From: Treponema sp.
GTDB lineage: Bacteria; Spirochaetota; Spirochaetia; Treponematales; Breznakiellaceae
Length of the DNA stretch: 35,241 bases
Assembly: GCA_031268385.1 (NCBI GenBank)
Contig: JAIRXH010000201.1
Location: 1-35,241, forward strand
Direction: 5' to 3'
Shown: one piece after another, positions 1 through 35,241 of the stretch
Layout: every line of letters begins with the position of its first letter
Position numbering within the stretch: position 1 is the stretch's first letter
Notes under the pieces: generated by a model
Databases searched by the model: none
What the model saw: the letters and a program-made list of their open reading frames with translations, nothing else
Told to the model about the DNA's origin: nothing
Translations under genes and position numbers: made by a program

Positions 1-33
1 TTATTCGAATGCGAATAAATCAGTGCTACTTTA
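1..33. repeat. Partial family C palindromic repeat
   Basis: The window opens inside a palindrome, ttattcg...cgaataa, followed by atcagtgctac. It resembles the perfect inverted repeat at 23449-23500, which shares the ttattcgaat-cgaataaa centre and the cagtgct flank. The left half probably lies outside the window. No coding function is seen. Confidence 0.6.
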
Positions 34-38
34 ATGTA

Positions 39-76
39 GTTTTTTCGCAGTTTTCCGCAGGAAAACGAGAAAAAAC
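39..76. repeat. Bulged inverted repeat / hairpin
   Basis: Outer arms gttttttc (39-46) and gaaaaaac (69-76) enclose inner arms gttttcc (50-56) and ggaaaac (60-66), with a small asymmetric bulge (gca versus ga). It lies between the family C fragment and the family A palindrome, so this intergenic stretch is built almost entirely of foldback sequence. Confidence 0.5.
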
Positions 77-78
77 AT

Positions 79-119
79 AGGGTAACGCTGATTAGCCACA
101 AGTTAATCAGCGTTACCCT
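79..119. repeat. Family A dispersed palindrome, copy 1
   Basis: Perfect 16-bp arms agggtaacgctgatta (79-94) and taatcagcgttaccct (104-119) flank a 9-base centre, gccacaagt. Further copies are at 7128-7166, 11701-11736 and 18111-18150, with a half copy near 33774-33788. The centre appears in both orientations, which shows one element inserted either way round. It resembles REP/MITE-like intergenic palindromes; no transposase is nearby. Confidence 0.85.
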
Positions 120-149
120 TGGGCGCTGGACGATGAGGTAACCCGCAAT

Positions 150-185
150 CCACCCGATGTTGCCGGGAGACCGGGCGGTTTTTTT
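150..185 (+). terminator. Possible rho-independent terminator
   Basis: ccacccg (150-156) can pair with cgggcgg (172-178), with one A-C mismatch, and is followed directly by seven Ts (179-185). It would end a transcript entering from the left of the window. The imperfect stem and 15-base loop make this tentative. Confidence 0.35.
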
Positions 186-204
186 ACCGAAAGAACCCGC
201 TTAC

Positions 205-233
205 TTGCATTTTCTGATTAATGGGAATATAAT
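205..233 (+). promoter_or_regulatory. Promoter for the 240 small ORF, probably leaderless
   Basis: TTGCAT (205-210), a 17-bp spacer and a consensus TATAAT (228-233) stand just ahead of the ATG at 240. The normal start of transcription, about seven bases past the -10, would fall on or next to the A of the start codon. No Shine-Dalgarno is visible, so a leaderless mRNA is likely. Confidence 0.65.
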
Positions 234-239
234 TTCCTT

Positions 240-443
240 ATGGTCAGTAAGAAGTGGAAACAATTACCTAAAACCATCGGTAATTTATTCATTGATTTAG
301 GAAAACTGTCCTTTGGCAGTCTGATGCTCGGCTCTATTCTGAAAGGTAGTTTAGACCCTTTTCAGACATTTGTATTCGGGGCAAGTGTCGCAACAATACT
401 ATTTGTGGCCGGCATCTGGTTTACCACTTTAACCGGGGAGTAA
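240..443 (+). CDS. Small two-TM membrane protein (67 aa)
   Basis: Function unknown. Two hydrophobic segments are visible, about residues 18-38 and 44-64, joined by a short KGSLDP turn, with a basic N-terminus (KKWKQ) that should stay in the cytoplasm. Length and pattern recall DUF6722-type small membrane proteins, but this is recognition from memory and uncertain. A good promoter sits at 205-233 with no room for a ribosome binding site. A second tiny membrane protein begins three bases after its stop, so the two are almost certainly co-transcribed and may act together. It could alternatively be a toxin-like or stress-associated small membrane peptide; nothing in the sequence decides this. Confidence 0.7.
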   Translation: MVSKKWKQLPKTIGNLFIDLGKLSFGSLMLGSILKGSLDPFQTFVFGASVATILFVAGIWFTTLTGE

Positions 444-446
444 CGT

Positions 447-566
447 ATGGAATTTTTTATCATTTTTGGTATTGTGGTGGTTCCCCTCTTTTTGCTGGGG
501 CTTTTTGCTGTTTACAAAGGCCGCAAACCGGAAGAAAAGGAACGGCCCCCGGCAGAGGGCTTTTAG
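447..566 (+). CDS. Tiny single-TM protein (39 aa)
   Basis: A 39-residue ORF starts with ATG three bases after the previous stop and ends with TAG. Residues about 3-23 (FFIIFGIVVVPLFLLGLFAV) form one strongly hydrophobic helix, followed by a charged tail, KGRKPEEKERPP. The C-terminal charge pattern and close coupling to the 67-residue membrane protein argue that it is real despite its length. The upstream gene ends in ggggag, which gives a usable Shine-Dalgarno about eight bases ahead of the ATG. Function is unknown; it may be a partner subunit of its neighbour. Confidence 0.6.
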   Translation: MEFFIIFGIVVVPLFLLGLFAVYKGRKPEEKERPPAEGF

Positions 567-614
567 ATATAATTTTTTGATCCTGTCCGGTACGCCAAGG
601 CTCGCCCCGGCTTT

Positions 615-1070
615 TCACCGCGACATAAGCCAGGCCGTTATGCCGCCGCTAATCAGCGCCGCCGCCGGAACCGCGGCGAACGTAAAAGTCCTCCAGAACC
701 TGGAGCTGCGTTCGTATTTCGCGGATAAGGCCGACTGCGTCGCGTAGGTTTCCGACATTCCGTGAAGCTGCGCGCGCAGCTCCCAGAGCAAGTTTTCTTG
801 CGCCGCTATTGAGTTCTCTTTCTCGCTCAAGAGCTGTTCCCGCTCGTTCAAGTTCTCCCTCAAGTCCTCCAATTGTTTCAAGAGCGACTCGCTGCTGCTC
901 AGCGTATCGCCTATCAAGGTCTCCAATGCGTCCAGATTGTCGAAGATGGGCCGCATATCCGGCGATTCCTGCGGCCAAAGCGCCCGCGGCGAGGCCCGCA
1001 AAAAAAGCGACAAGAAGAGAACGAAAGCCGCGGCCTTTGCCGCGCGGGGAAGGGGTGTTTTCGGGCACAT
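615..1070 (-). CDS. Secreted/anchored coiled-coil protein with C-terminal TM (151 aa)
   Basis: Residues 1-28 resemble a signal peptide or anchor (PRAAKAAAFVLFLSLFL). Residues about 45-125 form a heptad-rich coiled coil, with many Glu, Leu and Gln residues. A hydrophobic segment near 130-148 (FTFAAVPAAALISGGITAWL) ends the protein. This architecture recurs in spirochaete envelope proteins of unknown role. It begins 39 bases after potC with an AGGAG five bases ahead of the ATG, so it may be the last gene of the pot operon, in the place where potD would often be. Leu is often encoded by TTG here, unlike neighbouring genes. A second open frame (649-1068, GTG start) uses the same ribosome binding site and also predicts a TM plus coiled coil, so the frame choice is not certain. 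Confidence 0.62.
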   Translation of the reverse strand: MCPKTPLPRAAKAAAFVLFLSLFLRASPRALWPQESPDMRPIFDNLDALETLIGDTLSSSESLLKQLEDLRENLNEREQLLSEKENSIAAQENLLWELRAQLHGMSETYATQSALSAKYERSSRFWRTFTFAAVPAAALISGGITAWLMSR

Positions 1071-1109
1071 GAAATCTCCTCGATATAGAATTTTCCGCCT
1101 CCTCTCCGC

Positions 1110-1913
1110 TCATTTTTTTTCGTTCTCCGGCCGCGAGAACCACGCGGAAAGGAGGCAGAGCAGCACGGTACAGGCGAAAAGCAGCGTGCAAAGGGCGTTG
1201 GTTTTAGGGGTAACGCCGGTTTTGATCTGGGAGTAGATCCGCACGGGAAGGGTGTTGGTGTTGACGCCGGTTACAAAGACGCTGATGATCACGTCGTCAA
1301 AACTCATGGCAAAGGAGAGGAGCATGCCCGAAACGACGGCGGGGAGGATAAGGGGAAAGAGGATGTCCCAAAAAGCCTCCGCTTCGGTGGCGCCAAGGTT
1401 CCTTGCCGCCTCAATACAGCTTTTGTCAAGGCCGGCCAGTCTGGCTTTTACAATCAGGTAGACATAGGGTATGCAGAAACTTGTATGGGCGATAACCAGC
1501 GTGGTCATGCCGAACGGAAGGCCCAGAAGGGAAAAGAAGGCGAGCAGCACCATGCCTAGAATGATCTCCGGGGTCATGATGGGAAGGACGGCGAGGTATT
1601 CCATGGCGCCCGCTCCGGGGGGCCTCCGTCCGAGCGCGCCGCCGCGGATGGCGCCCGCCGCCCCGAGCGCGCCGATAAACGCCGCGGCAAGGCTTGAAAG
1701 CAGGGCAAGGATCACGCTGTTCCCAAGGGCGGTAAACATGGCCCTGTCCCGGAACAGTTCCCTGTACCAGGCGAGGGTGAACCCGTCCCATACGGAATTG
1801 AGGCGGCTCCGGTTAAAGGAATAGATGATCATGAGCAGTATGGGCACGTACATGAGGGAGATGATGACCGTGATGTAAATATTCTCCGCGGCGCCTTTTC
1901 GTCTTTTCATCAT
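1110..1913 (-). CDS. potC: Spermidine/putrescine-type ABC transporter permease PotC
   Basis: Integral membrane permease of a polyamine-type importer, 267 residues, the usual length for PotC. Six hydrophobic segments are apparent. The binding-protein-dependent permease signature (EAA loop) is EAARNLGATEAEAFWDILFP, about residues 168-187, which docks on the ATPase. Ahead of it is the PotC-like stretch LPIMTPEIILGMVLL. The ATG overlaps the potB stop as ATGA, so translation is coupled. Substrate choice (spermidine, putrescine or a related cation) is inferred from family resemblance. No PotD binding protein lies in this window, so the receptor must be encoded elsewhere or beyond a rearrangement. 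Confidence 0.9.
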   Translation of the reverse strand: MMKRRKGAAENIYITVIISLMYVPILLMIIYSFNRSRLNSVWDGFTLAWYRELFRDRAMFTALGNSVILALLSSLAAAFIGALGAAGAIRGGALGRRPPGAGAMEYLAVLPIMTPEIILGMVLLAFFSLLGLPFGMTTLVIAHTSFCIPYVYLIVKARLAGLDKSCIEAARNLGATEAEAFWDILFPLILPAVVSGMLLSFAMSFDDVIISVFVTGVNTNTLPVRIYSQIKTGVTPKTNALCTLLFACTVLLCLLSAWFSRPENEKK

Positions 1914-2794
1914 ACCAGTCCCTCAAGCTCTTTTCCGCCGTTTCCCAGCGGCCGGCTCATGAGCCTGTAAAGGTACAGGAGCACACTGGTCAACAGCATC
2001 AGCACGACGCTCAGGGCCGCGGCAAAGGGCCAGTCGTGATCCTTGAGCAGTTGTTCCTGTATCAGGTTTCCCACAAGGACTACCTTGTTGCCCCCCAGTA
2101 TGTCGGCGATAAAAAAAAGGCCCATGGAAGGAATGAAGGTAAGGATTACCCCCGAAAAAAGCCCCGGCATGGTAAGGGGAAGGCTTACCGTAAGAAAGGC
2201 CCTGAAGGGCGGCGCGCCCATGGTACGGGCCGCCTCGACAAGATCGCGGTCGAGCTTTTCGGCGCTTGAGTACACCGGGAAGATCATGAAAGGAAGGAGG
2301 GCGTACACCATGCCGGTGACGACAGCGGGGTAGGAATACAGAAGCCGCAGGGGTTCCTTTGAGATGCCAAGGCCCATGAGGAACACGTCAAGCGGCCCGT
2401 TTGCCCGGAAAAGGATCATCCACCCGTAAAGCCGGAGAAGGGAACTGGTCCAGAAGGGGACGATAAGAAGGAGCATTACCCGGAGCCGCCAGCGCCGGCT
2501 GAGGCGGGCCATGAAGAAACCCGCGGGGTATCCCGCGAGGATCACGATGGATGTGCAGAGGAGGGCAAGCCGGACCGACTGCAGAAAGGTCCTGATGTAA
2601 ACCGGTTCCAGAATGCGGCGGTAATTGCGCAGGCTGAATACGGCGGCTACCCCCCACGCCCCCTCGCGGCGCATGAAGCTCAATATCAGCATGTAGATCA
2701 GGGGAAAGAAGACAAAGACAAGGGTAAAAAAATACATGGGAAGGAGGGAAAGGGGAAAGGCAGGGAGCCGTCTTTTTTCCGCCGTTTTGTTCAT
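1910..2794 (-). CDS. potB: Spermidine/putrescine-type ABC transporter permease PotB
   Basis: Second permease of the polyamine-type importer (294 residues from the chosen start). Starting at MNKTAEKRR places the ATG over the potA stop as ATGA, matching the potB/potC junction; a longer reading frame to 2860 exists but would overlap potA more deeply. Multiple TM helices are visible, beginning with FPLSLLPMYFFTLVFVFFPL. An EAA loop, EAARTMGAPPFRAFLTVSLP, contacts PotA. It should pair with PotC as a heterodimer in the inner membrane. Its place between potA and potC, with no gaps, marks a single operon transcribed leftward. Confidence 0.9.
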   Translation of the reverse strand: MNKTAEKRRLPAFPLSLLPMYFFTLVFVFFPLIYMLILSFMRREGAWGVAAVFSLRNYRRILEPVYIRTFLQSVRLALLCTSIVILAGYPAGFFMARLSRRWRLRVMLLLIVPFWTSSLLRLYGWMILFRANGPLDVFLMGLGISKEPLRLLYSYPAVVTGMVYALLPFMIFPVYSSAEKLDRDLVEAARTMGAPPFRAFLTVSLPLTMPGLFSGVILTFIPSMGLFFIADILGGNKVVLVGNLIQEQLLKDHDWPFAAALSVVLMLLTSVLLYLYRLMSRPLGNGGKELEGLV

Positions 2795-3960
2795 GCGCCG
2801 GTCCCCGCTTTTTCTTGTCCGTTTTTTCTGTCCACCACAATCGCGTGTTCCGCCTTCCATTTGACGCGCACCCTTTCCCCGTCTTTAAGGGGAAAGTCAA
2901 AACCAAGCCTGTTCGCACTTATCTCTTCGCCCTGACCGTCAAGCCTTACCATGACGCGGAGCTGTCCCCCGGCAAAACTTCTCCCCAGGATTACCCCCGC
3001 AAGGCCGTCTTCTTCCCCGCCGCCTGACGCCGTTCCGTCCTCCGGGGACAGATCCAGGTATTCCCCGCGTATCACGACGGTTACGCGGCCGGGAGGCGGG
3101 GCGCTCCCGGCGGAATCCCAGGACGCGCGGCCATGGCCGCCTGAGTGTTCAAAACGGAGAATTCCCGCGCGGCCGCCCTGGGAGCCCCCTTCGGGGGAAT
3201 TTTCCGGCTCCGCGTCCAGAACCGTGCCGCTAAGGACATTGGCCCCCCCGACAAAACGGGCGACATAACTGGTTTCGGGACGTTCGTATACAAGCGCCGC
3301 GGAACCCGTCTGTTCAAAACGGCCGTCGCGCATCACCGCGATACGGTCCGACATGGTGAGGGCTTCTTCCTGATCGTGGGTAATGTAGATGAAGGTAATC
3401 CCCAGCCGCTGCTGCAGCCCCTTGAGTTCCGTCTGCATGCGGCGGCGGAGCTGGAGATCAAGGGCCCCCAGCGGCTCGTCCAGGAGGAGGACTCTGGGAC
3501 GGCTGGCCACAGCCCTTGCCAGCGCCACCCGCTGGCGCTGGCCGCCCGAAAGTTCCTGGGGCCGCCGTTTTTCATAACCGGCAAGCTGGACCAGATCCAG
3601 CGCCCCGGCGACAGTCTCCCGTATTTCGGCCCTGGACTTTTTTTTCAGCTTCAGGCTGTAGCCTATATTCTGTTCCACATTCATGTGGGGAAAGAGGGCG
3701 TAATTCTGAAAGACCATCCTGACATTCCGCCGGTGCGGGGCAAGACCGGTTACATCCCGCCCGTCAAGAAACACCCGTCCCGAGTCCGGTTCTTCAAGCC
3801 CCGCGATGATGCGCAGGGTAGTGGTCTTGCCGCAGCCTGACGGACCGAGCAGGGTAATGAATTCCCCCTTCAACACCGCAAGATCAAGTCCGCGCAGAAC
3901 CTCCGCGGCCCCAAATTTTTTGGTTATTCCCTCAAGACGCAGAAGTTCTTCGGCATACAT
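2791..3960 (-). CDS. potA: Spermidine/putrescine-type ABC transporter ATPase PotA
   Basis: ATPase that powers the PotBC permease. Motifs are complete: Walker A GPSGCGKT at 39-46, Q-loop Gln85, signature LSGGQ at 137-141, Walker B VLLLDEP at 157-163 and switch His195. A TOBE-like regulatory region fills roughly 235-385 and contains a Gly/Ser/Glu-rich insert (about 245-290) that looks like a flexible linker. At 389 residues it is normal for PotA. The ATG is preceded by AGGA. It is the promoter-proximal gene of the operon, diverging from a MerR-family regulator whose promoter overlaps its own. Confidence 0.93.
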   Translation of the reverse strand: MYAEELLRLEGITKKFGAAEVLRGLDLAVLKGEFITLLGPSGCGKTTTLRIIAGLEEPDSGRVFLDGRDVTGLAPHRRNVRMVFQNYALFPHMNVEQNIGYSLKLKKKSRAEIRETVAGALDLVQLAGYEKRRPQELSGGQRQRVALARAVASRPRVLLLDEPLGALDLQLRRRMQTELKGLQQRLGITFIYITHDQEEALTMSDRIAVMRDGRFEQTGSAALVYERPETSYVARFVGGANVLSGTVLDAEPENSPEGGSQGGRAGILRFEHSGGHGRASWDSAGSAPPPGRVTVVIRGEYLDLSPEDGTASGGGEEDGLAGVILGRSFAGGQLRVMVRLDGQGEEISANRLGFDFPLKDGERVRVKWKAEHAIVVDRKNGQEKAGTGA

Positions 3961-3998
3961 GGTCGTTCCTGTTAAAGCATATCACAAAGATTCGCGTA

Positions 3999-4048
3999 TT
4001 GTAACTACGCGGCATGAACATTATACTAGACGTTAACGTAAACGTAAA
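3999..4048. promoter_or_regulatory. Back-to-back potA and merR promoters with a central palindrome
   Basis: Rightward: TTGTAA (3999-4004), 17-bp spacer, TATACT (4022-4027), leading to the GTG at 4069. Leftward: TTTACG (4048-4043), 17-bp spacer, TATAAT (4025-4020), leading to potA. The two -10 elements overlap. A perfect palindrome, acgttaacgt (4030-4039), lies at the middle of the leftward spacer, as MerR-family operators do, and cgtaaac is repeated beside it. The neighbouring MerR-type regulator is the natural candidate to bind here and control both directions. Confidence 0.6.
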
Positions 4049-4068
4049 CATTAAGACAAGGGGATGCC

Positions 4069-4461
4069 GTGACTTTTACCATCAAGCAGGTTTCGGAAAA
4101 AACCTCCCTTCCGCCCCACGTGCTCCGTTATTATGAAAACGAGGGGCTGCTTCCCGGTGTGGGGCGGAGCCGGAACGGGATGCGGTGCTATTCGGAAAAC
4201 GACCTTGAATGGCTTGGCCTTATCTGCTGCCTCAAAAATACCGGCATGTCCATAAAACAGATACGGAGTTTTGTGGAACTCAGCCTGGAGGGGGACAGCA
4301 GCCTGAAAAGCCGCTGCGAGCTTCTGCGCGAGCATAAAAAAAACGTGGAAGCCCAGATAGAGGAGATGAAAAAGCACCTGGCGAAAGTTACCCACAAGCT
4401 GCGGAAATTCACCAGCCAGTATGAAACATACGCGGGAAAAACCGGGAAACCGGGAAAATAA
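4069..4461 (+). CDS. MerR-family (AdhR/NmlR-like) transcriptional regulator
   Basis: A 130-residue DNA-binding regulator. An N-terminal winged helix-turn-helix has the family pattern IKQVSEKTSLPPHVLRYYENEGLLP (residues about 5-29), followed by a dimerising coiled coil (about 80-118, LLREHKKNVEAQIEEMKKHL). The segment LEWLGLICCLKNTGM resembles the AdhR/NmlR subgroup, in which a conserved Cys responds to aldehyde or thiol stress; here Cys53 and Cys54 are adjacent. The GTG start is set by aagggg six bases upstream. It diverges from potA and is followed 11 bases later by corA, so it may regulate ion and polyamine uptake. The effector is not known from sequence. Confidence 0.85.
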   Translation: MTFTIKQVSEKTSLPPHVLRYYENEGLLPGVGRSRNGMRCYSENDLEWLGLICCLKNTGMSIKQIRSFVELSLEGDSSLKSRCELLREHKKNVEAQIEEMKKHLAKVTHKLRKFTSQYETYAGKTGKPGK

Positions 4462-4472
4462 CGGGGAAGCGC

Positions 4473-5507
4473 ATGGAAATATCTGTTATGGGCTATGATC
4501 CGCTGGGCGCGTGGATCAAGACCGTTCCTTCCGTAAAAGAGGCCCTTTCCTGGCGCAATTCCGCGGGAATTACCTGGATAAACACCGAGTGTTTTGACGA
4601 TCACGATGGCATCAACGCGCTGGCGGAGGAATTCAGGATACATTCCCTTACGGTGGAAGACATTCTCGACGCCGGCCAGCGGCCAAAGGTGGAAGAATTC
4701 GACAAGTACCTTTTCATTACCCTCAAGGCTGTGTGCCGGCGGGAAGACCCCGCCGCCGGGCCTGGGAGCGGCGAAACCCTTCTTCCCGGCGCCGACCTGC
4801 TTGACACCGAGCGGATCGATTTTGAGCAGATCAGCATTGTTGTCACCGACGATACGGTACTGACCTTTCAGGAAAAGCCGGGCGACTATTTCGACGGCAT
4901 ACGCAGGCGCATCCTCAACAACGGCGGCAGGATAAACCGCATGGGCGCCGATTATCTGGCCTACGCCCTTATTGACGCGGTGGTGGACGAATACTTCGTG
5001 GTTCTCGAATTTCTCGGCGCGGCCCTTGAAGAATTTGAAGACAGGGCGGCGGATGATCAGGACGATACCTTTATCCGGGACATTCAGAAACTCAAACGGA
5101 ATCTGCTCCGCCTTCGCCGGGTCATCTGGCCCCTGCGGGAAAGCCTTTCCTTCCTCATGCACCTTGACTCTTCCCGCATAAGCGGGGAGCTTGCGCCTTT
5201 CCTCAAGGATCTGTACGATCACCTTATGCGGGCGGCGGAAACACTGGAAACATACCGGGAACTGGTTACGGGCGTCGTGGAGGTGAACCTTTCGGCCGTT
5301 TCCAACCGCATGAACAAGGTAATGAAGGTTCTTACGATTATCTCCACAATCTTCATTCCCCTGACCTTTATCGTCGGCGTCTACGGCATGAACTTCCGCA
5401 ATATGCCGGAACTGGAGGAGCCGCTGGCGTACCCCGTTATATGGGGAATTATGGTGATCATCGCGCTGGGAATGGTGATATTTTTCAGGCGCCGCCGCTG
5501 GATGTAG
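4473..5507 (+). CDS. corA: CorA-type magnesium/cobalt transporter
   Basis: Inner-membrane divalent cation channel, 344 residues. The large cytoplasmic N-terminal domain is followed by a long helix (about 190-280) and two C-terminal TM helices. The diagnostic GMN selectivity motif is at 305-307 (VYGMNF), after the first helix TIISTIFIPLTFIVGV, and the protein ends in a positively charged RRRRWM tail. CorA channels are homopentamers that usually carry Mg2+, with Co2+ or Ni2+ as alternatives. A purine-rich ggggaag precedes the ATG. It follows the MerR gene by 11 bases and precedes the Sua5 gene by 33, suggesting a three-gene operon. Confidence 0.93.
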   Translation: MEISVMGYDPLGAWIKTVPSVKEALSWRNSAGITWINTECFDDHDGINALAEEFRIHSLTVEDILDAGQRPKVEEFDKYLFITLKAVCRREDPAAGPGSGETLLPGADLLDTERIDFEQISIVVTDDTVLTFQEKPGDYFDGIRRRILNNGGRINRMGADYLAYALIDAVVDEYFVVLEFLGAALEEFEDRAADDQDDTFIRDIQKLKRNLLRLRRVIWPLRESLSFLMHLDSSRISGELAPFLKDLYDHLMRAAETLETYRELVTGVVEVNLSAVSNRMNKVMKVLTIISTIFIPLTFIVGVYGMNFRNMPELEEPLAYPVIWGIMVIIALGMVIFFRRRRWM

Positions 5508-5540
5508 CGTGTTTCCCGCCGGAAGGTAAACTGAACATTC

Positions 5541-6542
5541 ATGACAGTAAAAATTACCGGCCCTTCCCTTGACAGGGCCGCGGCCATTCTGAAATCGGGC
5601 GGCCTTGTGGCTTTTCCCACCGAGACGGTGTACGGTCTTGGCGGGGACGCGTTCAATCCCCGCGCCCTTGCGAAAATATTCGCCGCAAAGGAGCGGCCTT
5701 TCTTTGACCCGCTCATCGTTCATGTGGCGGACATGGACGGCCTTGAGGACGCGGCCGATACGGACGCCCTGCCGTCCCCGGCGCGGGAAAGGCTCCAGAT
5801 CCTTTCGGCGCGGTTCTGGCCCGGTCCCCTTACCCTCATCCTTCCCAGAGGTTCCCGCCTGCCCGGTCTTGTCACATCGGGCCTTCCCTCCGTGGCGGTG
5901 CGCATTCCATCGCATCCGGCGGCGCGGGAATTGATACGCCGCGCCGGGGCGCTCGCCGCTCCCAGCGCCAACCGTTTCGGCTGTCTAAGTCCGGTAAGGG
6001 CGGAGCATGTGGCGGAACAGCTTGGCGAAAGGGTCGATCTTGTCCTTGACGGCGGAAAGACGGGTTTTGGGGTGGAATCCACGGTGCTGGACCTTTGCGT
6101 CCCCCGTATTTTAAGGCCGGGCGGCATTGCCCGGAAAGACATTGAGGCGGCCATAGGGCCCCTTGCCGGCGGGCCTGCCCCGGCGGCCGCCGCTTCCCCG
6201 GGAATGCTGAAAAGCCACTACGCCCCCAGGGCGCCCCTTGTCCTCTGTCCCTCCCCCGAAACCTTTCCGCCGGATGGTTCGGCCCTGCTTTTCTTCAGCG
6301 GATCTTCACGGGAAAAGTGGCTGGCCCGCCATGCCCCGCGTCCGGTTTCTTCCCCTCCTTTTCCGGTGTGGACGCTTTCCGAATCGGGCGATACCGCCCA
6401 GGCGGCTGCGAATCTTTTCGACATGCTGCATGAACTTGATCGCTCGGGCTGTACGCGCATCTACGCGGAACGCGCCCCCAATGAAGGCCTGGGGGAGGCG
6501 ATTAACGACCGGCTGTCCCGCGCCTCGGCAATCGAAAAATAG
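5541..6542 (+). CDS. L-threonylcarbamoyladenylate synthase, Sua5 type
   Basis: Makes threonylcarbamoyl-AMP from threonine, bicarbonate and ATP, the first step of the t6A37 modification of ANN-decoding tRNAs. The YrdC/TsaC domain spans about residues 8-195, with FPTETVYGLGGDA and the KERPFFDPLIVHV stretch that binds substrate. The linker GMLKSHYAPRAP at about 220 and the following roughly 110 residues match the Sua5-specific C-terminal domain, which separates this 333-residue form from the short TsaC type. It follows corA closely; no functional link is obvious. Confidence 0.93.
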   Translation: MTVKITGPSLDRAAAILKSGGLVAFPTETVYGLGGDAFNPRALAKIFAAKERPFFDPLIVHVADMDGLEDAADTDALPSPARERLQILSARFWPGPLTLILPRGSRLPGLVTSGLPSVAVRIPSHPAARELIRRAGALAAPSANRFGCLSPVRAEHVAEQLGERVDLVLDGGKTGFGVESTVLDLCVPRILRPGGIARKDIEAAIGPLAGGPAPAAAASPGMLKSHYAPRAPLVLCPSPETFPPDGSALLFFSGSSREKWLARHAPRPVSSPPFPVWTLSESGDTAQAAANLFDMLHELDRSGCTRIYAERAPNEGLGEAINDRLSRASAIEK

Positions 6543-6624
6543 TCGCGGAAATTCAAAAAAAACAATATCTTGTTCCACCCCGTTTTTATTAGAGTAAAAG
6601 TACTCAATGAGACAGGAGTTCGTT

Positions 6625-7134
6625 ATGGAAAAAAAGAATGGAACCGAATGGGATGATCGGTATCTTACCGGCATCGAGCAGATTGACGATCAACACCGGG
6701 AACTTGTCAGGATGATAGGCGAGGTCTTTCCTGAAGGGGCGGATAACGACGAAACAAGAAGTTTTTTCAGACGGAATATTTTTCGACTGATACAGTATGT
6801 CAAATACCATTTCGGGGAAGAGGAACGGTTCATGGAAAAAATCAATTATCCTGATTTGGCCGTTCACGCGAAACAGCACGGAAAATTTGTTGAAGAACTC
6901 CTGGAATTGGCGAAGCGGACAGAGGAAGACAAATTTTTTTCGCCCGCCGCCACCACCCATTATCTCCTTGACAATATACTTACCCACATTGCCCATGTAG
7001 ACAAAAAATACGCCACCTTCATTCATGTGTTAAGTTTTCAGGCGGAAAACTCGGGCAAGCTGAACCGGCCGGCGCGCCGTTCCGCGTTCTGGCATGAAAT
7101 GCAGAGCCTTCCGACGGAGGCTTTTATAGGGTAA
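6625..7134 (+). CDS. Bacteriohemerythrin
   Basis: Four-helix O2-binding di-iron protein, 169 residues from the ATG at 6625. That start is chosen over the in-frame ATG at 6607 because AGGAG lies eight bases ahead of it. All diiron ligands are visible: His24 (DDQHREL), His62 and Glu66 (HFGEEE), His81 and His85 (HAKQH), His121 and Asp126 (HIAHVD). In anaerobes such proteins sense, buffer or deliver oxygen. The C-terminal 30 residues extend beyond the core. The TAA stop lies within a family A palindrome (7128-7166), which also supplies the last codon or codons, so the natural C-terminus may have been altered by that insertion. Confidence 0.92.
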   Translation: MEKKNGTEWDDRYLTGIEQIDDQHRELVRMIGEVFPEGADNDETRSFFRRNIFRLIQYVKYHFGEEERFMEKINYPDLAVHAKQHGKFVEELLELAKRTEEDKFFSPAATTHYLLDNILTHIAHVDKKYATFIHVLSFQAENSGKLNRPARRSAFWHEMQSLPTEAFIG

Positions 7135-7166
7135 CGCTGATTAACTTGTGGCTAATCGGCATTACA
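7128..7166. repeat. Family A dispersed palindrome, copy 2
   Basis: agggtaacgctgatta is followed by the centre acttgtggc and a degenerate right arm, taatcggcattaca. The centre is the reverse complement of that in copy 1, so this copy is inverted. The stop codon of the hemerythrin gene (7132-7134) lies inside the left arm. Confidence 0.8.
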
Positions 7167-7205
7167 GGCTAGAAAAGTCTTCCCGCTCCGGTATACCATG
7201 ACCGC

Positions 7206-9272
7206 ATGATTGTGGTTTTGTCAAAGTCGGTCAGTGCCCATGACAGGGAGTTGGTCCGCGCGTATCTGCGGGATCATGGTTTTACCGTGCGGGAACAGTC
7301 TTTGGGCGATGACGCCGTTATCGGCGCGTCGGGGAAGGGAACGGTTGACATGCGTGAACTGGGCCTGCTCCCCGGCGTTGAACGGGTCGCGGCGACATCC
7401 AGACCCTACGAGCTTGCGTCCCGCGAATTTCACCATGAAGATACCATTGTCGCCGTTGGGGCTTCCCCTTTTGGCGGGGACGCCGGCGCGGCGTTTCGTT
7501 CCGCCGTAAAAATAGGCGGTTCCAGAATAACCGTTATCGCCGGTCCCTGCGCCGTGGAAAGCCGGGAACAGATCCTGGAAACAGCCATGCGGGTGCGGGA
7601 ATCCGGGGCGGTAATGCTGCGGGGCGGCGCCTACAAGCCGAGGACCAGTCCCTACGCCTTTCAGGGGCTTGGCCTGGAGGGGCTTGAATACATGAAGCTG
7701 GCCGGGGAAGCGTGCGGCATGCCCATAGTTACCGAGGTTGTTTCCCCGGAACTGGCTGTTCAGATGCGGGAACTTACCGACATGTTCCAGATAGGCGCCA
7801 GAAACATGCAGAATTTTGAGCTTCTTAAAAAAGTGGGTTCCCTGGGAAAACCGGTGCTGCTCAAACGGGGGCCTTCGGCAACCATAGAAGAATGGCTCCT
7901 TTCCGCCGAGTATCTTCTTGCGTCGGGAACCTCCGACGTGGTTCTCTGTGAACGGGGAATAAGGACCTTTGAAACCTACACCCGCAATACGCTGGATATT
8001 TCCGCCATTCCCGTGGTCAAAAGCCTTTCCCACCTGCCGGTGATCGTTGATCCCAGCCACGCGGTGGGGATACGGGACAAGGTAAGCCAGGCGGCCCTTG
8101 CCGCCATTGCCGCGGGCGCGGACGGCCTTACTGTGGAGGTTCACCCCCGGCCCGACGAGGCCCTTTCCGACGGGCCCCAGTCGCTGTACCCCCAGCAGTT
8201 TGAAAAACTCATGCGGGATATAGAGGCCCTTGCCCCCGTGGTAGGAAAGGAACTTCTGCGGACTCCCCGGCCCCACCACGGGAAGGCGGCCGCGGGCGGA
8301 ACGGCCGTCATAAGGACCCCGGACGGGGAGGCGGCTTCCGGCGCCGGCGGCGGGAACCCGGCCGGAACGGGCCCGCGGCCGGAACGGCCCGGCGTTCCTT
8401 CGGAACTGCCTGTCGCCTTTTGCGGCGAAAACGGCGCCTATGCGGAACAGGCCCTGATGCGGGCCTTTGGCGAAGAAGCCGAACGGCTTCAGGCCGCCTC
8501 CTTTACCGGCGTTTTTGACGCGGTGCTTGACGGAAGCGCCGCCGCCGGGGTTGTTCCCGTGGAAAACAGCCTTGCCGGTTCTGTCCATGAAAATTACGAT
8601 CTCTTCCTCCGTTATCCGGATATCGCCATAGCCGGGGAAATAAAACTCCGTATTGTCCATTGTCTTATTGCCTGCGAAAAGGCGGACATTGATTCAATCC
8701 GCACGGTACGCAGCCATCCCCAGGGATTCGCCCAGTGCAGGGAATTTCTTGACAAACATCCCTCGTGGATTCTTGAACCAAGCACCACCACCGCGACCGC
8801 CGTGGCTTCCGTTTCCCGCGAAGGGGCGGTCCATACCGCCGCCATCGCCGGTGAAGCGGCGGCGCGGGCCCACGGGCTCAAGGTGCTCCGGGAAGGCATA
8901 GAGACCAATCCCCTCAACTATACCCGCTTCCTCATCATTACCCGCCGCCATGAGCGGGACGGCGAACCCGCTGTGAGGCAGGGGATGGTTCCGCCAAGTC
9001 TCGGTTCCGATCCGCCCAACAAGGCAAGTATCGTCTTTTCGGTTCCCGATGAACCGGGAAGCCTTTTTGCCTGTCTTGAAATCATGGCCGAACGGGGGAT
9101 AAATCTTTCCAAGCTGGAGTCCCGGCCCATACAGGGCAGGCCCTGGGAGTATCTTTTCTACGCCGATGTAAGCATACCCGGAACCGGGGCTGTTTTTGGC
9201 GAGGTAATCGAAGCCCTCAAGGCAAAGACGCGCGACTTTCACTTCCTCGGAGCCTACCGGGGATCGCTGTAG
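7206..9272 (+). CDS. Fused DAHP synthase / prephenate dehydratase with ACT domain
   Basis: One 688-residue protein spans the first committed step of the shikimate pathway and the last prearomatic step of phenylalanine synthesis. Residues 1-72 are a ferredoxin-like regulatory domain. The type I-beta DAHP synthase (about 105-348) has AGPCAVES, KPRTSPY and DPSHAVG, with metal ligands Cys115, His285, Glu311 and Asp322. A Gly/Pro/Ala-rich linker (about 352-400) joins it to prephenate dehydratase (402-582), which retains the catalytic Thr-Arg-Phe at 573-575. An ACT domain (about 606-680) carries the Phe-binding LESRP motif. Feedback control could therefore act at both ends. No chorismate mutase is fused. 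No clear Shine-Dalgarno precedes the ATG, and the gene stands alone. Confidence 0.93.
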   Translation: MIVVLSKSVSAHDRELVRAYLRDHGFTVREQSLGDDAVIGASGKGTVDMRELGLLPGVERVAATSRPYELASREFHHEDTIVAVGASPFGGDAGAAFRSAVKIGGSRITVIAGPCAVESREQILETAMRVRESGAVMLRGGAYKPRTSPYAFQGLGLEGLEYMKLAGEACGMPIVTEVVSPELAVQMRELTDMFQIGARNMQNFELLKKVGSLGKPVLLKRGPSATIEEWLLSAEYLLASGTSDVVLCERGIRTFETYTRNTLDISAIPVVKSLSHLPVIVDPSHAVGIRDKVSQAALAAIAAGADGLTVEVHPRPDEALSDGPQSLYPQQFEKLMRDIEALAPVVGKELLRTPRPHHGKAAAGGTAVIRTPDGEAASGAGGGNPAGTGPRPERPGVPSELPVAFCGENGAYAEQALMRAFGEEAERLQAASFTGVFDAVLDGSAAAGVVPVENSLAGSVHENYDLFLRYPDIAIAGEIKLRIVHCLIACEKADIDSIRTVRSHPQGFAQCREFLDKHPSWILEPSTTTATAVASVSREGAVHTAAIAGEAAARAHGLKVLREGIETNPLNYTRFLIITRRHERDGEPAVRQGMVPPSLGSDPPNKASIVFSVPDEPGSLFACLEIMAERGINLSKLESRPIQGRPWEYLFYADVSIPGTGAVFGEVIEALKAKTRDFHFLGAYRGSL

Positions 9273-9344
9273 CGGACGTGGCGCCGCCTGTTCCTGCTGT
9301 TTGAACGTCCGGTTCAATGCCCCGGCGTTCCGTTTCCAGGCGGC

Positions 9345-10211
9345 TCATTTTTTCCGCAGTTCCCGTTCCTTGTATTTTCCCGGTGAAACGCCGTAGCGTT
9401 TTTTGAAGAGCCGGCAGAAATAATTCACGTCGTAGATGCCGCAGCGGGCGGCGGTTTCCTTGACGCTGACATTGTCTTCAAAAAGAAAGCCCATGGCGGC
9501 TTTAAGCCTGAGATCCTCAAGGTACATGCGGGGGCTCATTCCCATTTCCCTGCCGAAAAGGCGCGTGAAGTGGGATCGTGAAAGGCGCATGACTTCCGCC
9601 ATTTCTTCCACCGAAATGTCGCGGTACAGGTTGTCCCGGAGGAAAATTTTCAGATCGGCGAACTGCTCCTGTTCCGAAACGTTTCCGCCGCCGCCGGATT
9701 CTTCAAGCAGCTGCATGCACAGGCGGTATGTACAGCCGGAATTGACAAAGGGATTGTTTATCCTGCCCGAAAAGAGCCTTGCAAGGATATTGTACAGAAG
9801 CGAAATGGTTTTGGGCATTTTGTCCAGGGCCACGATGTTTCCAAGCTGCCGCTCAATCATGCGGTTAATTCTTGTCGCTTCCCGGCCCGTCATTACAAGG
9901 AATACAAATTCCCAGTGATCCGAATCTTCGGGAAGATAATACACGTGGGGTCCGGGAACGGAAACGATCATGAGGGAACCGGGCAGAAGATCGCGCTGCC
10001 CTTCGCGCAGATCGATGCGGCCGCGTCCCGAAAGGGTGTACTGCCATACCGCGTAGGCCGAAACTTCGTTTGTCTTTCCGTCGTTGTAATAGGCGGCGGA
10101 CGTTTCCCTGCTGTGTCCCGAAAGCACCGTCAGGGCATGGAGGGGAAATTTCCTGCTTGAATACCGCGAAGACAGACGTAGTATCGGAAGGGCGGAAAAA
10201 TCTGGTTTCAT
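9345..10211 (-). CDS. AraC-family transcriptional regulator
   Basis: A 288-residue activator. The N-terminal half (about 20-150) looks like the cupin-type AraC ligand-binding domain. The C-terminal region (about 185-285) holds two helix-turn-helix motifs, including the family signature DVNYFCRLFKKRYGVSPGKYKE and the upstream ISVEEMAEVMRLSRSHFTRLF. It diverges from the GH4 glycosidase and ABC genes, and the 145-bp gap carries a palindrome at 10278-10299. The likely role is sugar-responsive activation of that operon, with the inducer unknown. Confidence 0.93.
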   Translation of the reverse strand: MKPDFSALPILRLSSRYSSRKFPLHALTVLSGHSRETSAAYYNDGKTNEVSAYAVWQYTLSGRGRIDLREGQRDLLPGSLMIVSVPGPHVYYLPEDSDHWEFVFLVMTGREATRINRMIERQLGNIVALDKMPKTISLLYNILARLFSGRINNPFVNSGCTYRLCMQLLEESGGGGNVSEQEQFADLKIFLRDNLYRDISVEEMAEVMRLSRSHFTRLFGREMGMSPRMYLEDLRLKAAMGFLFEDNVSVKETAARCGIYDVNYFCRLFKKRYGVSPGKYKERELRKK

Positions 10212-10277
10212 GGCGTCATCCGGTTTTTCAGCATATCATAGCACGAAAAAAACGCAAGCCGGCCGTACGGTAAAACA

Positions 10278-10299
10278 TTTGTGCTATTAAAAGCACAAA
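10278..10299. promoter_or_regulatory. Palindromic operator candidate between araC-type and GH4 genes
   Basis: Eight-base perfect arms tttgtgct (10278-10285) and agcacaaa (10292-10299) surround an A/T spacer of six bases. It sits between the divergent regulator and glycosidase genes, about 58 bases before the GH4 ATG. AraC proteins more often use direct repeats, so a LacI- or Crp-like protein could also be the reader. Confidence 0.45.
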
Positions 10300-10356
10300 C
10301 GGCATATTTCGGTGTTACCCGGAACGATGTTATTGTATACGGGAAAGGGGGATTTT

Positions 10357-11676
10357 ATGAAGATTGCGTTTATCGGCGCGGGCAGCGTTGGTTTTACAAG
10401 GAAGATGGTCACCGATATTCTTTCCGTTCCCGAACTGCGGAACTGTGAAATTTCCCTCATGGACATTGACGGCGCGAATCTTGCGATGATCTACAACGTG
10501 CTTGAAAGGGACATCAAGGCCAATGGGCTTGCTTCCGTCCGTCTGACCCGCACCACAGACAGGCGGGAATCGCTTCGGGGGGCGAACTATATTTTTTCGT
10601 TCGCCAGGGTCGGCGGCCTTGACGCCTTTGCCATGGATGTGGAAATTCCCCTCAAATACGGGGTGAACCAGTGCGTCGGCGACACGATCTGCGCTGGGGG
10701 CATCATGTACGGCCAGCGGACCATTCCTGTCATCATGGATATTTGCCGTGACATAAAAGAAGTGTCCGAACCGGGCGCCCTGTTTCTCAACTATTCCAAT
10801 CCCAACGCCATGAATACTTGGGCCGCCAATACATACGGCGGCGTACAGACCCTGGGGCTTTGCCATGGCGTGCAGCACGGTCACACGCAGATAGCCGAGG
10901 TTTTGGGGCTTCCGGTTTCGGAAGTGGATATTGTCTGCGCGGGCATTAACCACCAGACATGGTATATACAGGTTCTCCACAAGGGAAAAGACATGCGGGG
11001 AAAACTTCTTGAGGGGTTCAAAAAACATCCCGTGTACAGCAAACAGGAAAAGGTCCGCATCGACATTCTTGAACGCTTCGGCTACTACAGTACGGAAAGC
11101 AACGGACACCTTTCCGAATACCTTCCCTGGTACAGGAAGCGCCCGGAAGAAATCGATCAATGGATAGATTATTCCGGGTGGATACACGGCGAGCCGGGGG
11201 GTTACCTCCGCTACTGCCGCGAGCAGCGCGCCAAATTCGAGGAAGAGGCGAAGCAGTATCAAACCATGGAAGCGGCGAAATATACCCCGGAAAACCGTTC
11301 CACCGAGCACGGTTCCCACATTGTCGAGGCTCTGGAAACGGGGCGGATATACAGGGGACATTTCAATGTGATAAACAGGGGCGCCATCGGTAATCTTCCC
11401 GCCGATTCGGTAGTGGAAGTTCCCGGTTATGTGGACGGCAGCGGCGTTTCCATCCCCCTTGTGGGCGATCTTCCCGCCCCCCTCGCGGCGATATGCAATC
11501 AAAGTATCGCGGTGCAGCGGCTCGCGGTGGAGGCGGCCCTTGAAGGCGATCCGCTGAAACTGAAACAGGCGATGCTTCTGGACCCGCTGACAGGCGCGGT
11601 GTGCAATCCGCCCGAAGTATGGGCCATGGCCGATGAAATGCTCAAGGCGCAGGCGCAATGGCTGCCGCAGTACTGA
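10357..11676 (+). CDS. GH4-family NAD-dependent alpha-glycosidase, probably alpha-galactosidase
   Basis: Glycoside hydrolase family 4 enzymes use NAD+ and a divalent metal to cleave glycosides by an oxidation-elimination route. A Rossmann nucleotide-binding start (KIAFIGAGSVGF) is followed by NYSNPN at 145-150, and metal-site residues Cys169 (GLCHG) and His199 (GINHQ). The start is placed at 10357 because aaaggggg precedes it; an earlier in-frame ATG at 10312 lacks a ribosome site. At 439 residues it has normal length. The adjacent ABC-type rather than PTS transporter, and the GDTxxAGGI stretch, favour an unphosphorylated alpha-galactoside or alpha-glucuronide/galacturonide substrate over a 6-phospho-sugar. 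The exact sugar is not determined. Confidence 0.85.
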   Translation: MKIAFIGAGSVGFTRKMVTDILSVPELRNCEISLMDIDGANLAMIYNVLERDIKANGLASVRLTRTTDRRESLRGANYIFSFARVGGLDAFAMDVEIPLKYGVNQCVGDTICAGGIMYGQRTIPVIMDICRDIKEVSEPGALFLNYSNPNAMNTWAANTYGGVQTLGLCHGVQHGHTQIAEVLGLPVSEVDIVCAGINHQTWYIQVLHKGKDMRGKLLEGFKKHPVYSKQEKVRIDILERFGYYSTESNGHLSEYLPWYRKRPEEIDQWIDYSGWIHGEPGGYLRYCREQRAKFEEEAKQYQTMEAAKYTPENRSTEHGSHIVEALETGRIYRGHFNVINRGAIGNLPADSVVEVPGYVDGSGVSIPLVGDLPAPLAAICNQSIAVQRLAVEAALEGDPLKLKQAMLLDPLTGAVCNPPEVWAMADEMLKAQAQWLPQY

Positions 11677-11700
11677 AGATAATGCCGGGAATGTCAAAGG

Positions 11701-11736
11701 AGGCGCTGATTGGCCACAGGTTAACCGGCGTTGTCC
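11701..11736. repeat. Family A dispersed palindrome, copy 3 (degenerate)
   Basis: cgctgatt and aaccggcg form imperfect arms around ggccacaggtt. The centre matches copy 1 in orientation. It lies between the GH4 gene and the promoter of the binding-protein gene. Confidence 0.65.
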
Positions 11737-11751
11737 GCAGGGCTGAAAAAT

Positions 11752-11781
11752 TTGACAAAACAGAACGGCGGGGTTTATCAT
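11752..11781 (+). promoter_or_regulatory. Internal promoter ahead of the binding-protein gene
   Basis: TTGACA (11752-11757) is followed after 18 bp by TATCAT (11776-11781), or after 17 bp by TTATCA. Transcription would begin near 11787, at the foot of a perfect 13-bp hairpin. This gives the transporter its own promoter in addition to read-through from the GH4 gene. Confidence 0.6.
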
Positions 11782-11784
11782 TAA

Positions 11785-11819
11785 GACTGTTCCAAAATCA
11801 GCCTGGTTTTGGAACAGTC
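11785..11819. repeat. 13-bp perfect hairpin at the likely 5' end of the transporter mRNA
   Basis: gactgttccaaaa (11785-11797) and ttttggaacagtc (11807-11819) flank a nine-base loop. No T-tract follows, so it is not a terminator. Sequence core ctgttccaaaa is shared with family B copies at 15631 and, loosely, 35115-35138. It would sit at or near the transcript 5' end and could protect the message. Confidence 0.6.
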
Positions 11820-11886
11820 CGTCTCAACGCGTTTATTTCAGGCCGGACGCATGTCCGGATTTTATATTTTTGAAAAGGAGCAAATC

Positions 11887-13554
11887 ATGAAAAATCATCG
11901 CAGACAGTTTATTTTCCTGCTGCTCGCCGTGTTTGCCGTCATTTCGGCGTCATGCCGGGGCAGGTCTTCCGCCGCCGTGAACGCGGCCGGATCACGGGAG
12001 GCCCAGCCCGTACCATCGGGGAATTGGGAGCAGCCCTACGCCGCCACGGTGCATCTTACCGCCGTCAAGTTTGAAGGCAACGATATTGTTTATGAGGGCG
12101 GGGACAGCTATACCAACAACCCCTGGACAAGGGCCTGGAAAGACAAATTGAACATCAATGTTACCTACGACTGGAGTGTCGCGGGCAACAATGCCGAATA
12201 CGACACCAAGCTGAATATGGCTATCGCGTCCGGAACCCTGCCGGATGTTTTCCGGTGCAACTATAATCAATTTCGCCAGTTGATGCAGGCCGGTCTTCTG
12301 CTGGACATTACCGATGCGTATCAAAACTACACTTCCCAGCGCGTCCGGGATTACGAAAAGACGGACCCCGACACCATCAAGACCGCCATGGAAAACGGCA
12401 GAATCTACGGCGTACCGAATTATTACTACGGCGTCATAGACCAGCCTCGGGATTTGTGGGTGCGCAAGGACTGGTACGAAGCGGCGGGCCAGCCCGCTGT
12501 AAAAACCGTAGCGGATTTTGAGAGAATGGCCAAAACCTTTATGAGCAGGTACGGCGGCTACGGTATTGCTACCAGCAACACGCTGGAAGAACTTTTTATG
12601 ACCGGCCCCATGTTCAATGTTTTCCTGGGCAACCCCGCCTCCAATAAAGATTTCTGGTACAAGGACGCCTCAGGGCGTATCAAGGCGGGGATTTCCCATC
12701 CTGAAGCGAAGACGGCCCTTACCTATTGGGCCAACTGGTATAAAGAAGGTATTTTGAGCCCCGACTTTGCCAGCACGGATTACAACAAAATGCTTGAAGA
12801 CATTGTAGTCGGCAAAACCGGCATGGAACCGTACTGGCAGTGGCAGGGCTGGCATGCGGGGCCCAACCTTGTGGCCGCCCAGGACAGCGACAACGCCTAT
12901 ATGATTCCCCTTCCGTTCCCCACCGTGGACGGCTCCCAGGTGATGGGTCAGGTAGACTTCCCCAACAGCTTCCTCTTTGTGGTCAACAAGAACTGCGCGA
13001 ACCCTGGGGCGGTTATGAAACTCCTGAGTTACACGGACAAGATCATGTTCGACCCCAACACCGTGCTTACCGAAGAGGAATTCCGCGCCTATACCGACGG
13101 CCAGCGTGAACACGTGCCGCAGCCTTTCGAGATCATAGACCCCAGCGCGGATATGCTCCAGTTTGTGCATGTGCTCCACGCCCTGAAAACCGGGGATACG
13201 AGCGAGTTGTTCACCTCCGGCATGAAGAAGAAGTACAGTGATTCCATCGCATGGCTGACCAATCAGGATTCGGGAGGCTTGGGCGCGTATCTGCAGCAGG
13301 GTTTTGACGGCTGCGCCTATGATCGCAGCAAGTTCCTCCTGGACAACAATTTCATCGTCAGGACCGATATGTGGGGCGCCCCGCCTGTAGACTTCGAAAG
13401 GACGGTAAACGCTTTCGACGTGGTGATACAGGGCTTTACCAAGATCATCCTGGGCCAGGAACCGGTGAGCTCCTACGACAGGATTATAGCCGACTGGTAC
13501 GCCAACGGCGGTCAAATTATGGAAGACGCCGTGAACCGGGACTACAACAAATAA
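11887..13554 (+). CDS. Extracellular sugar-binding lipoprotein, ABC type (LplA-like)
   Basis: Solute receptor of the carbohydrate ABC importer, 555 residues, within the large LplA-type class. The start at 11887 is supported by aaaggag eight bases upstream; a longer frame from 11809 would lose the signal. The hydrophobic signal peptide (FIFLLLAVFAVIS) ends in the lipobox ISASC with Cys23, so the protein should be lipid-anchored. The rest shows the family 1 binding-protein pattern, including ASGTLPDVF and many aromatic residues that usually stack on sugars. Two permeases follow. A strong hairpin at 13564-13601 separates them, as is common where the receptor is made in excess. Confidence 0.92.
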   Translation: MKNHRRQFIFLLLAVFAVISASCRGRSSAAVNAAGSREAQPVPSGNWEQPYAATVHLTAVKFEGNDIVYEGGDSYTNNPWTRAWKDKLNINVTYDWSVAGNNAEYDTKLNMAIASGTLPDVFRCNYNQFRQLMQAGLLLDITDAYQNYTSQRVRDYEKTDPDTIKTAMENGRIYGVPNYYYGVIDQPRDLWVRKDWYEAAGQPAVKTVADFERMAKTFMSRYGGYGIATSNTLEELFMTGPMFNVFLGNPASNKDFWYKDASGRIKAGISHPEAKTALTYWANWYKEGILSPDFASTDYNKMLEDIVVGKTGMEPYWQWQGWHAGPNLVAAQDSDNAYMIPLPFPTVDGSQVMGQVDFPNSFLFVVNKNCANPGAVMKLLSYTDKIMFDPNTVLTEEEFRAYTDGQREHVPQPFEIIDPSADMLQFVHVLHALKTGDTSELFTSGMKKKYSDSIAWLTNQDSGGLGAYLQQGFDGCAYDRSKFLLDNNFIVRTDMWGAPPVDFERTVNAFDVVIQGFTKIILGQEPVSSYDRIIADWYANGGQIMEDAVNRDYNK

Positions 13555-13563
13555 GCGCCTTTC

Positions 13564-13601
13564 GAAAACGCGGGCGGTGTGTACGCACCGTCCGCGTTTT
13601 C
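13564..13601 (+). terminator. Intra-operon hairpin / attenuator after the binding-protein gene
   Basis: gaaaacgcgggcggtg (13564-13579) pairs with caccgtccgcgttttc (13586-13601), allowing one wobble, with a six-base loop and a T-rich end. It lies between receptor and permease genes. It probably stops part of the transcription or protects the upstream mRNA, giving more receptor than permease. Confidence 0.7.
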
Positions 13602-13682
13602 TTTACAGGGGCCCCGGACGCGTGAGTCTGCCGCGGGCAGACGGTATAAAATTTCCTTAACGCCCGCAGCCCGGAGGGATGC

Positions 13683-14576
13683 ATGCTTGAACGTTTTAAA
13701 AGGGAATTGCCTTTACATATACTGCTTGTTCCCGGTATTGTTCTAACCTTTATTTTTTCCTATATGCCCATCTACGGGCTTATCATGGCCTTTGAAGATT
13801 ACAACCCCGGCCTGGGATTTTTCAGATCCCCCTGGACGGGCTTTGAAAATTTCAGAATGGTTTTTTCCCAGGCCCAGTTTCGGAACACGATTTTTAATAC
13901 CCTTTTTATATCCGTATTCAAAATCGCCATCGGCACCTTTTCTTCCGTGGTTTTTGCCCTGCTTCTGAACGAGATACCTTCCAACTTCAACAAAAGGCTG
14001 TTCCAGACCATTGTGTATATTCCCAACTTTGTATCCTGGGTCATAATGGCCGGTATTTTGTTTAATATCCTGGCCGCCGACGGGCCCCTCAATCTGCTCC
14101 TTGGCTTCTTTGGCGTCAAACAGGTTCAGTTTTTGTCAAATCCGGGGGTTTTTCGCTGGACCATTATCATGAGCGATGTCTGGAAAACTTTTGGTTTCGG
14201 CACGGTGGTGTACCTTGCGACCATCACGTCCATTGACCCCGGACTTTACGAGTCCGCCGTTATCGACGGCGCGGGCCGGTTCAGGCAGATTCTCCATATC
14301 ACACTGCCCAGTCTGGGCCCCATTATCGTCCTCATGACGGTGCTGGCCCTGGGGAATGTGCTGAACGCCGGTTTTGATCAGGTGTACAACCTGTATTCCC
14401 CCTCTGTGTATGTTTCCGGGGATATTATCGACACCTTTGTGTACCGGCTGGGGCTTCAGAACGGTAAATACTCTATCGGCACGGCTGTGGGTCTTTTCAA
14501 ATCCATTGTTGCCTGCATACTCATTTCGCTGTCTCTGTTCATTGCCGACAAGGTGGCGAATTACAAGGTTTTTTAA
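13683..14576 (+). CDS. Carbohydrate ABC transporter permease (LplB/UgpA-like)
   Basis: First CUT1-type permease, 297 residues with six TM helices. An opening FKRELPLHILLVPGIVLTFI and PMYG-like loop are typical of the LplB group. The EAA-type loop is at about 190-210 (YESAVIDGAGRFRQILHITLP). The start has GGAGG seven bases ahead. It pairs with the permease at 14646. No ATP-binding subunit is encoded in the operon, so a shared ATPase of the MsmX/UgpC kind must be supplied elsewhere. Confidence 0.93.
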   Translation: MLERFKRELPLHILLVPGIVLTFIFSYMPIYGLIMAFEDYNPGLGFFRSPWTGFENFRMVFSQAQFRNTIFNTLFISVFKIAIGTFSSVVFALLLNEIPSNFNKRLFQTIVYIPNFVSWVIMAGILFNILAADGPLNLLLGFFGVKQVQFLSNPGVFRWTIIMSDVWKTFGFGTVVYLATITSIDPGLYESAVIDGAGRFRQILHITLPSLGPIIVLMTVLALGNVLNAGFDQVYNLYSPSVYVSGDIIDTFVYRLGLQNGKYSIGTAVGLFKSIVACILISLSLFIADKVANYKVF

Positions 14577-14591
14577 CAGTTGAAGCGGAAT

Positions 14592-14619
14592 TTGTTCAAT
14601 AACTGAAGTTATTGAACAA
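14592..14619. repeat. 12-bp inverted repeat between the two permease genes
   Basis: ttgttcaataac (14592-14603) and gttattgaacaa (14608-14619) enclose a tgaa loop. It lies in the 69-bp gap between permease genes with no T-tract. The centre contains aactgaag, the reverse complement of the family B core. Confidence 0.6.
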
Positions 14620-14645
14620 CTCTAGTTTGTCAGGGAGGCGGAATT

Positions 14646-15533
14646 GTGATTTTCAGAACAAAAGGGCAGAAGATATTTAATTTTTTCAACTATATTTTTG
14701 TCACCGCGATCTGCCTGTCCTGTTTTTTACCGCTGTTAAATACTTTGGCGGTGTCTTTCAGTTCGCCGTCTTTTGTGGCCGCCGGCAAGGTGTATTTTTG
14801 GCCCAAGGGCTTTACGACCATGTCGTATGACTTCGCCGTCCGTAACGGCAAATTTCTGCGCGCCTTTCAGGTTTCCATACTGCGGTGTGTTCTGGGCGTA
14901 TCCATCAACCTGTTTATGATGGTAACGACAGCCTACCCTCTTTCCAAACCCGCCAGCCGCTTCAAGGCGAGGAATTTTTACACGGGTTTTTACATTTTTA
15001 CCATGCTTTTCGGCGGCGGGTTAATCCCGTACTACATCCTCGTTTCCCAGTTGGGGCTGATGAACACCATTTGGGCTTTGGTACTGCCGCTGTCCGTTCC
15101 GGTATATTCCATGGTCATTCTGATGAACTTTATGAGGAGCCTGCCCGCCGAACTTGAAGAAGCTGCCATGATCGACGGCGCGGGCCACTTCAGGACGCTT
15201 TTTTCAATTTATCTGCCGGTTTTGAAGCCGGCTCTGGCTACGGTGGGTCTGTTCGCGTTTGTGTACCACTGGAACGACTGGTTTACCGGAGCGTTGTTCA
15301 TGCATTCCCCGGAAAACTACCCCCTGCAAACCTACCTTCAAACCCTTCTGGTCAATTTCAGGGAAATGCTGCGGCAGTCAGGCTCGAATTATTACGAACT
15401 CTTGAGGCGGATGAACGAGCAGACGGGCAGGGCGGCCCAACTGTTCCTTGGCCTCGTGCCCATACTGGTGGTATATCCGTTTTTACAGAAATACTTTACC
15501 ACAGGCCTCGTGGTCGGCAGCGTGAAGGGCTGA
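14646..15533 (+). CDS. Carbohydrate ABC transporter permease (LplC/UgpE-like)
   Basis: Second CUT1-type permease, 295 residues. It has the family's N-terminal FNYIFVTAICLSCFLPLLNTLAVSFS helix and an EAA loop, ELEEAAMIDGAGHFRTLFSI (about residues 171-190). The ending FLQKYFTTGLVVGSVKG is characteristic of LplC. A GTG start is chosen because gggagg lies eight bases upstream. It forms the heterodimer with the 13683 permease and is the last gene of the sugar operon. Confidence 0.93.
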   Translation: MIFRTKGQKIFNFFNYIFVTAICLSCFLPLLNTLAVSFSSPSFVAAGKVYFWPKGFTTMSYDFAVRNGKFLRAFQVSILRCVLGVSINLFMMVTTAYPLSKPASRFKARNFYTGFYIFTMLFGGGLIPYYILVSQLGLMNTIWALVLPLSVPVYSMVILMNFMRSLPAELEEAAMIDGAGHFRTLFSIYLPVLKPALATVGLFAFVYHWNDWFTGALFMHSPENYPLQTYLQTLLVNFREMLRQSGSNYYELLRRMNEQTGRAAQLFLGLVPILVVYPFLQKYFTTGLVVGSVKG

Positions 15534-15592
15534 CGCGCTTTTTGCCCCGCCTGGGGCCGAAACGCGCCCTGTGGGAATTTGTTCTTTGTACT

Positions 15593-15675
15593 CTTCAGTT
15601 GACTGTTCAATTGTTAGAATTAACTTGAGGCTGTTCCAAAACTTCAGTTGACAGCTCAATTGTTAGAATTAACTT
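15593..15675. repeat. Two 34-bp direct repeats (family B) upstream of feoA
   Basis: Units at 15593-15626 and 15642-15675 begin cttcagttgac and end attgttagaattaactt; 32 of 34 positions agree. They are 49 bp apart and the gap carries ctgttccaaaa, the family B core. The last unit ends ten bases before the likely feo promoter region. Confidence 0.8.
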
Positions 15676-15685
15676 ACCTTTTAGT

Positions 15686-15717
15686 TTGACTTTATGATCA
15701 ATAATATTTAGATTGAT
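15686..15717 (+). promoter_or_regulatory. Probable feo promoter/operator region
   Basis: TTGACT (15686-15691) is a good -35. The A/T-rich stretch after it offers ttagat or tagatt near 15708-15714 as a weak -10 at 17-18 bp. An inverted pair, atcaat (15697-15702) and attgat (15712-15717), overlaps it and might bind an iron or oxygen regulator such as Fur or Fnr. Which one is not clear. Confidence 0.4.
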
Positions 15718-15722
15718 TATAG

Positions 15723-16013
15723 ATGACGGATAGTGAAGAGGGATTTGTACACGGTTTAAATAACGGGATGTTACAGGCCGGAACACACCCGCAAAGCCTG
15801 GCGCAGCTGGCGTCCGGGCAAAAGGGCGTTGTGTCGGCCATAAACGGGGACGCTCATTTTATTGGCAGAATTACCGCCATAGGGTTAACTGTCGGCTGTC
15901 CGGTTGAAATACTGCGGAACGAACGCCGCCAGCCGGTATTGCTCTACAGCCGGGACACCATGATAGCCATGGACAAGCGGGAAGGAGAAAAGATAATGGT
16001 GAAGATAACCTGA
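15723..16013 (+). CDS. feoA: FeoA family ferrous iron transport protein
   Basis: A 96-residue SH3-like cytoplasmic protein that supports FeoB. The core SLAQLASGQKGVVSAINGD, followed by GRITAIGLTVGCPVEILRN and a C-terminal MIAMDKREGEKIMVKI, follows the FeoA pattern. About 20 extra residues precede the core. The stop overlaps the feoB start as TGATG, giving coupled translation. Repeats and a possible operator lie just upstream. Confidence 0.9.
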   Translation: MTDSEEGFVHGLNNGMLQAGTHPQSLAQLASGQKGVVSAINGDAHFIGRITAIGLTVGCPVEILRNERRQPVLLYSRDTMIAMDKREGEKIMVKIT

Positions 16014-18112
16014 TGGGTTGTGAATACTGCAAAGAGGCTCGATGCGGAAAAGCCAAAGATGTACAGGCGAACACGAACGCCTGTACCGTCGCCCTTTTGG
16101 GACAGCCCAATTCCGGCAAATCCACCCTGTTTAACGCCCTTACCGGGGGACATCAGCGTGTGGGAAACTGGCCCGGAAAAACCGTGGAGAAAAAACAAGG
16201 CAGTTTTCAGTACGGCGGGAATTTTTATACTGTTATCGATCTGCCCGGCAGTTACAGCCTTTCCGCCGGATCGGATGAGGAGATAGTTACCCGGAATTAC
16301 ATTGCCACAGGCGAAGCGGACATTGTCTGTATTCTTGCGGACGCTTCCCAGCTGGAACGCAGCCTTTACATGCTCGCCGATTTTGCCGGTATTAACACGC
16401 CGGCGGTTTTACTGCTCAATATGATGGATGTCGCAAAGGAGAAGGGGAAGGAAATTGACGCGAAACTGCTGGAAGAGCGTCTTGGTATTCCGGTTGTTCC
16501 CTTTGTGGCCTCCAGCCGCAAAGACTACGGGGCCTTTTATGCCGCCGTCAGGAACGCGGAAAAGTACAAGAGAACGCTTGTTACAGACGGCCTTGACCGC
16601 CTGTACGAAGATGTTGAAGGCGGCGTATTAAACAGTGCAAGCGCCTTTATACCCAGGGAGGGCGCCGGGCTGTATTCGCCGCTGTGGCTTGCCGCCAAAA
16701 TAACGGAAGGGGACGGTCCGGCGATTGCCCTGGTGCGGGAAACCCTTTCCGGTGAGCGCAGAACCGCGTTTGATAAAAAGGCGCCGGAAATAAAAAACGG
16801 AAACCTGGTAACGGCGGATTGTAAATTCCGCTGGATTGGCGCGCTGCTGGACGGCGCGGTTCATACCGTCAGGGAAAACGGCGCCGTTCTCAGCCGCTTT
16901 GACCGTCTGGCGCTCGGCGGACGCTGGGGAAAGTGGATTGCCTTCGGCATTATGCTGCTGGGGTTTGTCGGTTCGACTATTCCCTTTTTTGCCGTCTCTA
17001 CCGCCGCCGGTCTTATACCGTCCCTTTTGGGGCCGCCCCTGGCCGCCTTCCTGCGGGGCCTGGGAGTTACGCCGTTTTTGACCGCCTTTGCGGCGGAAGG
17101 ATTGCTCAACGCCCTGTATATGACCCTTGCCATGACCAGTTATGTATTCGGCGTTACGGTTGTGTTCGGTTTTATTGAAGAAGTCGGCTATATGGCGCGG
17201 GTATCCTTTGTCTTTGACGGCGTCATGAGCCGGCTGGGGCTTCAGGGCAAGGCGATAATGCCCTTCTTTGTCAGTCTGGGGTGCACCATGGGCGGCGCGG
17301 CGGCGGCGCGGGTCATTGACTCATACGGACAGCGTCTGCTCGCCATGACATTGCTCTGGGCCGTTCCCTGCGGCGCGATCTTTTCCACCATACCGATGCT
17401 GGCAGGCATGTTCTTTGGCTGGGGGGCCCTGTTTGTCATGTTTGGTATTGTTCTTGTGATGATACTGCACATGGTAATTACCGCGAAAATATTCAGGCCG
17501 CGCCTTGTCCCCGGCGGGGAGCGCGGCGGCATGATTATGGAACTGCCGCCCTATCACAAACCAAAATGGGGGGAACTTTTCAGATATGCGCTGCTACGGG
17601 TAAAGACCGTTTTTGTGCGGGCCTTCAGGGTTGTGTTTGTCGTAACTCTTCTTTTTTTCTGCCTGTCCTGGACGCCGGAAGGAAATACGGCGAACAGCCT
17701 TATTTACAAAATCGGTACGTTTATTGAACCGGTTACCCGCGTGTTCGGCCTTGGCTGGCAGACCTTCATGGCCTTTGTCGCGGCGGTGGTAGCCAAGGAA
17801 GCGGTCCTTGGCGTTTTGAACGCCCTCTACACGGGTTCCATTTCGCTATTTGCTTCCGCGGTTGTAAACGAAGGAACCGTGGCGGCCAATCTGGGAGATG
17901 TTCTCGCGGCGTCCATTTCAAAGCCCGAAGCCCTTGCGTTCATCTTTGCCGTTACATTTACCGTTCCCTGTGTAATGGCGGTGGCTTCCACCTATTCGGA
18001 AAACCACTCCCTTAAATGGACGCTTAAAATCGCGGTGTATTATGTGGTAACGGCGTTGCTGCTTTCGTTTGTGATCTATCATGTGTCTTCGTTCTTTTTC
18101 CGTCTTTTTTAG
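16013..18112 (+). CDS. feoB: Ferrous iron transporter FeoB
   Basis: Inner-membrane Fe2+ transporter with a cytosolic GTPase domain, 699 residues. G1 is GQPNSGKS at 30-37, Thr57 in GNWPGKTVEKK serves as G2, G3 is DLPG at 76-79, and G4 is the FeoB-typical NMMD. Two Gate regions and some eight or more TM helices fill residues 300-699. A Cys-bearing leader, MGCEYCKEARCG, precedes the G domain; Cys3, Cys6 and Cys11 could bind iron or a cluster. No feoC is present. Its TAG stop lies at the edge of a family A palindrome. Confidence 0.95.
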   Translation: MGCEYCKEARCGKAKDVQANTNACTVALLGQPNSGKSTLFNALTGGHQRVGNWPGKTVEKKQGSFQYGGNFYTVIDLPGSYSLSAGSDEEIVTRNYIATGEADIVCILADASQLERSLYMLADFAGINTPAVLLLNMMDVAKEKGKEIDAKLLEERLGIPVVPFVASSRKDYGAFYAAVRNAEKYKRTLVTDGLDRLYEDVEGGVLNSASAFIPREGAGLYSPLWLAAKITEGDGPAIALVRETLSGERRTAFDKKAPEIKNGNLVTADCKFRWIGALLDGAVHTVRENGAVLSRFDRLALGGRWGKWIAFGIMLLGFVGSTIPFFAVSTAAGLIPSLLGPPLAAFLRGLGVTPFLTAFAAEGLLNALYMTLAMTSYVFGVTVVFGFIEEVGYMARVSFVFDGVMSRLGLQGKAIMPFFVSLGCTMGGAAAARVIDSYGQRLLAMTLLWAVPCGAIFSTIPMLAGMFFGWGALFVMFGIVLVMILHMVITAKIFRPRLVPGGERGGMIMELPPYHKPKWGELFRYALLRVKTVFVRAFRVVFVVTLLFFCLSWTPEGNTANSLIYKIGTFIEPVTRVFGLGWQTFMAFVAAVVAKEAVLGVLNALYTGSISLFASAVVNEGTVAANLGDVLAASISKPEALAFIFAVTFTVPCVMAVASTYSENHSLKWTLKIAVYYVVTALLLSFVIYHVSSFFFRLF

Positions 18113-18150
18113 GCTAACGCTGATTAACCTGTGGCCAATCAGCGCTTCCC
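18111..18150. repeat. Family A dispersed palindrome, copy 4
   Basis: cgctgatt (18118-18125) and aatcagcg (18137-18144) flank aacctgtggcc, the inverted form of the copy 1 centre. The feoB stop codon (18110-18112) coincides with its left boundary. It separates the convergent feoB and ddl genes. Confidence 0.8.
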
Positions 18151-18187
18151 TGGGAAAGACGCGGCGGCCGATTGTTGACACGGACAG

Positions 18188-19306
18188 TCAGGAGACGGCG
18201 CTTGTTTTGAGGGACTGTTCGACCTTGAAGCGCTCCATCGCAAGATCGATGAGCCTGCTTATCAGCTCCGTGTAGGAAATACCGCTTGCCTCCCAGAGTT
18301 TGGGATACATGCTGACGCGGGTAAAACCCGGCATGGTGTTGATTTCGTTGACAAAAAGACGCGGCCGGGCGGCAGGAGAAACGCCGCCGCCTTCGTCTTC
18401 GCACAGAAAAAAATCGACGCGGGAAAGGCCTTCACAGCAGAGAACCCTGAAGGTTTTAAGGGCAAGGGCCTGCACCTCTTTTACCGTTTCCCCTGGGAGC
18501 CTGGCGGGTATTTCAAGAACGGCTCCCTTTTCATCCAGGTATTTGGCATTGTAGGAATAAAAGTCGTGGGTAGATTTTACTTCGCCAGGAAGGGAGGCAA
18601 TCGGCTCCCTGTTTCCCAGTACGGCGCACTCAAGCTCCCTGCCCCGTATAAATTCCTCCATCACAATTTTTGTATCGTACCTGAAGGCTTCTTCAAGGGC
18701 GGCCCGGTATTCTTCCCCGTTACGGACCTTCGAAATGCCGACGGAAGATCCCATGTTGGCCGGTTTGATGAAAACAGGATTCCCCAGAAACGCGGCGGTT
18801 TCTTCGAATAAAGGGATTTTTTCATGTGAGGAAAGGACGATAAATTTTCCCATGGGAATTCCCGCGTCCCTAAGCAGGCGCTTCATGACATCCTTGTCCA
18901 TGCCGACGGCGGACCCCAGAACCGAAGGCCCCACAAAGGGAATGCCCGCCGTTTTCAGCAGCCCCTGGACCGTTCCATCCTCGCCATAAGGACCATGCAG
19001 TATGGGAAAAACCACGTCAACGGCCGCCGGGATACCCGCTTCCGAAACAATCCCCGCGTGATGTGGAAGCAACGCCGCGGGACTTCCCGAAGGACACAGG
19101 CTGATGCGGGCGGGATCATCCGCGTCAAGGAGAAAATTGCCGGGATCAAGCAAAAGCCAGCGGCCGCTTTTATCGATGCCGACAAGAACGGGTTCAAAGC
19201 GTTCCCTGTCAAGGGCGTCCATCACATTTTTTGCGGACTGAAGGGACACTTCATGTTCCGCGGATCTGCCGCCGGCAATAATACCCACACGCAATTTTTT
19301 TTTCAC
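18188..19306 (-). CDS. ddl: D-alanine--D-alanine ligase
   Basis: ATP-grasp enzyme that joins two D-alanines for peptidoglycan precursors; 372 residues, the length of the DdlA class. It starts MKKKLRVGIIAGGRSAEHEVSLQSA, giving the first signature. HGPYGEDGTVQG (about 104-115) is the second, and the C-terminal FVNEINTMPGFT provides metal and phosphate contacts. It lies 63 bases after the KDG kinase on the same strand, so it may be read from the operon above or have its own promoter; no clear one was seen. Confidence 0.95.
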   Translation of the reverse strand: MKKKLRVGIIAGGRSAEHEVSLQSAKNVMDALDRERFEPVLVGIDKSGRWLLLDPGNFLLDADDPARISLCPSGSPAALLPHHAGIVSEAGIPAAVDVVFPILHGPYGEDGTVQGLLKTAGIPFVGPSVLGSAVGMDKDVMKRLLRDAGIPMGKFIVLSSHEKIPLFEETAAFLGNPVFIKPANMGSSVGISKVRNGEEYRAALEEAFRYDTKIVMEEFIRGRELECAVLGNREPIASLPGEVKSTHDFYSYNAKYLDEKGAVLEIPARLPGETVKEVQALALKTFRVLCCEGLSRVDFFLCEDEGGGVSPAARPRLFVNEINTMPGFTRVSMYPKLWEASGISYTELISRLIDLAMERFKVEQSLKTSAVS

Positions 19307-19369
19307 GCCGTTAACCCCAAAACTGTGGTACTGTAATTATACCCGCGCATTTCCGGCGTTTCAAGCGGC

Positions 19370-20395
19370 CTAACGCTGAACCCTTCCCGTGCCGTCGCCT
19401 TCCATGAGCCTTGACACATCATCCTTTCCCACGCGGTTGTAGTCTCCCGGAATTGAATGTTTGAGCGCGCCCGCGGCAACGGCAAATTCCAGCGCCCTCT
19501 GTTTGCTGTCCAGCGCCGAAAGACCGTAGATAAGGCCGCCCGAGAAGGCGTCGCCTCCGCCGACACGATCCACTATATCCTGTATAAGATAATTCTTTGA
19601 CTGGAAGAAATTGTCCCTGTCGTTAAGACAGCCTGCCCAGCCGTTGCTGTCGGCGGAATGGGACTCGCGCAGGGTAATTGCCACGAGATGCATACCGGGG
19701 TACGCCTTGAGCACCATGTCTCCAAGTTCACGGTACCTGTCCCTGTCCAGATTCCCGGAGCCAACATCAACATCCGTTCCGATTCCGAGGGATTTTTGTA
19801 TGTCTTCCTCGTTCGCTACCGCTATGTCAACATATTCAACAAGTTTACGCATCACATCGGGAGCCTTTGTTCCGTATTTCCAGAGATTTTTGCGGTAGTT
19901 AAGATCGCAGGAAACGGTAAGTCCCTTTTCCCTGGCAATTCTGACGGATTCCAGCGACAATTCCGCGGCGCTCCCGCTGATTGCGGGAGTTATGCCCGTG
20001 ATGTGGAACCAGTCGACGCCTTCGAACGCGGCGTTCCAGTCTATGTCTCCTTTTTTCGCAAGCGCAATCGCGGAATACGAACGGTCATAAAGCACCTTGC
20101 CCGGAAGCTGATTGGCCCCTCCTTCAATATAATAAACTCCCATGCGTCCCTGGGCGCGCTGTATTTTGGAAACATCCACGCCAAAGGCGCGAAGCTGTCT
20201 TATACATTCGTCGCCTATGATGTTTTCGGGCAGTACGGTCAAAAACTGCGAATGTACCTCAAAGTTGGCAAGGCTCACCGCGACATTCGACTCGCCTCCG
20301 CCAAAACCCGCTTCAAGTACGGGACTTTGAAGAAAACGTTCCGTTCCCGGAGACTTGAGCCTGAGCATTATTTCTCCAAACGACAGCACGGTCAT
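19370..20395 (-). CDS. kdgK: PfkB-family sugar kinase, probably 2-keto-3-deoxygluconate kinase
   Basis: Phosphorylates 2-keto-3-deoxygluconate to KDPG in the hexuronate/pectin breakdown route. The PfkB fold is shown by GEIMLRL at the start, the Gly-rich [13 protein letters not shown] (31-43) and the C-terminal anion hole GGGDAFSGG at 279-287, with Asp282 the catalytic base. At 341 residues it suits KdgK. It lies 13 bases after the KDPG aldolase, which splits the product, so the pair performs consecutive steps. Close PfkB relatives, such as fructo- or adenosine kinases, are less likely in this setting. Confidence 0.85.
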
Positions 20396-20408
20396 GATTG
20401 CCCGTCCC

Positions 20409-21368
20409 TTATTTTTGCAGCAAATGGACCGCGAAACCGCCGAAGTCCGCCTTGAGGTAGACCGCGATCATTTTGTCTCCCCTGTATTTCGCGGTTTCCG
20501 TATCAACGGCAAAACCTCCCGCCGCCAGCCGTTCAACCGCGGCGTCAATGCGGTTTGTTTTGATAGCGATGTGGCCCTTTTCCCCAAGGTAAACGCTCTT
20601 CATCACTTCTATGCCGCTTCCGGCAAAAACGGAACTTGCCCCCGGTTTTTTTTCGAATCCGAAAAGCCCGGCAAAGAGATCCGCGATCTTCATGGATTCC
20701 TCTTCATTCCGGGCGTTCACTCCTACATGGGCAAACTCAAAACCCAGAAAATTACGCACGGCTTCCCTTGAAAGATCGGTTATCCTGCCAAAGTTGCCCG
20801 CCTTGATATCGTCCTTTGAACATATCCAGCTACCGCCTACGGCATGGACAAAAGGAGACAGGGCGAATTCCCCAATGTTCCCCGAATCCACGCCGCCGGT
20901 TGGAATAAACGTTACATTTCCAAAGGGGCCGGCGAGGGCTTTGAGCGCGGAAAGGCCGCCGTATACATTGGCCGGGAAAAACTTGAGGACATTACATCCG
21001 TTTTCCACAGCCGTCATTATTTCCGTAGGCGTTACACAGCCCGGCGTAACGGCCAAGCCGTGCTCAACGCACCACTTTACAACCGGCAGGCTGAATCCGG
21101 GCAGGACAATGAAACCGGCGCCCGCGTCAACGCAGCTTTTGCACTGATCAAGTGTAAGGACAGTTCCCGCCCCGACAAAAATATCGGGACGGTTTTTCGC
21201 GACGGTGCGTATTGATTCAAGCCCCGCTTTTGTACGCAGCGTAATCTCCATGACATTGATCCCGCCCGAAAAAAGCGCGTCCGCTACGGGAAGCGCGTCC
21301 TCTGCATCCTCCAGCACCACTACCGGAATTATGCCCGATGCGCGCAATTTCGCCAAAGCCTTGTCCAT
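20409..21368 (-). CDS. eda: KDPG aldolase fused to a C-terminal VOC/glyoxalase-like domain
   Basis: Residues 1-207 are a complete KDPG/KHG aldolase, splitting KDPG to pyruvate and glyceraldehyde 3-phosphate. Glu41 in MEITLR and the Schiff-base Lys129 in VLKFFPAN match the Eda active site, and GAGTVL, PTGGV and GGSW follow family pattern. Residues about 211-319 form a separate unit beginning [21 protein letters not shown] and ending [11 protein letters not shown], which looks like a vicinal-oxygen-chelate module. Its role, whether a sugar isomerase-like or dimerisation function, is not known from sequence. The gene sits between the GGDEF protein (12 bases) and kdgK (13 bases). Confidence 0.88.
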
Positions 21369-21380
21369 GTTTCCCCCTTT

Positions 21381-22388
21381 TTATCCGGCGATTTCTACAC
21401 GGTTACGGCCGTGTTCTTTTGCCTTGCGAAGCGCGCCGTCGGTGACAAAGAGAAGGCTTTCCATGTTTTTGGCGTGGGTAGGAGCGACGGCTATGCCCAG
21501 GCTGGTACGGATATTGATGGGGACCTTTTCCGACAGGCCGGGACTTTTTGCCACCATGACTTCCTTTTTCATCACCGATTCCCGTATCCGCTCGGCGACC
21601 ATTTTCGCCTCGGCGGCGTCGGTGTCGGGCAGCAGGACCGCGAACTCGTCCCCGGAAAGGCGCGCGGCTATGTCCCCGGAACGCATCACCGCACGGAGTA
21701 CATCCGCCACGGTGATGATCACCTGATCGCCGGCCTGGGGACCGTGGTGTTCGTTTATCGCGTGGACCTTGTCCAGATCCAGCATCATGAGCGACATTTT
21801 GCGGAGCCCTACCGACCCCTGATCAAAACGGTCCTTTATCGATTCTTCAAGAAAACGGCGGTTGTAAAGGCCGGTAAGTTCGTCGGTTATGGCGCGGCGG
21901 CGGGCGGTTTCACCCCACCGCATAAGATCGCTTAAATGTTTCGAGGTCTGATCCAGCCACTGATTCTGAACCGCGCCTATGGCTTTAAGCATTTTTACCC
22001 CTATCATGGGATGCTCGAAAATGATGCGGTAAAAATCTATGCCCTGAAGAACCATGATGTCGGTGTCTTCCCTGGCGGTCAGGGTGGCGGATCTGGGCTC
22101 GTGGGCAATAACGGACATTTCCCCAAAAAAATCCCCGCGCTTGATGTCAAAAAGCCAGCGCTGGGTGCCGTCGGACTGGGACACAAAGGCGCTGAGCGAT
22201 CCGGCGAGGAAGATGTACATGTCTTCCCCTGTATCCCCTTCCATAAAAAGCGTTGTCCCCTTTTTGACCCGCCTGCGTTCAAGAAACGCGGTAACAGCGT
22301 TAAATTCCAGTTCGCTCATATTGGCAAAAAGGGGGGATTTTACCAGCACCGGATCGGTGATGGGGGAATCGGATCTGCTGTCGCTCAT
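21381..22388 (-). CDS. cNMP-binding domain / GGDEF diguanylate cyclase
   Basis: A 335-residue signalling protein. Residues about 15-130 form a CRP-type cyclic-nucleotide-binding domain; the phosphate cassette FFGEMSVIAHEPRSATL (87-103) is complete, with the expected Glu and Arg. A helix links it to a GGDEF domain (about 165-335) that starts DELTGLYNRRF. The active loop is SGDEF (245-249), a variant reported as active in some cyclases, and an RxxD inhibitory I-site, RSGD at 236-239, lies five residues ahead. Cyclic AMP or GMP could therefore tune c-di-GMP synthesis. The start overlaps the preceding gene as ATGA. No DNA-binding domain or membrane segment is present. Confidence 0.9.
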   Translation of the reverse strand: MSDSRSDSPITDPVLVKSPLFANMSELEFNAVTAFLERRRVKKGTTLFMEGDTGEDMYIFLAGSLSAFVSQSDGTQRWLFDIKRGDFFGEMSVIAHEPRSATLTAREDTDIMVLQGIDFYRIIFEHPMIGVKMLKAIGAVQNQWLDQTSKHLSDLMRWGETARRRAITDELTGLYNRRFLEESIKDRFDQGSVGLRKMSLMMLDLDKVHAINEHHGPQAGDQVIITVADVLRAVMRSGDIAARLSGDEFAVLLPDTDAAEAKMVAERIRESVMKKEVMVAKSPGLSEKVPINIRTSLGIAVAPTHAKNMESLLFVTDGALRKAKEHGRNRVEIAG

Positions 22389-23383
22389 TGTTTTTCTTCC
22401 TTTTTTTTGTATCTGACCACCGTATTGCCGCCGGCCTTCCAGGTGTCCATGAGGAGATCGTAATTTCCCTTGAAGAGATTTTCCCAGGATATTTCGTCAA
22501 TGGGCCACACGGCCCAGGAAACGGCAGCGGTAAAGGAAAAGGCGGGAAGGTTGTTTTCGGCAGGCACCGGGGCGAGAGCCGCGACGGCGTTGTGCATGTC
22601 ACGGGCGATTTTTTCCGCTTGGGCAGGGGAACATTTGTTGACCAGGATTCCCACCTCGTTGCTTTTGAACCTGAGCGGCCAGCCCCGGCCGATCCGGCGG
22701 GTAACATTGCGCAGCAGGGCGGCGATACGGACCATTGCCTCGTCTCCGGCGCCGTGTCCCCTGGAATCCACAAGGAGCTTGAAGCGATCCGGCTTTAACA
22801 TGATAAGGGCCATGGGATCTTCCAGAATGCGGTTGATCTCGTCGGCAAGAAAGGACTGCTTCCAGAGCCCTGTGCCGGGATCTTCATAGGCGCGGCGGTG
22901 AAGTTCCTGCACCCACGACATATTTTCCACGATGATCTTTTGGGTGGATTTGATGCGGCCTGTGACCATGACTATGGCGCTGAGGAGAATGCGGGAAATG
23001 GTGTGGGGCTCCTCAAGGGCAAAGGCTTCCATGGAAAGACCGTAACCGGGAAACATGATAAGCTCCGAATCTTCCGTCGCGCTGGCGTAGGCGTCGTAAG
23101 TCGCCCCTCGGGCAAAGTCGAAATCGCCTATAGCGTCGCCGGAAGTAAAGCGGGCCATTTCATCATCACTGCCGTCGCTGCGGGGCTTGTAAACCCGTAT
23201 GCCGCCCTTGGCCAGCATGTAAAAATGATCGGCCTTTTCACCGGGAGAAAAAAGATGTCCACCCTTGCGGAGCTGCAGTATGCCGGACCGGGCAATGACA
23301 AATTCAATTTCCTTTGGCAGAAGGGTGGAAAAAAGTTCCGCCTTCTGTATGGGTGAAGGATCAACGCCAAGAAGTGTCATCAT
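22385..23383 (-). CDS. Degenerate cNMP-binding / GGDEF protein, probable partner of the next gene
   Basis: A 332-residue paralogue with the same layout as the next gene. Residues about 15-120 resemble a cNMP-binding domain, but the phosphate cassette (IGDFDFARGATYDAYASA) lacks the Arg normally needed for the ligand. The GGDEF half (about 160-325) has lost the active motif: the GGDEF position reads KSNEV at 240-244, so synthesis of c-di-GMP is unlikely. It may instead bind nucleotides loosely or regulate its active twin. The ATG is eight bases past a consensus TATAAT and has no ribosome binding site, so a leaderless mRNA is likely. It is the first gene of the minus-strand run through kdgK. Confidence 0.85.
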   Translation of the reverse strand: MMTLLGVDPSPIQKAELFSTLLPKEIEFVIARSGILQLRKGGHLFSPGEKADHFYMLAKGGIRVYKPRSDGSDDEMARFTSGDAIGDFDFARGATYDAYASATEDSELIMFPGYGLSMEAFALEEPHTISRILLSAIVMVTGRIKSTQKIIVENMSWVQELHRRAYEDPGTGLWKQSFLADEINRILEDPMALIMLKPDRFKLLVDSRGHGAGDEAMVRIAALLRNVTRRIGRGWPLRFKSNEVGILVNKCSPAQAEKIARDMHNAVAALAPVPAENNLPAFSFTAAVSWAVWPIDEISWENLFKGNYDLLMDTWKAGGNTVVRYKKKEEKQ

Positions 23384-23390
23384 GCTATTT

Positions 23391-23396
23391 ATTATA
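23391..23396 (-). promoter_or_regulatory. -10 element adjacent to the 23383 start codon
   Basis: A perfect TATAAT lies on the minus strand and ends eight bases before the ATG at 23383. The expected transcription start coincides with, or is one base from, the start codon. No good -35 is seen at 16-18 bp (best match TAGTAC). Confidence 0.5.
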
Positions 23397-23448
23397 GCGA
23401 AAATAAAACCGCTGTACTACCATAAAGATTCGAAAAGGGGTAGACTTG

Positions 23449-23500
23449 CTTAAGGAAGCACTGCTTTATTCGAATACGAATAAAGCAGTGCTTCCTTAAG
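23449..23500. repeat. 24-bp perfect inverted repeat (family C)
   Basis: Two perfect 24-base arms (23449-23472 and 23477-23500) surround the four-base loop aata. The arms start cttaaggaagcactgc and end ttattcg. A related partial copy opens the window at 1-33. It lies between divergent genes starting at 23383 (minus) and 23537 (plus). No run of Ts follows; cruciform or RNA hairpin formation is likely. Confidence 0.85.
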
Positions 23501-23536
23501 GCTGTTGTCCCGAAAAAACCTGCCAAAGGAGGCGTG

Positions 23537-24571
23537 ATGAAAGCCCTGTTGATGGAAGAATATAAAAAACTGAAATACACCGACGTTCCCGATCCCGTAA
23601 TTGAAAACGGGGATGACATGCTGGTCAGGATAAGGGCATCGTCAATATGCGGTTCCGATGTACACGGTTTCGACGGCTCAACGGGAAGGCGGCTGCCCCC
23701 CATCATCATGGGACACGAGGCGGCCGGGGAAATTGTCCGGACGGGCGCGGCCGTTACCGGCTTTAAAAAAGGGGACCGCGTTACCTTTGATTCTACCATT
23801 TATTGCGGGGAATGCTGGTTCTGCCGGCGCGGGGAAGTCAACCTGTGCGATCACCGCGTGGTGCTGGGGGTTTCCTGCGGCGAATATCGCCGCCACGGAA
23901 CCTTCGCCGAATACGCGCTTGTTCCCGAACGCATTGCCGTCCCTGTTCCCGAAGGGCTCTCCTGGGAGGAAGCGGCCTGTACCGAACCTGTGGGAGTAGC
24001 GGCCCATGCCGTGCGGACAGCCGCGCCCGGCCTCAACGAAACAACGGCGGTGGTAGGTTCGGGGCTTATCGGAAACCTGGTCATACAGATCCTCAAGGTT
24101 TCAGGTTCGGGAAAGGTGCTTGCCCTTGACACCGATCCGGCCCGGCGGGAAACAGCCCTGGCGTCGGGCGCAGACGCGGTTCTGGACCCGGCGTCAGGCG
24201 ATCTTGACGAGAAAATAAGGGATCTTACAGACGGCCGGGGGGCGGACAAGGTATTCGAGGCGGTGGGCGCCACGGCCCCCATAAGGACCGCCGTCTCCAT
24301 AGTACGCAAGGGCGGCGCGGTAATCCTCATTGGAAACGTAAGCCCGCGGGCCGAAATACCCCTGCAAAGCGTCGTTTCACGGCAGATAAGCCTCTTGGGG
24401 TCCTGCGCCATTTCCGGCGAATATCCTCTCGCCCTTGATCTTATGGCCGGGGGAAAGATAAAAGTAAAATCCCTCATCAGCGCGGCCGTTCCCCTAAGCG
24501 AAGGGCAGCAGTGGTTTGACCGTCTTTATAACCGCGAAGGGAACCTTCTTAAAGTGGTAATGCTTCCATAA
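23537..24571 (+). CDS. Zinc-dependent medium-chain alcohol/polyol dehydrogenase
   Basis: A 344-residue NAD(P)-dependent dehydrogenase of the sorbitol/threonine dehydrogenase group. Catalytic zinc ligands Cys38 (SICGSD), His60 and Glu61 (GHEAAGE) and the structural zinc cysteines 90, 93, 96 and 104 (CGECWFC...NLC) are all present. The nucleotide fold is marked by AVVGSGLIGNLVIQ. The start is ATG 23537 with AAGGAGG just upstream; a GTG three bases earlier is too close to it. Galactitol-phosphate, L-iditol or threonine are possible substrates. A Gfo/Idh/MocA oxidoreductase begins 30 bases after it, so the two probably act on the same carbohydrate. Confidence 0.88.
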   Translation: MKALLMEEYKKLKYTDVPDPVIENGDDMLVRIRASSICGSDVHGFDGSTGRRLPPIIMGHEAAGEIVRTGAAVTGFKKGDRVTFDSTIYCGECWFCRRGEVNLCDHRVVLGVSCGEYRRHGTFAEYALVPERIAVPVPEGLSWEEAACTEPVGVAAHAVRTAAPGLNETTAVVGSGLIGNLVIQILKVSGSGKVLALDTDPARRETALASGADAVLDPASGDLDEKIRDLTDGRGADKVFEAVGATAPIRTAVSIVRKGGAVILIGNVSPRAEIPLQSVVSRQISLLGSCAISGEYPLALDLMAGGKIKVKSLISAAVPLSEGQQWFDRLYNREGNLLKVVMLP

Positions 24572-24601
24572 TGGACAGGCGCGAATTAACAGGAGCGGTA
24601 C

Positions 24602-25669
24602 ATGGATAAAGTCCGTGTGGGTTTGGCGGGTTATGGCAAGGCGGCCGGTCTTCACGCGGAGGCGATATGGGGCAGCGCCTTCGCGGAGCTGGTTTCGGTC
24701 TCGGGAAGAAACAGGGAAAGGCGCGGCAGCTTTGCCGCCCGCTGGAATACCGGCTCACGGGAAACCGCCGCCGGCATGGTAAAACATGACGGTGTGGAAG
24801 CGGTCATTGTTACTACTCCCCATCCACAGCACTGTGAAGGAACCATTGAAGCCCTCGAAGCGGGCTGCCATGTCCTTGTGGAAAAACCCATGGCGGTCAG
24901 TACGGCCCAATGCGCGTTGATGATGGCTGCCGCGAAAAAGGCGGGGAAGATCCTTTCGGTGATAAGCCAGCGGCGCTGGTTTCCCGCGTGTCAAAGGATA
25001 CGCCGGGCCATAGACCAGGGCAAACTCGGAAAGCCCAGCCTTCTGCAGCTTACCATTCTGGGCTGGCGCGACCAGGCGTATTACACAAGCGATCCCTGGC
25101 GGGGCAGGTGGGATACCGAAGGAGGGGGCATCCTTATCAATCAGGCGCCCCATCAAATTGATTTGATGAACTGGTTCATGGGTCCTGTTGAAGAAGTAAA
25201 GGGGTACTGGGGCAATATCAACCACCCCTACATTGAAGTTGAGGACAGTGCGGCCGCGGCCCTGCGGTTCAAAAACGGCGGCATGGGATCGGTGCTGGTA
25301 AGCAATTCCCAGAAACCGGGCATCTACGCGAAGATCCATGTCCACGGATCAAACGGCGCTTCCGCGGGCGTTCAGACCGACGGAGGCGCCATGTTTATAG
25401 CCGGCGTAAGCGGCATTACCGAACCGCCGCTCAACGATCTGTGGACCATTCCGGGAGAAGAAAAACTTCTTGAACAGTTCCGCGCGGAAGACCAGGCGTT
25501 CTTCAAAAACATGGGGGAAAAGGCCACAGCCTGGTTCTTCAGCCGCCAAATTGATGACTTCTGCCAGGCGATACGGAACGGAACCCTTCCTTCCGTTACC
25601 GGCGAAGACGGCACGGAAACGGTGAAGTTCATTGAGACCATGTATAAAGAGGAGCATGTTCCCGCATAA
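24602..25669 (+). CDS. Gfo/Idh/MocA-family oxidoreductase
   Basis: A 355-residue NAD(P)-dependent sugar or inositol dehydrogenase. The Rossmann opening VRVGLAGYGKAAGLH and the family's Glu94-Lys95-Pro96 motif (VLVEKPMAV) place it clearly. The C-terminal domain contains GGILINQAPHQIDLMNWFMG, which includes the usual His of the active site. The start follows aggagcgg at good spacing. With the zinc dehydrogenase before it, it likely carries out sequential oxidations on a polyol or cyclitol. The substrate cannot be read from sequence. Confidence 0.9.
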   Translation: MDKVRVGLAGYGKAAGLHAEAIWGSAFAELVSVSGRNRERRGSFAARWNTGSRETAAGMVKHDGVEAVIVTTPHPQHCEGTIEALEAGCHVLVEKPMAVSTAQCALMMAAAKKAGKILSVISQRRWFPACQRIRRAIDQGKLGKPSLLQLTILGWRDQAYYTSDPWRGRWDTEGGGILINQAPHQIDLMNWFMGPVEEVKGYWGNINHPYIEVEDSAAAALRFKNGGMGSVLVSNSQKPGIYAKIHVHGSNGASAGVQTDGGAMFIAGVSGITEPPLNDLWTIPGEEKLLEQFRAEDQAFFKNMGEKATAWFFSRQIDDFCQAIRNGTLPSVTGEDGTETVKFIETMYKEEHVPA

Positions 25670-25713
25670 CCCAACGCCGCCCGCCGCCGGACTGCCGGGC
25701 AGCGGGCCGCCGG

Positions 25714-27636
25714 TCAGGGGAATACCTTGAAGCCGACGCTCATGACAAAATCCGTGCGCGGATGGTATTCGGGTGAACTGTAGCTTTTATACCCCCCCTG
25801 TTCTTCCTTGATAACATAGCCTGTCGCCGGATCAAAGGTTGTCTGTCCGCCCTTGGTGTAGCGCGTAACGACTATGCCCGCCTCGGCGAAAAGGGAGAGG
25901 GGGATCTTTCTTGTTTTGAGGCTGTAGGTTCCGCCTATCTTGAACACATGCCGCCACTGGTATACGCCGTCTTCGAGGAAGCTCTTTTCCGTGTTGGCGT
26001 CCTTGTAGATCTTGTCCCCCAGCGATGAGCCATCCACGCGGCCGCTTCCCCAGTCTGTGCCGTGGCGTATCATTTGATACTGGGCGTGGATCTTCGTACC
26101 GGGAAGCATTATGGCTTCGATGCGCAGAAGCGCTTCGTCGCTGTTGGGCGGCAGGTACATGCCAAGCGATTCGCCGTTATTTATATAGGCGGTGTCGATG
26201 GGCACGCGGGTCCAGGGCGTTTCGGTGTATTCATGGGTATAGCAGTAGGGTTCAACCTTGGTATAGCGCAGGGTAAGGGACGCGAAGGGAAGCCAGGGAA
26301 TGTTTATCTTTGTGCCCCCCTGAATTGCGTACATGTTCCGGTCATTATGGAGAAAACTGCCGAGCCCCGTGTCGAAACGGGCCTCGTCAAGGTAGAGACT
26401 GCCCCAGACCTTGAACTTGCCCGGTATGCGTATTTCAAAATCGCCGAAGAGCGCGAGGTTGTCAAAATCGCCCACGTTATTCTGGTAAAAGAAATTGCTG
26501 TTCACCGGGAACAGGTAGCCCAAATCGAAACGTTTGGGCCATACGGTGGCGCTGCCAAAGTCAATATGGATGAACCTGCCGGGGTTGAATTCCAGCATGG
26601 CAAGGGTAAACAGATTCTGGAAAGGATCGGCGTCCATCCACTGGTTGTTTGTCTTCATGTATTCAAGGGCGCCCGTGAGGAAGGAGAAGTTCATCCACCG
26701 TGTCACAACGGCGCTGCCTTCGGCCGCTACAAAGGGCCGGGCCGAGGCGTTAAGCACAAGGCTTGCCCCGTTTCCTTCGGGTCCCCAGTCCCGTCTCATC
26801 CTGCCGAAACGGAACGCCAGCCGCTTGTCAAAAAAGGAGGCGTTTATCTCGGAAATGATTTCGTAGCCGAAGGCAAAACTGTCGGGCCACGCGTGATACC
26901 CGCCGAGATCCGCGGGGGGAAATACCGCCCCTTCCCATTCCTTGGTAAAGGTCCCCGGAAACCAGGCCGGAATGTCGTAGACAAGCGAATAGGACTGGAG
27001 GGGAATATCGTAATAATATTCATGGTTGATTAGGATGCCGTTTGCGTCGTAATACGGGCCGCCGCTGTAGGGGTTGGCCGGTCTTCCGTATTTTGTGTCA
27101 ATGTACGGCGGATTGGGCCTTGACCCCAGTATGTCCCGGTCGACATACAGAAAACCGGCCTTTATGTTGAAATTCCAGGAAAGGCGGCTGCCCATGTCTC
27201 CGGCAATGTACATCGTTCCCATGTTGACGCTGCCAAAGGCCGGGGACGGAACCCTGGTCGAAAACATGCTCTCCCAGTTAATGCCGCCTTCAAACGAAAC
27301 CCTTGTTCCGCTTTTGAGAAAACTCTCGGAATAATAGCGGCCTTCCTGGAGACTGAGGCCCGCGCTGCGTACAAAGGATTCAAGAAGTCTCCGTACTATG
27401 CCGGCCTCCCGCTCTGAAATTCCCGCGTTAAGGATTTCGGTCAGTGTGTCCCTGACCTGGCTCTGCGGCCAGGGCCTCGCGGAAGGGGGAGGACGCACAA
27501 GGCCGCGGAGAACGGCGTTTTCGATGACGGTATACACATCGCTGTCAAGCGGGATTGAATTGTACTCCTGGGCGTCAAGCGCCGGCCGGACAAGAAAAAG
27601 ACACAAGGCAAACAAAAACCACGCTGGAAACTTCAT
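25714..27636 (-). CDS. Large outer-membrane beta-barrel protein (Wzi-like?)
   Basis: A 640-residue exported protein. Residues 1-22 (MKFPAWFLFALCLFLVRPALDA) form a signal peptide. Most of the rest alternates polar and aromatic residues in short strands typical of an outer-membrane barrel, such as SRLSWNFNIKAGFLYVDRD and FASLTLRYTKVEP, and the end FVMSVGFKVFP resembles a closing barrel strand. An N-terminal soluble segment (about 25-110) precedes the barrel. The layout recalls Wzi capsule-assembly proteins, though no diagnostic motif confirms it. A structural or porin role in the spirochaete outer membrane is equally possible. Confidence 0.75.
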   Translation of the reverse strand: MKFPAWFLFALCLFLVRPALDAQEYNSIPLDSDVYTVIENAVLRGLVRPPPSARPWPQSQVRDTLTEILNAGISEREAGIVRRLLESFVRSAGLSLQEGRYYSESFLKSGTRVSFEGGINWESMFSTRVPSPAFGSVNMGTMYIAGDMGSRLSWNFNIKAGFLYVDRDILGSRPNPPYIDTKYGRPANPYSGGPYYDANGILINHEYYYDIPLQSYSLVYDIPAWFPGTFTKEWEGAVFPPADLGGYHAWPDSFAFGYEIISEINASFFDKRLAFRFGRMRRDWGPEGNGASLVLNASARPFVAAEGSAVVTRWMNFSFLTGALEYMKTNNQWMDADPFQNLFTLAMLEFNPGRFIHIDFGSATVWPKRFDLGYLFPVNSNFFYQNNVGDFDNLALFGDFEIRIPGKFKVWGSLYLDEARFDTGLGSFLHNDRNMYAIQGGTKINIPWLPFASLTLRYTKVEPYCYTHEYTETPWTRVPIDTAYINNGESLGMYLPPNSDEALLRIEAIMLPGTKIHAQYQMIRHGTDWGSGRVDGSSLGDKIYKDANTEKSFLEDGVYQWRHVFKIGGTYSLKTRKIPLSLFAEAGIVVTRYTKGGQTTFDPATGYVIKEEQGGYKSYSSPEYHPRTDFVMSVGFKVFP

Positions 27637-27720
27637 ACTTTCAGTCTACTTCAAAGCGGCCGTTTTGGTAAGCCGCCGCCGCAAACGCCGCCAGGGCCCT
27701 GGCCGCCGCCGCCGCGCTAT

Positions 27721-27748
27721 GGCCGGCCGCGTAACGCCGCGGCCGGCC
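27721..27748. repeat. GC-rich 11-bp hairpin after the CopZ-like gene
   Basis: ggccggccgcg (27721-27731) and cgcggccggcc (27738-27748) pair perfectly across a six-base loop, eight bases past the end of the chaperone gene and upstream of the barrel gene on the minus strand. No T-tract follows in that direction. It may act as a weak or factor-dependent terminator, or as an mRNA stabiliser. Confidence 0.5.
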
Positions 27749-27755
27749 TTCAGGT

Positions 27756-27956
27756 TTACGCTGTTTCGTAGCCCGCTTCTTGTACGGCGGCCTTCATCGC
27801 GTCCGGGTTCACCGAATCCGCGTGAACCACGACGGCGTTCTTTTTTTTAAGATTGACCTTTGCGGAAGAAACGCCCGCTATTCCTTCAAGGGCTTCGGTG
27901 ACATGCTTTACGCAGTGTTCACAGGACATCCCTTCTATATGCAAGGTAGTCTTCAT
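27756..27956 (-). CDS. CopZ-like heavy-metal-associated chaperone
   Basis: A 66-residue ferredoxin-like metal carrier. The metal-binding loop GMSCEHC is at residues 9-15, with Cys12 and Cys15, and the conserved ending AGYETA is present. It likely ferries Cu+ to a P-type ATPase, which is not in this window; mercury or other soft metals are less likely. The start at 27956 is set by AAGGAG eight bases upstream; a longer frame to 28154 lacks support. A TTTACA (28003-27998), 16-bp spacer and TATTAT (27981-27976) provide a plausible promoter on this strand. Confidence 0.9.
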   Translation of the reverse strand: MKTTLHIEGMSCEHCVKHVTEALEGIAGVSSAKVNLKKKNAVVVHADSVNPDAMKAAVQEAGYETA

Positions 27957-27975
27957 TTTATGCTCCTTACTGTCT

Positions 27976-28003
27976 ATAATAGCAGACGGACATGTTTTGT
28001 AAA
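27976..28003 (-). promoter_or_regulatory. Promoter for the CopZ-like gene
   Basis: On the minus strand, TTTACA (28003-27998) is followed after 16 bp by TATTAT (27981-27976), about 20 bases before the ATG at 27956. The same A/T block reads TATAAT on the plus strand, but without a good -35 for the aldo/keto reductase. Confidence 0.45.
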
Positions 28004-28026
28004 GGTCACGGATTACGGAGAAAGGG

Positions 28027-29226
28027 ATGCGGTACAGAACGGACATAAAAACGGGCAATTCACTATCGGTGCTGGGATACGGCTGCATGCGCTTCCCCAA
28101 AATTCCCGGCGCCGCCGGCATGAGGAAGATCGAGGAACTTGTAGTCCGTTCCATTGACGGGGGGGTGAATTACTTTGATACCGCCTTTATCTATCCGGGA
28201 AGCGAGGATGCCCTTGGCGCGGTTCTTGAAAAGAACGGGCTGAGGAAGAAGGTGTTTGTCGCCACCAAGCTGCCGGTGGTGCTCCTCAGGGGTCCCGGCG
28301 ATTTTGACCGTTATTTCAGGATGTCGCTTGAACGGCTCAGGACGAATTACGCGGATTATTACCTTATGCACATGCTTACAAACCTTGAGCTGTGGAACAA
28401 ACTTGTCTCCTGGGGAATAGTGGACTGGATAGCGCGGAAGAAAAAAAGCGGTGAAATACGAAGCGCGGGATTTTCTTTTCACGGAAGCTGTTCCGAGTTC
28501 CAAAGGATTCTTGACGATTACGATTGGGATATGACCCAGATTCAGTACAACTATTCCGACGAGAATTTCCAGGCCGGCGTCACCGGCCTTAAGGCCGCCG
28601 CGAAGAAGATGCCCGTGGTGATCATGGAGCCGCTCCTTGGGGGAAAACTTGCCGCGCTTTCCCCTGAGGCCGGGGATATTTTCAGAACGGCAGATCCTTC
28701 CCTTTCGCCCGCCGGCCGCGGCCTTAACTGGGTGTGGAACAGGGGCGAGGTGACGACGCTGCTTTCGGGCATGAGCGGCATGGACCAGCTTGAGGAGAAC
28801 CTTGCCCTCGCGGACAGGGCGGAGCCGGGAATGCTCGGGGCGGAGGATCTGGATCTGTACCGCCGTGTGCTTGAAGTGGTAAACCGGGGCTTTAAAATAC
28901 GCTGTACCGGCTGCAACTACTGCATGCCCTGTCCGCGCGGGGTTAACATCCCTTCTTCCTTTGCCGCCTACAATCTTTCGTATTCCATGGGCTATATCGA
29001 GGGGATGAAGCACTTCGTTACCAGTACCGCGGTGATCTCCGAAAAAACGGGAAGTCCGGGCCTGTGCGTACAGTGCGGACGCTGTGAACAGCACTGTCCC
29101 CAGCATCTTCCCATTGTTAAAAACCTCGCCATGGTGCGCAGACGCATGGAGCCTCTCTGGTTCCGCGTCTTTGTTTCCGCCGTCCGCGCCGTTCTGGGCA
29201 AAAACCAAAAGACGGCCGCCTCATGA
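28027..29226 (+). CDS. Aldo/keto reductase with C-terminal [4Fe-4S] cluster motifs
   Basis: A 399-residue oxidoreductase. The N-terminal aldo/keto reductase barrel has the catalytic tetrad Asp51, Tyr56, Lys81 and His115. The C-terminal part carries Cys motifs, CTGCNYCMPCPRGVNIP and CVQCGRCEQHCP, which suit two [4Fe-4S] clusters. Such proteins occur widely in anaerobes, where the clusters may let ferredoxin or another carrier donate electrons in place of NADPH. The stop overlaps the next gene's start as ATGA. Substrate unknown. Confidence 0.92.
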   Translation: MRYRTDIKTGNSLSVLGYGCMRFPKIPGAAGMRKIEELVVRSIDGGVNYFDTAFIYPGSEDALGAVLEKNGLRKKVFVATKLPVVLLRGPGDFDRYFRMSLERLRTNYADYYLMHMLTNLELWNKLVSWGIVDWIARKKKSGEIRSAGFSFHGSCSEFQRILDDYDWDMTQIQYNYSDENFQAGVTGLKAAAKKMPVVIMEPLLGGKLAALSPEAGDIFRTADPSLSPAGRGLNWVWNRGEVTTLLSGMSGMDQLEENLALADRAEPGMLGAEDLDLYRRVLEVVNRGFKIRCTGCNYCMPCPRGVNIPSSFAAYNLSYSMGYIEGMKHFVTSTAVISEKTGSPGLCVQCGRCEQHCPQHLPIVKNLAMVRRRMEPLWFRVFVSAVRAVLGKNQKTAAS

Positions 29227-30173
29227 GCCGCCTTCCAGGGCGCCGCCTCGTAAGGCTTTCACGGACGCTGGGATGCCTCGCCGTCTGCTGTATCGCGGGC
29301 TGCGGACGCGCCTCTCCCGGAAATTCCGGCGGCTCCCCCGCGTCCGGCGGCGGGCCTGTCGTCGCGGTAAGCATACTGCCGCAGGACTGGTTTGTGTCGC
29401 GCGTTTCCGGGGGCAGGGCCCGTACAATTGTTCTTGCCGGTTCTGGGCAGAACCCCCATACCTACGAGCCTTCCCCAAAACAGATGGCGGGCCTTGCCGG
29501 CGCGGGCGTGTGGATTCTTTCGGGCGCCGAATTTGAAACGGGCCTCCGTCCCAAGGTTGCCGCCCTTTTTCCTGGTCTCCGTATTGTTGACGGAACCGCG
29601 GGAGTGACCTTCCGCCGGCTTGAGGAACACGATGATGACGGCGATCATGACGGGGAGGACGGCGGTTTTGACCGCCATACCTGGCTGGGAAGGGAGCCCG
29701 CGAAGATCCTTGCTTCCCATGTCAGGGACGCTCTCCTTCTCCTTGATCCGGCCAACGCGGAATCTTACCGCCTTAATTATGAGGCGCTCGCGGGTGAAAT
29801 AGACGCCGAATTCGACAGGCTTGGGAAAGAACTTGCCTCCCTCCAGGGAAGGGTTGTTTTTGTGTATCATCCCAGTTTCGGTTATTTTCTGGATGAATTC
29901 GGGATAAAACAGGAGGCGGTGGAAACAGGGGGAAAGGAACCGGGTCCCCGGGATATAGGGTATCTTGTCGAAAAAGCACAAAGGGAAAAGGCGGCGGTTA
30001 TTTTTGTACAGGCGCAGTTCCCGGCAAACGCCGCGGCGGCTGTCGCGGCTGCCGCGGGCGCCAGGCTTGTTCCCCTTGATCCGCTTGACCCGGACTGGCT
30101 GGGCAATATACGCCGCATGGGCGGCGCGCTCCTGGAAGCTCTGGAACCGCCTGGGGGAGTTCAAAATGACTGA
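29223..30173 (+). CDS. Zinc/manganese-binding lipoprotein (ZnuA/TroA-like)
   Basis: Receptor of a metal ABC importer, 316 residues. A signal region ends in the lipobox IAGC with Cys27, so it should be lipid-anchored. Metal-site His residues are seen in QNPHTYEPSP, DRHTWL and VYHPSFGYF. A histidine/acidic loop, EEHDDDGDHDGEDGG, between the first two resembles the metal-collecting loop of ZnuA. The family cannot be split into Zn, Mn or Fe types by sequence alone, but the loop leans to zinc. The ATPase gene starts inside its last codons. Confidence 0.9.
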   Translation: MSRLPGRRLVRLSRTLGCLAVCCIAGCGRASPGNSGGSPASGGGPVVAVSILPQDWFVSRVSGGRARTIVLAGSGQNPHTYEPSPKQMAGLAGAGVWILSGAEFETGLRPKVAALFPGLRIVDGTAGVTFRRLEEHDDDGDHDGEDGGFDRHTWLGREPAKILASHVRDALLLLDPANAESYRLNYEALAGEIDAEFDRLGKELASLQGRVVFVYHPSFGYFLDEFGIKQEAVETGGKEPGPRDIGYLVEKAQREKAAVIFVQAQFPANAAAAVAAAAGARLVPLDPLDPDWLGNIRRMGGALLEALEPPGGVQND

Positions 30174-31002
30174 ACCGGAAGCCGTTTTCAACAGTTCTTC
30201 GGGGAAGAATCCCCGGCCCGTTCATCCCCTTCACAGGCGCGTCGCGCTTGAATTTGAAGGCGTGTCTTTCTCCTACGGAGAGACGAAGGTGCTGGAAAAC
30301 GCCAGTTTTCACATACACGAGGGGGAATTTGTCGCCCTTGTTGGTCCCAACGGATCGGGCAAGACGACGGTGCTCAAACTGCTCCTGGGGCTTAAGACGC
30401 CCGGGGCGGGAAAAATAGAACTTTTCGGCGCGCGCGCGGGTTATGTTCCCCAGCAGCCGCCCGGCGACGAGATCTTTCCCATTTCGGTTCGTAATGTGGT
30501 GCGCATGGGACGGCTCCTTCCTTCCCGTTTGTACTCGAAGGAAGACAGAAGCGCCGCCGAAGAAGCCCTCCGTCAGGCGGAGATCTCCGATCTCGCGGAC
30601 CGCCCCTACGGCGCGCTTTCGGGCGGACAGCGGCGGCGCGTCCTTGTTGCCCGCGCGCTTGCCGCCAGGCCCGACATTCTTATACTTGACGAGCCCACCG
30701 CGAATATGGACGCCGAAAGCGGGGAACGGCTCTTTGACATTCTGGGAAAGCTGAAAGGGACAACTACCATACTGATAGTGACCCACGATACGGATTTTGT
30801 CTCCTCCCTTACCGACCGCGTTCTGTGCATGGGAGACGGCGGAGAGCCGCGTTACGGCAAAGTCCGCGGCCTTCTCCAGCACGGTACCGAGGCGCAGGGC
30901 ATGCGCGGCGTTTCGCGGGTAATCCACGACGGCATTCCCGCCGATCTCTGTTGCGGTGAAAACGGGGGGGAATTGTCCCCCGACGGGGACGGACATTCGT
31001 GA
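30166..31002 (+). CDS. Metal ABC transporter ATPase (ZnuC-like)
   Basis: A 278-residue ATPase of the metal importer. Walker A GPNGSGKT is at 60-67, signature LSGGQ at 151-155, Walker B ILILDEP at 171-177, and switch His207. Start ATG 30166 overlaps the end of the receptor gene and has gggggag upstream; a longer frame to 29965 would run deep into it. The extra N-terminal 25 residues and a C-terminal tail with paired cysteines (LCCGENGG) are unusual for the class and may bind metal. Confidence 0.9.
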   Translation: MTEPEAVFNSSSGKNPRPVHPLHRRVALEFEGVSFSYGETKVLENASFHIHEGEFVALVGPNGSGKTTVLKLLLGLKTPGAGKIELFGARAGYVPQQPPGDEIFPISVRNVVRMGRLLPSRLYSKEDRSAAEEALRQAEISDLADRPYGALSGGQRRRVLVARALAARPDILILDEPTANMDAESGERLFDILGKLKGTTTILIVTHDTDFVSSLTDRVLCMGDGGEPRYGKVRGLLQHGTEAQGMRGVSRVIHDGIPADLCCGENGGELSPDGDGHS

Positions 31003-31844
31003 AGGATTTTATTGCGGCGCTTGCGGGCGCCGGGGTTCCCTTTGTAAGGAACGCCCTTTTCGCGGGACTCCTTTCGGCCGTGCTTTTTGGAACCATCGGT
31101 TCCCTGGTAACGGTGCGGCGAATCGGAAGCCTCGCGGGCGCCGTTTCTCACGCCGTCCTGGGCGGCATAGGCATGGCCCTGTATTTTTCCTCGGCGGGAA
31201 TACTGCCGGGCTTTCCCCCCATAGCGGGCGCGCTCGTGTTCGCGGTGCTCGCGGCGCTTGTCATAGGCGTTGTGTCGCTCAAGGCGAAGCAGCGTGAGGA
31301 TACGGTGATAAACGCCATCTGGGCCATAGGGATGAGCCTGGGCGTTCTGTTCATGGCGAAAACGCCCGGTTACACCGATCCGCAGGCGTATCTTTTTGGA
31401 AACATACTGCTCATCTCAAGCCGGGATCTTGTTCTTCTTGGCGTTCTTGACGTGTTTGTCCTTTTTCTTGTCCTGCGTTTTTATCCGCAGATAGAGGCCT
31501 CTTCTTTTGACGGCGAATTCGCCAGGGTGCGGGGCGTGCCTTCTGGCGCGGTGTTTCTTGTTCTTCTTGGAATAACCGCCTGCGCCATCGTACTGCTTCA
31601 GACCTTCGTGGGGATCGTCATGGTAATAGCCATGCTGACCCTTCCCGCGGGGTGTTCGGCCGTTTTTTCACGGAGCCTGGGCGGCATGATGATAGTAAGT
31701 TCGCTTTTTTCGGCCGCTTTTTCCGTCGCGGGGCTGGCGGCCGGCTGGGCCTTTGACGTTCCGGTGGGAGCCATGACGGTGATCATCGCGGGAACGGTGT
31801 TTCTGGGCGTGTCGGCGCTGAGGGTGTTAGCGGGAAGAAGATGA
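30999..31844 (+). CDS. Metal ABC transporter permease (ZnuB-like)
   Basis: A 281-residue integral membrane protein with seven to nine hydrophobic segments. The family motif GSLVTVRRIGSLAGAVSHAVLGG is at about 31-53 and the ABC-3 permease pattern LKAKQREDTVINAIWAIGMSLG follows. The GTG start overlaps the ATPase stop as GTGA, so receptor, ATPase and permease are one coupled operon. The metal is likely zinc or manganese. Confidence 0.92.
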   Translation: MKDFIAALAGAGVPFVRNALFAGLLSAVLFGTIGSLVTVRRIGSLAGAVSHAVLGGIGMALYFSSAGILPGFPPIAGALVFAVLAALVIGVVSLKAKQREDTVINAIWAIGMSLGVLFMAKTPGYTDPQAYLFGNILLISSRDLVLLGVLDVFVLFLVLRFYPQIEASSFDGEFARVRGVPSGAVFLVLLGITACAIVLLQTFVGIVMVIAMLTLPAGCSAVFSRSLGGMMIVSSLFSAAFSVAGLAAGWAFDVPVGAMTVIIAGTVFLGVSALRVLAGRR

Positions 31845-31854
31845 CGCGGGCCCG

Positions 31855-32847
31855 TTACCGCCTGTTCCCGCCCGCGATGACTTCCCATTGTGAAATCAGC
31901 ATGCCCACAAGCATCAGGGCGAAGCCCAGAAAGGTAAAGGCTCCCGGTTTTTCCCCGAGTATGACGATGCCCCCAAAGGCGGCAAAGGAACTTTCCAGGC
32001 AGAGAATGATGGTCGCGTGCGCCGGCGGGGCGTTCTTCTGCGCTACCACCTGAAGGGTGTAGGCAATCCCGACCGAAGCCAGTCCCCCGTAGAGTATGGG
32101 AATCGCGCCGCTGATAAAATTTCTCCGTGAAAAAGATCCGTCCATGAGGGAAGAGACGAGAACGGGCAGAGGCCGCCAGGGCTGTCCCTCGTAAGCGCCG
32201 GAGATGAGGGAGGCCCAGGAATTGATGTGGGGTTCAAGCAGAAGGGCGGCGATGAGGGCCAGAAGGGAACACCAGGCAAACTGTCCGGCCGAAAGCCGTA
32301 TGGGATCGATGTGTTTTACAAAACGGTCTATGACAAGCACGTGGCAGGCAAAGAGAGCCGCACAGGCGGCGGTAATGATGTCTCCCGGATTGATCCCCCC
32401 TCCGCTTTTTACCGCGCTGAGGCAGTAGAGCCCGGCCAGCGTAACAAAGGCCCCTACCCATGTCGGAAGTCCCGTTTTCCTTCCCAAAAAAACGCCGAAT
32501 ATGGGCGTAAGTACGACGTAAAGGCTGGTAATAAACCCGGAATTTCCGACGGTGGTGAACATGAGGCCGATCTGCTGCAGCGCCACGGCCGCGAAGAGGC
32601 AGCTCCCGGCAATGATGACGGAGGCGGCCGCCTTTCCCCTTTCGTAGGCGCCGCCGGGAGGAATGTCCCCTCCCTTTCCAAGGACGACAAGGGGAAGGAG
32701 GGAAAGGCTTCCCAGCATAAAACGGATCGCGTTGTAGGTAAAAGGTCCGGTGTATTCCATGCCGGAACGCTGGGCGACGAATCCAAAACCCCAAATCGCC
32801 GCCGTCAAAAGCAGCAGCAGATCGGAGCGAAGGGCTTGTTTGTTCAT
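31855..32847 (-). CDS. EamA/DMT-superfamily transporter
   Basis: A 330-residue permease with ten hydrophobic helices, made of two repeated EamA halves. The opening LLLLLTAAIWGFGFVAQRSGM with an FTYNAIRFMLG stretch is typical of the family, as is the second-half GGLASVGIAYTLQVVAQKNAPPAHATIILCLE. It probably exports or takes up a small metabolite, such as an amino acid or a sugar derivative. It starts 16 bases after the RlpA-like gene on the same strand, suggesting co-transcription. Substrate unknown. Confidence 0.9.
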   Translation of the reverse strand: MNKQALRSDLLLLLTAAIWGFGFVAQRSGMEYTGPFTYNAIRFMLGSLSLLPLVVLGKGGDIPPGGAYERGKAAASVIIAGSCLFAAVALQQIGLMFTTVGNSGFITSLYVVLTPIFGVFLGRKTGLPTWVGAFVTLAGLYCLSAVKSGGGINPGDIITAACAALFACHVLVIDRFVKHIDPIRLSAGQFAWCSLLALIAALLLEPHINSWASLISGAYEGQPWRPLPVLVSSLMDGSFSRRNFISGAIPILYGGLASVGIAYTLQVVAQKNAPPAHATIILCLESSFAAFGGIVILGEKPGAFTFLGFALMLVGMLISQWEVIAGGNRR

Positions 32848-32863
32848 GACGGGAATTCCAGGA

Positions 32864-33697
32864 CTACCGTTCTTCCCGAATCAGGGCTTCGCTGAATCCC
32901 GCCGCGCCTATCTTCAGGCTTACAGGGTTTATGTCTTCCGCCCGTATGCCCGCGAGCACTACCCGGTAGAAGTCGCCGTTCCGCTCGTAGGCGGGACTGA
33001 GTCCGGCATTCCTGAGTTTTTCAAAGGCGTCCATCGCGTTTCTGGGAACCTTGTAGGATCCAATCTGGAGGCGGTACACCTTGTTCTGTTCCGGGGTAAT
33101 GGCAGGGATAAACCGTACGGCGGGTACGGCGGTCCCGGAATATTCCTGAATGTTCCGCGGCGTATTTAACTCGGGCTCTTGTACCCCTGATTGCGGCGTG
33201 TTCAACGCGGGCCGCGGCATTGTGGACTGCTGTACAAGAGGCGGCTGTACCGGCGTTGTCCGCGCCTCGGCCGGCCTTCTTTCGGCGCCGGCGTCCCGGA
33301 CTTGCGAAGGCTGGCCTTCGACAATAACGGGGGCGGTCCCGGTGGTTATTATGTCAAGCTCCACCGCGGCGGCCCTGGAAACATCGATAATGCGGGCGGA
33401 TACAAAGGGGCCCCGGTCGTTTACGCGGACCGTAACCTTCCGGTTGTTCTGTTTATTGGTGACGGTTACCGTCGTCCCGAAGGGAAGGGTAGGATGGGCG
33501 GCCGTAAAAAGAGTTGAATTGAAGATTTCCCCCGACGCGGTAGGCTGACCGTCAAATTCGGGACCGTACCAGGAGGCTATTCCTTCCTGCCGGAAAAGGC
33601 TTCCTCCGGCTGTCTGTTCCTGAGTTTCCGCGGTCCCCGGAACGCAAAGCAGGATGATAACCAGACCGGTACATGCTAAAGAGGCAATTCGTTTCAT
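32864..33697 (-). CDS. rlpA: RlpA-like double-psi beta-barrel protein with SPOR domain
   Basis: A 277-residue exported protein acting on peptidoglycan. Residues 1-23 form a signal peptide (SLACTGLVIILLCVPGTA). The double-psi barrel (about 38-120) has ASWYGPEFDGQPTASGE, with the active-site region around His68 (TAAHPTLPFGT) and Asp94 (VNDRGPF). A Pro/Gln/Thr-rich linker (about 130-200) leads to a C-terminal SPOR domain (about 205-277) that should bind denuded glycan at septa. Start ATG 33697 is preferred to a TTG at 33727, which would put a charged stretch ahead of the signal peptide. Some RlpA proteins are lytic transglycosylases; activity is inferred. Confidence 0.9.
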   Translation of the reverse strand: MKRIASLACTGLVIILLCVPGTAETQEQTAGGSLFRQEGIASWYGPEFDGQPTASGEIFNSTLFTAAHPTLPFGTTVTVTNKQNNRKVTVRVNDRGPFVSARIIDVSRAAAVELDIITTGTAPVIVEGQPSQVRDAGAERRPAEARTTPVQPPLVQQSTMPRPALNTPQSGVQEPELNTPRNIQEYSGTAVPAVRFIPAITPEQNKVYRLQIGSYKVPRNAMDAFEKLRNAGLSPAYERNGDFYRVVLAGIRAEDINPVSLKIGAAGFSEALIREER

Positions 33698-33773
33698 AAC
33701 AATCTTATCGGCAAAAAAAAGATCCAAAAAAAGCGGGAAAATACGGAAGCCGTTTCAAATCCCGTTTTTTTTA

Positions 33774-33788
33774 ATCAGCGTTGCCCTG
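33774..33788. repeat. Half copy of family A repeat
   Basis: taatcagcgttgccc matches the right arm of the family A palindrome, with one substitution. The partner arm is missing. A run of Ts lies at its left edge. It lies in the 98-bp gap between the rlpA-like and sensor genes, just past the sensor stop codon. Confidence 0.6.
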
Positions 33789-33795
33789 GGCGTCT

Positions 33796-35016
33796 TCATT
33801 TTTTACCCAATTCATCCAGGCGTTTTTGCAGGATTTTTTCGCTGGTAATATCCTGGATGTTCCCCAGAACAAACAATCTGCCTTCACCCCGGTCTACAGG
33901 AACAAAATTACAGCGCAGGATCTTCGCTTTTTTCGTTTCGGGGTTTGTGTAGGTCAATTCCTGGATGGGGTTAAGGTTTTCCAGCATGTTTTCGGTAAAT
34001 TTCCGGTCAGAAACCATGGAACGGTTAAAAAGAAGCACAAAATATTCAATAAGACTGGTAATTTCGCCTTTTTTGATGAAAGGCGTTATCAGATCGGTAA
34101 ACTTTTTTCCCCGCAGATTCCGAATTCCCAGCACCGTTTCCAGAAATTTGGAGTAGTTGTCCTGGATGATAAAATTCTTGTCCATAAAGAAAAGCCCCAC
34201 CTTGAGGGCGTCCTTCATGGCGGCAATGGTGTCCCTGTCTTCTTTCAGTTCCAGGGAGGCGGCTTCCGCGGCGTCCCTCAGTTCCCGCAGGCGCTGGTTT
34301 TGCTTGTTGACCCCGTTTACCAGGTAAAGGTACGCGATAAAACCACCGATGATAAACACCGCGGACAGGATCAACTGCCGTATTATCTGGGACCACAAAC
34401 GCCGGTATATTTGTTCGGCCTTGAAATCGCAGCCGATAACTCCCACCGCCTCACCCGCGGAATTGAGAACCGGCGCGTAAATCGAAACAACCCAGCCCCA
34501 TTGGGTGTTAAAGTCCAGGCTGCTGATGTGGCGGGTTTTTGTCTCCATGGTCCGTAAAACAGGGGCAAGATAATTTGAAATATCCTCTTCCGTTCCCAGG
34601 GGGGAAAAGGCATCCTCGTCATCCGGGGGGGCGCTGCCGTCAATAATGTAGCGGAAAATCTTTCCCTCGACCGGAGCCATGGTATACAAATAGATGCAGT
34701 TGGATTCCTCCTTGACGGCCAGCATGGCGCGCCTGGTTCTTTCGTAAAAAGGGTCCAGGGGGTCGAGGCTTTTGGCCAGGGCCTCAAAGGAATCTCCGTC
34801 AATAAGGGCGGCCGTTTCCTCGAGAACAGGCCCGCCCAGCTCATAGCCGATGGTTTCGGTTATTCCCACCAACTGCTGGAGGGAGGTAATAATGACAATC
34901 GAATAAACGGCAATAACAAAAAGAATAAAAAAGAGAGTAAACTGAAATTTCAGGGAAAGGGTCTTTTTCTCTTTTTTCACGGCGGTTTTTTCAAGTAAAG
35001 AAGAATTCGTTTCCAT
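33796..35016 (-). CDS. Two-TM extracytoplasmic sensor with C-terminal PAS domain, no output domain
   Basis: A 406-residue membrane sensor. TM helices at about 26-47 and 214-237 bracket a periplasmic region that resembles a Cache-type ligand domain (WGWVVSIYAPVLNSAGEAVGVIGCDF). A short coiled coil (about 240-270) leads to a PAS domain (about 275-395, VGLFFMDKNFIIQDNYSKF through FVLGNIQDITSEKI). Sequence ends nine residues after, at RLDELGKK, where related sensors normally go on to a histidine kinase, GGDEF, or Hpt region. It could act through a partner or be truncated. The start is set by acaaggca before the ATG. The stop lies eight bases from a half family A repeat. Confidence 0.85.
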   Translation of the reverse strand: METNSSLLEKTAVKKEKKTLSLKFQFTLFFILFVIAVYSIVIITSLQQLVGITETIGYELGGPVLEETAALIDGDSFEALAKSLDPLDPFYERTRRAMLAVKEESNCIYLYTMAPVEGKIFRYIIDGSAPPDDEDAFSPLGTEEDISNYLAPVLRTMETKTRHISSLDFNTQWGWVVSIYAPVLNSAGEAVGVIGCDFKAEQIYRRLWSQIIRQLILSAVFIIGGFIAYLYLVNGVNKQNQRLRELRDAAEAASLELKEDRDTIAAMKDALKVGLFFMDKNFIIQDNYSKFLETVLGIRNLRGKKFTDLITPFIKKGEITSLIEYFVLLFNRSMVSDRKFTENMLENLNPIQELTYTNPETKKAKILRCNFVPVDRGEGRLFVLGNIQDITSEKILQKRLDELGKK

Positions 35017-35119
35017 TGCCTTGTCCCTCGCTTGATAATGTTTATGAAAATTTGTTTATAACGCATTGTATTATAAACAAAATCCGGTTAATTGCATTCT
35101 TGAAAAAATAGAAGCTTTC

Positions 35120-35178
35120 CCAAAACTTCAGTTTTTGGAACAAGCCGGTTACAGGATTGGTTGTTTTGTAACCGGCTT
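35120..35178. repeat. Family B element and adjacent 12-bp hairpin
   Basis: ccaaaacttcagtttttgg (35120-35138) matches the family B core found at 11785-11819 and 15631-15650. It is followed by arms aagccggttaca (35142-35153) and tgtaaccggctt (35167-35178) around a 13-base loop. Beyond it, to the end of the window, nothing coding was seen. Confidence 0.6.
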
Positions 35179-35241
35179 TCACGGTTTTGGGAGGAAAGAC
35201 CGGCGCGGGGAAAAATCCATTTTCAGGCCAAAAAAAACGGG

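Follow-up and report, generated by a model that had tools for sequence, protein, structure and literature searches.

The genes A and B, which overlap on the minus strand of a Treponema sp. contig, can with moderate confidence be regarded as encoding the two subunits of one cyclic-nucleotide-responsive diguanylate cyclase, in which A would represent a pseudoenzyme gating the activity of B. Both genes are located within the window, i.e. the whole analysed stretch of 35,241 nucleotides. Gene A (positions 22385 to 23383; P0001, 332 aa) is the first to be translated, followed by gene B (21381 to 22388; P0002, 335 aa). As stated in the original prediction, both open reading frames encode a cyclic-nucleotide-binding (CNB) domain together with a GGDEF domain and share an overlap of four bases (22385 to 22388; ATGA on the coding strand, TCAT on the plus strand), in which the stop codon of A meets the start codon of B.

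According to the Pfam search, A comprises a CNB domain at residues 37-112 (23048 to 23275, minus strand; PF00027, 3e-13) and a pseudo-GGDEF domain at residues 168-305 (22469 to 22882, minus strand; PF00990, 1.2e-14). The corresponding domains of B were assigned to residues 38-125 (22014 to 22277, minus strand; PF00027, 2.4e-20) and 166-330 (21399 to 21893, minus strand; PF00990, 1.2e-39). The AlphaFold models of A (m29a3421993f6, mean pLDDT 84) and B (me2e52ec4fd6d, mean pLDDT 77.5) each contain the CNB fold as well as the GGDEF fold. In the Foldseek searches A matched CRP-family CNB domains and B matched solved GGDEF domains, with some hits of either kind for both proteins; full-length superpositions were poor due to the uncertain domain orientation of the models.

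The losses claimed for the first gene and the intact motifs claimed for the second were both borne out. Protein A carries KSNEV in place of GGDEF, as part of the stretch RFKSNEV that replaces R-x-GGDEF (22652 to 22672, minus strand), and its degenerate phosphate-binding cassette GDFDFARGATYDAYASA (23078 to 23128, minus strand), found at the position of GEMSVIAHEPRSATLTA in B, has lost the Arg. Protein B retains the active-site motif SGDEF (21642 to 21656, minus strand), the inhibitory-site (I-site) motif RSGD (21672 to 21683, minus strand) and an intact phosphate-binding cassette, GEMSVIAHEPRSAT (22083 to 22124, minus strand), with the PRSAT motif and both the Glu and the Arg. Within MRSGDIAARLSGDEF the RxxD motif of B lies exactly five residues ahead of the active-site motif.

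In PleD D327 and E370 coordinate two magnesium ions, N335 and D344 bind the guanine base, and the phosphates are contacted by E370, K442 and R446 as well as by the main chain of residues 330-332 (PMC7288161). The B protein of the window keeps all equivalents of the PleD residues except for the first Gly of the motif, replaced by Ser, and K332, replaced by His. Across 78 B proteins D327, D/E370, K442, R446, N335 and D344 are each kept in at least 76, i.e. the second metal ligand and the triphosphate and guanine contacts are each retained in 76 to 78 of them, and the catalytic third residue of the motif is Asp in 77. The K332 equivalent is His, Arg or Gly in 76 of the 78, the GH histidine is usually lost, and the I-site is mostly kept. 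The cassette Arg was detected in 79/80 and the cassette Glu in 75/80 B proteins. The active-site columns of the B GGDEF domain have an entropy of 0.52 bits, compared to 2.01 bits elsewhere in the domain. Hypr (cGAMP-type) GGDEF enzymes alter the guanine-recognition Asp (D344); assignment of B to this group was rejected, as the Asp is kept in 76/78. With regard to the Ser at the first motif position, the natural SGDEF of ECA3270 is active; in VCA0965 Ser at this position abolished activity, which was kept with Gly, Ala, Met and His only (PMC3974145). Judged by these residues, B has what is required for both c-di-GMP synthesis and cyclic-nucleotide binding, and it looks able to make c-di-GMP.

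The A protein of the window has lost more of the active site than had been described in the original prediction. In PleD numbering D327 is replaced by Lys, K442 by Trp and R446 by Gly, in addition to the replacement of E370 by Asn and of N335 by Val, and A possesses neither of the two metal ligands D327 and E370 of active diguanylate cyclases. At the position of the metal-binding DxD of active cyclases A has KPD (22787 to 22795, minus strand). According to the alignment of 81 A proteins, Lys takes the place of D327 in all 81 and Asn that of E370 in 62 (the A protein of the window included), and the first motif residue is Arg or Lys in 71; K332, the GH histidine and D344 are kept in all 81. These pseudo-active-site columns are the most conserved of the GGDEF domain of A, with a mean entropy of 0.67 bits versus 2.20 bits elsewhere (81 proteins, p=2e-6). 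The putative catalytic site of A is destroyed yet strictly conserved.

Such extreme conservation, as for a ligand site, is also compatible with A being a separate nucleotide or c-di-GMP receptor that acts downstream of B without gating its catalysis. In that case the dead pocket would bind a ligand (GTP, c-di-GMP, pGpG or another) and signal to another protein, and the operon would only co-supply maker and reader. GTP-sensing degenerate GGDEF domains are known from FimX and CC3396 (PMC8846402, PMC12943098), and the RxxD pair is retained in 17 of the 81 A proteins. However, the A protein of the window has no RxxD, no constant third partner gene adjoins the pair, and the head-to-tail fusion with B described below would be left unexplained by a receptor alone. 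Taken together, this role of A appears rather doubtful.

The CNB fold of A is present, and its cassette has Asp instead of Glu and has lost the Arg in the lineage of the window. The Arg is retained in about 29/81 A proteins, which belong to other lineages where A often has an apparently intact cassette. Of the predicted cyclic-nucleotide response the part concerning B holds, since its cassette is intact, whereas the part concerning A does not hold in the window's lineage, where cyclic-nucleotide sensing can be expected of B only.

The original prediction had proposed to look for the same gene pair in related genomes, and this search revealed its co-conservation. Of 59 related genomes 30 contain A and 30 contain B, and the two sets are nearly identical. 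They differ in G010 (partial B only) and G027 (partial A only), where, as for the partial B of G019, the match is truncated and lies at a contig end or on a short contig. A profile of A gave matches at 1e-25 in 122 of 393 Spirochaetota genomes, and by a hand count from the table about 80 of these had a best match below 1e-50, which is the range of true A proteins, weaker matches representing general GGDEF domains. About 80 loci were read for the order and spacing of the two genes. Wherever A and B are separate genes, A is located upstream of B on the same strand (73/73, a count that includes a few loci fetched twice), and in most of these loci the genes overlap or lie within about 30 bp of each other; large apparent overlaps are start-site artefacts, since the ORF starts of the loci were called mechanically. 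The genes around the pair vary among most lineages, so A and B have remained together in changing surroundings. A chance arrangement is excluded, since about 80 loci show the pair in this order and with the dead motif.

A few genomes show other arrangements. In G218 an A and a B were found at separate places. Only one sampled locus (L044) has another gene between A and B (5991 to 7451); it encodes a 425-aa protein without any Pfam match, and in L041, L051 and L068 relatives of this protein are encoded directly ahead of A. Two different versions of the A-B pair are present in each of the genomes G053 (L075/L081) and G055 (L070/L082), and one of the two versions has a DHH extension on B.

Fusions in which A precedes B within a single reading frame of 647-687 aa were found at nine loci (L120-L126, L144, L149); in the two fusion proteins scanned with Pfam both the CNB and the GGDEF domain occur twice. 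Those fusions that were placed in the tree cluster in one clade and may therefore go back to a single event. The tree was calculated from the GGDEF domains of 33 A and 33 B proteins, and other cyclases of the same genome served as the outgroup. In it the A proteins (100/100) and the B proteins (95/89) fall into two separate sister clades. Pairwise distances among A proteins correlate with those among B proteins (r=0.76 versus a maximum of 0.23 over 1000 permutations), although much of this correlation is expected from the shared species history. Neither A nor B has been swapped independently.

Based on six close relatives the dN/dS ratio amounts to 0.09-0.17 for A and to 0.07-0.18 for B, and A is under strong purifying selection. 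The loss of several active-site residues would fit a decaying duplicate without function. However, the low dN/dS of A, its retention throughout the phylum with the same dead motif and its fusion to B make this hardly credible, and the interpretation of A as a pseudogene was ruled out by the first two of these findings.

Furthermore, the pair is linked to DHH-type phosphodiesterases in some lineages. B is fused to a DHH(-DHHA1) phosphodiesterase region at seven loci (L078, L081, L082, L127, L128, L130, L135), and at seven others (L129, L132, L133, L136, L145, L150, L153) a stand-alone DHH-type protein is encoded by the next gene on the same strand. The Pfam DHH domain was detected in all six sequences scanned from these 14 loci, and DHHA1 was reported in four of the six (L128, L078, L130, L132), above the curated cut-off only in L078. 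The nearest solved structures of the stand-alone DHH protein are cyclic-dinucleotide phosphodiesterases, with weak E-values. At the locus of the window a DHH(-DHHA1) gene was looked for and was absent, and the locus does not show a GdpP-like arrangement. We found no description of CNB together with GGDEF and DHH-DHHA1 in the open-access literature; a prior account elsewhere is possible.

The CNB-GGDEF-DHH(-DHHA1) arrangement resembles GdpP/YybT, in which a degenerate GGDEF domain is located beside a DHH phosphodiesterase (PMC12943098). By analogy, and taking into account that the first Gly and K332 are missing in B, this protein might not act as a diguanylate cyclase in vivo. Both GGDEF domains would then be sensory or regulatory, and the module would control something else, for example the lineage-specific DHH phosphodiesterase. 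However, unlike GdpP, B keeps the metal ligands, K442, R446 and the guanine contacts nearly invariantly and the I-site mostly, and in the lineage of the window a DHH gene is missing from the locus; a B protein without cyclase function seems quite unlikely.

The residue losses of the two proteins are partly reciprocal. A has lost D327, K442 and R446 and keeps K332, the GH histidine and D344 (81/81); B keeps D327, K442 and R446 and has mostly lost K332 (76/78) and the histidine. This pattern may point to a composite active site, or it may only reflect another job for the pocket of A. In the former case, which would resemble the C1/C2 halves of mammalian adenylyl cyclases, the A:B heterodimer itself would be the catalyst producing c-di-GMP or a linear dinucleotide, with B providing the metals and the triphosphate contacts and A the residues lost by B. 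The 1:1 ratio fixed by the fusions and the DHH(-DHHA1) phosphodiesterases of dinucleotide-cutting type that accompany the pair in other lineages would suit such an enzyme. However, the half-sites of solved GGDEF enzymes are each self-contained, and the first motif residue of A is Lys or Arg, outside the Gly, Ala, Met and His tolerated in VCA0965 (PMC3974145). The composite site is further weakened because K332 of PleD touches the phosphate via its main chain (PMC7288161), so its loss in B need not matter, and we consider a composite catalyst distinctly improbable. A broader version, according to which the pair is an obligate heterodimeric cyclase with reciprocal active-site losses and thereby the GGDEF counterpart of the C1/C2 adenylyl cyclases, forming a phylum-wide module that includes a DHH-type phosphodiesterase in some lineages and in which the pocket of A either serves as a regulatory ligand site or contributes half of a composite site, seems unlikely as well.

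The reading we prefer is that of A as a pseudoenzyme gating B. B would be the catalytic subunit; its CNB domain would bind a cyclic mononucleotide, either cAMP or cGMP being a candidate, and its GGDEF domain would condense two GTP to c-di-GMP when two B GGDEF domains meet, the RxxD site conferring product inhibition. A would be a stoichiometric pseudoenzyme subunit that pairs with B via the matching CNB/helix/GGDEF architecture. Two GTP-loaded GGDEF domains must meet for c-di-GMP formation and A is presumably unable to hold Mg-GTP; hence the A:B GGDEF pair would be expected to be a non-productive arrangement, and A would set when B:B pairs form.

Since the dead-live pair recurs across the phylum and is sometimes fused, A is probably a working regulatory partner and no relic. 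The regulatory partnership suggested in the original prediction gains support from the co-conservation, the fixed gene order, the fusions, the purifying selection on A and the key residues retained by B. Its simplest form, a competing dead monomer, fits poorly: the fusions hold the A:B ratio at 1:1, and A would not simply be a competitor in excess. We infer the A:B complex, the diguanylate cyclase activity of B, the ligand and the direction of control, which would be a gating with a brake somewhat more likely than an activator. Several observations speak against this reading, namely the SGDEF motif of B, the replacement of its K332 equivalent in most B proteins, the separation of the genes in G218 and the insertion in L044. 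In addition, adjacency and a common species history would by themselves lead one to expect some of the co-inheritance and of the correlation between the trees.

The nearest relatives of the window's genome by sequence are Treponema metagenome assemblies, which presumably derive from termite guts. The assembly of the window's genome is incomplete (207 contigs, about 85% complete). The genome encodes class III cyclase (7 hits), PilZ (4), EAL (1) and GGDEF (8 in all) domains and also HD-GYP-type domains, and on account of this domain set both cyclic mononucleotide and c-di-GMP are plausible messengers in this organism.

No conserved operon partner of the pair was found in the window's lineage, most genomes of which have different neighbours. 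In the window B is followed, after 12 bp and on the same strand, by genes encoding a KDPG/KHG aldolase and then a PfkB-type sugar kinase (19370 to 21368). Because these genes follow on the same strand, the pair may head a sugar-acid operon in this genome. Both families were also detected beside the pair in L040. The aldolase (20409 to 21368) is extended at its C-terminus, and the additional region shows a weak match of glyoxalase type (E 0.0097). The intergenic stretch between gene A and a divergent dehydrogenase gene (fold z-score -8.2) contains a perfect inverted repeat (23449 to 23500), whose arms of 24 bases enclose a loop of 4 bases. Half-units resembling it with 2-3 mismatches were found at 14 further positions of the genome, so it looks like a dispersed repeat. 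At four loci from treponemes (L041, L044, L061, L063) the pair is located near a member of the ribosomal protein S12 gene family, followed in some of them by elongation factor Tu or ribosomal protein L3 genes.

GGDEF proteins with broken sites are common in bacteria, and their roles are mostly guessed. Here a broken GGDEF protein is kept beside, or fused to, one fixed active-looking sister across a phylum, and its dead pocket is conserved like a live one. With this two-protein system the mode of action of pseudo-cyclases becomes directly testable, and the pair may couple cyclic mononucleotides directly to c-di-GMP in spirochaetes, termite-gut treponemes included. In the open-access literature we found no description of an obligate pseudo/active CNB-GGDEF pair, an earlier account elsewhere being possible, and nothing on CNB and GGDEF proteins in Treponema or on heterodimers with an inactive GGDEF domain.

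Among known systems, FimX, CC3396 and GdpP/YybT resemble A in that a GGDEF domain without cyclase activity is kept for regulation. However, there the dead GGDEF domain and a phosphodiesterase (EAL or DHH) reside in one protein, whereas in A it is joined to a CNB domain of matching type and has a sister, apparently active, as its partner. The C1 and C2 halves of mammalian adenylyl cyclase are sisters, one of which lacks catalytic residues, and form an obligate pair. They resemble A and B as sister domains with one dead member that are fused in some lineages, but belong to a different enzyme family, and a shared active site is only hypothetical for A and B.

A cyclic mononucleotide is also tied directly to c-di-GMP turnover in Bd1971 of Bdellovibrio (CNB with an EAL phosphodiesterase) and in the cAMP-activated Lcd1 of Leptospira (GAF-GGDEF), which differ from the pair in being single proteins that are phosphodiesterase- or GAF-based (PMC8846402). 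The comparison with XC_0249 of Xanthomonas campestris is one of layout: like B, it has an N-terminal CNB domain and a GGDEF domain, and its CNB domain binds cGMP, which raises c-di-GMP synthesis, i.e. a cyclic mononucleotide controls c-di-GMP synthesis. As far as described, XC_0249 is, in contrast to the A-B pair, a single active protein whose gene adjoins a guanylate cyclase gene, with no pseudoenzyme partner mentioned (PMC3770947).
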